The notes under the pieces were generated by a model. The model saw nothing but the letters and a program-made list of their open reading frames with translations, was not told where the DNA came from and did not search any database. The translations under genes and the position numbers were made by a program. A stretch of 64,000 bases of DNA from Isoetes taiwanensis (Eukaryota; Streptophyta; Lycopodiopsida; Isoetales; Isoetaceae): the NCBI GenBank assembly GCA_021234155.1, contig JAJEKV010000013.1, forward strand, positions 3,671,871-3,735,870, read 5' to 3'. Shown here piece by piece: positions 1 through 64,000 of the stretch. Each line of letters opens with the position of its first letter. The first letter of the stretch is position 1.

Positions 1-850
1 AGGTTCTGGCATGTTCAACAGAGATGATCTTGCCGGTTTCCAAATCCATGGTAGCATTGAGATGACCATCCGTAATGACGAACCGTCCGCGGGCCCAAGA
101 ATGAATACTTTTGGCCTGATGAAGAAAAGGTCTGCCGACCAACATTTCATAATCACCGGGATCTTCACCGACTTTCCAAACACCGAATTCTAGAGGGAAC
201 CGCAATTTGCCTATATTGATGTGAAGCAGGGGCGTGACGTCTTGAGGGCGCGTGATATGGCCATTGGCCAACTTGATATCATAAGGGGCACGGTAAAGTT
301 GCTTGATGCCCAATTGCTTTCGGAGTTTATCTGTGATAAGATTGACAGCACTACCTCCATCAATTTGAACATGATTGACTTGTTGATTGTCCACCGTGGC
401 ATGTACCGTGGGTGTGGAGGTAGCCACTGCACCGATCAAAACAGTGGGAAGGGGTAACTGGTCCTTGAGAGCAGGACAGAGTTTCAAAATGGTTGCAAGA
501 CTCAAAGGAATTTTGATTTTTGCAAGTTCTTCTTGGAGTTCCAAAGGAACATGAGAAAACGAATCAGCAGGATCCAAGGGAGCTGAAGTCTGAGGTAAAG
601 AAGCAGAAACTTCTTTGAGAAGCTCCACCTCTGCAGCAATATTCGGATATGTCTGAGAGCGTGGAGGGTGAGATGACGGAGGTGCGTCATGACGCTGTTG
701 AGCCCTGGTGGTGGCATGCCCATTAGCAAGTGTGCGGCCTTCTGCAGCCTGCATGAGGTTGAGGATACTTTGTCTGACCTTGGGCATGACATGAGGCATG
801 AGTTTATCCAAGTCTGGTGCAAAGTGAATTTTTTTTCTCTTCGTGAGGGA
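1..850 (-). pseudogene. Ty3/gypsy retrotransposon protease region (partial)
   Basis: Reading the minus strand from about 830 to the left edge gives an open frame with a retroviral-type aspartic protease. A proline- and glutamine-rich linker is followed by a stretch ending VPLELQEELAKIKIPLSLAT, then the active-site motif IDGGSAVNLIT (the DTGS-like box of plant gypsy elements) near 325-360, then a flap region and the C-terminal motif MLVGRPFLHQA near 130-165, matching the family's LLGRPWL box. The frame is still open at base 1, so reverse transcriptase, RNase H and integrase would lie outside the window. It follows the gag region on the same strand but in another frame; the switch falls near a run of eight T at 826-835, so it is either an inactivating indel or a frameshift site. 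Family assignment is firm; intactness cannot be judged from this fragment. Confidence 0.8.
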
Positions 851-1770
851 TCGTGTCGACAGCAAAAGCAGGGCGCGTATCATGAGGAATGATGGTCAAG
901 GGGCGTGAAGCCCTGGTCTGGCGTGAAACCAAACCAACCCAATTTGACGGTTGAACCGGAGGATTGAGAGCCTGATAAATTTCTTCCTGGGCTTGTTGAT
1001 CCATTTGAGGAGTTGCTGCAGGAGCTGGTTGATACCTTGATTGTTGAGGCACGCGTGGTGGTTTTCGAAGAACAGGCCGAGGGCCCTATTTGCCATTTGC
1101 GATCCAAAGTTGATAGGCCGTGAGGCGTACTGACGTGGTTTGATTCGTGCCTGGAAGTTGGACTTGAACTTGAGGAAGTTGAGGGCATGCCATGGTGGTA
1201 TGACCCCATTCCAAACAATGATAGCACTGAGCTTTAGCAGGATCAAAAGGAGGACGGTTGCTTTGTCCCCGTGGCGGCTGAGATTGTTGATACTGTTGAG
1301 GAGGTTGTGCTTGAAATTGCTGAGGTTGATATGACGTCTGTTGCTGAGGCGTGGTCTGGACTTGATAAACCATCTTTTGCCGGAAGGGTGTAGGATGAGT
1401 ACGAGTGCATTTTTCCGTGGCATGATTGCACATGTTGCAGCGTTTACAATGAGGAGGGCCATTGGTGGAGTTGCATTCATTGGCCAAATGGCCTTGATAT
1501 TTGCAGATGTGGCACCAAATTTGACTGCGTTGATGATTTGAGTGTGGAGGCTGAACGGCAGTCTGAGGTACCATGACAAGTGGGATGAAGGGGAGCTTCT
1601 GGAGGGCCACGCCGCGGGAGGAAACATTAACTGAATTATTGACAAGTTCGATGGCCTGCTCCAGAGTCTTGGGGCGCAGGTATTCAGTCATGAGACGAAT
1701 AGCCGGAGGAAGTTCTAGCTGGAGGACGAATAGCCGGAGGAATAGCTCAAGACGGACTTCTATTTCGTGA
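851..1770 (-). pseudogene. Ty3/gypsy gag with three CCHC zinc knuckles
   Basis: The minus strand encodes the C-terminal half of a plant gypsy Gag. A segment ending PKTLEQAIELVNN resembles the end of the retrotrans-gag domain. It is followed by three nucleic-acid-binding knuckles of the form CX2CX4HX4C: CHICKYQGHLANEC, CKRCNMCNHATEKC and CYHCLEWGHTTMAC, separated by Gln/Pro-rich linkers. The frame stops at a TAG at 1086 but continues in the same frame beyond it to about 810, so the copy carries a nonsense codon. A short imperfect duplication of the motif gacgaatagccggagga near 1694 and 1725 disturbs the upstream part. The order gag then protease toward lower coordinates matches the family. No 5' LTR or tRNA-Met primer site was found upstream. 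Confidence 0.8.
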
Positions 1771-3125
1771 TGGACTTCTCCCTGACTTCAAGTTCTGCAG
1801 TCCTGTCATGATTCTCCTCTCGCCGGCCATTTTGGGATTGCCAAGACTCTGGAACTCATTGCTCGAGATTATTGGTAGACAGGTCTCTGCCGCACTGTTG
1901 AGACTTTTGTACGCACATACGATATTTGATGTCATGCAAAAGCTCCCAAGCACCGTCCACATGGCCTGCTTCAGATTTTACCAGTTCCAACCGATCACAC
2001 CTTTGCCAAATACGCTACCACTACTTGTTGAAGACATTCCCTCACATCTTTTTCATATGCGGGGCTGTTTTTGGGAGGTTCTAGAATATTCTAGAACCTA
2101 CATGCATGGCGACACTTGGCATGATCTCATCCATTGGAGTGGTGCGATCCTAACCGTTGGCCTAGATAGATCAAAAGGCACCTCCTTCTTGTAAAAGCCT
2201 TCCAGTTCAACGCCAGTCTTGAGTTTCTAGGCATCTGTCTCGTGTTCCTGCTTGCCTTTGGGCCATTGTACTCTTGATTCTTGTTCATATATTAGATTAT
2301 TCGTCGATTTTGGCATATTTCTTGCATATTTTCCAAGTATTTTTCTTGTTTTCGCGTAGGTTCATGACAGACATACGATGACAATGGTAAAAAAGATGCT
2401 ATAGTCCTCCTAGTTCATCCCCATGTCTCCTCTCCCATCTCTAATATCCAATACAAAAGAGTGATATGTTTCTAAGGTAAGTAGTTAATTCAGGTAAAAG
2501 ATCTTTATACCTAAATGGAGACTGGATACTGAACAATGTCTTCTTCTCCAGTAATCTTCTTCACAAGGGACACTTTTCTTCTCAACTCGGCCAGTACTTT
2601 AGGGGGGCAGAGTCTCTTTATGTTTTGGATTCTTAGCCTTCCAATTCTTTAGGAAGACCTTTGACCAAAATATATATTTTCTTATGCCATCAGTACTGAC
2701 CTTTTCTTGTTTAGTAATCCAATTTTAGATAATGCCACATCCCCTGACAGCCTTTATAATTCAGATCCTACAGCTGACTTCATTGTACGTACATACTTCA
2801 CATGGTTGCAACACTCAATGAAGGTCATTCTATCCTTAGTGAAAGCACTTTTCTTGTACAAGACCTCTTCTTTAGGCACTGGTCTAAAACACAAATGGTC
2901 TCAATATCGTCTAGCCCCTGAGTCTTTCTCATCTCTGTCACATTCAAGTCAAAGATGCTTACATCAATAGGAGGCACCCTACCGATGATATCTGGAAGCT
3001 TTCTTTGTGCATAAGCATCTCAGAATTCATTCCACTTGAGCCATACTGTCTCCTTACAAAAAACAATTGATACGAGTTCGTACTTGACCCGCTAGATGTG
3101 CTATCAAAAGGATCTGTATTGTCAT
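1771..3125. other. Non-coding interval, possible LTR remnant
   Basis: No convincing gene. A perfect 22 bp palindrome with heat-shock-element spacing sits at 2077-2098, followed by plus-strand sequence resembling an LTR R/U5 region (around 2260-2320). No LTR pair or primer-binding site could be matched, so the interval stays unassigned. Confidence 0.4.
2077..2098. promoter_or_regulatory. Perfect palindrome matching a four-unit heat-shock element
   Basis: The 22 bases are exactly self-complementary and contain TTCtaGAAtaTTCtaGAA, four alternating nTTCn/nGAAn units with perfect 5 bp spacing, the consensus bound by plant heat-shock factors. Such elements occur in LTR promoters of heat-activated retrotransposons (for example ONSEN). 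No transcript start could be tied to it here, so a regulatory role is inference. Confidence 0.5.
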
Positions 3126-3523
3126 TTTTTTTTTTAAAGGGTAGATTTTTCCATTAATTAGATAAAGCCATACAATCCTTTTGTCAACCTATCAGGTATG
3201 ACAATAGGAGAAAATTTGATACTCTTTATGAGCATCAAGTAGAGGTAGTAATAATAGTATGCAAATAAAGGTAGCAGTAGATAAAAAGTGTAATAAAATC
3301 CAATTGTAATCCAAGAAAACTTAAGTGGAGTTCTGCTCTTTGGAAAGACGTATGCGATAAGAAGTCTTCAAGTTCCTGCTCTTAAATTCCTGTAAGAGCA
3401 AACAAAAAAACCAACCATGATTTCTCAAAAAACATTTTCTGGAAATCATAGAGATGAGCATGGATGATAGGAATGATAGAATATGAAAGATGAAATGGAA
3501 GGTTGTAGTGAAGGATCAGTGGA

Positions 3524-3980
3524 TTAGATATGGCTGTCAAGGTTGTTGTTGAACCATTCATTGTAGTGCTGGTAAAACTCTGTTGTAGAACCCTGAATGT
3601 AACTGCCTTGCCCTTTATCATTTTGCATCAGTAGCTTTGTTAAACTTTCCTTCCCCATCAGAAGAAGTAGGGTACCATATAAGTCTGTCAGAAGTTTATG
3701 GCTGTAGTACATTTCCCTGAACCTACTCAACTGTGTTTCTGTCATGCTGAAGCGAGTATTAAACAAGAACTCAAACAAGATATGCATCTGCATGAACTCT
3801 CGAGTATATATTTCTGCCCATACTGCTTCTCTTGTTCTAGAACTTTCAACCTCTTTTAAGAAATCATCTGTCATCTCACACAATTGCTTCAATGTTAATT
3901 TTTTTCCATCTTGGTGACTTTGATGCAGGGCTATTTCATAACTGTCAATGTCTGTGTCCAGCTTTGTGGCACCTTCTCCC
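3524..3980 (-). CDS. Unrecognised open frame downstream of LINE ORF2
   Basis: After the ORF2 stop, the minus strand keeps a 150-codon open frame in another phase, preceding the LINE poly(A). Composition is protein-like: charged amphipathic helices (LKQLCEMTDDFLKEVESS, LSRFREMYYSHKLLTDLYGT) and a Gln/Asn/Tyr-rich tail ending NEWFNNNLDSHI. The formal frame continues back to 4,138, but there it overlaps ORF2 and has a hydrophobic, artefactual look. It may be an extra ORF of this LINE family, a 3'-transduced host exon, or a chance frame. I recognise no domain. Confidence 0.35.
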
Positions 3981-6868
3981 TTAAGAAACATTAAGTATTC
4001 TGTCACAGTCAGAATATGGAGCATTAGAATCAATAACATTGAGAGAAGGCACAAACAAATCGAAATGGCCCCTGTATAGCCCAATAGAATTCCAGCAAGT
4101 GTTATATCTGTCTCCAAATTTTCTTGAAATGGCTTCAATATCTAATTGAAAATGCATTTTGATCCAGAAAATAGAAAGAGGTTTAGATGCATAGAGGACC
4201 CTATTTCTTGATTTCCAAATGTTCCATAAGGCAGTGTGCACAAGAGTGTTTGCAAAAGTGTCACCTTGTTGCAGGAATTGAATAATGTTATTAAAATTCC
4301 TATTTTTCAAAAATGAGCTAATCTTATTAAAGAACCAGGCCCAGAAAGGTCTCAGTTTGGGACAAAGGAATATATGCTGTAGATTCTCTTCCTGAAGACA
4401 TCCAGAGTTACATATCGAAGAAACATTGCATCTTCTAGATAAGGAAACCAAGTTTGCTAGACTTTTTTGAGCAATCAACCAAACAAAGAAGCAAATTTTA
4501 GGGGTACAATACGACTTCCAAACATTTTCAAAAAGAGACTGAACTTGAGGTTGATCTAATGACCATTTCTGCAAAGCCTTTAGTGGAGCATCAGTCACAT
4601 TAATCAAGGTATAAATTTCTTTGACCCGGTAAGCATTTTTTCCATTTATGGAGCAACCAATAGATTTACTGAAGTCACCGAAATTATTAAAGGAAGCCAA
4701 GATATTCTTGAAATGCAGAAAAAGCTTCTTATCACTGGAGGTACCCCTTAGAGCAGTCTTCAAAGCAGTCCAAGTTATGAAAGTGTTATTTCCTCTGTAG
4801 AGATCTTTTATAGTAGTGATACCTTTATTAGACCACTTACTGTAAATCTTAGGATGTTTAATGGCCATTATATTGGAAAATTGACCAGAGAAAATTGGTG
4901 ACCAAAAAAGATCAGTATTCATTGTGGCTTGAAGAATATTGTCTCTCTGAAGCACAGGATGAATTTTATTCCAGGCCATTATTAGATTTCTCATCAAAGG
5001 AGAAGTATTGGGAGCAGGGTGAATGTCCACAAAAGCAGATTCAGGAAGGGAATGCTTAATAGAGGGATGTCCAGTAGGGTAAGAGCAATTAAGCCAGTAC
5101 TCAATGAACTGGGATGCAGCAGAATTGTTTCCCATGATAGTTCTCCAGATATATTTTCCTGCCAAAGAACAAGCCTGAAGGTGAAGATTTTTACATCCAA
5201 GTCCTCCCAGATTTTTAGGCCTAGAGACAGAATTCCAATTAACCAGATGTGAGCCATTCCAGATGAAATTTCTAATAATCTTCTCCAGCTCAGAATAAAT
5301 TGATTTAGGAGCAATAAGAGCAGAGGAAAAGTACACATGAGAGGAAGCTAAAACTGAGTTTGCAATGATTGTCCTGCCAGCAAATGATAGGCAATTCCTA
5401 TAATTATTCAATTTCCTTTTGATTCTTTGAAGGATAGGATCCCAAAGACCCTTTAAATTTGGACTGAGAGAGAGAGGCATACCTAATAAATTAGAAGCTT
5501 GATTAGGATTCAGAACTGGAATGTCACAAATATAAGTCTGAGAGACATCTCCTATGATCTTACTTTTGTCAATATTGAGATGGACACCTGATGCTGCAGA
5601 GAATTCCTTAAGAAGATCTAGGAAGGTATTGATGTTGCTGGGATTGGAATCCAAGAAGGCAAAAGTGTCATCAGCATACTGTGAAATTGTAAGCATATCC
5701 AAGTTATTAGGAAGAGATAAACCAGTTAACAGACCAGAATTTTGCAAATGGAGAACACATCTCGTGAGCATTTCAGCAACAATGAGAAAAAGATAAGGGG
5801 CCAATGGGCAACCTTGTCTGACACCTTTTGCCAAGGGGAAGAAATTTGAAGGAGATCCATTGATCAAGACAGCAGAGTTGGACATAGAATTTAAACCATG
5901 AATAAGAGATATGAGCTTGGCATGAAAACCCATCTTTTTGTGAGCAAGGTCAATGAAATCCCAACTTACAGAATCAAAAGCTCTCTTAAAATCTAACTTA
6001 AGCAGAATGCAAGATTGATGGGAGATTCTATTCCAATGTAAGCCTTCCATAGCACTAATATAGTTATCCAGGATAAATCTATTTGGTAGAAAGGCAGATT
6101 GATTGACACTTATATTTTTCTGGAGGAAAGCCTGAATTCTTCTAGCAATAATTTTGGCACAGAGTTTGTAAGAAGAATTGGTGAGAGAGATTGGCCTCCA
6201 TTCATTGAGGGAAGAAGGATTATCAACCTTTGGCACTAAAGTAATGAAACCAGCAGAAATGGAAGAGTGTAAATGATTAGAATTCCAAAACCCGTGCACA
6301 AGGCCAATAATGTCAGATTTCATAATGTCCCAAAATTGAGAATAAAATTCTGGGGGAAATCCATCAGGACCAGGAGATTTGTTCTTGGAGAAGCTCAATA
6401 GGGTTTTAAAAATTTCCTCCTCCCCAGGAATAGTAGTTAAGGAGATATCCATAGAATCAATAGGATTTGGAAGAATAGAGTCCGACCTAGCAAGAAATTT
6501 GTCTCTGTTTATTATATCAGTAGCAGTAAGATCATTGTCCTTGAAAAGAAATGAGTAGCTGTCATAAAAATACTTCTTGATCTCATGATTCGAGCTGAGA
6601 GTAGTGCCAGAGTCATTGATTACATGACTTATAGAGTTCTTGAGAAGTCTGGACTTAGCTACTCGAAAGAAAAATTTAGAGCTCACATAGTCTATCTCAC
6701 TATTGTATTTGATTTTACATTTTATTGCAGAAAATCTGGCTTCCTTTTCCTCAATGGATTTAAGGTGCCTCTCAATTAATTCCTCTGCTATATGAAGACT
6801 AGAGTTAAGCAAGAATTCATTAGTTTGAGAAATTTGGAATTCTCGTTTAGCTTGAAATAGGTCGCAGT
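3981..6868 (-). pseudogene. LINE ORF2 reverse transcriptase and C-terminal zinc-ribbon
   Basis: About 960 residues remain open in one frame. Reverse transcriptase landmarks in order are PGPDGFPPEFY, ISLTNSSYKLCAKIIARRIQ, LKLDFKRAFDSVSWDFI, KGVRQGCPLAPYLF and the catalytic YADDTFAFLD (about 5,655-5,690), followed by LLGMPLSLSPNLKGLWDPI in the thumb. Near the C-terminus is the zf-RVT region, PKICFFVWLIAQKSLANLV followed by spaced Cys and His residues (LQHIFLCPKLRPFWAWFF). There is no RNase H domain, normal for this branch. The first in-frame ATG is at 6,812 but homology extends upstream to the insert border, so this is the back half of ORF2, cut off from its endonuclease by the insert. Confidence 0.88.
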
Positions 6869-6889
6869 GGCCATATAAATCGCAGAAAT

Positions 6890-8425
6890 AGCTTCACGAG
6901 GACCTCATTGGTGACCCAGAAACAGGCAAAAAAGGTTGGTCAAATCGCGGTCGCGATCATTTTGCACATGGAAGACCAATATATTTAATTTTAAAGGTAA
7001 TTTTATAATATATGGTATTGTAATTGACGTAGATATTGCACATGATGGGCTTGAAAAGATCGTCGTTGCGATCTTTTAGAACAAGAAATGGGTGCATATT
7101 AGACACCCAAAGACAATATAACAATTTTATTTTATACATCTTAAATGCGATTTTGTTTATCCAATATTGAAAAAAACATTAAATAACAATTTTTTTTTAG
7201 GTTTCGAAAACAATCATGTCGCTTGATTTGCTTGAGCAAGAATATAGTTGTGTTCCCCTGGTTGTGTTCATCCAAATCGCCATGGCGATTTCATGGACCA
7301 TTAACCTTCCATAAATTAGAGCTTGCTTGATTCTGTACGGATGGTAAGCTTGCAATCAGATGGTAAGAATCATCTACATAGCAAAAAGACAAATGAATTA
7401 TCAGAACTTACCGGTAATTGAGTGAGAAAACCTCCTGTTTCTCTGATGTTTCTCTGATATTTTGCTATAGAACGCCTTAATCTTCTCTAGTCCATACATC
7501 GGTGTAGGTGTATAATAGCTAGATATGCAGTACAGAAACAAGTCCAGCCCAAATGCTTGGCAGAATGATTTTCTGAGAATGATTTTAAGCGACTAATGGC
7601 CCAAATGCTAAGCAGAATGATTTTACAGAATGATTTTACAGAACTGGAGACTAAAGAAGGGATAATCTTTGCTATTTCTCTGGTCTGTGGAATACCTTGG
7701 CTATAGAAATTTTATTGAGATTACAGAGCTGTTGTGATTAACCCATGGAGTGGCAAGCGGATAGCAGACCTGGGTATTTGAAGGCTCCTTATCACAAATT
7801 TGAGAGTTCTGTTCTGCATGCGCAAAGGCAACCGATTTGCCTCAGTAAATGTAGAAACAAGAAAACAAGGATAGATATCAGCATTGAGATCCAGAAGCCC
7901 TATAACCTGAGCCCTCGCTATGGCCGCTACATAAAACTTGGAGATCGGAAGTTCTGTAACAAAAGCCCTAAGATCTTACCTTTCTTTTATGGCCGCTGCA
8001 GAAATTTTGAGATTCGAAACCCTGTAATAAAAGCCCTGGCTATGGCTGCTGCAAAAAACTTTGGAGATCCGGAAGCCCTGTAAGAAATCCTTGGCTATGG
8101 CGATGAGATCCTGCAAGTCCGGCCATAGATCCTGCAAGTATGGCGATGAGATCCTTGGCTAGTGCGATGAGATCCTGCAAGGAAACGGAAGAGAAAATCC
8201 GGAAGAAGAGGAAGTCGGCATGGTCGCTCGCGACCACTCATGGTCGCTATCCGCACTCAAATTTAAATGAAATTGGATATTATGCACCTAATTCTCTATT
8301 CCCACCCATGTTGGGCGCGACAAGATTTTAAATTAAAGCGAAGCACTTTTTGCTTATGGTGGACCCGGAGGGCTCTATTCAAAATTCTCAAAATCCCGCT
8401 ATTTTATCTAATTAATGAAACCTTG
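6890..8425. mobile_element. Foreign insert of about 1.5 kb inside LINE ORF2
   Basis: The linker between endonuclease and reverse transcriptase is interrupted: left of 8,427 the protein stops after IDPYN and resumes near 6,868 with DLFQAKREFQISQ. The intervening DNA encodes nothing recognisable. It contains short palindromes such as atcgccatggcgat and atcgcggtcgcgat and a degenerate tandem repeat (7,900-8,185). No terminal inverted repeats or clear TSD were seen; TTATA occurs at both borders but is too short to rely on. The class of the insert is unknown. Confidence 0.6.
7900..8185. repeat. Degenerate tandem repeat, about 60-75 bp units
   Basis: Three diverged units share the words agccct, tatggc-gct, acttggagatc-ggaag and ctgtaa-aaaagccct. 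They are followed by a shorter array of atggcgatgagatcctgcaag-like units at 8,097-8,185. The array lies within the insert that interrupts the LINE. Confidence 0.6.
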
Positions 8426-8426
8426 C

Positions 8427-9419
8427 TTAGTTATAAGGATCAATTTGCAGCAGGGACCTCACATCTTTCATCTTATGAAGAAGAGTTTCTTTTTCTTGAA
8501 TCTTGGCCTTATTTTTATTTTTTGCCCAAGCCTTTATCCAATTTTTAGCCATTTTTATTTTGGAATAGAAATTTTTCATGGATGTATTAGGTAGCATGGG
8601 ATCAAGGGACTTGTAGAAATCAGAGAACTCCTCATGAAAAGAATTGCTTTGAAGGAGAGAACAATTAAATTTAAAAGGAATATTTCTCTCCCTTGGGGGA
8701 TTAAGCAGATGCTTGGTACAAAGAAATTGGGGCTGATGGTCCGAGATGGAAGTACCTTCATCACTTGTGACATAGCAATTATCCCAAAAATCAGAGTTTG
8801 GATTCGAGACATAAAATCTATCTAAAGCACAGAACACTCCGTCAAGATTTTTTTGTTTATTAGACCAAGTGTAAATAGAGGTAGAAGAAGGAATGTGAAT
8901 GAGAGATGAGTCAGAAATAAGATTATTCCAACTCACCCTCTCTGCCATGGACATATTAATTTTATTTCCCAACTTCATATCCCAAGTAGGGGTGTTATTA
9001 AAATCTAGTGCTAGAATCCAGTCAACAGTGGAATTTTGAATGATCCAAGAATTAATATTGGGCCAAAGATTTTCTCTCTCCTTTGGACAGGTGGAGGCAT
9101 ACACATTTATGACTCCAAAGGAATTGTTGTTCACAGAGAAAGTGACAGACTGCCACATTTTAGAAGAACTATTGCAGAAAGAGACATGCTGCAGGTTTTT
9201 CCATATAATGGCCATTCCTCCTCTAGTACCATTAGCTTCAATCCAGATTGATGAGGAGCCTGGATAAATCCAGTCTCCCAAATTAGAAGCTTCAAATTTA
9301 GGGAGTTTGAGTTCCTGGAGCATGATAATGTCTGCATCATACTGTCTAATTTGAGAAATTGCTCTCCTTCTCTTCAAAGGGCCTTTAATACCTCTTAGAT
9401 TCCAACTAACAATCTTCAT
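8427..9419 (-). pseudogene. LINE ORF2 apurinic-type endonuclease domain
   Basis: ORF2 starts MKIVSWNLRGIKGP, the canonical first strand of the exonuclease-endonuclease-phosphatase fold. Further landmarks are LQELKLP (catalytic Glu), LALDFNNTPTWDMK in place of the usual GDFN box, ALDRFYVS (LDRxLVS motif) and ISDHQPQFL (SDHxPL motif). This enzyme nicks target DNA to prime reverse transcription. The frame ends KDVRSLLQIDPYN, where the linker to reverse transcriptase should continue; instead a foreign insert starts at about 8,425. The remainder of ORF2 resumes near 6,868. The GDFN change and the insert make this copy inactive. Confidence 0.85.
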
Positions 9420-9452
9420 TTATAAATGAGATAGGAAATAGAAAGAGGGAAC

Positions 9453-10970
9453 TTATTTAGATCTCCCCAAGTTTTTGCCAGCCTTTTTATGACTCTGTTT
9501 TGATTTTTTGCTTCGAGTATTATTGGCAGGGGTGTTGGCATCCACCATTTTTAACAAAGATTTGGAATGAGGCTTAGCCTTATAGAAAGAATCTCTCAAT
9601 AGCTCATCATCTCCCCATATATTTTCCCCTAGATTTTCTTTATTAGAATCTAGATCTTTCTCACTCTCACTATCAGAAGCACCCTCTGGAATAAACTCAA
9701 ACATCCTGTTTACTGAGCCATCAAACAAGCATTTCTTAGCTGAATTATGAAAAGGTACTTGCCTGAGCACTTGAGCATCCATAAGAGAAGTATGAGAGTT
9801 GATGCAGATCTCGGGACTAAGACTTGGAGGAGTTTCATAGACAACTTGGAGTTGATCTCGATCTGGAGTATCTAATACCATTGCATTCTCTGAAGGACAG
9901 CCTGAGTAGCAGTCAACCTTTCCAACATCCTGGGCCTGAGTGTCAATATGAGTTGAATTCATGCAGACTAACCCTTCCTGAAGAATGGCCATTTGTTGCT
10001 CAATATCTGCTGAGATGGATTGTCTCTTTTGGTTCACAAGGGAAGGGGATATTTCAATATCAATCAGAGGTTGGGAATGAGATGGAGGAAATGAACATGG
10101 AGATTGGGGGGGTAAGGGAACATCACTATGAGTAATTGAGGGAGTAGCATGAAGTGAAGCAGGGATGTCATGATTTCCAGCAGACAACAATTGATCATCA
10201 AGGTTAGTATTTAAATCTGCAAGTACCTGAAACTGATTGGAGCAGAGAACCATGTTTTCTTGATCAGGTTCATTTGAAGTCACCAATGGAGTTAGTTTGT
10301 CAACTTTGTCCAGGTCGTGTTGAGGAAGAGTTGATGAAGAATTATTGCATTTATCCACTGCTAATGTTTTCCTTTGTAGAGATTTAGAAATTTCCACTTG
10401 TTTCTCTACTTGTTTCTCCTGAATTGTTGTAGAAACCAGGAGTTGAGATTTTTTTGCATGGCTTTCCCTAATTAATAGATCTCCCTTACTGCTTTTTTGA
10501 AGATCCAAATTTGAAGACAGTTTGGAATTATTCAAAATTTTTGCATCTTGAATAATTCTATCAAGAGTTGAATGTAATTCTTCTGTTGATGTTGCTGACT
10601 GATCCATAGGAGCTTTCCCTTTTCTAATATATTCACCATATTTCTGTATCACCTTTATTTCTGCAGGCTTTTTAAATATTCCTGTCAAAGCACTTTTATT
10701 TGAAATTGTTGCAGAACTATGATGGTCATGAGTTTGCTTTAACTTCTCCTTTTCCAACCTATTCTTAAGGATTCTCCTTTGAGAACCATTGACCCTTTTC
10801 CGGCTGAAATCATTATGTTTATTAGCATTAGATGCATTACCTGATAATGTCATCACAGAGGTTTCATTTCTGTCTCGAAGCACTGTATTTCTGATTGCCA
10901 TTGTATCCTGTGGGGATATCACTTTCACAGCTTGACTCATTTCCTTCAAGGGAATTGTGTTTATTGTCAT
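9453..10970 (-). pseudogene. LINE ORF1, C-terminal low-complexity part
   Basis: A 505-residue open frame lying between the zinc knuckle of ORF1 and the endonuclease. It is Ser/Asn/Lys/Gln-rich with no enzymatic motif, and ends in a very basic tail (NNTRSKKSKQSHKKAGKNLG), as C-terminal ORF1 regions of plant L1 elements often do. It is in a different frame from the upstream part, consistent with one frameshift separating two halves of a single ancestral ORF1 of more than 800 residues. The apparent ATG at 10,970 is probably internal. Its end is 33 bp upstream of the ORF2 start, the tight spacing expected for plant L1. Confidence 0.65.
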
Positions 10971-11004
10971 ATCTGTCTGATTCTTAGAGTATGATATGCA
11001 GTTG

Positions 11005-11919
11005 TCATACCAAAAAATGCCTGTTCTTACATGATTGACATTGAGGAGGCAAACCTGACCACCTTAGTGATAGAGTTGACTTCTGTCCAAAAGCATCAAG
11101 GAATGGAATTTGGATTGGAATATCTTTGGAAAGGTCAAGTTGGATGAAGGCAGGGGGTGGCCTCTCAGGATAATATTCAGTGGAAATGTAGGTGCCAATG
11201 GAGCTAAATAAAGTTCTGAAACAATCTTCATTCCAGTATATAGGATTCAAGCCATGTAGAGTAGTAGAAGCAATGCATAGAGAGTCAAAGGAATTGGTGT
11301 CAAGTCTGGGATTCCATTTAAGAAAGGAGATTTGATAATTTTCAAATACCAGAGGACCATGATTCAGAAAGAAATTTGCTGATCTTATATTTTCACACTC
11401 AATCATGATAAATGGATAATTTAGCCAGTAAATAGCTTTGATGAGAACACCTTTCTGGAGATTTTGGCAAAAAGTCCATAGCTTCCCTAAGTTAATGCCA
11501 GATATGTTGACCTTAACAAGAATAGCAGTATCTTTAAGAATCGACATCTTTTCATGCACAGAGGGAAGATTTAAAGAAATACCATGATAGAGTGGTTGCT
11601 TGCTTCCTTCAACAGTTCGGGACTCCATTAAGGCTTGATCCAGAGCTTTATCTGAGAAGACACTTCTAACTGGTTTTGGCACCCCATAAGGCAAAGGAAT
11701 TTGAGTGTTTGGGTGCAAAATTGGGTGCAAAATGGGTGTATTGTCATCACCATCTTTTTTCTTCAACTTTCTTACAATCTTCTTCTTATCATGTATAATA
11801 ATCTGCGATAGAGTCCGCTCCAGCAACTTGAGTGCTTCAGACTTTGAGCCGCCTTGTCTGGTGGGTAATGGGCAGACATATTCTACCCATTGTTGACGAG
11901 CATGGCACAATTGCTCCAC
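11005..11919 (-). pseudogene. LINE ORF1, N-terminal part (DUF4283/RNA-binding)
   Basis: The 304-residue frame opens with a basic N-terminus, then a DUF4283-type RNA-binding region (around residues 110-250, including GVLIKAIYWLNYPFIMIECE and FLKWNPRLD) typical of plant L1 ORF1. It ends in the first half of a zinc knuckle, LPPQCQSCKN, directly before a stop. A neighbouring frame over the next bases supplies residues resembling the rest of the knuckle (GHF/FWYDNC), so a one- or two-base indel near 11,015-11,025 truncates the protein. ORF1 binds the LINE RNA to form the retrotransposition particle. The second half of ORF1 follows in the shifted frame at 10,970. Confidence 0.75.
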
Positions 11920-11930
11920 GTGTAGACTAC

Positions 11931-12420
11931 AATAATATAGAAAATGGGATCAATATCTTAGAATAGAAACATGCCACGCGTGATTAGTTGACACCAATAA
12001 GCTCCAGAGATCACGCCACGCGCGTATTCTATTTACGATACTAAACAATTAAATTCACACCAGGCGTGCTTTTAAATCAACGCAATTCGCACCTGGCGTG
12101 CTTTACACTGATTCGAAAGCACGCCTCGCGTGAATTAAATTGATTTAAAAGCACGACTATTATGCTTTGAATATTACAAACATAACATCTTACTGTAGTA
12201 AAATACCTTTTGTATAAAAACATCTTCTCCATTTCGTTTAAAGTGGCACTAATCTCTGCCAAATCTGTAGGTGAGGTACTGACACTTAAGAATCGGCACT
12301 TTCTATATGCATAGTGATTGTAAAACATTTGCTGACCTGTTTGTTCTGTCTGCCTAATCAGATAAAAGTTCGACACCAATATAGGGATTGGCGTATGTTT
12401 TAGTAAGTATTCGATTGGTC
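11931..12420. other. Non-coding spacer with a nested inverted repeat
   Basis: Short AT-rich stretch between the LINE 5' end and the next element. Its only clear structure is the foldback at 12,048-12,155. Confidence 0.5.
12048..12155. repeat. Nested inverted repeat (foldback)
   Basis: The outer arms gcgtgcttttaaatcaa (12,064-12,080) and ttgatttaaaagcacg (12,140-12,155) are complementary, and the inner arms aattcgcacctggcgtgcttt (12,084-12,104) and aaagcacgcctcgcgtgaatt (12,116-12,136) pair with a few mismatches. The motif ggcgtgcttt is thus present four times. This looks like a foldback or MITE remnant; no flanking duplication was seen. Confidence 0.6.
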
Positions 12421-12657
12421 TCGTCTTGCGGCAGAATTTTGATCGGTCATATCTCTCGCATCCGGTGTCAAATTTTCATGTGCTTGGACTTGTTGGAAAG
12501 CTGGTTCAGAGAGCTTTCCAACGGTGTATGATACATGCATGCTTGTCTTTGTTTCAGTGCTCAAATCTGCACTTTTCCGGGCTGTGTGCTAGGGTTTTTG
12601 TGGCAGCCGGTACACACCAGATATCCAAGAGTCGTCGCCCAAGTCATACCCCAAGTC

Positions 12658-14660
12658 ATGGCCACAGACACAGTCCCGTGTGTGGACCCACACTTGGTTG
12701 GTGAGCTACCTCAGACCACACCAACCCATCCTGGGAAGGCCCAAACACACCAACCACCGGTTGACCCCACGCAGGCAGAGCCCTCTGGGGAAGACCATGA
12801 AGCGGGGCCACCAAGGAAGAGGCCTCGGGCAGAGGGAGAGACGTCTTCCATGAAGAGGGAGGCCCGAGCCAAGGCCCAGTCGACCCGACAGGCGGGCCAC
12901 ACAGGCAATCCGCCAGTCGAACCTTGGAGCCGCATCCAGGCGAGGGTTGAGGCCAACGGTCTGCGCTTTGCGTGCCTCCCCACGAGGTGGAGAACATAAC
13001 ATCTCTGGATGTTGCGCAGCTGATTGGTGCCAAAAAGCATTTAATCACGAATTGGAGGATCGCTGCATTTAGGTGCATGATAGCATCCACTTGCTACAAT
13101 TTGTGACAACAATACCAAAGCAGGAGCTTGCAGATATGAGGGGTGTAGACACCGCGGTTGGCAGCTATGGAAGCCGGGACGCAGACAGAACCGGTGGAGC
13201 AGGAGTCGTGAACTCGCCCCGGATCCGTGCCGAGGTTGAGGAGGCTAAGGCCACGGCACGAGGAGCACAGGCCGCCCTCCTGTCAGAGGTTGCGGAGGCC
13301 GCCACTGTGAGACAAGGATTCCAGGCTGCTTTGGAAGCTAGCCAGGCAGAACTGAGCGCTCTTCGGAGTAAGGATTTAGCACGAGATCGGGAGCTACAGG
13401 AGCTTCGGGCGGCCGTTGCCCAGCAAGGCAAGGGCCTCCATGCCGAGGCACATGAGCAACTCCGCCATTGCACGCGGGAGATGGCAAGACATGACAACGT
13501 CCTGCAAGAGCTGAGCTCCAGACCGGAGAACGTAAAACCACGAAAGAAAGAACACACCAACCCCGCGAACCCACCAACCTACAGGACGTCAACCTGGAAC
13601 ACATGCTGCGGACACATCAGATCACGCCGGGCCGCCATCACCCCGGCGCCGGCCACAGCCCATGCCTCACCCACCTCAACCAACACCTGGTGCGGCCCCC
13701 GCCGAACTCCAGGAACAGAGACGCAGGAGCCGCAATGTGGTAGTGCGAGGCCTGACGGAGGAGTCGGGAGAACATCTCACTTCCCGACTCCAGACACAGA
13801 TCTTGGACCGGATGATGTTCCCAGCACCTGTGACCATTGGAAAGGCGAGTCGTCATCATGGAATAATTTAAGGGCTAAACTTCGCTATTTGGCGATTTTT
13901 TAGCACATTTTCAAAACAATTTGGCTAAAGTAAATGTAAAAAATTGGAAAAAAAATAATAATTTTAGCTTAACTTTTTTCGAGACTGCACCAAACCTGGA
14001 GCTCTTTAGCCAAAGGCTAGAAAGTAAGAGAGTGAAATTTTGTATTGTTTAGCCAAACCATAGAAACTTTCAGAATGAATTTCGGGCTAGTTTAGCCAAC
14101 ATCATTCTAGTTTATATGAAATATATGATTAGTAGTTTAGTCCTAGACATTGCTAGTTAGCATTATGTTAGAATGTATTCACAAAGAAAATGACTAAAAT
14201 AAGAGGAAACAATTGAAAAAAAGTATAGTAGTATGGCTTAATATTTTCTGTTGGCTCATAGAAATTTTTGGGACGATGTTTGGGTTAGTTTAGCTAAACG
14301 ATAGAAAGTATGAATGGAAAAATGTGTAGAGTTTAGCTAAACCATGGAAGGTTTTGGGATTAATATCGAGCAAGTTTAGCTAAAGTCATTCTGGCTAATA
14401 AGAAATATGCGAATAGTAATTTATTCCCTGGTCATGGAATTCAGCGCCCTGATCGCCCCCGGGTTGTCATCTTCACAGTTGAGAGCGTGCCAGAGCGGGT
14501 GGCCATCCTGCGTCAGGGCCGGAAGTTGAAGGGGACGGCTCTGTACGTTGATCGGGACTTGACCCCAGCACAGCAAGAGATCCGAAGGCGTGAGCTGGCC
14601 AAAGTCAGGGACTGCCGCAGACATGGAGGGGCAGCGGGGCTGGTCCGGGGAAGGATGCGG
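12658..14660 (+). pseudogene. ORF1 of the GC-rich LINE, interrupted
   Basis: Starts near the ATG at 12,658 (MATDTVPCVDPHLVGEL), with a Pro-rich basic N-terminal region (PPRKRPRAEGE). A frameshift near 12,980 moves the signal to another frame (HEVENITSLDVAQLIGAKKH). A long coiled coil follows at 13,220-13,490 (AEVEEAKATARGAQAALLSE and similar heptads), as in trimeric LINE ORF1 proteins. Next comes RRSRNVVVRGLTEES near 13,730-13,770, matching the RNxxIRGLPE start of ORF1 RNA-binding domains. The domain is cut by a 568 bp insertion at 13,865-14,432 and resumes with RPRVVIFTVESVPERVAILR and KGTALYVDRDLTPAQQEIRR, the C-terminal domain signature. Confidence 0.75.
13865..14432. mobile_element. 568 bp AT-rich insertion with TSD CATGGAAT (hAT-like MITE)
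   Basis: The octamer CATGGAAT occurs at 13,857-13,864 and again at 14,433-14,440, exactly bracketing AT-rich DNA inside GC-rich ORF1. Dropping the insert plus one octamer makes the flanking ORF1 frames contiguous. The ends show weak inverted similarity (left AGGGCTAAACTTCGCTATT, right complement AGGGAATAAATTACTATT). Inside, a block of about 140 bp rich in gtttagccaaac-type words is present twice in direct orientation (about 13,992-14,145 and 14,285-14,425). An 8 bp TSD with short subterminal repeats fits a non-autonomous hAT element. Confidence 0.75.
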
Positions 14661-14869
14661 GAATTCAGGCAGCCAAACAGGGATGCGGTGCACTCCGCCC
14701 CTCGAGTCCCCTCCGAGGGCCCCCATGAGCATCCACATCTTCCGCTCCCCCTGGGACCACCACTACCACCGGACTGAAGTGGCGATGCATGCCACTAAAT
14801 AGGGATCGTGCCTCGGCGTGGTATCCGGAATTGCCATGGCTTTCCATGGCGAAGGGGACGATCTCAATT

Positions 14870-15570
14870 CCGGTCGCCATGGACATGGACCTTATCTTCC
14901 TCATGGAAACATGGGAACATCTTTGGTCACAGGCTACCGATTTGCGGGGATACCGGCTACTATGTCTTCAATGAGTGCACCGAAAAAACGAGGACACGGG
15001 AGGAATTGCATGTTACTACCGCAGGCGACTTTGGCCCAATCGGTCTCCACATGCAAGGCGACGGGCACAACAGATGGTTTGTGGGTAATGCAGTGCGAAA
15101 CGGCGATGGCAGCCCTCTTTGTGGCGGCTTGCTACTTCCCACATGCCGAGAGCAACTTTTACCACACGCACTTGGATGTGGATTGGCAGGGAGCCCTATG
15201 TCGATCTATATGATGACATCTGGTTAGTCATGAACAATTGGGCAAGGTCATGTTGCTTGGAGATTTCAATGCGCCGCGCCTGGGCGTGAAAGCAGATCCC
15301 AAAATTCGCACCTCTAGGCGAGGATGTGTTGCAAATGGACCCCGCAGATGGTTTGGCCAAGGGCGCCGATGACGGCCGGAAGTAACACGGTATGGCCGGG
15401 CATTGCTGTTGGCCGGGCAAGATCTTTGACCTGGTCATTTGCAATGGTCGCACGCGGGGCGATCCTCCGGCCGCTTCACTTGTAGGCGGAGAAGGGAGCG
15501 GGCGGCACTAGTGTGGTGGATTACGTGCTAGCATATGAGCAATGCCTACACTTGATCACTCGCCTGGTGT
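14870..15570 (+). pseudogene. Endonuclease relic of the GC-rich LINE
   Basis: Scattered over several frames are motifs of the exonuclease-endonuclease-phosphatase fold: MDLIFLMETWEH (catalytic Glu region, about 14,883-14,918), GKVMLLGDFNAPRLG (GDFN box, about 15,241-15,285) and SVVDYVLAYEQCLHLIT near 15,515-15,560 (the S-xIDYVL box). Order and spacing suit a LINE endonuclease with many indels. It lies between ORF1 and the reverse transcriptase relic. Confidence 0.65.
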
Positions 15571-16039
15571 CGGGACGTGACGGGACGAGGAAGTAGACCA
15601 CCATCCCCGTTCTTTGCAGATAGATTGGCGGGGCCAACCGAGCACCCATTGCCCCAACACCCCATGTACCACGGTTGCGTCTGGACTATGATCATGCGGC
15701 GCTCTATGCGAGGATGCTTGAGCATGAGCTGCCGGGAGTGCTGCAACTCCCCACACTTCAACAAGAGGCGGCCCGGTGAACCAGCCTTCTTCTCGAGGGT
15801 AGGGGACAAATGCTTTGGGAGAGGCCGCCCCGACGATCCACAGGGGGCTGCAACCACCTTCCCTCGCAATCACTGGTTCGATGATCTAATGCCGGGAGTT
15901 GAAACGATGGCTCGCCAAGTCTTTGGACCCCCCACCATTCGCCTGCAGCCGTCCGTCAATACCGGCTCCTTCCTCAAGACCAAGAAAGCCAGGTACCTTC
16001 GCGAAGCACCAAAGAATGAGATGTTTGGTCTTCTAGACC

Positions 16040-17560
16040 GCCACCCTAGGGCCTTCTAGAGAAAGGTCTTAAGTAAGCCCCGCGACCCACACGGGAAATA
16101 TTACCCCGAGAACAATGGGTGAGATACTTGCGCACCGTGATGACCCAATGGGAATGGGCACCAAGACCCTGCATGGGCCTAGCTAATCGGTCACCGGCGA
16201 AGGGGATGTCATAATGGGCCTGCAACGCCGCTAATCCGAAGGCAAAGCAGATTTGGATGGTATGCGGCGAGCTTCTCAAGTGGGGCGGGCCCCCAATGGT
16301 GCCGGTTCACAAAGACTCTTCAACAGGGGCATTGCAAGAAGGCTTCCCCAAGACTGGACTACCGTAGAGTTGTGCCCATATACAAAGCGAGGGGACCCCC
16401 ATAGCCCGACCAACTATCGCCATTATGGTGATTAAATCTTTGCCAAGTTGCTTGCCGGGATTCTTGAGCGCGATTGACACTTTGGGCGAGGATGGAGAAG
16501 TAAGGGCTCTCTCGCGCGAGGTGCTTCCGCCCGGCATTCTATTATTGACCATATCTTCACTCTGCGAACACTCATAGAGTGGAGGTGGCTCGATCTTATA
16601 AGTATTTGGGCATTGAGTTTTCTACTACCACACTTTGGGATGCATCCATCGGGTTACGTGGTCCTTGCATTTTGGAAAGCCCTCAGATGCAATGCAAAAC
16701 TCTTGATCACAAGGCGTATGCAGATGCATGGGGTCACCAGCACACTTGTTGAGGGCCTTGGTTGAACTGGTCCTCCTCTATGGGGGAAGTGTGGGGGCCG
16801 GTGATATCTCTCACCACTTGGAACGATCTAGAGCAGTGCATGTAAGGCCTTCTTGGCGAGGCACCGGAGTGAAATCCACGGTCCCATATCGATCTTGCTC
16901 CAGGAGACAAGGCTTCCTTCCATTACGAGGGGGCTGCGTTTGGAATGTCACATTATTTACTTCCGGAAGGTGGTGGCTATGGATGAAGCCCGGCTGCCCA
17001 ACCTTGCTTTTGGCAGAGCCTCTTTGGAAAGACAAGCAAGCCCAGTGGTTCTCGCTATGGAATGTGCGGGCAATATGATGTGGACCAAAGTGCATACACC
17101 GAAGGAACGCTGCCTTGAAGCAAGATTTGGATGCTTGCTTCATGGCCAAGCTTTGGGATCAGAGAGGCCCTGGTCACATGTCAAGGTGGCAAATTATCGA
17201 CAACAGGGTTAATCCCATGCTCACGAGGGGCCCACACCACTCTACTGCGCACCCATCTACCCATGAAAAAGCGCGGGGTGATTGCTTCCATTCGCCGACA
17301 GTGCACACCACTCCGCATTGAGGCGGGGAGATGGATCGGGGAGCAGCGTGAGGGCAGAGTCCATTAGTGCTATCAGCGGAGCCATTGAGGATGAAAGTCA
17401 CGCCCTCGAGGCCTGTCCGTGCACGAGCATATCCGGGGCTCGGTATGCTCGGTTAGTTGTGCCCCATCGGGCCTTGCATGAGCTCTTGAGCACGACCTCT
17501 GTAGGCTTGTTGGGATTGTACCTCCGGGATGTAATGGATACGCGGACTTCGGTTATGCCC
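16040..17560 (+). pseudogene. Reverse transcriptase relic of the GC-rich LINE
   Basis: Recognisable pieces, in shifting frames, are LPQDWTTVELCPYTKRGDP and SPTNYRHYGD (16,345-16,435; the WK-vvPIyKKGDPxxPsNYRPI box), IFAKLLAGILERD just after, YKYLGIEFSTTTLWD (about 16,598-16,640; thumb), and LLRALVELVLLYGGSV (about 16,740-16,795; the family's vLLYGsEvWg box). The catalytic YADD box was not found and is probably lost. The copy cannot encode an active enzyme. Confidence 0.65.
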
Positions 17561-17628
17561 CCGGTCCGACATTAACCTCAAATTGCATACTTGTGATTAT
17601 ATATATAATCATGCAAGATGTCAAAGAT

Positions 17629-17782
17629 CCTTATTGCTACTAAGTTTTTCCCCGAAAACCCTTGTCAGGGGGTTTTTAATTTTGGTAGTAATCGCTGCTT
17701 TGCTCTCTCTTTGTACTTGGGTCCCATAGGCCAGTTGGTCTCCGTGGACGATAAAATCATATTCTATTCTATTCTATTCTAT
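17629..17782 (+). repeat. Structured 3' terminus with (ATTCT)n tail, copy 1
   Basis: The end of the GC-rich LINE folds as nested hairpins: outer arms TTGCTACTA / TGGTAGTAA, inner arms AAAACCC / GGGTTTT. These are followed by the block GGTCCCATAGGCC-TTGGTCTC-GTGGACGATAAAA and then repeats of attct at about 17,757-17,781. The same layout recurs at 33,965-34,136. Confidence 0.75.
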
Positions 17783-19480
17783 GCCTCAATAGAATGTTGC
17801 CCATCAATAATGACGAAGTTAACTTCATCTAATATATCCTCAGCGTTCGACCATGCAATAGGCTTCTTTATGTTCAAATCCCAAGGTAACACGCCTGCAG
17901 TCATTTAGGCATTTGACGATTACTAATCATGGTCTATACAATCTCCATAGCATGAGCTGGGTCGTAATGTCTGCTGATGTAAATGGAGTTTGGTGAACGG
18001 ATGAGGTGCTTTACATGGATCTGAAATGTTGTCTTAACACTAGAGTTGTCAGGCAATGGACCAAAAATAGTGCATTTGTACTGCTCACTTTAAAATTCAT
18101 ATAAATCAATGGCTCAAAATTCAATAAAACCCTTCCTAAAAGTTCATATATGGCAGTCATATTTCATTTGAAAAATATATAAAAATCTATCTACCTCTAT
18201 TCTTGGAAGTTATGCTTAGGGGAATCCAAGGGAGTCATGCCAAGACTGCCTTATATTTACATAAGATAAAACTGTTTTAATGAAATGTTTTTTTTTTTTT
18301 TAAGAGTACAACACAAAAACTGCACCTCAATCCAAGGTATGAGAAGGAAGATAGGGTTCATTGAACATGACAGGGTTAGAACTGTTTTCAGTCTTCTGTG
18401 GACCAATAATTATTTTAACATGAAATTAGAGATCTATATTACCAAGGAAGGCTTGCATCCATAAAAAAAAAGATAGCTCATCATGAAAGATGATTGATAT
18501 GCACTATTATCATAACCTACAATACTTCTGGCAGTAAACACAGTAATAAGTTTATGATAGCAAGAGAAAAGTAGGTTTCTTTGTGTTTTTTGCAATATAT
18601 GACATTAAGAACCTCTATGCACATGTATTATTATATGTGACTTGAAAAAGAGTGTTATCTTGATTAAATGATTCAAATTTTGACAAGTCTAAGTATTGAC
18701 CATTAATAGTCCATGGATATTTATATTTAAATTTTGCAACTACTATGTCACTTTCACATCAAATCTGAGATCTATGTTGCCAATGAAGCCTTGCATTCAT
18801 AAAAACTATAGCATTTCCTAAAAGATGAACTAAATGTACAATTAGCATACTTAAACTCCAATATCGTGTAATAACAAACACAACTAAATGTAGAGAATGC
18901 ATGATTAACTGCTACATATAGAGAGATAAAATTATAATCTACGTAGATATAAGTGTAGTGCATAGCGTGCATCTTTTATTACCCTTTCAAAGATGATATA
19001 CAAGTTTTATTAAATCATATTAGATTTATTTTTGTCCTGAATTCTATATAAGAGATTCTTTAGTCAACATTGAAATGATTATAACTTATGAATGCTTCAA
19101 AAAAATGTCCAACTATAGCTCTTAGAGTCAACAACTTATGACCACAAGAATTAGGCCAAAAAGGTATAATAGTAAGAGAGAAATAATTCATACCCTCAAA
19201 TAGCTCTTTTGAGCAAAATTATAGCGATCATATATAATAATGAAAAAACTTGGGAACATACAAATCAATATATTTTATCATAAAAAATCAGTTGCTTTTG
19301 ATTTTAGCAAGGTTTGAACCCCTTTGTGCTAGAAAATATGAAGAATGCAGTTCTGGACTAGTACGAAAACTGCTAATTTGTATGAGGTTTGGACAATTAC
19401 CACAAGATATGGGTGAATCCATTAGTCGTGAAATTCTTCTAGATCATAAAGAATCAAGTGAAAATTCAAAAGGTGGTGGT
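17783..19480. other. AT-rich non-coding stretch
   Basis: No gene or repeat family recognised. A poly(T) run at 18,289-18,301 may be a relic of a retroposed A-tail on the minus strand, but the flanking sequence does not identify an element. Confidence 0.5.
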
Positions 19481-20087
19481 AGTGTTTGGGGTCTGGGTTC
19501 GGGAACTCCTGCAAGACAGCCTTGCTGTGAGGACCCGTGGATCAAACAGGAGAATCCGGTAGCTGTGTCACGCGGGATTTGCAAAAGAAACTAAGGAAGG
19601 GAAAAGAGACAAACAACAAAAACAAAAAGAACAATGTAGAACACAATGAAGAGAACAAAACTCTTTGATATCAATTTTGATACATGAGCTTTCGCAATCG
19701 AGAGAAGGCAGAAGTGAGATAAGACCAAAAACTCACCTAACCCATGAAGGCTAGCTCTACTCATATATATAGTACAATGGCCTTTGGCCCAACATAGATA
19801 CTCTGTCAGATCTCGGTGCCGACTCCTAGAAGGAGGCCTGATTTGCAGGAATGCTGGCGGTGCCTCTTGAGGTGCCTGAAGTCACGCTGATGCTGACGCT
19901 GGTGGTGACGGCCCGTCACTTGTCTGTCCTCGACCTCTTCGTGCCCGTGGCCTTCGTGGTCTGCTGCTTGGCTGGCGGCTTAGGCTTCTGCGGGGCCTTT
20001 GACGTCTGACCTGACTGTGGATCCTTGGCCTTGACCTGGTCCGTCGTGTGCATGAATAGTCCTGTATTCGGACGTACAGGACTAACA
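19481..20087 (-). mobile_element. Possible LTR fragment (copia-like), uncertain
   Basis: Read on the minus strand, the segment begins TGTTAGTCCTGTACG and contains a small perfect hairpin (AGTCCTGTA at 20,058-20,066 pairing with TACAGGACT at 20,075-20,083), a GC-rich body, a TATA-like tatatatag near 19,767 and a region resembling an LTR R segment. The TG start and hairpin are compatible with an LTR, but no partner LTR, primer-binding site or TSD was found. Confidence 0.3.
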
Positions 20088-20112
20088 AGTAGATTGCAAA
20101 ATGGAGAAATTC

Positions 20113-20164
20113 CTCTCTAGATATATGGGTTTAAGTGGCTCTCTAGATATATGGGTTTAAGTGG
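20113..20164. repeat. Exact 26 bp tandem duplication
   Basis: The unit ctctctagatatatgggttt plus aagtgg is present twice without mismatch (20,113-20,138 and 20,139-20,164). Confidence 0.9.
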
Positions 20165-22179
20165 CAGAGATACGATGGACAAATTCTGGTCCATGGACCA
20201 CAAATGGTCCAGTGGACAACTCTAGCATTAAGAGCACATGGATAATGGTCAGGGCACTTATTTAGCTTGTTCATGGCCTCTAGCTGCGCCACCCTGTCCT
20301 GTTCATTCTCAACTAGAAGCTTTCAAGTCAGCTAATTGTGACGAGCCTGCCGAGTTGACCTTCTTGGCAACTCGGGATCTTGTCAGAACGTAAGGCTAGA
20401 TTTGTGTTGGTGTGAATTTAGGTGAGAATTAAATCTTCCTCTTGCATAGTTGAAATTACACCCTCAAAACTCAATGAGCAAATACTTGAGATCTCAATAT
20501 AATCACATAACATTAACATCCAAAGAAATCCATATTCTCAATAGTTACAACATCCTCAAGTCTAGAAGCTTCTCGCTCATCCATGAGCCACAACTGCACT
20601 GGTGCCATCACCTTGCTCTTTCACTGCACATGCACTCACTGGCATTAGTCCTCGTGATGAAGTGGGGATCCGTGGCTACCATTGCATGCATGGAAATACT
20701 CTGGAAATTTTAGATAAGCACAAACACAGACGGAAAATCCTACATGAGTACTGTGCCAAGACAACAACAACATAATCCAATGAAATACCAAACATGAACA
20801 TCAGAAGCAAAGAACATAGCTAAAATACCAAACCATCATGACACATAGCTCCTGGACAATGGGAAGCTCAGCCAGCCTACATGTAGGCCCTGTTAGCAGA
20901 GAAATGCCCAGCCAGTTCACATTCCGAGCCCCATTGGCGGAGTTGGTGGGGTGAATCTCATATGGCATACCCTTCCTAGCCCACGTCTGGCGCTGGAGGA
21001 CCACTTACCATGGAGTTACGAGAGTTGGGAAGCTACGCCCAGCATCACAGAGTACAAGAACGCCATAGAGAATCACAGATGAACATGAGCATGCCGGAGC
21101 AACCTAGGCCACCGAACCTAGAAGGCCGACCCCGAAGGTTCCAAGAGACATCAAAGTACCATGCAAAGACCAAGACATATGAACTTCATTAGATGTTTAC
21201 TATACATAGGTGCCTAGATTTTACCCTTTGCCGAAGTTGCCCATACTCGTGTGAATGACTTACTGATGAAGATCATGCTAACAATTCAGACATGTCGAAG
21301 AAGTCACAGGCCTTGTGCCATACTAATGTAGGTTCAATATTTATGCACTTCATTGAGCAATAGCAATACTAATACTCTCCCATCTGCAAAGCTTACCATC
21401 CAAAGCCCATTTCCCCTATAAGGGATGCAACTCCACATTAGCTCTGTCAGATCCGATAACCAATAATAACTTACCATACTTCTTACATGTAATTCTCTTG
21501 CCAATTCATCCAATACCATGCAGGTGGTCTGTCATGATTTTTTTGATTGGGGTGGATAAAAATAGCTAGGTGCTGATGCAGACTCTTTATTAAGCTGGTT
21601 CTTACCAAGGTGTATATATCAAATGAGTACATGGACGTGGTGCTAACCTAAGGGGACATCTTCAGCTAACTGGCCTTCTTTTGTCACCATTGAATAATTT
21701 TGTAACTAAATTGTGTGGAAGTAAAATGACTTGCACGCTCTGCATGCTTCAGATATGATCATGTCACATTAGATTTATACTGCATTGTTACTGCATTGAT
21801 GCAGTAGTTTTAGCTAAGGTGGTGCATTATCATCTGCATCATTGCTCATGTTTAAGACATATAATATATTCACAATGTCATATTCTATATGCCAACAAAA
21901 ATACGAAGCCAGCTTCCATGCGACAGATATCCACCTTCAAAGGAGCTTGCATTGTGATTTTAATAACATTTATCTGAATGTTTCTGCTATTTCTAATGTT
22001 TGATAGATTGGTCTATTTTGACAGATAACAGGATCTGCCTTGACAGAAGCATTTGAAATATTTTCTTATCGGTGTAATTTATCTACTCAGAGCACAATTG
22101 ATATTGGGCTACCGGGATAATAGCAACATGTGCGAAGACCTTGAGTAACAGTTCTAATATATGTAATCTTTCTGATCAA

Positions 22180-22432
22180 GACATTGTCTCTTTAGTGCAA
22201 TGCAAGAACATAGTGTCAAGCCAAATCATATCACCGACATCAGTGCACTGCAAAATTTGCATTATATGTTTGAGAAAGTTCTTGTGAAATCGTCTTATGG
22301 AATAGTTATTGCCATAACAAGAATGGGAATAGCAACATAAATGTCTTTTTGGTGCAATGCAGGACTCGCCTTTGCCAGCTGTATATATATATATATGTTG
22401 TAAATTGCACGTTATATGTTTGAGACTTAGTA
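22180..22432. repeat. Imperfect direct repeat of about 95 bp, two copies
   Basis: Copies at about 22,180-22,276 and 22,338-22,432 share gtgcaatgcaag-, aaatttgcattatatgtttgaga- and related words, with the second copy carrying a (TA)n expansion in its middle. Confidence 0.5.
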
Positions 22433-23369
22433 CATTTATGGCCACACAAAATACATTCTTGGGTCTACCTTGAAAATAGTTAAATGTATTTGTTGGAGAT
22501 TATTTTATGTATGTTGAACGTGGGAACATTATAGTTAAGTGTCCATAGAGTCCTGATTTAATGCCTTCACAAAAGTTTTGTTGCTTTTAAAAATCAAAGA
22601 GCATATTCCCTATTTTGCCACTACAAGCCGAAGTAGAGGGCTCATTTTTTGCCTTGCCAACTTGAAAATACAGGTGTTGGCCTATGCTACGACAACATGC
22701 TTGGAATTTACAGATATTTGATAGATAGATGTTTACAAATCTACTATCATTTTCCTTCCACATAATCCATTTCGGCATTTGTTATTGTAGCTTTTGGGTG
22801 GTCCTTGCAGATACATGCATTTACAAGGAACAATAGGAAAGGGGCAAAGATACACCAAGGATTTGGCTAGGCCATATAGCTCCGTTGCATCTCTTAATTG
22901 TGCTCCTGTGCTCCTGTTGTGCAGCAAAAATTTCATTATGAAGGTATGACAAGTTTTCAAGGGAATGCGGGAACAAATGCTTTGAAATACATGATGCATC
23001 TCAAGGTCTGTTTCTTAAAGAGTAGAGATCCAATATTTTCTTTGTGGTTTGTTTGTTTCTACAAAAAACGGACCCCCTCGATTACAGAACACGGCTTGGA
23101 GGGCTTCTAGTGTTCCTCATTGTAGCCAAAACGACCCCCTTTCCATCCAAACCTTGTGCTCTAGGAAATAGCACAAAGTTATAAAAATGTCTCAGAAATG
23201 TTTGTTCCGGCCTCTCTGGCACTCTCCAATCATCTCCAATGCCAACCAGGAAATATTCTTTTCTTTGACTAAGCCAAACAGGGCTTGCCATTTCGATCCA
23301 TGAGATTTGTGTTTATCCAAACAACATCTTTACTATTACTATTATTTATTTGCCACTTACCTAACATCT

Positions 23370-23512
23370 AACATATGAAACTCTACAATGTTTTTTGGCA
23401 TGGCCACCTAGCTTGCATTCCTTAATGAAGCATATGGCTTCACATATGAAACTCTACAAATGTTTTTTGGCATCGCCACCCAACTTGCATTCCCAAACGA
23501 ATCATATGGCTT
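23370..23512. repeat. Imperfect tandem duplication of about 72 bp
   Basis: Both copies run from acatatgaaactctacaa through tgttttttggcat-gccacc to catatggcttc (23,370-23,440 and 23,441-23,512), differing at a handful of positions. Confidence 0.8.
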
Positions 23513-23570
23513 CAATATTGTATAATGTTGAAAGCATGTCTATATTAAATGTTTTTTGCCTTTTTCGACC

Positions 23571-23987
23571 TTTAAACATTTCCAATTCACAAAAATTTCC
23601 CAATAGCGGTCGGACATCTCCACTTGCTACCTCCATAATCTATGTTAATGTACACCTAGAAATGTGGTGTTTTGTCGATCATTTGAAGTAGATCCTAATC
23701 ATGTTATAGGATATGTGCTCATTGTCATGCATCTATTTGGACATCTCCACTTTCCAGTTCACAAAAAATTTCCACAATTTCCACACTTGCCACTTTTTTC
23801 CAGTTTCTATTTGGACCTTTAAATGTTTTCAGTTCACGATAAATCCTCAATAGCAGTGGGACATCTCCACTTGCTACCTCCGTAATCTATGTTAATGTAC
23901 ACCTAGAAATGTGGTGTTTTCGTAGATTTGTTGAAGTATATTGTTATTATGCTATAAGATATGTGCTCATTGCAGGCATCTATTTGG
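23571..23987. repeat. Direct repeat of about 170 bp, spaced by about 75 bp
   Basis: Copies at 23,571-23,745 and 23,816-23,987 share long identical blocks such as gacatctccacttgctacct and atctatgttaatgtacacct. Divergence is moderate, pointing to an old local duplication. Confidence 0.75.
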
Positions 23988-24138
23988 GTGCATGCACGTG
24001 AAAAAACACTCGGTATCTTCCAACACTGGGTATCGATCGTCTTATTTAACCAACCACGGTCCTGTTTGAAACAAAAAAAATACACGAGATTTCTGTGGAC
24101 TTAACAAATTTTTTAGTGAGTGTCATGTTAAAGCCACA

Positions 24139-24690
24139 TTGAGAGAAAAAATACATGGGGTAGATAACGTCCTCTCCCGAGGAGTTATGGGCCAGGAAAA
24201 TGGCCGAGTGGCCATGTGGCCACGAAATTCCGGTTGCAGGGCAGAGCAGGGGCGACAGAGCAGAGCCGGATTTAAACAGAGCAGAGCAAGGAGCCGGATT
24301 TGCTCAGAGATAAACAGGCAGGGGAGCCGGATTTGCTCAGAGCTGCGGTGCGGTGGTTGCTTACTTCATAGCTCTGGCTGCTAGAAGCTCTGTTTTAAAA
24401 CAGAGAAGCTCTGCCGGATCGAACACCAAAATCGGGAAAAAGGAAGCGCCTAGAGGTCTGGCTATGGCTTGGAGGTCTGGCTATGGCGGCCTTTTGCGAT
24501 CTACCACGGCAGAGTGCTGCCCAGACAAAATAGCACGTGGCAACAGAGGATGTTATGGACATAACATCTATGTTATGGCCATAACAGATTGGGCCACATG
24601 TGTTACTGGGTATAACTTCTTGAAATCGACGGCTAGGATTCAATCCTACCGCTAAATGCAGAGGCCAAGGACGTTAAGGAGTTTTTATAC
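24139..24690. other. Non-coding interval rich in small palindromes
   Basis: Contains repeated gagccggatttgctcagag words (24,290-24,345), a perfect palindrome CTCTGTTTTAAAACAGAG at 24,388-24,405, and a cluster of TGTTATGG-CATAACA inverted repeats at 24,550-24,587. No coding signal. Possibly a remnant of a small inverted-repeat element. Confidence 0.45.
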
Positions 24691-25104
24691 ACCCTGGATT
24701 GAGGGATCCCGGAGGTGTGATCCCGGAGGACGGCATCCCGGGAGGACGGTGGATCCCGGAGGGCCGGGGGATCCGCCGCTAATCCACGATTAAAGGCTAC
24801 TCAAGCAGATTCGTAGGCCATTTTTTGGCATTGGGGCAGCGTCATTGCTGCGGCGCTCACACTCCTTCCTCCTCTGCTGATACCTGATCCTATCCGCCCA
24901 CTGATTCCGACCACTCTAGCACAGGCGCCATCCGATTTGGAGGAGAATCGAGCAAGAAAAAGCCACACAAAAACTTCCCTGATTTTCCCTATAAGGGTTC
25001 AGTTTTTGTGCGATTCGATTATCGCTTGATAAGGGGGATCCCGTCCTCCGGGATCACACATCCTCCCGGGATGATCACACCTCCGGGATCCCTCAATCCA
25101 GGGT
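24691..25104. mobile_element. 414 bp inverted-repeat element (MITE) upstream of the invertase
   Basis: The left end starts ACCCTGGATTGAGGGATCCC and the complement of the right end reads the same for over 30 bases (through GGAGGTGTGATC), with further matching ATCCCGGGAGGA and GATCCCGGAGG blocks, giving terminal inverted repeats of roughly 70 bp with small gaps. The centre is unrelated non-coding sequence. No TSD is evident. It ends 238 bp before the chosen invertase ATG, so it occupies promoter space and could influence that gene. Confidence 0.75.
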
Positions 25105-25342
25105 AAGATTATCCTGATCCGTTTTTATATTTTTATATTTCATGCTGGTTCAAACATGACCGTGACTCTTAAATAAGACGCTCGCACTGGGTATCATCAA
25201 CCCGATAACTTTTGAGCCGAGTATCCTATACCTACACAAGGTGGCCTTTGCACAGAGTTAAACAAATGAGTTGACTCTAGATATTCAGGAACTGTGCTCT
25301 TCATCTGGAAATGGGCACTCTTCATCTGGAGCAGATCTGGAG

Positions 25343-27094
25343 ATGGAGGCTTCTAAGACCGGCGAAGAAGCCCCTCTATTCCGCCCTCCCTACCCAAATC
25401 CTCCATCTCCATATCCTACTTCTTCCCGTCGCCGCTGCAACATATTCTTGCTGCTTCTTCTCCTCTTAATCCTCCTCCTAATCTCCATAGCCATTCCCCT
25501 TACCATATCCAAGCTTAAAAACCCGAAGCTCGAAGACCACAGAACCGTTTTCCATTTTCAGCCTCAGAAATACTGGATGAATGACCCAAATGGCATGATG
25601 TTTTTTAATGGTTACTACCATTTATTCTATCAGTATAACCCCACAGCAGCGATCTGGGGTAATATTACATGGGGCCACGCGGTTTCTAAGGATCTGATCC
25701 ACTGGACTCATTTAACAATTGCCCTCAAGCCTGATCATTGGTATGATTCATGTGGAATATGGACTGGATCTGCAACGATTGTTGAAGGTAAGCCCTTTTT
25801 AATCTACACAGGATGTACAAATGCTTCAGTTCAGGTCCAAAACAAAGCATCTCCATTAGATCTATCAGACCCTTATTTGCAGGAATGGATCAAGGACTCT
25901 AACAACCCTATTCTAGTTCCTCCTGCCCAAATAAATGTGTATGATTTTAGGGATCCTACAACTGCTTGGATTGGACATGATAAAAAATGGAGAATATTGG
26001 TAGGATCCCAGAAAAATGGCACTGGATGTGCATTTTTGTATGAGAGTTCAGATTTTTTGAAGTGGGAAAGCACTGATCATCCTATTCATTTCGTCAATGG
26101 AACAGGAATGTGGGAATGCCCTGATTTTTACCCTGTTTCTTTGCAAGGGAAATTAGGGCTAAATACTTCTGACAACGGAGAATATGTCAAACATGTTTTA
26201 AAGGCTAGCACTGAATCTAGTGATTCATACATGGTAGGAACTTATGATCCAAAAAATGACACTTTCTTGCCTGATGATCAGAATATTGAAGATGGTGTAG
26301 GATTTTTATATGATTCTGGTAGATTCTATGCTTCCAAAACATTTGATGACTATAATAAGCAGAGAAGAATATTGTTTGGTTGGATTTCAGAAGCAGATGA
26401 TACACTAGATGCTATTTCTAAAGGCTGGGCTTCTGTTCAATCTATTCCAAGAGTAATATGGCTTGATAAAGCTGACAACAGACTTGTTCAGTGGCCTGTT
26501 GAAGAGCTAGAAAAGCTCAGAAAGTTGGCCATTGCAAAAGAGAATTTGATCTTAGAAACAGGAAAGACTACTCAAATAGGAGCTGCTCTTGATCTGCAAA
26601 TGGATATGGAGGTAAATTTTAAAATGGATTATGACTTAAACCTGTTGCCCAAATTGAATCAATCTGCTTCAAGAGCTAATGAAACCTGTAGTTGGACAGG
26701 ATCAACACAAGGATCATTTGGGCTGTTCATTATTTCATCTCAGGATCAACAGCAAAACATGAGAGTGTATTTTAGATTATACAACATGGAAGGAAGATTG
26801 AGGGCTCTATTTTGCACAGATCCAACTAGATCTTCCCAAAAATCAAGAGAGAAAATCTATGGGAAGTACATAGATGTGATGGAAGAAGGGATGATATTAT
26901 CTTTGAGGGTTCTAATAGATCATTCAATTGTGGAGTGCTTTGTTCAAAATGGAAAAGCTGCAATCACTTCTAGAGTATATCCTCATAGTGCTGCAGGTTA
27001 TACTTTCGTTTACAATGATGCTCCATATAGCATCAGTGTAGTTAATGTTAGCTTGTGGCAAATGCAAAGCTTGAGATTCAATACTATTCTTTGA
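25343..27094 (+). CDS. Acid invertase (beta-fructofuranosidase), GH32, membrane-anchored, intronless
   Basis: Hydrolyses sucrose to glucose and fructose, or fructans if it is an exohydrolase. The frame is 583 codons from the ATG at 25,343, chosen because the open frame upstream lacks another ATG and the resulting N-terminus suits vacuolar invertases: a short acidic and proline-rich cytosolic tail, RRR, then one membrane segment (about residues 34-56) as anchor and vacuolar targeting signal. Catalytic motifs are complete: WMNDPNG with nucleophile Asp81, WTGSAT at 140-145, FRDP with Asp204, and WECPDFYPV with acid/base Glu258. The C-terminal beta-sandwich is present (HSIVECFVQNGKAAITSRVY). WECP, rather than vacuolar WECV, is the cell-wall/FEH-type form, so the protein mixes vacuolar and cell-wall features. 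No intron interrupts it, although most plant invertase genes carry a 9 bp mini-exon encoding DPN. It appears functional. Confidence 0.92.
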   Translation: MEASKTGEEAPLFRPPYPNPPSPYPTSSRRRCNIFLLLLLLLILLLISIAIPLTISKLKNPKLEDHRTVFHFQPQKYWMNDPNGMMFFNGYYHLFYQYNPTAAIWGNITWGHAVSKDLIHWTHLTIALKPDHWYDSCGIWTGSATIVEGKPFLIYTGCTNASVQVQNKASPLDLSDPYLQEWIKDSNNPILVPPAQINVYDFRDPTTAWIGHDKKWRILVGSQKNGTGCAFLYESSDFLKWESTDHPIHFVNGTGMWECPDFYPVSLQGKLGLNTSDNGEYVKHVLKASTESSDSYMVGTYDPKNDTFLPDDQNIEDGVGFLYDSGRFYASKTFDDYNKQRRILFGWISEADDTLDAISKGWASVQSIPRVIWLDKADNRLVQWPVEELEKLRKLAIAKENLILETGKTTQIGAALDLQMDMEVNFKMDYDLNLLPKLNQSASRANETCSWTGSTQGSFGLFIISSQDQQQNMRVYFRLYNMEGRLRALFCTDPTRSSQKSREKIYGKYIDVMEEGMILSLRVLIDHSIVECFVQNGKAAITSRVYPHSAAGYTFVYNDAPYSISVVNVSLWQMQSLRFNTIL

Positions 27095-27669
27095 GATGAT
27101 CATTTATTGATGTTACAATTTTATACCCTATGCCTAAGAAATAATCCTCACTTTTGCATATCTTGAATGAATCCAACCTCTTCCTTTCTTTTCACATGTG
27201 ATGTTTATACATATGTAGTCAGATAACTAGCACATATGTGATAGCATGAAATGTAAGACTTACCGCACCTAACAATGTTGGATACTCCATCAATGATTTC
27301 CCACCATTCTTCATATTTTTCATTTGTTATGGGGGATCGCCCCTTTTATTGACATCTTGAACTATTCAAACCAACATGTACTTAGTAAAATTTGTCTGCC
27401 ATTTGTTTTTTTGTGAAGAAGCATAATCCTAGAGTTGCACTTCATTTTTCATTTATTGAACACTACGTAGAGCTCATCAACTAATGTTATTGTGAAGCTT
27501 GGCACGTTGTTGACTAAAGCAATATCAAAACATATATAATGCAGTTCGTGATTTTCCATTGTTTTTGTTCCTCCTGAATTTTTCCGCGCCGCAATCTATC
27601 TTAATATTTTGTTGCCACGTTTTTCTTAAAGACCTCCGATATTGTAACCTGTCGCGGCATCCTATGCCG
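27095..27669. other. 3' flank of the invertase gene
   Basis: AT-rich, no coding signal. The 3' untranslated region and poly(A) site of the invertase should fall here; no classical AATAAA close to the stop was seen, only weak A/T-rich variants. Confidence 0.4.
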
Positions 27670-27945
27670 GATCAAGCTATCCACCGCCAACAACAAACGT
27701 GGTTGGATCTATGGAATCCATGAGCAGTGGCGAACATGGTTGGATGGGGGGCTTGGCGCTTTTCTTTGGAACATACCTACCTTGCTTGACTCTGTGTTGC
27801 AGCGGATTTGGGGCAAAAGACCTATCATTTCTGGAGGTTGCAGGCAGCACGGATCTTTACATGAAAATTATTTTGATCAGAGCACAGGCTATATTCAACA
27901 ACATCTTTTTTGTTCTGGGGGCAATCAATGGCGCCGTTGAAGAGC
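27670..27945 (+). pseudogene. Possible exon of an unrecognised gene
   Basis: One plus-strand frame reads protein-like for about 85 codons: GWIYGIHEQWRTWLDGGLGA, then FLWNIPTLLDSVLQRIWGKR, then HENYFDQSTGYIQQHLF. Tryptophan and other rare residues are frequent and the pattern looks like a real globular protein, but I do not recognise the family. No start codon or splice sites could be fixed, and the frame closes at about 27,943. It may be a captured exon. Confidence 0.3.
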
Positions 27946-29263
27946 TTGGTATTTCTTTTGTTAAAAAAGAAGGAAGGTATTTTTTCCAATGAATCACAAA
28001 GCAAAAAAAAAGTGGGTCGTGCAAAGGCCTGGTAGAAATCGGCTGCAGAATTGGAATAAAAAACTCGGACCAGGGCGACTATTTGGCTGCCAGGGCAAGA
28101 GAGGTGCAAATTGGCTGATCAATTTCGGCAACACACTACAAATAGGTACATGGCAAACTGCAACAGATCCTCTGTTTGATTAAAGCCTCTCCTCTACAGT
28201 TTCACAGCTTCCTGCTCGTTTACACTCTGCGAATTGGGTCCTTTGCAACAAATGGCGCAAAATCGCTGTCAAAACTGCCCTTCAATCTTCTTCTCCAATA
28301 TGCTCGAAAGGGCCCTGTCTTGCCTTGCTTTGCTCTGCCCTGCTCGAAAGGACTCTTGCCCTGCCTTGCTCTGCTAGATGGAGAAAGGGAAACGGGTGCT
28401 CTGCCCCCAAGATGCACAAAAAAGATACCGAAGAACACATGAAAATGGGCAAAATGTGCTTATTGTTGTGGCTTCTTGCTCAGAACATAGATGGAGAACA
28501 GAGCTGCAGAACAGAGCCAGAACAGAGCTGCGGGATTATTATAGTAATCCTCAGATTATGTTTTTAGGAACCGAAAGCCAGAGAATTACCCATAAATACA
28601 GACCAGACTTGCCCGTCTTTAATAAGTTTGATAATTCAGGGCTTCAAAATATTGTAAGTTTGTTGAAGAGCATTGCTAATGTTCCTGTTAGTAATTAATG
28701 CTATTCATAGTGGCACCCGTGTTCACTGTAATTACAAGAAACTTTCAAGAAGCTTTCGAAAGCGGGCACGATACCAATGCCTTAGACCTTCTTAAATGGT
28801 TAAGTTTAAATTTTGGAAAGAGAAAATAGCCATAGCAATAGCTAGACATTGGGAGCAGTAGTTCTATGTAGGAAAATGCCGAAGAATTTAGAAGACCTAG
28901 TTCCCTGCAGATTGACAACCTTACATGCTTAGAAAAAGGAGAAGTAGAGGACGTATGCAAACAACCAGTATGCAAATGGAAGGTAAGATCCCCCATGTTA
29001 AAACCTCTAAATGTTCCTCCATTTCTTTGTAGGTTGAAAGAACTTGCGGAATCCCAAGCAAACATAGTTTGTGTTAATTCTTCTTTTGCACCAAGTAAGA
29101 CAAGTGGTTTCTTTTGCACAGCGTCGAACCAAAGAAATGTTCGCGGCGGCCAAGGCTGCCGCGATAAATTTCTTGTATAGGCAAAGATAAGAAAGCATTC
29201 AGGTCTGTAGTGTTTAGTCTCACTAAAGCATTTATAGCAGCACGAAGTGAAGGTAAATTAAAC
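27946..29263. other. Non-coding or unassigned stretch
   Basis: Contains short repeats of gctcgaaagg-type and tgccttgctctgc-type words (28,303-28,375) and a gaacagagctgc- cluster (28,496-28,535). Open frames of about 100 codons exist but show no family signature. Confidence 0.4.
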
Positions 29264-29335
29264 ACATTATATTCACATTTTGTATGCTTTATGGTGGCTA
29301 CATTATATTCACATTTTGTATGCTTTATGGTGGCT
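29264..29335. repeat. Exact 36 bp tandem duplication
   Basis: The unit beginning acattatattcacattttgt is present twice without mismatch (29,264-29,299 and 29,300-29,335). Confidence 0.9.
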
Positions 29336-31380
29336 ATAACCGTGCCCTTTATTGGCTCCATAGATCCAACCATGCATCCAGGCAGATTCCCTTAAGAGAA
29401 TCTGCGGATCATCCAAAGGGAATCCATGGATCACCTTAAGAGAATCCTAAAAAGCAGAAAGAATCACCTTAAACGAATTCTTAAAGGCCAAAAGAGATCA
29501 CCTTCGGTGGATTCACCTGTGTGATGCCTTTAAGCAAACTCGCCTGACAAATTCCACATGCCCTAAAGCATATCCGCGAATCCTCGAAGCACTTGCATGT
29601 AGACCTCGAAGTATTAGCAAGCAGGCTGACACAAAAAGCATGGGATCACAAGAACAAAACACCAACAGAAAGGGAGGCTTGGGGTAAAGCTATAGTTTTG
29701 GAGAGATGAGGAGGATGGAAGAAGTTGTTGGTTTTTTAATGGACAGAACACAAAATTGGCACTCAGAAATGGAGGAATCAAATAGAATGAATTTGGAGGG
29801 CATAAGAGATACCATATGGGAGGGTGAGTGTCTTCTTCCTTGTATATTGGCAATTCTCATAAGAAAAGTGAGGTGAATGTTCTTGGATTTTGATCAATCT
29901 AATTAAAGTTAGTATAAATAAATTTTAAGTGTAATCCATCTGTATGCCAAAGTTAACAATTAAAAAATAAACAGAATTGGCATTACAACTGTCCTTCTAA
30001 CTTAGATTCCCTTCCTAGATACATCTTTAATACTTCTTCTCACAAAATCGTATTTATTAATCAAATTGTATATGCCAATAACAATTTTGGGTCCAAGAAC
30101 TTATTTGGGTCCAAGAAGATGTTGATTTTTAGTAATCAAATTGCATATGCAAATAACCTTTTTGGAAATAATTTATAAGTGAACCATTATAAATTAACGA
30201 AATTGAATGGATCCAAGGAAACATATTCAAATGATATTCCATTTTAATAACCTTGTTATTTCAATAAATAACAATATTTTATTATTTTTCTATAAGAGGG
30301 AGGAAACCTTGATAGCTTTGGATCCAAGTTTGTTTCCAAAGTCAGCATAATAAACTAAAAATAAAAAGGGATATAAGTATCTAATTTTTGCTAAGTTCTT
30401 AAAATGAAAATCCTGGGTAACCAGTGAGTAGATAACACCTCCAAATTGAAAATATGAAGATTGTCAATAGCTAGCAAAGTTGCAATTCATATCAGACAAT
30501 GCTAGTTCAATATCCTATCGTAATTAATAGTGATTTTATTGTTGGCCTCAAACAGTGCTAGAATCATGGGAATAGTAAGATCACCTAAAATGGAAAGAGA
30601 TGAAATGAGACAGCTTCATCAAAAGCTTGTATATGGAAGTGCCTCCTTTTGAGATATTACTTGGTGGAGCAACAACAACATGGGGCTTTTGAATATCAAT
30701 CAATGCCAACAGAAGCACCTGCACAAAGTTGAGATCCCTATACAAACAACTACAACCAATGTCGGCATTGAAGGGAAAACCCCAATGGCAGAGGAGGCAA
30801 AGTTTTACTAATATTCTTTACTACAGGTATTTCGCAACCCAAGCTTATCAAGGCTTGGCTATACCCTAATTTACTATACTGTTAGTAATACAACGCATTT
30901 TCATGTGCTTGATTTATGAAGGCTCTCAAAATCTTGCAACCAATCACCATTGAGCTGCAGGTGTATGGTGGCATGGCTACCAGGACCACATTTTGGTGTG
31001 CACCAGTGGGGGCCCGCGAGCAGCAGCCGGGAGCGGATCACCGGCCACACCTGAATGTGGGATCGGTGATCATGCCACCACAACGTAAACAACGGGCCCG
31101 AGGGAGGCATTTTTTCCTCCTAGATTCCTATTTTTGTTTCGTCTGTGGAAAATTCACTTATTGGCGGCGCTTAAGTGGCGCCACTAGGTACAGTACAATG
31201 ATTACAATATAGGTACACAGTTTTAAACAAGTACAAAGTTTTATCTTTAACGCACATAGAGTTTTATATAAAGGAAATTGGATTCGATATCCCATTCACC
31301 AAAATTCAAAACTTTACAGTTGTATAATCCCAGATACAGTAAAAAACAAATGTTTTTACATTTGAAATCTCAGCAAAAAT
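29336..31380. other. Non-coding stretch
   Basis: A ladder of short ccttaa-gaatcc-type words lies at 29,390-29,520, followed by AT-rich DNA to about 30,900 and a small GC-rich island at 30,960-31,110. Nothing recognised. Confidence 0.45.
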
Positions 31381-33345
31381 TCACTTTAAAACCTTGTTAC
31401 AATTTTGAAGCACACTTGCTAAACCTGAAGCATCTGCAACTGAAACTATCACACACTGATTTAATGTCGCACCAGCAAAAAATTGACCATTAGAATTATT
31501 GATATTTGTATGCGTACAAAACAATTCTGGATGAGCCTTGAAGACGGTATCATAGAAGCTATCATCATCATCATCATCGTTGTAAACGACCTTAGCGGCT
31601 TGGTTTCCTATGATCATAAGCTCACTAGAAGAATTCTGCTGCATAGCCAAGCTACTATTTTTAACATGTTTCTCTGCTGCAACATTACAATTACCTAGCA
31701 AACAAACAAACAATTAAATAACCTATTTACAAACAAACAATTAACTAATATATTTACAACTAACTACTAAAACAAATAACTGCTAAAATAAAAAATAGAA
31801 CTAACTCATTTCCATAGATTCATTCTTCTTTTCATCAACACTAGGAACTATACATTGAGTCTTCTTCAACTTGTCACCTGAAAAAACTAAAATAACGACG
31901 GCACGAGTAGAAATTAAGAGCAAAAATTAATTGAATAAATACATACCAAGAAACTTCGACTGCTGCTTCTTTATTTCTTCATTAAGAACATCCTCATACA
32001 TTCTCAATGTCCCATCTTCATTATACGGATGAGCATTCACACTTATAGCTGCATTCTTGAATGTCTGTAGAATTGTCATACGTGCATCACAAAACTCTGC
32101 AAACATTAGAATATTTGCACAAAATATTAAATTAAAGTAAATTACACTTACATTAAACTACACTTACTTCTGATACGCCTCAATACTCCTATACCCAGTA
32201 ACAAGCTTGCCAACCTGTGAAGGTACACCAACCAACAAGCATCCGAGTGACAACATACACCTTGCAACTCTTATTAGACATTTCTGCATCCAAAATCTTC
32301 CCCATGACTTTCGACCAAGAAGTTATTGCATTCTGACTGGCCCTGGTCTTTCCATACCATGCCTGAAAGAAAAATAGTTTGGTAAAAAATAAACAAGAAA
32401 CAAAAAAGTAAACTCAAATAAAACACATTTACATCTCTAGGCCTATCAATTGGCAGAAGGAACAAGGCTCGAGATGCTGCAGAGTTCCTTGACAGGCAAA
32501 TGGCACACATATTGCTTATATGTGACCACAAAATCCTCCTCATAACCCCATATAGCAGGTCTAAAGTGAGAAGAATCAAATCTGGTACATGTTGTACCCA
32601 GTTCTTGCTAACTCTTTCATTGTACAATAGAAACTCACTCGAGTTATCACTCTCAATAGTGAAATAAACATCCGTTACATCGAAAATCTCAGCAGCACCT
32701 CTAATTGCAAACCTTGAACATAATTAGAAACTCAATCTCTTTTGACAACCCCTACTTGAGATATTTTAAGCAAGTCCTGCTATGTCCTAAATGATAAAAC
32801 CTGTACCTTTTTTGCTTTACTCACCACTTGAGCCAGCCTAGACCTATCAGTAGCTCCTATAAATGCAAGCTTAGACCTAGTAAATACAGGATCATACAAC
32901 ATGTTGAAAGGAGTAACATCCCTTTGTCCTGTTGCAGCAATAGTAGCATCTTCCTTCTTCCTGATCATTCTCCCAAAGGCCTTGAAAAGACAGCTTAAGC
33001 TGCAAATAAATAAATAACATAATTAAAACAACACACTTGAACAACAAGAGAAGCTAAGCATTTACCTTGATTGAGGAAGTAACAACCCATTTTTCTTCTT
33101 TACTTGAATCATGAACTATACAAGCAAACTATCCAACTTATTTATGAATCTCCTCGATTGGAATAGACATGTCTTTTCTAGCCCAAGCCCTCCATTAATC
33201 AAATTGTTTTCTGGCCCACTGATTTACCCTTGGCGACTTATCCTTACCACCTCCATCAATATCCTTCAGCATTCTGTCATCCAAGGCCATAATTTCCTGG
33301 CATTCATCATCCTTAGCATCTGTCTCAACAATATATTTAACAAAA
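31381..33345 (-). pseudogene. Crypton/DUF3504-type tyrosine recombinase relic with introns
   Basis: Minus-strand segments read in order like the recombinase-derived domain of Cryptons and ZMYM/QRICH proteins. First is a core-binding region (VNQWARKQFD, DMSIPIEEIHK, LDSLLV, FMIQVKKKNGLLLPQSR) at 33,340-33,070, then AFGRMIRKKEDA and YDPVFTRSKLAF to 32,807. The catalytic-like part follows: FAIRGAAEIFDVTDVYF and LYNERVSKNW (RGxxE...ER-SKN pattern), FRPAIWGYEEDFVVTYKQYV, AWYGKTRASQNAITSWSKVM, and GVPSQVGKLVTGYRSIEAYQ, where the usual TGHRS has Tyr for His. Exon-like blocks with GT-AG borders include 32,362-32,168, 32,096-31,947, 31,877-31,806 and 31,694-31,381; the last three join in frame to a stop. 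In-frame stops, two compensating one-base shifts near 32,620 and 32,480, and a 4 bp GTTG duplication near 32,230 show it is dead. The family call rests on motif pattern alone. Confidence 0.6.
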
Positions 33346-33964
33346 TTTGGACTTATTCAAATCCAATAGATATTTCAAGGGTGGCATGATAAGATTATAT
33401 ATATTTTTAACTTTATTGATTTTAGCAATTGCTGTCAGATCTATCAGCTTAAATTTGGAGTGCCAGATCTTGATTCTGTTATTCATAAGAACACATAAAT
33501 TGTGAATTCATGCTTGGAATCCAGGTCTCTTCATTTAGACTTATTCATAGAAAAGAACCCTCACTTTGAGAACCTGATCTGTAAAACTTATAATAACTCG
33601 GCTTTGTATTATGGGTTTGATCTCTAAGGACCTCGATCTGTGGTTCTTTATTAATCTGTGGTAATGGAGGATAGCTTGTAAATCACTAAATTTTATATTG
33701 CACTCCTACTTATAGCCAACCCTAATGCCATTGATGAAGTAATTCTGACAATGGCCATTTGACGTCCATTGTTGTTGTATAATCGACTTCCTCCCCGCAC
33801 CATACTTGAATATCTAGTGCATTTGAGTGTCTATTATGGTCCTCAAATGGCTCCCAATAAGATGGTCATGGACATGCGAGATCAGCTATGTCCTCGGGCA
33901 CGCGCTTGACATGTACATACACATTTATTTCATGATGATGTATACTTGTACAGTTTGACAACAT
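33346..33964. other. Non-coding stretch
   Basis: AT-rich DNA with no coding signal. The last part (about 33,930-33,964) already resembles the sequence just upstream of the LINE 3' terminus at 17.6 kb and probably belongs to the truncated copy that follows. Confidence 0.4.
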
Positions 33965-34136
33965 TCTTATTACTGCCACGGTTTTTCCCTCGAAAACCCT
34001 TCGGGGCGAGGGTTTTTTAACCCGGACAGTAATAAGTTTGATGCGCTCCTTCTGGGTCCCATAGGCCGATTGGTCTCAGTGGACGATAAAAAACTATTCT
34101 TATTCTTATTCTTATTCTTATTCTTATTCTTTTTTT
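33965..34136 (+). mobile_element. 5'-truncated copy of the GC-rich LINE: 3' terminus, copy 2
   Basis: Repeats the 3' layout of the element ending at 17,782: outer hairpin TTACTGCC / GGACAGTAA, inner arms AAAACCC / GGGTTTT, the block GGGTCCCATAGGCCGATTGG-TCTC-GTGGACGATAAAA, and a tail of attctt repeats at 34,094-34,132. Only this terminal stretch is present, the typical product of incomplete reverse transcription, so the family has been mobile here more than once. Confidence 0.75.
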
Positions 34137-35201
34137 TGTCCTTCATTCTGGTTGACGATTAGCGTATAAATATTGCTTTGGAAGAAAATACCTATACTTA
34201 AAAAAGGATTTGACTATGAGGCATTCTGTTAGTTGATTGAAAGATTCATGGAATTGAACATCCCACGAGGGACCTAAAAATACGCCATGCACAAACTCAA
34301 CAGGGGCAGAAAGCACGCATATATCTTTGGAGCTTTTCGTACTTCCTGTACCATCTGGAATATGTTAGCAAATACCTCAAATCGTGTGAAGATTTTGAAA
34401 CACATTCTCACACATCCGTTTTCAAACAATCCCACTTGTACCTCATCAATCACGCATGTCTTCATTGCAATTCCATTGTTCTCATTAGTTTGTGGCTTAT
34501 ATAATTCACTTAAAGGGGGCAATTATACCGGCCTCAAGCTCGATCCCGCAAGGTGACAACATCCATACCTTGGAAAAGGACAAGCCTGATGTCTATATGA
34601 TAGATAACAAGAATACTAGTAATACTTTTGGCTGGAATGGCATCCCCAACATCTAATAAATATGTACCTGCATAAAAATTATGTTTGTAAAGACGAGGCA
34701 ACAAAATAAACAAAAAGAGATGAAGATCATACGATGCAAAATTGGGCCTTCCATAGTGAGCCTGGAGGAGTGAGCCCGTTTATCTGAAGTGATGGGCGGG
34801 CAGTGGCTATATGGCAGGCAAAATGCCTAACCTATAGCTAGGTTATCAAAGCTTCCATAGCTCGGTTTTTAGAGGTTTGACAGGCCACAGATCGGTTATC
34901 AGAGGTCCAGAGCTCGATTATTAGATCGTAGCCTAGATTATCAGCTACAATTTGAGCAATTTTTGGCTACAATTTGAGCAATTTTTTTGAACGAGATTTT
35001 TTTGGCTACAATTTGAGCAATTTGAGCAATGCCCCTTGGGGTGCGCTGCCTATCGATTTACTGGCCAGAAACCCCTCAATCCGGCCGGTTGCCTAGCACA
35101 TCTAGCTAACCCATTGGACTAAAAGAGGCCGCTTTGACAATAAAAGCTCGATTTCAATCATGGTTCATTTAAGCATTCATGTGATGTTCAATAAGATTTT
35201 G
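34137..35201. other. Non-coding stretch with a short tandem repeat
   Basis: No gene. Between about 34,943 and 35,028 the phrase ggctacaatttgagcaattt recurs three times with T-tract spacers. Confidence 0.5.
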
Positions 35202-35403
35202 AAAATTGAGTAGAAATTGACGAGACCCGATGCAGGTATGCAATGACATATTTTTTTCTCCCTCTACTTTCTGCTTTACAAAAGAGCTCATGTAGATTGC
35301 CATATCTCGTAGGGACTTCGTTCAGAACTTGCTTCCAGAATTCAAATTAAACAACCCGGCGGAGACAGGACGAGGGCGTGATCCATTTATCAAAGGCATC
35401 TAT
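35202..35403 (+). pseudogene. Partial, deleted copy of the mL43 gene (intron 1 end and exon 2)
   Basis: Nearly identical to parts of the intact gene at 45 kb: a 5' upstream piece (aattgagtagaaattgacgag), then directly the exon 1/intron 1 junction (gatgcaggtatgcaatgac), the rest of intron 1, and exon 2 encoding DFVQNLLPEFKLNNP and ETGRGRDPFIKGIY. About 137 bp holding the start codon and most of exon 1 are deleted, and 15 bp are missing in frame inside exon 2. Intron sequence is retained, so it arose by DNA duplication, not retroposition. Confidence 0.85.
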
Positions 35404-36103
35404 GAAGTCGTACAAGTACGCATTTAGGAGCTTGTTTCCAAATTTGAGCAGCTTATTTTCGTGAATATTTTTTTGGGCTTCTCGTTTCAGTCTTTCTATT
35501 TTGATGGCATCTGTTGCAATGCTGTAAAAAAAGGAATGTGGTGGATTGAAATTTAGAAAGTGCAGCGATGGTGCACGGTTCAGGTTTTCTAGGGGCATAT
35601 GTGCCTCTCGGCAGATCTGATGAGGCCTCACTTTCTATCGACCATCCATCGCTCTGGCACATCTTCGAGGCTCCAAACCTGTCATCCATTGATGTTTGGT
35701 GTTCATGCTCCAGAAATGGATTTCGGGTAAAGGATTTTGGCAGAGCTTCCAGGCAGGGCTTTGACCTTTTTTTTGCTGGCCGGATTCCAATTTTTTGGCC
35801 GCTTTACATTTTTTGGAGCCAGCTCTTAGATCGCTAGATATTAGAGCAAAGCAATATCAAATGGAAGCAAAGCACCTTTAACAGCAAAAATGTTGTGGAA
35901 TCGGCAGAAACAAGGATTTTCTAGCAATACAACTGCAAATAACAAGGGATCTGAGCTCGGGATTGTGCAAATAACAAGGGATCTGAGCTCGGGATTGTGC
36001 ACAAGGGCAGATTTGGGCACAAGGGCATCCAAATTCTATGGCAGATCCAAGCAGTAACAATCGTGGAAAGCATGGGCGCTGGTTCCTGCCAGCAATTATC
36101 ACT
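35404..36103. other. Non-coding stretch
   Basis: No recognised gene. Contains an exact 32 bp tandem duplication listed separately, then the host side of the hAT-like insertion site. Confidence 0.5.
35935..35998. repeat. Exact 32 bp tandem duplication
   Basis: The unit starting gcaaataacaagggatctga is repeated once without mismatch (35,935-35,966 and 35,967-35,998). Confidence 0.9.
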
Positions 36104-37176
36104 GTCGAAAGCATAGTTGTTAGATAATGCGTTAGCCCCAAAAAAATAACGCGTTAGACAAAATTTAAAAAATAACTAATAATAACTTATGTTATTTTTG
36201 CCAAAATATTACAAGTCAAAAGCACGTTTGATTACTTTGTATAGCAAATTATAGGATATAGTGTAGGTGGTGTTTTGTAATATAAAATTGAACTAGTAAA
36301 CGGGTGCCCAGTGTTGCCGGGCAAGTGTTGTCCCACATCAATTTGGTCCCATTGCTTGAATAATATTGCCTCTTCATAGTAAACCCGCATTAACGTGTAG
36401 CTACATAATTAAATGTAAGATAGTTGCCACTTTGCATCAAGACCAACCAATGACAATGATAGGTCCCATGTTGCATGACAATGAGAGGTATCATATGCGG
36501 ATTCAGAAGGGCATGTGAGAAGGAAGTGCAAGTTTTGCATCTCTAAAGAGGAGGGCATATCATTTGATAGTTCGCTAATGGTGTGTCAAATTGAAATGTA
36601 TTGTAATAAACTAGATTTTCTTCTATAAATTACTAGAGAAATATCAAACGCAAGGCAAGTATACTATGTTCTCCACAAACCCTATAAATGCCCATCTATC
36701 TTTACATTCAACACGGTTAATTACATGCCTGTTTGGGCTACTTTAACCCATTCTTCAAACAGCATCACTAAAAAGGTAGGTAAAATAGAATGGCCTTTCC
36801 AAAGCTTTAACCTATAGAACGTGCAAAACCATCATTTGAATAAATCCTTTACATCCTAGTATGCATCTTATTGTACATGAGAAACTAACAAGTAAGCCAA
36901 CAGGTATTTATAGCTGGACATCTCTAGGTTGTCATTAAATCTCGATCCCACTTTGCCCTCATGAAAGTGACATTTATTTTAGTTTAACTAATACGTAAGT
37001 GCATTGCTTTATAGTTTACTGCACTTCTAAAGTTTGCATTACCAATCTGCCATCTTCCTATAACCAACCATTGCATATTTGCACCAAAATTCTCCAAATT
37101 CTCCATGCTCAATCTCAGCATCAACTTACTGTACAAAGGAACGTAGGATACCCCACTGGGAAATTGCATTAAAACA

Positions 37177-37946
37177 TTAATCAACTAGAACCTCTAATTC
37201 CATTTGCAGACCAGCTTTCCCAAGAACTTGGTTACATACATCAAGGATGCAAACACAAAGAATAAGATGATGTCAACTAATACAGGCATTGATGATACAA
37301 ACAGAGGCATTCCTCATATTCAGAAACAAGATTTGATATTTTTACCTTCAAAAAATCATCATATGTTAATGTCCAATCCTTGAAAAACTCTGCTTCTTCC
37401 AATGTCCGTCTCACAACTTCCTGCCAGCAGATATGCATTTTATAAATAAATTGACTTCTATCTTCAGAGTGATGCTCTGGCTCCTAATCATTTGATACTT
37501 AAGACAAATATGAAGCATCGAAACAGGCATAACAAACATTTTTAAAAATGTGACTGAACTATATTGAGATAGTTAGCTTGGCAGGATACTTGGAACTTAT
37601 AGCTTGTGCACATATGGAGGCCTCAACGTGCAACACATTCACATATAAATTACCTCCCTTTGTTCTTCTATAAGAAAAGAGCCTGACAGGTCATGCAAAA
37701 CTTCCACTATGACAGATGTTGTCACCTTTCCATTACCATCAAAATCGTACACTTGGAAATAACTGCAAACAATACATGACAAATTAGATTATCAAAAATT
37801 ATCCCTAAATTTATTTGAGCGTACAAGTGTTGTGTGCACATAAACTCACACTCAACTTAGTGCTGAAAACTTACCTGTTGACTGAATGCTGACAGTAGGT
37901 AAATAAATTCTTTGAAATTTACGTCTTCCAGCATCCTTGACATTCT
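37177..37946 (-). pseudogene. EF-hand calcium-binding protein (calcineurin B-like), captured fragment
   Basis: Four minus-strand blocks with splice-like borders encode the C-terminal part of a calcineurin B-like EF-hand protein of the kind seen in Arabidopsis At3g18430. They are 37,946-37,875 (MLEDVNFKEFIYLLSAFSQQ), 37,762-37,654 (YFQVYDFDGNGKVTTSVIVE, an intact EF loop, then DLSGSF-EEQRE), 37,420-37,346 (EVVRRTLEEAEF, TLTYDDFLK) and 37,226-37,177 (ending ELEVLVD stop). Blocks two and three join in frame. Between one and two a small exon seems missing, and the last junction is off by one base. The N-terminal half is absent. Its location inside the hAT-like element suggests capture; it is probably not functional. 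Confidence 0.7.
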
Positions 37947-38374
37947 CTACGATAGACAAATGCCATTTTTCAATACCATGCATTTGTATAAAAACAATGG
38001 CAACAACACAATAAAATTCTTGATACATAAGATGCTTTTGAAGCAGTGCAAAAAGCAGAAAACATGAAAGAAAGGGCAACATTTCAAATATTGGAAGCCT
38101 TAAAAAGGTCCCTTGCTGTATGAACCATCTATAAAAACTTGGAAGAAGAAGAAGGCGTCTATTTTTCAGAAGCAAGACAAGGTAGTGTATATCCAGAGAA
38201 CATTTAGGAGGGAAGGATTCTAGCTTCTACTTCTAGAAATAGGAGTACTTGCTGATGGCCCTAGGAGAGAGATTCCAGACTAGATGAGGATAAGAATTGA
38301 AGTACTATAAAGAATCCCTCCAACACTACAAAATCCAGCAGGACTGATGATGCTACCGTTCTGGCCTGAACGTT

Positions 38375-38510
38375 TTCCCAATAACGAAATGCAGGCTCAT
38401 TCTCTTGCAATGTTGCCAGATTGCTATAATCAAGAGGTTTACACAATCCAAACTCTGATAACTTCATGTTCTCATGTTTGTCAAGAAGTAAATTGTCAGG
38501 CTTTATGTCT
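38375..38510 (-). pseudogene. NDR/AGC-family protein kinase exon, captured fragment
   Basis: After an acceptor (tttgcag, minus strand) the frame reads RDIKPDNLLLDKHENMKLSE, FGLCKPLDYSNLATLQENE: the catalytic loop (HRDIKPDN) and the activation-segment start of plant NDR kinases. The DFG motif has become EFG, which removes the Mg-binding Asp. No other kinase exons were found nearby, so this is a single captured exon. It lies on the same strand as, and upstream of, the EF-hand fragments in the same element. Confidence 0.75.
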
Positions 38511-40050
38511 CTGCAAATTGCAAACACATTCATAGCCACATCAACAACATATTCAATGTTAATAGGAACAAAAAGTCATGTAGTCTCCTACAATAAATAT
38601 TAGCTCTTGGCTCCTTCAAGCATTTGATGTTCATATTTGAAGCCTGAGCTCAAATTTGAAAGAAACATTTGTTAGAAAGCAGCAGCACGAAGAACTGCCA
38701 CACGAAGTTAGATTTGGCTTGGCTACTTTCCTGATTTGGGCCAAAATCATGCAAAGCCATTTTGAAGTACAAAACTGTGCATCTAGCCTTGCCATAACCA
38801 TAGTCGTGCTAGGATCGGCAAGATCCGGTAAGTAGCAATCTTCTCCTTATCTGCTTCTATACCTTTTTCTTCTGCACCAGATGGACCAAAAAGCTGGAGT
38901 TATCCTTAGCCTTCGTCTGCAAATTTGTAAAGAAACAACATCCTCCGGAAGCCATAGCCATAGCCACGAGAAGGTACCAGTCTGCAAATTTCTCCATGAA
39001 GTTTGTCTTTAGCGGACTTCCTTTTACTTAAGAACCTAAAGAACCTGCAGGTAAGAAAGAAAAAACATCATCCAGAAGCCCGAGTCTGCCAAAGATCCTG
39101 CAAAATCTGCCAAATTTGTGCTTAAGGGGTACCGCCATGCCGATCTATCCAAAAAAAACAACATCCATGAGTTATAGCCATGCTAGGATTTGAAAATTCG
39201 GCAGCTCGTTCATCTGCTGCATAGAGATTGCTAAGAAGGTTTGAGTTAAAATGCGAAGAATGAGATGATCAAATTTGGCCCCAAAGCTGTTGTCGAGGCA
39301 CAAGGCCAGGAACACTCTTCCGCAAGATATCCCGACGCACCCATAACTGCCTCTGACTTGGAATTTCCATGAATTTCTGAAGCCGTAGATGAAATCAAAT
39401 GACGGAAACGGCAGCGACCTGCACAAAAGTCTCACCTGGCAGCAACGTGGACACTCTAGAATTGCTTCAAAGTGTCAACTTGCGTTTGTGCAAACGTGCG
39501 GAAAAAAAAAAAAAAAATTATACCATTTTGTTCAAAATTTCGAGACGAATCCAAATATGCGAAAATCTAACGTAAAAAACCCTTATGTTGTGTGATATTG
39601 GCATCTGAAAGCATGCCGCTCTCTGTTTGCAGACCCGGGACAAAAGGAGAACAAAAAGTGGCAATTTCTGGAGTAGCATGGGCCGATTTTGGTCTGCCAG
39701 TTTCGCCACAAGCTTGCTCTAATCTAACAGGTATGTCTTTTGCATTTTCAAAACTCATTCATCTAATTTCTGTCGTGCAGTTCTCTGTTGCAATTCTCTT
39801 TTGCGCATCAAAGGTTTAAGTGACATTCTGATTTTTCAACAGGTTAGATAAGGTATTTTCAAATTCTGATTGCATATTTAGATTCAACATGATTAAATTA
39901 GTCAAGATCATGTTTTAAATTGTTAAAATCTGATCATTTTTTTTGGCCAAAAAATAACGCGTTATCAACTTCCTAGATAATTAGTTACACGTTATTTTGA
40001 CGTTAGCCGTTAGCTAACGATAACTGCTAACAAACAACTATGGTCGAAAG

Positions 40051-42330
40051 AATGCTCAGACAATTTTCCTGTTCAGACAATGGTATCATTGTTGCGAATG
40101 GTACCATTGATCCGTGCAAGAGTTTTCATGCTAGAAAAAACACTAGCCTTTGATGTGGGAGATTCCATAAAATCTCCCATGATCTGAGGGTCCAGAAATA
40201 ACAACAAAAAGTATAACCATTAAAGAAAACGATCATTGCTAAATTAACAAGGTGCTGCGCACGGAGGGTTGCCCTCCGTGTCTCGAGGGTGAAGTGGCTT
40301 AAATCATACTTCAAAGTCATGTTTTCACAATCAATCAGAATTGCTACTTTAAACAATACAATACTTGATATCTTGACTTTATGAACAACCCATCTCCATC
40401 CCCATCCCCATCTCCATGGCTAAATCAAGATTCCTCCTTCTGCCTCTCCCTCCCTCCCTCTCTCTCAGCACTCTCCCTTAATACACACTGCATAGTGCAT
40501 ATCTTCTCCCCTAATACACAATGTGTTCGTGCATATTAGGTGTGTGTTGCATACGTGCAATGGTGTGGTATAAACATGTGTATATACCACACCATCTATG
40601 AACATGTATACGGTCTACTATACCACCCCAACACACACCATACTAGAAGAATCCTTGCCATTATCATCCGCTCCATCATCCGTCGTCATAATGGTGATGT
40701 TGCAACAGTGATGCAACATGATTTCGCGCATGTTGATCAAGCTCGACCACTTTATCTATTGGAACTCCTGCATATACATAAAAGAAGTTACTCACATCTA
40801 CATGCAATATTGTTCAAACCTCACAATCCTGCTTGTTTAAATGAATTATGAATTGAGCCTTTCTTACTCCTTAGTATTGGTGATGCCATACCTTATCATA
40901 CGATACTACCTCTGTTGTTAAAAAGCGTTTCTTTGCGAGTTTATCAAAAACTTTTGGCACATAGAAGCCTTTTCTCCGGCTATTAAACTTTTGAATTTCT
41001 TTTTGGTTACAAGCTTCCGACTCATAATCACACTCCCTTGCAAGTTACGCTTTTGCAACTTTGCAAGTTTGGTGTTTCAAGTCGAATTCTACTACTGTAA
41101 TGATTTACATTGATAATCAAGAAAAAGCAATCGAAGATACATTCTTTCATCCTCCCAACATAGTTAGCGAGATCACCTTCATAGCTTGTTCAAGGTAAAG
41201 GCCACGGGGAACAAGATTGGAATAATCCAACAACCGCCTAACATTGTCTATATCTTTGTCAATCTTTGTCGGACAACTCGAGGGATATTGTATTTTAATA
41301 GCCACTTGTTCCCCTGTCTTTTAAACTCCCTTATGAACTGCATCAAAACTTTAGTCACAAACTGCAATCATCTAATACAATTCATGGTTTGATATGAATA
41401 AGGAAAGCGGCTAAAATCTTGGAAGCTTGGCATTCAAGCGCTTTCTACTAAAAGCGACTAATTCATTTTGTTTTTGACATTTGGTTGAGGTTGACTGCAT
41501 ATATAATTGCTAGAATCTTAACCTATCAAAGAGTAAGGCAGCGGCAATGTATACAAATTTAAAAGTGGATCTGCGGTTCTAAAACCTTGAGGAGAGAATC
41601 TTCTTTACGAATGTCACCAATTTCATAGTGAAAAATCGGGGGACATATGTGCGAGGATGTTTCAAGTATACAATGAGAAGAAGATCGTCTCACAAAATTA
41701 CATGAAAGGAAGCTTCCCCGTGTTTTAGAGCAACAAGTCATGTTGTTGGACGGGCAATTGTTATTCTTCACGTTCAAGGTGTTATAAGTATTAATATCTC
41801 AATGCTACGTGCTATATACGTTTCTATAATTTCTATAACTATGGTATAATCTTGCAAAGCGCAGAAGAAATACAAAGTCTACTTTTGTATTTAATACTGC
41901 TTATTCCCAATGGACAAATATTCACTACATTCTGTTTTTGTGACATTATAGAGTATTACAGAATTTACAAATGCACATGTGCTAGGCGAGTTCGAAAGGA
42001 CTAGCACATATTTTACTTGGGCGTCTTATCATCATTCATGTACCTTACTGCGGGGGCTTACGCAACCTTTTATTAAAGAGGTCAAAGGGCGTAAAACTTG
42101 ACTTCATTGGAGGATTGCCCCGATGGTTGGGGCCATGCCGATAATAGGATTAGGCTTCACCTGGAGCCATCGGTAATGATTTCAAAATTACAGAATGCAG
42201 AAAATTATACTTCAATTTATGATCATTATAGGTTATGTTTAGAATTCAGAATTATTAAACAACATGATATGTCAACCAGATAGAGGTTTAAATCCATTAG
42301 AATTACATGACAAAATAAAGTTGCATACTA
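40051..42330. other. Non-coding stretch
   Basis: Holds a dispersed repeat (40,247-40,340), a pyrimidine-rich low-complexity run at 40,388-40,470 (ccatcc / ctccc), and otherwise no coding signal. Confidence 0.45.
40247..40340 (-). repeat. Dispersed repeat, copy 1 (inverted relative to 50.1 kb)
   Basis: Its complement matches 50,057-50,150 over about 90 bp, with shared words aaaacatgacttt, aagccacttcaccc and ccgtgcgcagcaccttgtt. It contains a perfect hairpin, CACGGAGGG (40,260-40,268) with CCCTCCGTG (40,272-40,280). Confidence 0.75.
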
Positions 42331-42339
42331 AAACAAGTA

Positions 42340-42830
42340 ATATGTGAAAGTTTGCTACGACCTATACTTGCTGCTGCAATGGGTTGATCATCAAAGTTTG
42401 CGGTGGTCTTTCGTCGGACCAAGTTGAGGAAGATATGACACAATATAATTGTTTTTGGCATTATATCGGCACCTTGGCGAAGCGGTTTCAAGAGCAGCGG
42501 CTAGTATCCGGTTAGAACCCGGTAGCCCAATGAGAAACATGATTATGATCATAGCATTATTAACAACACACCGCACATAAACCGATGGAGGAATGCAGGT
42601 TTCATCACGAATGCTAAGCATTTGCCCCGGTTTGAGTGCGACTCCACGCATCCTACAAAGCCCCACGGCAAAGCGCTCTCGCATTGTTTTCGTTCGAGAA
42701 ATGGGGATAGAAGTGACTCCCCATGTTGTAAATTCCCAGTTCCTCCCCAGAGTTTCTTCATGGATTCTTGAACAGTCCCCCAAGCAAGTCCAGCTCCTAA
42801 ACCTGCGAATCTGCATCATTGTGAACTAAA
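42340..42830 (-). pseudogene. COQ8/ABC1-family atypical kinase relic
   Basis: The minus strand holds signatures of the mitochondrial COQ8 (ADCK3-like) protein needed for ubiquinone synthesis: [14 protein letters not shown] and [10 protein letters not shown], then in another frame [18 protein letters not shown] followed by GQMLSIRDE (the family's KxGQ motif region, with Lys-Pro-Gly-Gln here), and then [10 protein letters not shown] and [14 protein letters not shown]. At least two frameshifts (near 42,690 and in the second block near 42,440) separate the pieces, and the rest of the kinase domain is missing. A decayed fragment of a duplicated gene. Confidence 0.75.
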
Positions 42831-44279
42831 TGAATACATCTCATGACTCAGCTACCTTAAGCATATAAATAATGTCAATGCATAGCAAACAAATTACACA
42901 CCCTTCTTTCCCTTGCCCTTCGCAAACCTTGCTATGGTGTGAGCAATGTAAAACTAAAGCCAAAGAAAGTTGTGCGGAACAAAGCCAATTAGTATGATCA
43001 ATCCAAAGCCAGAAGAAGACTGCCTTAAAATGCCTTAAACAACTTATAGGTAGAAACTGTTAAGGAAATACAGGAACAAAGAAAGGCCCTATATATGAAC
43101 CTTGGGTTCTTTAAATTCTGTTCAAAACTGGAAAATTCCCTTTCCTTAGCTTCAGCCCTTACCGTAAATTATGTGCAATGCTGAGTCTTCTGAACCTCTC
43201 CCATAAAATCATCCATGACTCCCTTCAGACTTGGCGTGGTGATTTCCTACAAGATTCACCTCCTAAATAGCTACTCAAGATGTGCTTGGCTGCTGAAGTC
43301 CAAAACTGAAGCTCTCTTTAGAGACCTAGCAGCTTCCTCCTTCACTTTGCTTGCTGTCATACCATGTTAGGGAGAAAGGAAAATACAGTGACTAGGCTCT
43401 CTACACAAAGTACAAACCATTGTAAGGTGGTGCTACATGAGGGCATATGTGTCATGTCACATATAAGATAAAAGGTACAGAGGATGCACTTATTAATCTA
43501 ATAGAATGGTAATGACTACATGGGCAATACCTGGTAATGACTACATGAGCACCCAAAAATTTAACCTTCTAAAAGGAGATTTGGTAACCTGCACACTATT
43601 GCAGTCAATTGAAGACACTTTATACTTATGCACCTCTTTATTCGAAAAAGTTCACGGCCACTGATTTGGTTTTATTTCCTGCCTCTTTGCACGTCTGATT
43701 GCTTCCTTTTATCATCTCCATGCACAGGGGCTGGCTTCATGATCCTGCATGGAGACACATGCTCTGAAAAACCAAAATAAGTAATTTAAGTCTTTTTTTT
43801 GCAGGCTAGGCACTGCGACCGGCCCTTGGTCCTTTTTGAGAAGGAATTTTATATCAAGTGCTGCAGAAGACTAAGATGGGTACAAAATTGTTCAATCTTT
43901 CATAACGACTTAAACCAAAGATGGCATGCATGCATGATCCACGTCTTAATACGTGGATGGCAACTTAGAATTTCCTTGTAGAAGATAGCGGGCATGGGCG
44001 ACATCAAAATTGTAAATCGTATTCTAACAAAACCATCCGGGACCTAATTCTCCTTGTTCTTCTCATTATAATTCTCAAAATCGGGCTTTACCTCTTGAAG
44101 AAAAGCGCAAAAAAAAAGAAGCCCATTGATCAGATTAAAACCCTTGTACTTTCTCTCGCTCCTTCAAGAACTCCAAGAAACGAACTAAAAGCCCTTACAT
44201 GTTTCCCATTTAGCATCATAAGCTCCAACATCGGCAAGCCCGTCCATTTCGCACATGCACTAAGCGGGCTAATCAAAGT
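42831..44279. other. Non-coding stretch
   Basis: No recognised coding or repeat structure; scattered stop codons in all frames. Confidence 0.45.
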
Positions 44280-44560
44280 ATATTTATCGGCTTGAAACCC
44301 ACTTTACGCATTTTATGAAATTGTTCCAAAGCCTCTACGCCATACCCTTCTCGTGCATATCCCGCTATGACTGTAGTATTCCATGAAACAATATCGGGTT
44401 TAACCCTTTTTCCAAAGATTGATTGGAAAAGACCTAAAAGCTCTTTTGCAAACCCGTGTTGAGCATGTGCGTAAATCGGGGCATTCCATGAAAAACATCG
44501 GGATAGATACCTTCTTTGGGGAACCCTTCTTTCCCTTGCCCGCCCGGCTTATTTGCACGA
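44280..44560 (-). pseudogene. Pentatricopeptide (PPR) repeat relic
   Basis: The minus strand reads WNAPIYAHAQHGFAKELLGL, FQSIFGKRVKPDIVSWNTTV, IAGYAREGYGVEALEQFHKM, RKVGFKP: two consecutive helical PPR units of the plant PLS type, which bind organellar RNA. A one-base loss before WNAP breaks the upstream junction (PDVF then SWN expected), and a stop follows shortly after. Only about 90 codons survive. Confidence 0.75.
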
Positions 44561-44599
44561 TTTGTGCTCTTTGGTCCCCCCAGCGGTAGTTCTCTTTGG

Positions 44600-44990
44600 T
44601 AGATGAAGGTGAAGCGTAAGAGTCCGAATCTACCCCGATCTTAGGAAAGGAGTTAGCGCCCTTTGATATTGTAGACTTCAAAGAATATCTAAGTGCATTT
44701 GAGTTTTTGGGGAGCGGGCTCCACCCCTAGTGCCGCAATATCGGTAGCCTCTCTTGAGACATCATATAGCTCCTCAAATCCACCTGTTTGATCCGATTTG
44801 CCCCGAGATTGTCTATGACCAACATTAATCCTATCCTCATCAATCGACCTAATATTAGAACCGAGAACCATTTTCTTGTAAGCGTAATGCGTCGAGATCC
44901 TCGAATTTTCGGGATAAGGATAGATATTGGCGGTCTTGGGTTAACAGTTCCCACACCGGTAGCACATCAACAATGGCGACCCTAACATTT
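44600..44990 (-). pseudogene. Unrecognised coding-like minus-strand segment
   Basis: Two short frames look protein-like (STISKGANSFPKIGVDSDSY and RINVGHRQSRGKSDQTGGFE) and lie immediately upstream of the PPR relic on the same strand, so they could be its decayed N-terminal part. I do not recognise them. Confidence 0.25.
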
Positions 44991-45022
44991 CTGGTAAGAG
45001 TAGGTTTTAGCGATCCGCAAAG

Positions 45023-45105
45023 ATATCCTAGGTATATTCCAGCATATACCTAGGATATGCCAAAAGCCCACATAAACAAGGGTTTGCCCCCCTAGGGGCA
45101 ACCCA
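45023..45105 (+). repeat. Structured inverted module, left copy
   Basis: Contains a perfect hairpin, ATATCCTAGGTATA (45,023-45,036) with TATACCTAGGATAT (45,045-45,058), then the region gcccacataaacaagggttt and a second hairpin-forming block GCCCCCCTAGGGGC. The complement of 47,104-47,183 matches it closely. It sits 93 bp before the mL43 start codon. Confidence 0.75.
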
Positions 45106-45173
45106 AAAATTGAGTAGAAATTGACGAGGAACGCATTTGCTCGGCTAAAGTAGGCTTACCGTAATAAATAAAA

Positions 45174-45186
45174 TTTAGGGTTTAGG
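45174..45186 (+). promoter_or_regulatory. Telo-box in the mL43 promoter / 5' leader
   Basis: TTTAGGGTTTAGG lies 11 bp before the ATG. Its complement is the AAACCCTAA telo-box that is frequent in promoters of plant ribosomal-protein and other translation genes, in keeping with the product of this gene. Confidence 0.6.
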
Positions 45187-45197
45187 TTTTTCCGTAT

Positions 45198-46264
45198 ATG
45201 GCGAGCAGGGGGATATGGCAGCTTCAGAAGCTGATTGTCCGATATTGCGATTTTCAGGGTGGTAGCCGTGGATGCAGGTATGCAATGACACATTTTTTTT
45301 TTCTCCCTCTGCTTTCTGCTTTGCAGAAGAGCTCATGTAGATTGCCATATCTCGTAGAGACTTCGTTCAGAACTTGCTTCCAGAATTCAAATTAAACAAC
45401 CCGCATGTTGAAGTAGTAGCGGAGACAGGACGAGGGCGTGATCCATTTATCAAGGGCATCTATTGTGAGTATCGTGTCACGTAAATTGTGGGATTTTTCC
45501 TGTATCATTATGTAATTACATGGTTGCTTCATTAGCATTCTTTCTTGGTTGTCCCAACCATATAGAATATTAAACAGGGCACCTCTATAGCATCTAATTG
45601 GTCTGTTTGCCATAAAGAACATCAGAATATGTACATGCGTGTTTCATGTGCAATAGTGAACTATCCAAAAGTTACAATGCAAGGGTTACAGTCTCACATA
45701 TTTTCCGTGCTACAAGACCTAAGCATTTATTGTCTGGCTTTGGCTTCTAAGCATTTTTTGGAACTTCTGAATGTTGGGAAGCTCACAATGTGCAATGGAG
45801 CATGCAAACAAGCATTTGCTGCATTGCAATGGTTTCATCCAGCGGCCAGCAAACCTCAAGCATGCATATGCTAAAAGACGATGCTATCTTAGATTGAATC
45901 TGCCATGTGTACATGCCATAGAACTAATGTAACAAGAAGGATAGTGAAATAAAGATAAAGTCCAAAAGTTTCTGAATAGTTGAAGCGATATGAGTTCACT
46001 TTGGAGTATTTGCTGGTGTCCTGATTAATTGTTTTCATTGATTTCGATGCAGTAAACAGGAATGAAAGAGTGATTGGTGTGAGAAACTTGGACAAGGAGG
46101 ATATTATGTTGCATGCAACCCGTCTGAGAAACTCAACTGGTCGCAAGGTGTTAAAATTAAAGACCAGGCATGTTACACGCCAACCAAGTATACAAGGCTC
46201 TTGGGATGTAAATTTGAAACTGTCAGAAAATCCTTCTCAAATTATCAATGAGTTATCCAGTTGA
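45198..46264 (+). CDS. MRPL43: Mitochondrial ribosomal protein mL43 (L51/S25/CI-B8 family)
   Basis: A three-exon gene: 45,198-45,277, 45,358-45,464 and 46,053-46,264, spliced at GT-AG borders with phases that join exactly into 132 codons plus stop. The product starts MASRGIWQLQKLIVRYCDFQ, continues with DFVQNLLPEFKLNNP, GRGRDPFIKGIY, NERVIGVRNLDKEDIMLHAT and KVLKLKTRHVTRQPSIQGSW, the full thioredoxin-like L51/S25/CI-B8 domain, followed by a short plant-specific tail. It is a component of the large subunit of the mitochondrial ribosome. No defects were seen, so it is probably functional. It is flanked by inverted structured modules, and a deleted genomic copy lies 10 kb to the left. Confidence 0.92.
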
Positions 46265-46466
46265 TGAAATGAAAACATTGGCAATGGCATGCTTTTTTGA
46301 TGCTAGAAAGTATGAAAAGCTCAAGACGAATGAGCTTTGTCAACCCTAAATTTCAGCTGCTAGAAAAGACTATTTGAAAAGCTCAACACGTTCTAGCTTT
46401 GTCTTGTAGAGAGGAAGCTTTCTGTTCTAGCAGGTTTGTCTTTATCTTCTAGCAATGCCAAAAGGT

Positions 46467-46640
46467 AAAACTAAGCCACAATAGAAATGGTCTGTCTTTT
46501 CTTCTTTGATTTGTTAATATGGCACAGTGACGGAGCTTAGCAAAGCCATGAGATAAAAAAAAAATTATGCCACAATGGAAATGGTCTCTATTCCTTCTTC
46601 AATTTCTTGATATAGCACAGTGGCGGAACTCAGCCTCGCT
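46467..46640. repeat. Imperfect tandem duplication of about 95 bp
   Basis: Copies at about 46,467-46,545 and 46,561-46,640 share gccacaat-gaaatggtct, ttcttc-tt and gcacagtg-cggag/actcagc. Located just downstream of the mL43 gene. Confidence 0.7.
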
Positions 46641-47599
46641 CTCCCTGCCATGTTTGACAGGGGACCAATTGTTGTTAGGAGCATACCATCAAATTTTACT
46701 AGAAATATGCATTCCATTTGCACCTTAAACAAAGTTTGATATTTTACATATGTTCCCATTTGAGATTTATTTCCATGGGCTGTTCTCCACCTTTTAAGTT
46801 TTCTATAAGTTCTTTGTCTTATTCATAAGCAACGAGTTCTAACCTAGAAGAGGGAGGAGGATAAACAAAGCAATTAAATGATAAACGACATGCCCTCTTA
46901 TTAGTTTTGATTAGGTGTAAAAGTTGTGGTTTTGGTATTTTATAACTTAAGGTTTTTAAAGGTTTTGAATGGGTATTCGTAGCATCCTATATTATAATGT
47001 TATTCTGTAAATCCTGGATTTGGATCCAGCCCGTCTAAAATTTGTTTGAGGAGATCGAATGGTTGTGACAAAACCCTACTTTTTTCTTAGACCCTCCCTT
47101 TTCTGGGTTGCCCTAGGGGTAAACCCTCGCTTATGTGGGTTTGCGGCATATCCTAGATATATGCTGGAAAATACCTAGGATATGCTGGTGACTGCTCTAA
47201 ACCCATTGTTCCCTGTAAACTGGCGGTTTTGTGCGTTCTGGATCGCAGATGTTCCAACTGGGTAACTGGCAGGGTAGACTGAAGCTTGAATCTGATGCTA
47301 GGCCCTGTGCTTACGGGTCTGATGCGGTGGACGAAGACAATGGTAAGGAAAGGTCTATCAATAGATTGCGATTTGTTGGTTCAGAACTCCTCGAATGGGT
47401 ATTAATAGAAGATCATTTCAATGTTATGTGTATTTAAGATGGACCTTGAGTTTCTATGTTTGAAGCTCTTTGGTATTACATTAAATCTGTTGAAAGATGA
47501 GAAAGATGAATTATGGACTCACGTGTATTTTAAGATTTGCTTGTTTAAATAATGTTTTTCTGGGGTCAACAAACTTGAGGATGCTGGATATGGCGTGGG
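46641..47599. other. Interval between mL43 and the PPR relic
   Basis: No recognised gene. Contains the right structured module at 47,104-47,183. A 68-codon open frame from 47,231 has no known family signature. Confidence 0.4.
47104..47183 (-). repeat. Structured inverted module, right copy
   Basis: Inverted counterpart of 45,023-45,105. Read on the minus strand it has the same order of elements (atatcctaggtat, tttccagcatata, ctaggatatgcc, cccacataag, agggttt, ccctagggcaaccca), with about one difference in seven. Together the two copies frame a segment of about 2.16 kb containing the entire mL43 gene. Confidence 0.7.
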
Positions 47600-48410
47600 T
47601 TTGAGGATGCTAGAACTCTTATGTCATAGGGAGAATGCGAGGCAATTATTGCAGCATATGTGCAACAAAGGCATGATATGGAGGCAATCGATGTTTTCCA
47701 ACTGTTAATGAGCAGAAAAATGAAATTGGACGGGATCAGCTATATTAGCATCCTTGGTGCATGCGCCAACCTTGCAGCATTAACAATGGGTAGGTTGGTT
47801 CACGCTGGAATTATTGCTAATAGATTTGACTATGATATTATGCTAGGAAATGCCCTAATAAATATGTATGATAAGTGTGTAAGCCTCGAGGATGCTTACA
47901 TCGTGTTTAATACAATGTGTCAGAAAGATAGTGTTTCCTGGACTGCAATAATTGTAGCATTTGTTCACAACGGTCTAGATGAGAGGGCTCTCGTACTTTT
48001 TCAGAAAATGCAGTTTAAAATTACAGGTATAAATAAAGTTGCTTTTGTTAGCATTCTTGGAGCATGTGTCAACTTGAAGGCACTGGGAGCAGGTAGACTG
48101 GTCCACGCACATATAATTGTCAGTAAGTAGGACAGACAAACTATTGTTGGGAATGTTCTTGTCAATATGTATGGTAAATGCAGCAGTCTAGAAGATGCAT
48201 GCTTGCAATTTGATAGAATGCTTGAAAGGGATCTAGTCTCATGGAATGCTACCATGACATCCTTTATTCACCATGGACTTGAAGAACAGGTTTTCCATCT
48301 CTTCCATCATCTCCAAACAGAAGGCACAAAGTTGGATAACTTCACTTCTAACTCTTCTGGATGCTTGTGCCAACGCTTCACTTTTGGCACAGGGAAAGCT
48401 GCTTTATAGC
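47600..48410 (+). pseudogene. PPR protein relic (PLS type)
   Basis: The plus strand encodes a run of PPR units: AIIAAYVQQRHDMEAIDVFQ, then SILGACANLAALTMGRLVHA, NALINMYDKCVSLEDAYIVF, DSVSWTAIIVAFVHNGLDER, a second SILGACVNLKALGAGRLVHA and NMYGKCSSLEDACLQF-RDLVSWNA. An in-frame TAG at 48,128-48,130 interrupts the array and no start codon or organellar targeting peptide precedes it. The C-terminal E or DYW domains are missing. A truncated, dead gene copy; intact relatives edit or stabilise organellar RNA. Confidence 0.85.
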
Positions 48411-48749
48411 AGCTTGTGATCCGTTGCATGATATTAGTCTTAGATTAAGAAATGAGGTGAAATAATGCAGATTATAAACAAATAGATGTATAACAAAGTA
48501 AATAATAATGATTTACTATTCGCGTAGCCCAACATGAATTACAAATCCTGGTCCACAACCTCAATGCTTATCATATAGTATTTGTTTCAGGTGCTGGAGT
48601 AACTTTGGAGCAAGTCTATCATTTGGGTACCAAAACTTTACCTGATCATTATCGAAATTTATGCCATATTCACCATCCACTTGATTATTTTATTCAATAA
48701 GCATTTTTTTGTAAGAGCCAACCTTATTTTGTTTAGCTACCAATCTGTC

Positions 48750-49712
48750 CATCATCCACTTTGCGCCTCAGTTCATCCATTAACCCAACGGCGTTGGAGG
48801 TTAGCAGGAATCTTGGCAGTTGCGGCATGGTATTATTCTGGCCAGTTAGCAACATGGAAAATCTTTCAAACAAAATTCTTATTGTCCCGATAAGATAGAC
48901 CTATTTGGCAAAAGGTTGCTAGTACTCTGCCATTGGTTGCTCCAGAAGCTATTGAAGGTTGCATGTTGATTTTCCACCAAAGTGTTCATGAGCATAGGCT
49001 TGTGAACTCTATGTATAGGCTACTTGTCAATGGTGATATCCTTCCGCCATCCACGAAGTGGTCCCTTCAACTCTCACTTCCTAGTTGGAGACGTATGTGG
49101 ACTTGGGCTTGGAATAAACTACTTCATCCTAAGGTGGCTGTGCTTTGGTGGTAGATTCTTCACAGGTGCCCTCGTGTGAATGTGCTTGTCCACATATTTG
49201 ATCCTCGAGTGTCAGCATTCCGCCCATTGTGCAAGCAAAGGGACAAGACTATTGAGCATTGTTTCTTTTTATGTGATGATCTCCAGCCTGTTTGGTCTTG
49301 GCTGCTTTCTCTTTTTCATGTGACTTTGACAAGCTAGCAAGTGCTCCTGGCTATTTATCTGGATACTTGGAATAAGTTGCAGAGCCAAGCATTTCATTTA
49401 GCATCAGGATGGTTGTTGTGGTCCATCTGGAAGTGCAGGAGATGTGTCTTTTAGGGTTTGGATATTCCTCCTGCAGTTGTCCTTCAGGACGCCCAAGCTA
49501 GAATTGTTAAGGCCTATCATTGCTTTTTGCTTGCTCCTGCCAAGCGAGAGTTGATATTTGAGTTCTATTTGAGTGTGTTGTCTTATGCATAGGCTGGTGG
49601 TTCTACTCAGCGGATCATGATTATCCTCTGAGATTTTATTCCCGCCTGTGCATTTGTATCTGGCTTTTGGCTTGGAGTTTCAATAAATTTTGCCGTCCAT
49701 AAAAAAAAATAA
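48750..49712 (+). mobile_element. 5'-truncated plant LINE (ORF2 C-terminus and A-rich tail)
   Basis: The plus strand carries the end of a LINE ORF2: RRWRLAGILAVAAWYYSGQL, WTWAWNKLLHPKVAVLWW and CPRVNVLVHIFDPRVSAF, then FRPLCKQRDKTIEHCFFLC with DLQPVWSWLLSLF, the zf-RVT region. Stops interrupt it at 48,893 and 49,154. It ends in ttttgccgtccataaaaaaa, a typical plant LINE 3' end with A-rich tail. Only the last ~0.95 kb is present. Confidence 0.75.
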
Positions 49713-50056
49713 AATTTGTCCATCATTAATTCCACATTTCATCTTGATTTTATCTGCTCATTCTCCATATTTTTCTTTGTAAAACCTAGCTCAATATAGT
49801 AGTTGATCGCTTCTTCCCAAATATTCTTCTTTTAGTTACTTAAAGTTCAATGGATCTTTGCCTTAAATTAGTGTCCCTCCAAATTCATAGAGTTTGTGAT
49901 ATCAGTGAATCCAAAACCATAAAAAATGAATGGCTACCACAATCAAGCATACACAATGATTATAATGGCACCCTTAGGCCTTATTAAAACCTTAGAAGCC
50001 AATTCCCATAAAGGCATGGTGTCAAGTACTCTATTGTCTAGAAGTACCAATTTAAA

Positions 50057-50150
50057 TTGATTGTCAAAACATGACTTTCAACTACGATATAAGCCACTTC
50101 ACCCCCCCGGCCATGCAGGGCAACCTACCGTGCGCAGCACCTTGTTTATC
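50057..50150 (+). repeat. Dispersed repeat, copy 2
   Basis: Matches the complement of 40,247-40,340 over its whole length, with a few substitutions in the middle hairpin block. Confidence 0.75.
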
Positions 50151-50899
50151 CTCGGCTGATATAGTAATGGCAGTAGAGCTTCGTTGGACTTATGCACAAC
50201 AGAGTAGAGCAGAAGCTGAGATGTTGACCTTTGAAACTGGAGCTCCAACATTCTGGAAGCTTAGCCATTGTGGCTTCATGGGGTTTTTGAGGTTTTCTCT
50301 TGGAGTTTTTGGATGAGGTTGAATGATGGGCGTACTGGCAATTTCAAACGAGGGTTTTGGCTAATGACGTTTAGGCTTCCCTTTGCGGAGCTCCAAAGCG
50401 CTTGCCTCTCTTGAAGTGCCTTTAGAATGCAGGGGATGTGGGGGAGCAGGCACCACCAATTTGATTTCCACCATTCTGCTTTGCGTTTCTGCTTCGCTAG
50501 ATCAATAAAATAACAGACATCTTATTTCCGTATTCCACCTAAACAATTTTCCTAATTTTGACACTGCCCAGTGCTCCATGCCAGCAATTATTTGATATGG
50601 CTGCCACTGGTAATTTTGAATTTCCTTAGTTGTTTTTGCTTGCATGTATAGCTATAGTTCCAGCTTTACTTTGTTTGGAATTGTATGCAGCTATATACAG
50701 CAAAAAATCTCGCATGCTTGCCTTCTACCCAGGCCGCAGGTCTTGCCATTCTGTTGAACTGTAGGAACAATTTGCCTCAGTGATGCTCATGCCACCATAG
50801 ATGAATTGAGTTCAAAAGGATTGGATTTTATAGCTGAGATAGGAGGTGGAGAGCTCAGTAGCAACTCTGCAACTCTTATAGTGAATTTTGATTGTGCTC

Positions 50900-51115
50900 T
50901 TCAAGGTGAGTAACAGTCATTGGCACGCAAAAATGGACAACATCAGATGACTATATAAACATGGAAAAGCAGGGTGCATTAAGTCCTTCTAAGTGTGCTT
51001 GAATTTTCCTTATTCAAGGTGACTAACAGATGGAGTCCTCATTTGCATTTTGCACACAAAGATGGACACCACCAGATGACTACATGGAAAAGTAGGGTGC
51101 ATTAAGGCCTTCTGC
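50900..51115. repeat. Imperfect tandem duplication of about 115 bp
   Basis: Both copies run from ttcaaggtgagtaacag-like sequence through caccagatgactacatggaa to agggtgcattaaggccttct (about 50,900-51,000 and 51,016-51,115). Confidence 0.7.
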
Positions 51116-52874
51116 AGACTTTGCGCTTGGTGCATGCACCCATTTGATATGATAAGATCGTAAACATAAGACAATTTGCTTTAGGATGGTATGCCAATCA
51201 AGTAAAGATTCATTCTCGACGCGTTAATTTTTACATGCATCTATTATTCGATCTTATACAGAAGTTGAAGGCAATGATAATTGATCTTTCCTATGGCTTA
51301 GGGAAGGCAACTAGAGGTGTATATTAGGACAGTTAAAAATAACGTTGTTAATGGGGGTACAGTATAAAATCATTCACAATGATACCATGTGATTGCCAAA
51401 TTTAGAGGCCAAATGGAGATCTTCTTGCTGCTAAAACTCTGTTGTTTGTGTTGCCTTTTGAACTTGCACTCGTTTGAAGTTAAATTTCTTGCAAGCATGT
51501 TTAGCTTGCTGAGATTGCCATGTGACTGGACTTTACTAACCTAGAGCATTTTGTAGTTGATGAAGATTTTATACAAATTTGTTTTCCTGTCTTCTGATAC
51601 TCGATTTTCCACACATTTTGGGAAAATAATTTGAATAAATTGTCCCTCTATTTGAAGATGCAAATTATGCCTAAAGATTGAGTGTGGAACTGATTGTTTG
51701 GCCATGATCTTTCTTTCCACAAGATGTATATGAAGCCTCTCTATTCCTTTAGATTCTTTGGTTGTCAAAACAACTCTCCATATAAAAGGTCTATATAAAT
51801 CAGGTCTGTTGTCTTAGAGAAAACATTGACTTTGTCTTTTTGTTATAAACGTAAATGTGTCTATGGTATGTAAGATCTTCGCATGTGCATCTTGGTAGGA
51901 TATTGCATGAGTTGATTTTACTTGCTCCATAGGTCATGATGTAGCATTTTCAGTACACTGTAATGGTCCACTGTAATGATCCACTGATTGTAAGAATGTA
52001 CTATATATAACGACTCTATTGTCACATAAGCATGCATTTTATTGGCGAACATTTATCTATTAGAAACACGTTACTAAGTTTAATTGAAGCTTTTCATTAA
52101 GTTCCGCTTTAGTAGGGGCGTATCGAAAGCTTACCCATTCATGAGCAAATAAAATAATTGTAATTATGAGAAATTACGTGCTCCGTAAAAAAATTCTTGA
52201 TACAATGGCGTAGCTGAATTCGTGAGTGAAATAAAATACAAGGGGAATAACCTATTTATTGTAATTAGAAGACATTGTGTGTCTCATAAATTTTTTTTGA
52301 TGCAATGATATAGCTGAAACATTTCAACAGGAAGCTTGATAGCATTGTAAACCCATCGGATATAGCACCTCTTCCATGCACTATTGTTACATAAGCTTTT
52401 AGTTATTATACACTTCCAATGATGGTCAATCATCTTCTAGCCTAAGAACCACATTCACCTCGACCAATTCAATTCAATTTTTATAGCCCAACAATGCTCA
52501 ATACCACCAAGAATAAGCATGTTATCGCGTTTATAATAATAAGCAATAACATGCCCAAATATCACCAAGAAGAGAAGTGAAGTCCCTACCAGATAATGTT
52601 CCAACGCAATGTTTAGTAGGTGTCCCAATGTCCGCAGGTTCCAAATCATGCCCAGCAATGCTGGGCAATATAACTAGTTATACGTATAATGCTGATGGTG
52701 GAGCCTGGACTTTGGTTCTCTTGAGAGAAGCAAGAAGTCGAACATGGAAAGCTGAAGCCGATTATCTGATACAGATGTCGATCTTTTGCTTGCACGCTGG
52801 CTTTGGGGGGCATGGCGTAGATTTATAGGGGGCGTCCGGTTCCAGGTAAGTGATAGTTTAGGTTTGATTCTGTT

Positions 52875-53000
52875 GTGGTATTTGAAGTCTTGCTAGAAAG
52901 TCTGGAGACGATTGAGAGGTCATACGTTAAGCTCGATCCTGCTCTGTTCTTTCAAGCTGTGCTAGAACTTGCTGGAGACGGGTTTCACGATTCAAAGGTA
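52875..53000 (+). pseudogene. Possible exon of an unrecognised gene
   Basis: A protein-like stretch (FEVLLESLETIERSYVKLDP, ALFFQAVLELAGDGFHDSK) is followed at once by a good splice donor (aag|gtaagagg, at about 52,999). I do not recognise the family and saw no partner exon. Confidence 0.3.
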
Positions 53001-53599
53001 AGAGGGGGCCGGCATGGCCTGGTCGTTGGGGTTTACCGCAATGTCTTATTCGAATATAGGCCACATTCTTTCGAATCGATTTACAGGTTAAAGCCAAATG
53101 GACATGTACACTTGTGTGGCCTTGTAAGAATAGGTTTGATAGGCTGCTCCTGTATTTCTGACCATGGTAAACTTAAATGTGGGAAGAGAGTTCCTAAAAT
53201 CAAAGGTAGGATTTTGGCTTTTGCTTTTCAACAGGATAAGGATCAACGCCTCATCATAATCTACTTTAGTAAAACATTTTGCCTAACTACAAATGGATAT
53301 TCCATTTAATGGCTACCATATTGTTTTGCATTGTTTTGATCCTTTAATATTCAAATACTAGTTTGGTTCAATAATCCAATTCCAACCTATTGAAATGCAA
53401 AACTGAATTTACGCCTAAAATTGCCCAAGCCTCCTGTTGCGCCTTTTTGCTAGTTTTTTTTGTAGGCAAGATATTTTTATTTTATTATAATAAGTAAAAT
53501 ATGTTACATAAAGATCCTCTAATGGATCCACTCATTGTTTTCTTGATCTTTATGCTGGGCAACTACAACAACTATTGCCAAAAATGCTGAAGTTGTAAG
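53001..53599. other. Unassigned stretch
   Basis: The open frame from 52,875 continues to 53,309 without recognisable motifs. AT-rich DNA follows. Nothing further could be supported. Confidence 0.35.
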
Positions 53600-53720
53600 G
53601 TTTTTAGCAGAGTTATATTGCTCAAAATGATGAAGCCATCTACGACAGCCAGATTAAGTGGCCAAATCCCAGTGGATTTGAAGCCAGCTCTAATATTCTC
53701 AGGGTTGGGTTTTTGTAGCC
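53600..53720 (-). pseudogene. pogo/DDE_1-type transposase relic, distal part
   Basis: The minus strand reads ENIRAGFKSTGIWPLN, the motif that closes pogo/Tigger-type DDE transposases and plant relatives (GFRxTGIWPLN), then runs out. Its upstream part lies on the far side of the CACTA element (63,727-63,748), with the trinucleotide GCC duplicated at the break. One extra base just before ENIRAG shifts the frame, so the gene was probably dead, or died, independently of the CACTA insertion. Confidence 0.7.
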
Positions 53721-53734
53721 CACTACAAGGGATA

Positions 53735-54165
53735 GTCGTCCTTCAACGACGTCGAGACGTCGACGAGCGGCCAGGTCGTCGTAAAAAAAGCAGCGACATC
53801 GTCGTTCAACGGCGATAACGTCGTTTCGGCGTCGTTCAACGGCGTGTATCGGGGCGACGGTCGGTTACTGCGTGGCATGGTCATGGTGCCAAGTTGGCCT
53901 GCCCGCGTGTCAATACCGCGTCGGTGGGCGCCGTTCAACGGCGTCTCACATAAACGGCGACGTCGCGCGCGTCTGCGTGGAAATGGGTTGTTGCCAACTT
54001 TGGCGGCCTGCGTGTCAAGACGCCGCCGGTGGGCGTCGTTCAACGACGTCTCCGCGGCCGACGTTTCATGTTGGCATCCGTGGCATGGTTGGTGCCAAGG
54101 CGGGCTGCTGCGTGCGGAGACATCGTCGACCTCGGCGTCGTTAAACGACGTTACCACGAGGAAAT
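53735..54165. repeat. CACTA left subterminal array
   Basis: Dense, GC-rich array of cgtcgttcaacg/ggcg-type words in both orientations, about 15 units. In En/Spm such subterminal motifs bind the element-encoded TnpA protein and define transposition competence; here the motif is a near-palindrome of the form ACGTCGTT-AACGACGT. Confidence 0.85.
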
Positions 54166-54194
54166 TTTTTTTTTTTTTTTTTTGCCAAATAAAA

Positions 54195-54218
54195 CCCTAA
54201 CCCTAACCCTAACCCTAA
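54195..54218 (+). promoter_or_regulatory. Four tandem CCCTAA units inside the CACTA element
   Basis: CCCTAA is repeated four times without interruption, preceded by AAAA, between the GC-rich left array and the first gene. It can be read as a telo-box cluster of the kind found in plant promoters, placed upstream of the SET gene, or as a short interstitial telomere-like tract of the hexamer type. A promoter role is inference. Confidence 0.5.
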
Positions 54219-54764
54219 ATCCACGTTATAAGTGGATCCATCGAGATTCTTTGTTATTCTTATCTTTTGAGTGTTCTTCCCTATCTTGCTATAATGGTTA
54301 AGCAGCTTGAAGACCACCTTCGCGCGATATATTCCTTCTAGCATTAATCCTCCTCCTCCAAGGGAAGACAACTCCAAAGAACCCCCCGCTTCTCCGTGAG
54401 AACCCTCCCTTCACCATCGTGGGCAAAGATGAGTGAAAAGGAGCTTCGATTGCACTAACATCCGGGCGTTCCATGCGGGGAACGATCGGTAGAATGGCTC
54501 ACCGAGCCAAACAAAGAGAAAACGACATTAATGGTGCGTATAATGATGTAAATGGTTGCATCAAACCCGCCACGCCCCTCGGGATGGACATAAGTAATGT
54601 ATAAGCTTTTTTTTTTTTTTTGAATGGAAACAATAAGTTTTTTTATCTATTTGTGTTGTCGTTGTATAAGCTTATTTTATGAATGGGAACAATCAGTTTT
54701 TTTATTTATTTGTGTTATTTGTATTGTATGTTGTTTCTGTTATGTTAAACAATCACAGTTGGTC

Positions 54765-55040
54765 GTTTAACGACGTTATGATCATTTGACGTCGTTAAAC
54801 GACGTTATGATCATCTGACGTGGCATATGAGGGGGCATCGGGGCGCCCAACGCGGCGGGCATGCCTAGGTGTCGAGACGATCGGCTTCATTTGACGTCGT
54901 TAAACGACGTTATGATCATCTGACGTGGCATATGAGGGGGCATCAGACGGCCCAAGCTGACGTGGCATGCCTAGGTGTCAGGACAGTCAGCTTGGCGTCG
55001 TTAAACGACGTCACACAGACGTCGATAAACGACGTTAAAT
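54765..55040. repeat. Inner CACTA array: about 107 bp tandem repeat with ACGTCGTTAAACGACGT palindromes
   Basis: Two full units (starting near 54,786 and 54,893) share tgacgtcgttaaacgacgtt, atgatcatctgacgtggcat, atgagggggcatc and gcatgcctaggtgtc. Each unit begins with a perfect palindromic core, and more cores follow to 55,035. Confidence 0.85.
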
Positions 55041-55239
55041 ATGGCGGAACCCTCGGGTTATTTACCATTTCTTTGTTATTTTGACTCGTTTGTTTCGGAT
55101 TTTTTTGCGCCCGTGGGTCTTCATAAGGTAAGATCTATGCTAATTTGTTAATCTTTGTGGTTTTAGAGTTAAACACCTCCAAATGCTAATAGATTAGAAG
55201 ATTGAATCTTGAAAGTATGTTAAAAACTTGAGGGATGCA

Positions 55240-55412
55240 TGATCAAGGTACTGGTCGGCTCCATCCCGAATGGAGAAGACTAGATGTATCGGGTTTATGC
55301 ACCTCAGAACAGAAGTTTCAATCTTCATAGATTACAAAAGATTTGAAAGGTTGCGTGAATATAAGGTACTGGTCGACTCCATTTCAAATGGAGAGGACTA
55401 GATGTATCGGGT
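55240..55412. repeat. Direct repeat of about 60 bp inside the CACTA 5' region
   Basis: The block aaggtactggtcgactccat followed by ggactagatgtatcgggtt-like sequence occurs at about 55,242-55,302 and 55,352-55,412, probably in a leader or intron region before the SET gene. Confidence 0.75.
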
Positions 55413-55639
55413 TCAGGCACCCTTCAATCAAATGCTTTCTAAATATCATAAACGTTGTATGAATCTGAATCTTAAGAATAAACATTTGATAAAATCATGA
55501 AAAAACATGGATATTTATATTTATTATATTATTACATGGTTTTTTATTAATATTTTATTGTTTACTAGAAAAACAACATGGACGAACGCGTGGAAGGAAT
55601 TTGAACGTAAAGTGAGACAGTAAAGCTTTGAGAAAGTTA

Positions 55640-56899
55640 CATGGCGACTGCAAAAAGAATGTTACCCCAACAATTGCCACAAATAGTCCAATTAGACCCA
55701 GTGGACCGAGTCTTCCTAGAGGCTTTGGTGGTGTGCATGAAATGAATGCCGCCGATGTATGTACCATAAACATGTTTCGAATGATTAGTTAACTTTATAT
55801 CTTGATGTTTTTTTTTTTTTTTGCAGTTGTACTTGACAGAGCGGTTATATTGCAATTGTTCGATGTGCAAAGGACAAATAAAACGGATGAGAAAGACTGT
55901 CCTCGACCATGTTGACAAATATGGTGAATGCCCGACAAATCCAGTGCTCTCGGACGCACATGTGGGGTATTCCAACGAGGTATAATACGAATCTCATGAA
56001 CTCGAATCAACTACTCTCATGTACTTGAATCGACGTCTTAACTTAGTTTGCTTGTATTTTGTTAGGAAGAAATTGAGAATGAAGTGAGCTCGAAGCAGTA
56101 TATAGATTTTGGGGTTATGTTGTCATTGGAAGTAGATGATGTTGATACTATGAATGCGTTCATAGAAAACCCTACAAAAAGAAAGCCATCAACTTCCTCA
56201 AAGAGTATCCCATTACGTGATAGAACTCGTCGTGCAATGGCCGTTGCCAAGATTGGAGGGAATGACAATGTTCATCAAAATTGGAATGTACTAGATCATG
56301 TAGAAGAAAATAATCTTCCACCTTCACTAGTCCATTTGGTCCAGCCCTTTACAGATAAAGATCGTAAGAAATTCAATGCATGGCCTAGAGGCAAGCCAAT
56401 TATTTATGGGGAGCAATTTACATATTGGGGTAGGCAGTACATGATTAAAAATAGTCGGGTCCCCGGTGCTGGCCTGGGATTATATATTATGACGAATACA
56501 AAAGTCAAAGATGGTACGATTGTTCCTTTAATGCCATATGTAGGTCCTGAATATAACTCAGACACTTGGCATAAATTGAGTAAGCATCAGTGGCGCATGC
56601 TCATCTATGGCCTAAATTCAAATGCACTAACAATATCCAAGCCCGTTGATCACGCAAGCTTCACATATATTGATGGTCGCCCCGGTTGCATGGAAACCTT
56701 TGCTTTTATTAATAGCTCTATCGAGAATCTTGAAGCTACCAATTGTGAATTTGTCGAGGCAAACAAAGACCAAGAAGATTTTTTAGGCGTAAAATTGTGG
56801 GGGAGATATATCATGGTTTATGCTATAAAAAATTTGTGTATTGGTGATGAATTGTTCATTGAATATGAATACGGTAGACCAATACCGGAGGTCCTTTGA
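55640..56899 (+). CDS. SET-domain protein (putative protein lysine methyltransferase) carried by the CACTA element
   Basis: At least three exons. An upstream block (about 55,640-55,760, ending NAAD before a donor) is tentative. Exon 55,827-55,979 encodes LYLTERLYCNCSMCKGQIKR plus VLDHVDKYGECP, a Cys-rich segment resembling the transposase-associated N-terminal domain of CACTA proteins. The long exon 56,066-56,899 continues in phase for 278 codons. It holds a SET-like fold: the SAM-binding box SRVPGAGLGLYI (about 56,455-56,490), VPLMPYVGPEY, then FAFINSSIENLEATNCEF (about 56,704-56,753, in place of RFINHSCxPNC) and the closing GDELFIEYEYG (about 56,842-56,875, for GEELxxDYG). The His of NHS is replaced by Ser, so activity is uncertain. 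No stop or frameshift interrupts this exon, unlike the neighbouring transposase. Confidence 0.7.
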
Positions 56900-57469
56900 T
56901 GATGTACTCAAATTACTCATATAATTTTCGTCGGAATGCACCCTTTTTCTTCTTCTTCTTGAATTCTTCTTCTTCTTCTTTTTCGAATTTTTCGAATTCT
57001 TCTTCTCTTGGAATGAGATTGCACATATTGAAGATAAATGTATTATATCTTCAATATATGCTTTGATTATGACATAAAATTTTATATTTCGTTAGATTTT
57101 ATTAAATGCTTAAAATTTAACAAACACGGGCTCTCAATGCATGTATCAATCACGATATATTTCGTTTAAACTGACGCGGTGGGGTAGGCAAGTGGATATG
57201 AGACCACATCCAAGCGCATCAATTGGCGACATCAAACGTCATTGCGGATAGCGTAATTAGAATACATTGAGCAAAGATGGTACAAACATGGGCACAACGC
57301 ATAATGAAGAGTACAATGATGAAGATGAGCAGAATACGATGATGAAGATGACGACAATGCCCTATGGACAACTTCATGGAAGTTGAGGAACCCATAGCCG
57401 ACACATGTTAGATGCATTTGGCCCAATCTTGACAACGACCTAGATGACGATATAAATACTCCTAACGAT
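56900..57469. other. Intergenic stretch within the CACTA element
   Basis: AT-rich 3' flank of the SET gene with a ttcttcttc microsatellite at about 56,948-57,004, then non-coding sequence that may include decayed N-terminal transposase exons (acidic gatgaagatgagc- repeats near 57,317-57,350). Confidence 0.4.
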
Positions 57470-59515
57470 GGTCATGAAGATCACGTTTTATTAGAGGAGG
57501 CGATAAAGCATTATATCCGGTGCAAGCATATCTAGATTGGCGACATCTTTATTGATATTAAACCTTCAAGCCAAATTCAAATGGAGCAATGCCGATTGTT
57601 ACGGCTTTGTTAGAGTAAGTACAATTGCAATCACTTGACTTATTGAATTTGTAGTTGAATGTATACGTAAAGGTCTGTTTTATACAGGTTATTGCAAGAG
57701 AAAATACTCCCACAAGGGAACACTATGCCCAAAAGTCGCACTGAAATAAAAAATATATTGGCAGCTACTGGTTTAGGCTACCATAAGATTCACGCTTGTC
57801 CAAATGATTGCATGGTATATTATCAAGAATGACATCTACAAGAACACAGAAACATGCCCTAAATGTGGTGCCTCTAGGTACAACGCAGATGCCAAGGGAA
57901 AGACCGTCCCGATGAAGGTGGTTCGCTACTTTCCATTGATCCCTCGCATAAGGCTATTGTTTCGATGTGAATCTCTAGCTTCCGCTCATGGGTTGGTGTG
58001 CCGCTAATGCGCCGAGTGACAATGTACTCACGCGTGGTTAGTGATTTGCAAGCAATGGAAGCATATTGATGAAACATGGCCGAATTTGGAAGAGAGCCAC
58101 GAAATCTCAGATTAGGGTTGGCAACGGATGGTGTTAATCCTTATGGACGCCAATCGCCGCGTGGTCAACTTGGCCATGAGTGTTGATCAACTATAATTTA
58201 CCACCGTGGTTACTCATGAAGACTAGCCATTTAATGGTAGTACTATTAGTTCCAGGACCGAAGAAAGGAAAGTCTAGATCCGTGATTCGAAAATAGTTAT
58301 TGATGAGCTTTTGACATTGTGGAGTGAAGGTATTGAAGTTTACGATGTCTCAAGAGAACTTAGATGTTGAACGAAGATTTACCTTGAGAGCAATCTTAAT
58401 GTGGACAACGAAACAGTGGCCTGGTTTGTATGAACTCTCCGGACTCCAAGTGTCCGGATATGCGGCATGTCACTTGTGTGGGTTTGAACAGTTGAACTCT
58501 CGCCGGTCAACGGCATTGCACAAAAATGTCTATGCAAACTTCAAGAGATATATCGCCAATGGAAAATCGACTTCGATCGAGGTCCAAGAGAAAAACATTG
58601 TAATCAAGAGCCTCCCAAAAGGTTGACAATGAGAGATTGGGGTAACATGTGGGATGCCATTTGAAGGAAATAAGGTTAAGGGAATGAAGTGGAAAGCATC
58701 CTTCTTCCTTCTACCCTATTGGATGTAATTGAAGATCCATCATCTTCTTGATCCCATGCACATCTTTAAAAACGTTTGGCGTCTATTTGGAGGCATGTCA
58801 CGGGATGTAAGGACACGGATGCAAACGAGAAGATCTACAAGAAGCTGGATCAAAATCTAAAGCATGGTTAAATGTCAAGAAGGAATAAGGCCACAAGTGG
58901 ATTGGATCGTGCCTAGAAAATGTATGAAACCCGCTCGAGAAGCTTATCAAGGCAATAAAGACTCCGAGCCGGATATATGCATTCGCGTAATTATTTCTCT
59001 AACGAAGGGGAGTTAAGCGGGTTGAAATCTCATGATTGGCATAAGATGTTGCGCTTTTTGTTATGCCTATTGTTCGAGGGGTCGCCTCGGGCCGACGGTC
59101 CACTACGTGCAATATGTCTCCTATCGAGTTTTCCAAGGTTCGTGACGGATTTTAGAAAACACTCGATGCTGAACTCTCACTTAACTTTTTTCTTTCTTAA
59201 ATGATATTTAGATGGATTACAAGGAAGGAGATACCGACAAATGAAATTGCGGACATGCGAACTAAGGTCGTTGAGGCATGTTGTATGCTAGAGAAAGAAT
59301 TCCCAACAAGTTTTCTGGACATACAAACTCACTTACTAGTGCATTTAGTGGACGAAGTAGAGCTTGCAGGCACAACAAATCCTAGATGGATGTTTTTTAT
59401 AGAACGCTTTCTGAAGGTCCTCAAGGACTTCGTACGTCAGAAGGCAAGGCCAGAGGGTTGCATGGCCGAGGGTTGGTTAGCACGAGAGTCATTATTCTAT
59501 GTCACCGGGTAGCTT
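57470..59515 (+). pseudogene. CACTA TNP2-type transposase relic (Transposase_21 and DUF4218)
   Basis: Pieces in order: KFKWSNADCYGFVR, then after an intron at about 57,613-57,687 LLQEKILPQGNTMPKSRTEI and YHKIHACPNDCMVYY; after a frameshift TCPKCGASRYNADAKGKTVP with RYFPLIPRIRLLFRC (zinc-binding TNP2 box, 57,857-57,965). Next are LATDGVNPYG (first catalytic Asp region), YNLPPWLLMKTSHLM and LVPGPK (58,190-58,265), and LYELSGLQVSGYAACHLCGF. The SGLKSHDWHKM box lies near 59,015-59,050, then DUF4218: ACCMLEKEFPTSFLDIQTHL, RWMFFIERFLKVLKDFVRQK, ARPEGCMAEGW. Several frameshifts and stops disrupt it. The intact protein would excise and reinsert CACTA elements. Confidence 0.85.
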
Positions 59516-59559
59516 CATGGAATTGCTCAAAGAAGCGACGTGCAGATCACAAGAACATC

Positions 59560-60765
59560 ATTGCGGATCTCAATGCACGTCAGTTGGAGGTAATTAAAAA
59601 TGCTTTGCATCAGGGGGGAAGCTCTAGTGGAGCAGGGCCTAGCAAGGCCCACTTTTCTTTGGAGAATCACATGAACACATCAATCTTTGTTGATCCCATA
59701 CCCGTAGAGGCCGTGGATGTGATACGCCGTATTGAGGAGAAACCAACACATCGCACGTATCAAATCAAGATCAACGGAACACAACACTTCCAAGATGATG
59801 AGCTATACAGTGGATGGGTTTTCAAGGGCAAAGATAGGGCAGAGACGTATGAGATGGCTCAAAGATACATACGCTTCAAGAGCCCGCATCCTGCTTTGGC
59901 TACATCCATTGGACTTGCATATGAAGTTGCTAGCTCTAGTGGGGATACCATAGGGCCAATGGTGATTCTACCTTTCATGAATGGAGAGACACTTGCACAC
60001 TTGTTTGACTATTTACCTAATAACTTGTCACGTTTTAGAAGATGGTCAAATGCAATTGCTAGAGCGCCAAGAAGAACTGACAAACACATAGGCTTTGAAC
60101 TTAGGAGCAAAATGCGAAGTTGTATATCAAGATGTTCCGAGAGATAGCTCTTGCCCTAGCAGAAGGTGTCGTTGAGATCCACAAAGGCCACTTCACTCAC
60201 ACAAAGCTTAATTGCAAGAGAGTCAAATTACATTTTGATGATGAGTACCAAAATGTGTGGGTGGCCATTGGTGATTGGGACAATGCAATTCATTTTACGC
60301 CAAAGAGCGTCGTCCCTTGTTGAAGTGTCGGTACTTACTTTTCGGATGGACAAGCAAAATATCCATGGTTAGAGGAAACCGTGTTTGAGAAATCAAAGGA
60401 TGATGATCGTGTATGGGGATCTGAAATTCATGATGTCTATGCATTGGGATATATTTATGAGATGCTTCGGATTTTCGTGCAAGCTATGCGGACGAATGGA
60501 GTGGTTTAATAATAACAACAATGCCCAATGGATTAATCCAACCCATATGTACCAACGACGTCTTGACAAGTTGGAGGAGCAAAAAACAAGAATGATGTGC
60601 CTACGTGAAGACGTATTCTCATCACGACCCAAAGCTTCTGAAGTTGTTGAAGCCTTACAAAGTGTTGGAATATCTTCTACCATGGTTGTGAGACAAAGAC
60701 GACACATGAAGTGCATGGATGCCTTGGAGATGTCAAAATTGTTGTTGTCACAACTCAAAGAATGA
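59560..60765 (+). pseudogene. Protein-kinase-like (pseudokinase) gene inside the CACTA element
   Basis: Downstream of DUF4218, frames add up to a divergent protein-kinase fold. There is an N-lobe-like GWVFKGKDRAETYEMA and a hinge-like PMVILPFMNGETLAHLFDYL (59,960-60,020). In another frame comes a helix MFREIALALAEGVVEIHKG with HFTHTKLNCKRVKLHFDDE in place of HRDLKxxN, then VAIGDWDNAIHF in place of DFG. A third frame gives GTYFSDGQAKYPWLEETVFE with SEIHDVYALGYIYEML (SDVYSLG-type box, 60,420-60,470). Finally FSSRPKASEVVEALQSVG closes the C-lobe (60,620-60,675). Catalytic residues are degenerate even where the fold signature is kept, so it is a pseudokinase or a strongly decayed kinase. Unspliced introns or frameshifts explain the frame changes near 60,110 and 60,325. 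Confidence 0.6.
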
Positions 60766-61189
60766 ATACAATATTGTATATCTTGCCATGTTTAAGAGTA
60801 TTAAATTTTTTTAATTGTCTAATAACCAAATATATAGACACTTTTAATTATTCAAATCCCAATGTTTTGTAATGAACTTCCCATGTTGCTAACATTTACT
60901 ATGTTATTCATCGTGACTCCATATAAATAACTTGCAAGTTTTGCACATGTCCAAAGAACCATGGGATGCGCACGATGGCATATCTATTGTTCGAACTTTA
61001 CTTCGTGTGGCTTGGTAGCCTTAATGACAGCCCTAAACCTGCAAAGGCCTTTAAGAGGCGAAGTTGGTCGTTCGGGTTTAGCTCGCCACCACCGCCACCT
61101 CCACCATTGTGCGGATTTGGTATGGATTTTTTTCTAGGATAAAATGTAAGTTAACCATTTATTTTTAACGTTCTAATGTTTTTAAATGT
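60766..61189. other. Spacer within the CACTA element
   Basis: AT-rich, with a possible short coding piece rich in Pro (caccaccgccacctccacc, 61,087-61,105) that may be the 5' exon of the next gene. Confidence 0.35.
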
Positions 61190-62720
61190 AGCGTGTAAAT
61201 GCGGTTGCGTCCTTCTTTTCCTATGCATAATGTTCGTCGTCGTGGTTCTGGGCGGATCTTCTTCTCATGAAAGACGAAGAGTCGGAGGAAAAGGACCTCG
61301 ATTCGAGGAGCCAGACGAAGAGCTGGGAACTCCGAGATATCAACGAGGCGATAACCCTGAAGATAGGTGGAATGCCTTGCAACTTGGGATGTCGCCCGCA
61401 GAAATGGATATTGCGCGCCGGGCTGTTGAACAAAGTAGGCGGAGGTCTGGCGCCTGTGACCCTCCACGTCATAGCTCATACACTCCTTCAGAATTCAATC
61501 TTGGGCCCCTTCAGGGGGCGGGGATCCAACCCGCACGACGAGCAAGCAACCGCCGTTCACGCCGAGTGGACGCAATTCCTCTTCAAGCTCTATTAAAGAT
61601 CGTGCACCACCTGCACCACCTCCACGAAGGCATGTCTTTGAATATGAGTGAGTTCATCTTGAATTATGCCCTTTTTTGTTCACGAACACATATTCATATG
61701 TTAGTCGTATGTTGAGTGTAGTAACAAGAAAGGTGCCGCCGCCACAAAGACCGCAGATGGCGACAATTTTTGGAGGATGGCTAATAGTGTCACAAATAGC
61801 GTTTGCCATAACGTCCACAAGGGTGAATGGAACTCGGGAGCCTATGATGAGGAAAAAGAGAGGATCAAGGAGCTTTTAGAAGCAGAATATCCCGAGCTCA
61901 AGTCAGGAGAGATCTCATGGAGGGAGGTTTGTTCAAAGCAGGGTAAACATGTTAAAGCCACCAGGTATTAGGCTCTTTCGTTCTTCATTATAACCTCATT
62001 GTACTCATATTTTATTTATATTTTGCAGAGGTAATCAGAAGAAGCAGCTGAAAGCTCTTGCCAAAGCTACAGGAGTCTCGATAGAGGAAGTGGCACAGCC
62101 TATCTGGTTGACTAATGAGGCATTTCAAGTACATCATCTCTCCCATGAGTCGTATAATTAGATGATGCCATGTGGACTAAGTCCTTGTATTGCATTGTAG
62201 TCGGGAGAGTCGTATAATTAGATGACGCCATGTGGACTAAGTCCTTGTATTGCATTGTAGTGTTTGAAGGCCAACATATTATCAAAGAAAGGGGAAGCTA
62301 GAACAAAGGCGTGCTACTGACGCGAGGTAATGACGAAGCAAGTGGCGACCATATAGTGCCAATAAGACTGGTCCGGGCGGTTATGGCTTTCTGGATAAGC
62401 TATTTGTAAGTATAAATTTGGTTTATAATGTAGGTTCTCGAGTTGAACACTAACATTAGTTTTGGTGCTCATTCTCAATAGAAGTCATTTGCTGGTCGCC
62501 CGGCTGCTAAAGATGAACGCGAAAGGGCCTTCAAAAAGGCGGGTCATGCGGCCATCCAAAGACTGTACATACTTGGCGGAAGCGAGGGACGTGTGTATCA
62601 TTCATTAGATAATTATTTGTGACTACAATGAACTAATTGTTGCGATACAATATAATGCAGGTAAATGAAGACGAACCCGCCAATGAAGAAGAAGAAGAAG
62701 AAGAAGAGAGCAACAACTAA
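61190..62720 (+). CDS. Fourth CACTA gene, unrecognised
   Basis: Several protein-like plus-strand blocks separated by plausible introns. They are an Arg/Glu-rich segment (61,270-61,600, GTPRYQRGDNPEDRWNALQL in one frame), ANSVTNSVCHNVHKGEWNSG and KELLEAEYPELKSGEISWRE (61,777-61,965), NQKKQLKALAKATGVSIEEV after an acceptor at about 62,029, SFAGRPAAKDERERAFKKAG (about 62,485-62,545), and a poly-Glu C-terminus encoded by gaagaagaag (62,684-62,712) ending at a stop near 62,719. Position after TNP2 and the basic/acidic makeup recall the DNA-binding partner protein (TNP1/TnpA-like) of CACTA elements, which would recognise the subterminal arrays, but I see no diagnostic domain. Confidence 0.45.
62147..62260. 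repeat. 60 bp period tandem duplication in the fourth CACTA gene
   Basis: gagtcgtataattagatga, then gccatgtggactaagtcctt, then gtattgcattgtag occur at 62,147-62,200 and 62,207-62,260, differing at one base. The duplication covers an intron or exon border region. Confidence 0.9.
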
Positions 62721-63169
62721 AGACTCAATATATTTTGTAATGTGCAAATTACATTGTGAAATATATTAAATTTTTTATGCTTTGTTCTTATTATTTGTGA
62801 TTTTTTTGTTATGTTAATTTTATGCTCGATTCTATTTTTTATTCTTAGATTTATTAAACATTTAATTACATATTAAATAATAATGCTTATCTACCATGAT
62901 CTTTTGAATACTAATATAATTTAATCAATATTTGTTTCTATTTTTCGAATTTTTAAATTTTTAATTTTTATTCTCGATTTATTTTGTTCATATTTAATAT
63001 TTATTAATTCTATTAATATTATTGTTAATATTAATATTATTTAATAATATTAATAAATATTACTAAATATTTATTTATATTAAATATTTGTTAATATTGA
63101 ATATGAATATTAATTGTCCTTTAAATAATATTGAATAATATTAAATAAATATTTTTTTTTTCAAAATTC
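62721..63169. other. Very AT-rich spacer of the CACTA element
   Basis: Made largely of taatatt/aatatta words (62,990-63,160), with no coding capacity; probably the 3' flank of the last gene. Confidence 0.5.
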
Positions 63170-63715
63170 ATTAATCGTCGTTGAACGACGTTGAGGGTGT
63201 GGTCGCCACGCGTGTATCGCCACCGCGATCATTCGTCGCCACGCCAGCGCCACGCCGCATTAACGCCGTTGAACGGCGTGGTGGGCGTGGTCGCCACGCC
63301 AGCCAGCAGTGTGCGATACCGTCGAAGCTGAACGCCGTTTAACGACGTTTTACACGCAGCCACGCCCGCGCCGCTTACGGCGGTAACGCCATCACCGGAC
63401 GCCACGACACGCGACATGATGGCGGTATTAATCGCCGTTGAACGGCGTTGCAAAGTCATCGCCACGCCCGGGCCACGCCGGGGGCGGCCACTCGGCAAAA
63501 GAAGTTGGCGTAATCGACCACGGTATGCTAACGACGTTGAACGACGTCAGGTCGTCGCTTAAAGACGCCGCGGTTGCGACGCGTATAGCGACGCATAAAC
63601 GTCGTTTATCGACGCTTAAACGTCGAAATAGACGTCGTTTATCGACGTCTTGACGTCGATAAACGACGTGCAAACGACGTCTGGACGTCGTAATAGACGT
63701 CGTAACAGGGCTTTA
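63170..63715. repeat. CACTA right subterminal array
   Basis: GC-rich array of cgtcgttgaacgacg, cgccgttgaacggcg and acgtcgtttatcgacg words in both orientations, about 20 units. The palindromic pattern matches the left array, so both ends carry the same presumed binding motif. Confidence 0.85.
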
Positions 63716-63726
63716 ATCTTGTAGTG

Positions 63727-64000
63727 GCCAATGCATTAGAAATCAAGCCTGTAAGAAAAAGAAATGTTAGTCTCATGAACATAACATTCATATCAAACCA
63801 GCATAGTTACCTCTACTAGTTGTGCCTTTGACCAAAGTTTCTTCCATCATGTAGTTAGCTCTATTATGCCTGAAATATTTCTTGAATGGTTCAAAAACTG
63901 CCCCATTAAGTAGTTGCATTTTATGAGAAGTGTGAGGAGTTAGAATAACTAGGTGATCCCCAAGGATCTGGTTTGAATCACCACCTCATTGGTTATGTGG
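63727..64000 (-). pseudogene. pogo/DDE_1-type transposase relic, proximal part
   Basis: Minus strand, entering from the right edge: LVILTPHTSHKMQLLNGAVF and EPFKKYFRHNRANYM match the DDE_1 motif LPPHTSHKLQPLDVxVFGPFK of pogo/Tigger transposases and the host genes derived from them. A 62 bp intron follows (donor at 63,810, acceptor at 63,749; gtaact...cttacag). The next exon (63,748-63,727, GLISNALA) is cut by the CACTA element and continues at 53,720 with a one-base frameshift. The catalytic Asp residues lie outside the window. Confidence 0.72.

Follow-up and report, generated by a model that had tools for sequence, protein, structure and literature searches.

Why does a plant DNA transposon contain an exon for a SET-domain protein? 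The question is raised by a 64,000-nucleotide stretch of Isoetes taiwanensis contig JAJEKV010000013.1 (the window, to which all coordinates refer unless a locus is named), in which a preliminary description placed a SET-like gene in a CACTA element, after its left repeats and ahead of its transposase. The analysis reported here finds that a large group of plant CACTA elements carries a SET-type exon inside the transposase gene, which suggests that these elements make their own chromatin-modifying enzyme.

The element spans 10,006 bp (53721-63726). Its ends are CACTACAAG...CTTGTAGTG (left terminal inverted repeat, 53721-53729; right, 63718-63726), and a GCC target duplication flanks it on both sides (53718-53720, matching 63727-63729). 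The palindrome CGTCGTTNAACGACG, counted with at most two mismatches, occurs 20 times in the element: 11 copies in the left 1.4 kb (53737-55034), and 9 in the right 0.7 kb (63176-63668). No copy lies in the middle of the element, and the 53.7 kb that precede it in the window have none either. Between these arrays, all on the plus strand, lie the exons of interest: exon 1 of the SET gene (55578-55756); a Cys-rich exon (CxCxxC...H) with a phase-0 donor (55827-55979); the SET exon itself (56066-56899); and a decayed TNP2 transposase core (57150-59512). The core includes a Transposase_21 piece (58315-58626; PF02992, E 1.3e-10) and a DUF4218 domain (59201-59512; PF13960, E 3.8e-27). The CACTA element is real, and the preliminary description was right to place a SET-domain exon inside it.

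The hallmarks of CACTA/EnSpm elements found here are terminal inverted repeats, a 3-bp target duplication (read from the window element alone), the Transposase_21 and DUF4218 domains, and subterminal repeats. The transposase is of the Transposase_21 type, not the Harbinger or MuDR type. In a related copy, L037, the transposase matches PF02992 at E 9.6e-76 and PF13960 at E 5.1e-28. L037 belongs to a second family of these elements (family B, below), of which three copies (L033, L035, and L037) share the left end CACTACTAGAGAATGG; a search for the right ends of family B found none.

Other features of the window were recorded in passing. A 610-residue protein of glycoside hydrolase family 32 (invertase-like; PF00251, E 2.7e-99) is encoded in a single open frame at 25262-27091, with WMNDPNG uninterrupted; most plants have a mini-exon at this site. 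A LINE-like reverse transcriptase ORF of 970 residues (RVT_1, E 3.3e-32) occupies 3984-6893 on the minus strand. An Rfam search and a tRNA scan of the window returned nothing.

Is the exon a SET domain? Both reading frames first described are open (Cys exon, 51 residues; SET exon, 277 residues and a stop), and the quoted SET motifs are present. Against the Pfam SET profile (PF00856), residues 138-267 of the window exon match at E 2.2e-4; the score of 22.0 bits falls narrowly short of the curated cut-off (22.4). Searches of protein collections identified two near relatives, P0003 (80%) and P0004 (78%); then six with a profile; and then 115 at E 1 or better. The Pfam cut-off is passed by P0003 (28.2 bits), P0008 (29.5 bits), and P0005 (32.6 bits), and likewise by P0013 and P0016. 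Among 43 aligned relatives of the SET exon, 28 match the profile at E 0.01 or better. A profile made from these 43 sequences finds weak matches in the PDB: SET-type chains at E 0.005 and 0.0057, and an unrelated isomerase at 0.0084. Structure prediction gives a mixed answer. The AlphaFold2 model of P0003, built from the 43 sequences, is itself weak (pLDDT 57.7), yet its best 50 of 368 Foldseek matches are all SET proteins, with a best E of 2.2e-4 and low TM-scores. MLL1, SET7/9, SETD8, SUV39H2, and G9a are among the SET matches. (A first model, from seven sequences and with pLDDT 43, was set aside.) That the exon is no SET domain and merely resembles one by chance has a negligible probability and is in practice refuted: the window copy does fall 0.4 bits short of the Pfam cut-off, but relatives exceed it, 28 of 43 match at E 0.01 or better, and the fold search returns SET proteins.

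Most of the 115 relatives share 64% or more identity with P0013, and many of them are fragments. The P0013 group constitutes an additional SET clade, whose many fragmentary copies come from ENA, JGI, and Logan contigs; it may represent elements of this kind in other plants. A scan of IMG/VR gave 18 pattern matches and no relative.

The preliminary description called the main exon intact. This does not hold. Alignment with 15 genomic copies reveals two out-of-frame stretches in the window exon, each opened by one indel and closed by another. The first (56684-56704) covers the conserved HGNLAGF motif and converts QLHGNLAAF to GCMETF-AF; its start is shared with one of the 15 copies (L013). The second (56783-56800) converts FFRRKIDG to FLGVKLWG and is found in the window copy alone. 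Since the paired indels destroy a conserved SET motif, the open frame does not denote an intact protein. It is thus uninformative about a working protein, and the functional evidence rests on other copies. Exon 1 is frameshifted in the window, where it measures 179 bp; in L021 and L023 it measures 177 bp and is open (MDERQKEF...NAAD), and in L027 it measures 176 bp and is shifted too. The window copy lacks the splice acceptor of the TNP2 core that is present in L021, L023, L025, and L027 and, in variant form, in L031. The neighboring TNP2, first described as full of frameshifts, is broken by these and by stops. Judged from these lesions, the window copy is dead.

Other copies are abundant. A search of the host genome (1.66 Gb in 1110 contigs) located the SET exon in more than 200 places, which fall into three families: A, which includes the window copy; B; and C. 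The window SET exon has at least 157 matches and that of family B at least 142, in overlapping lists. These matches are the best candidates scored; 235 separate places were kept (134 and 101), some of them fragments. Many of the listed copies contain stops.

Many of the SET places are linked to a transposase. A listed DUF4218 match lies within 5 kb of 41 of the 138 family A and B SET places; 40 of the 41 lie 1.8-4.4 kb downstream and share the strand of the SET exon, and the other is on the opposite strand. Among the matches listed for the 101 family B and C places, 24 DUF4218 pairs are downstream on the same strand and 1 is otherwise. Viewed from the transposase, 61 of 150 listed DUF4218 matches are preceded by a listed SET copy on their own strand at a distance of up to 5 kb, and two pairs have the wrong side or strand. 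When the listed matches are sorted by identity to the window DUF4218, such a SET copy accompanies 27 of 59 at 79% or more, 34 of 83 at 62-78%, and none of 8 below 62%. Widening the interval to 13 kb upstream raises the total to 71 of 150, and the 8 most distant matches still have no listed SET copy. The DUF4218 matches without a listed SET copy upstream (89 of 150 at 5 kb, 79 at 13 kb) reflect in part the limited length of the lists, in part copy decay, and in part true absence.

Exon order was read in ten 16-kb loci of families A and B. The order is Cys-SET-TNP2 in L021, L023, L025/L026, L027, and L031 of family A, and in L033, L035, and L037 of family B. In L029/L030 and L039/L040 the Cys and SET exons are present, with no TNP2 match within the stretch read. 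For family C, the same order is known from one locus, L046, whose SET exon is frameshifted; further family C copies are about 60-63% identical to B, and several have open frames of about 273 residues. The SET exons are 47% identical between A and B and 61% identical between B and C (for C, two pieces of L046 were joined). The corresponding DUF4218 identities are 76-78% (window against B) and 84-85% (B against C). The two divergences rank alike, which fits descent of the SET exon with the element.

Downstream of the transposase, the window element contains the pieces of ORF K (59508-60770), which have no family match, and a second gene region, also of ORF pieces (61155-62730). ORF K has at least 150 matches in the genome. 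A listed match is found within 80 kb of 37 of 138 SET places, always downstream and on the same strand; the distance from SET to ORF K is 3.5 kb in the window and 8.5-71 kb elsewhere. Near DUF4218, ORF K is listed for 32 of 150 matches: 30 downstream, and 2 on the opposite strand. In the C913 copy (L041-L043), a 16-kb interval that contains other repeats and ORFs separates the TNP2 and K blocks; in the window they are adjacent. Full elements may be very large, and the window copy may be shortened at 59507. By eye, ORF K looked like a protein kinase; this assignment was dropped, as no Pfam or NCBIfam kinase model matched and a PDB search with one piece was uninformative. Within the second gene region, an ORF piece (61705-61971) has a distant relative in family B (about 30% identity; L038, L039) and is thus a second standing gene of the CACTA element.

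Some elements do without the SET exon. The transposase gene of L044 is close to those of family B (DUF4218, 94-95% identical; TNP2 core, 83%), and no SET match is present in the 8.5 kb read. Its Cys exon, which ends in GAG, is followed by a 71-bp intron and then by the TNP2 core exon, and each junction is in phase 0. Over its first 40 bp, this intron is homologous to the one between Cys and SET in family B (score 59, against a shuffle maximum of 39). The further idea that the intron fuses both family B introns was discarded: its 3' part scores 28, against a shuffle mean of 27 and maximum of 46. Because L044 is nested within the SET-bearing group, loss of the SET exon is a simpler account than repeated gain. 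Lineages such as L044 also indicate that the SET exon is dispensable for some elements. In the distant locus L047, whose DUF4218 shares 55-63% identity with the others, the 8.7 kb read contain no SET match. L045 was likewise a candidate, with none in 8.5 kb, and was withdrawn: a same-strand SET copy is listed 10.4 kb upstream of its DUF4218 (C1103:178404).

Additional ORFs were seen around these loci. Between the DUF4218 of L045 and its upstream SET copy lies an ORF for a NIF-like phosphatase (L045:3542-4300; PF03031, E 5.4e-16), either an insertion or cargo. The same RING-like ORF (weak Pfam matches, below the cut-off) is present in or near two different CACTA copies (L042:7497-7946 and L045:2082-2783). 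Two further ORFs (L045:6197-6799 and L047:4181-5248), without a convincing Pfam match, have a common SDG..SQFK...HGKGEHDG pattern; perhaps they encode another transposase.

Has selection maintained the SET exon? Comparison of nonsynonymous and synonymous change across copies, as proposed at the outset, points to purifying selection in families A and B, the families that the test covers. Copies were ranked by protein similarity and picked as open or nearly open, so the resulting omega values are low estimates. Under codon models with kappa chosen from a grid, 10 A copies give an omega of 0.367, 4 B copies 0.226, and 12 copies of A and B together 0.215. With omega fixed at 1, the log-likelihood is lower by 23.2, 17.4, and 86.1 units, respectively. 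(The models exclude the window copy and the stop-bearing or fragmentary copies L005, L008, L009, L013-L016, L018, and L020; stops in L039 were masked.) Pairwise NG86 ratios between A subfamilies (L002 or L006 against L010, L012, L017, and L019; L010 against L017 and L019) are 0.23-0.30 at dS 0.18-0.41. Pairs with L011 give 0.35-0.56; very close pairs, with few changes, give 0.25 to 0.65; and family B copies compared with the older L039 give 0.16-0.18. In three pairs, the non-coding 3' flanks differ by 0.22-0.34 and codon positions 1 and 2 by 0.05-0.13. The Cys-SET intron, which is short, diverges by 0.12-0.22 in the same three pairs and by 0 in the closest pair.

These results bear on the origin of the exon. 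The term "captured", used in the preliminary description, is misleading: in this genome the SET exon has long been a standing part of three CACTA families and is not a recently acquired host gene. Copies without the gene, together with neutral decay of the exon, had been named as refuting evidence; a SET-less copy exists (L044), but the exons tested do not evolve neutrally. A host gene fragment caught by chance and carried as a functionless passenger is accordingly very improbable, and this reading is largely refuted. The decay of the window copy and the stops in many listed copies would suit it; the identical position in three families, the congruent divergence, and the selection in A and B speak against it.

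How might the exon be expressed? The preliminary description noted that the Cys and SET exons join in phase, and the phase-0 junction is confirmed. L021 has an open frame in each of its three exons: exon 1 with 59 codons, the Cys exon with 51, and the SET exon with 278. The likeness of the Cys segment to the transposase-associated domain (Transpos_assoc, PF13963) holds as a resemblance, although every match is below the cut-off of 27.7 bits (the best is 23.9). The window and three family A copies match at E 0.009-0.024 (window, 0.024), and three family B copies at E 4.6e-5 to 1.9e-4. The match always covers profile positions 33-61, the second half of the domain. As read from the sequence, phase 0 is found in families A, B, and C at all three sites: the Cys donor; the SET acceptor; and the acceptor of the TNP2 core (in A, CAG then GGT AGG CAA GTG; in B, TTGTAG then GAT ATT CGA). 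One transcript could thus yield either Cys-SET or Cys-TNP2 by alternative splicing. The simplest reading would make the SET exon an alternative last exon of the transposase gene.

Alternatively, Cys-SET could be a gene of its own that is transcribed separately, with TNP2 expressed from its own promoter downstream; there would be no shared splicing, and the enzyme would still act on the element. Several features suit such an arrangement. In the A, B, and C copies read, the SET exon terminates at a stop of its own, and the TNP2 core exon follows after an interval (144 bp in L033, L035, and L037). Phase 0 at any one junction has a 1-in-3 chance, a caveat on shared splicing. The Cys exon itself can be read both ways. 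When the window element and 12 loci were scanned for the Cys pattern, six matched (the window element, L021, L027, L031, L033, and L037), each in one place and always before SET. A single Cys pattern before SET speaks for a separate gene; on the other side, no second pattern was found in the SET-bearing loci scanned, though the scan missed L035, with a stop in its Cys exon. (The Cys exon of L023 has a frameshift.) Against separate genes stands L044, in which a homologous Cys exon is joined directly to TNP2 in phase 0. Two separate genes are judged unlikely.

The preferred reading, with the SET exon within the transposase gene, runs as follows. The SET exon would sit between the Transpos_assoc-like Cys exon and the TNP2 core exons in one transcription unit. 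One product would comprise the Cys domain and SET, terminating at the SET exon's own stop; in the other, the SET exon would be skipped to join the Cys domain to TNP2. Both products would share a single N-terminal targeting domain, which, as proposed, would bring the SET enzyme to the element ends with their approximately 20 palindromic subterminal repeats. There the enzyme would methylate lysines, either on histones or on proteins of transposition, and this methylation would most likely keep the element open and transcribed. The best explanation overall, of two spliced products from the transposase gene with the SET product acting on element chromatin, has about an even chance of being right.

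What such an enzyme accomplishes is a further question. As a best guess, the SET-type exon encodes a putative transposon-borne lysine methyltransferase that would act on the element's own chromatin, probably against silencing. The complete scheme is advanced tentatively, as less likely than not: exclusive splicing would give a methyltransferase that shares the targeting domain of the transposase; the element would mark its own copies and so resist silencing; and the exon would be long kept in some lineages and elsewhere cleanly lost. Somewhat unlikely, by our estimate, is a SET protein with a role other than anti-silencing: it might be inactive; it might methylate a non-histone partner such as the transposase; or it might deposit repressive marks that limit copy number. 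All nine aligned sequences have NSS where the canonical motif is NHS, which makes catalytic activity uncertain and lends weight to these options. A weak likeness to PR-type SET domains (MECOM, E 1.1; PRDM2_PR for P0016) is a further point for them; some PR-type SET enzymes also lack NHS. On the other side, the AGLGL, LMPY, FINSS, and GDELFIxYEY blocks are conserved across families A and B, with omega at 0.22-0.37. SET-bearing family B and SET-less L044, as sisters in one genome, allow direct comparison.

How does this element compare with known systems? VANC is the anti-silencing protein of VANDAL elements, and VANDAL anti-silencing works via loss of DNA methylation. We know of no SET domain in the VANDAL system, nor, to our knowledge, is there one in TNPA of En/Spm. 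The maize En/Spm element resembles the window element in its CACTA ends and TNP2-type transposase; VANDAL differs in belonging to another superfamily, MuDR. According to PMC12730594, Arabidopsis VANDAL elements encode sequence-specific control of their own silencing. In maize Spm, tnpA to tnpD are alternatively spliced from one unit, and TNPA reactivates the methylated promoter (PMC1636069). On that account, the principle of multi-product splicing and self-reactivation is already known for CACTA elements.

Cargo enzymes are known in other lineages. HarbingerS and MuDR transposons of Phytophthora carry a gene for a SET histone methyltransferase (Kojima and Jurka 2014, cited in PMC12730594). They are like the window element as DNA transposons with a SET-domain gene, which PMC12730594 names among counter-measures to silencing, and unlike it in their transposase superfamilies and oomycete hosts. 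Fungal DNA transposons, EnSpm among them, carry TET/JBP dioxygenases (PMC12730594). Like the window element, the EnSpm-type ones among them bear an enzyme believed to act on epigenetic marks; the differences are that this enzyme is a DNA dioxygenase and not a SET protein, and that the hosts are fungi.

No SET gene in a plant CACTA element was found in literature titles and abstract openings, a survey that leaves subscription journals and Repbase Reports mostly uncovered, and the term "SET domain" is absent from the main text of a paper on CACTA gene structure (PMC4158355). What is new here is the SET exon as a standing, selected part of a CACTA transposase gene in a plant genome. If the anti-silencing scheme is true, plant transposons counter silencing with a histone-type enzyme aimed by a transposase domain, beside the routes taken by VANDAL and Spm.
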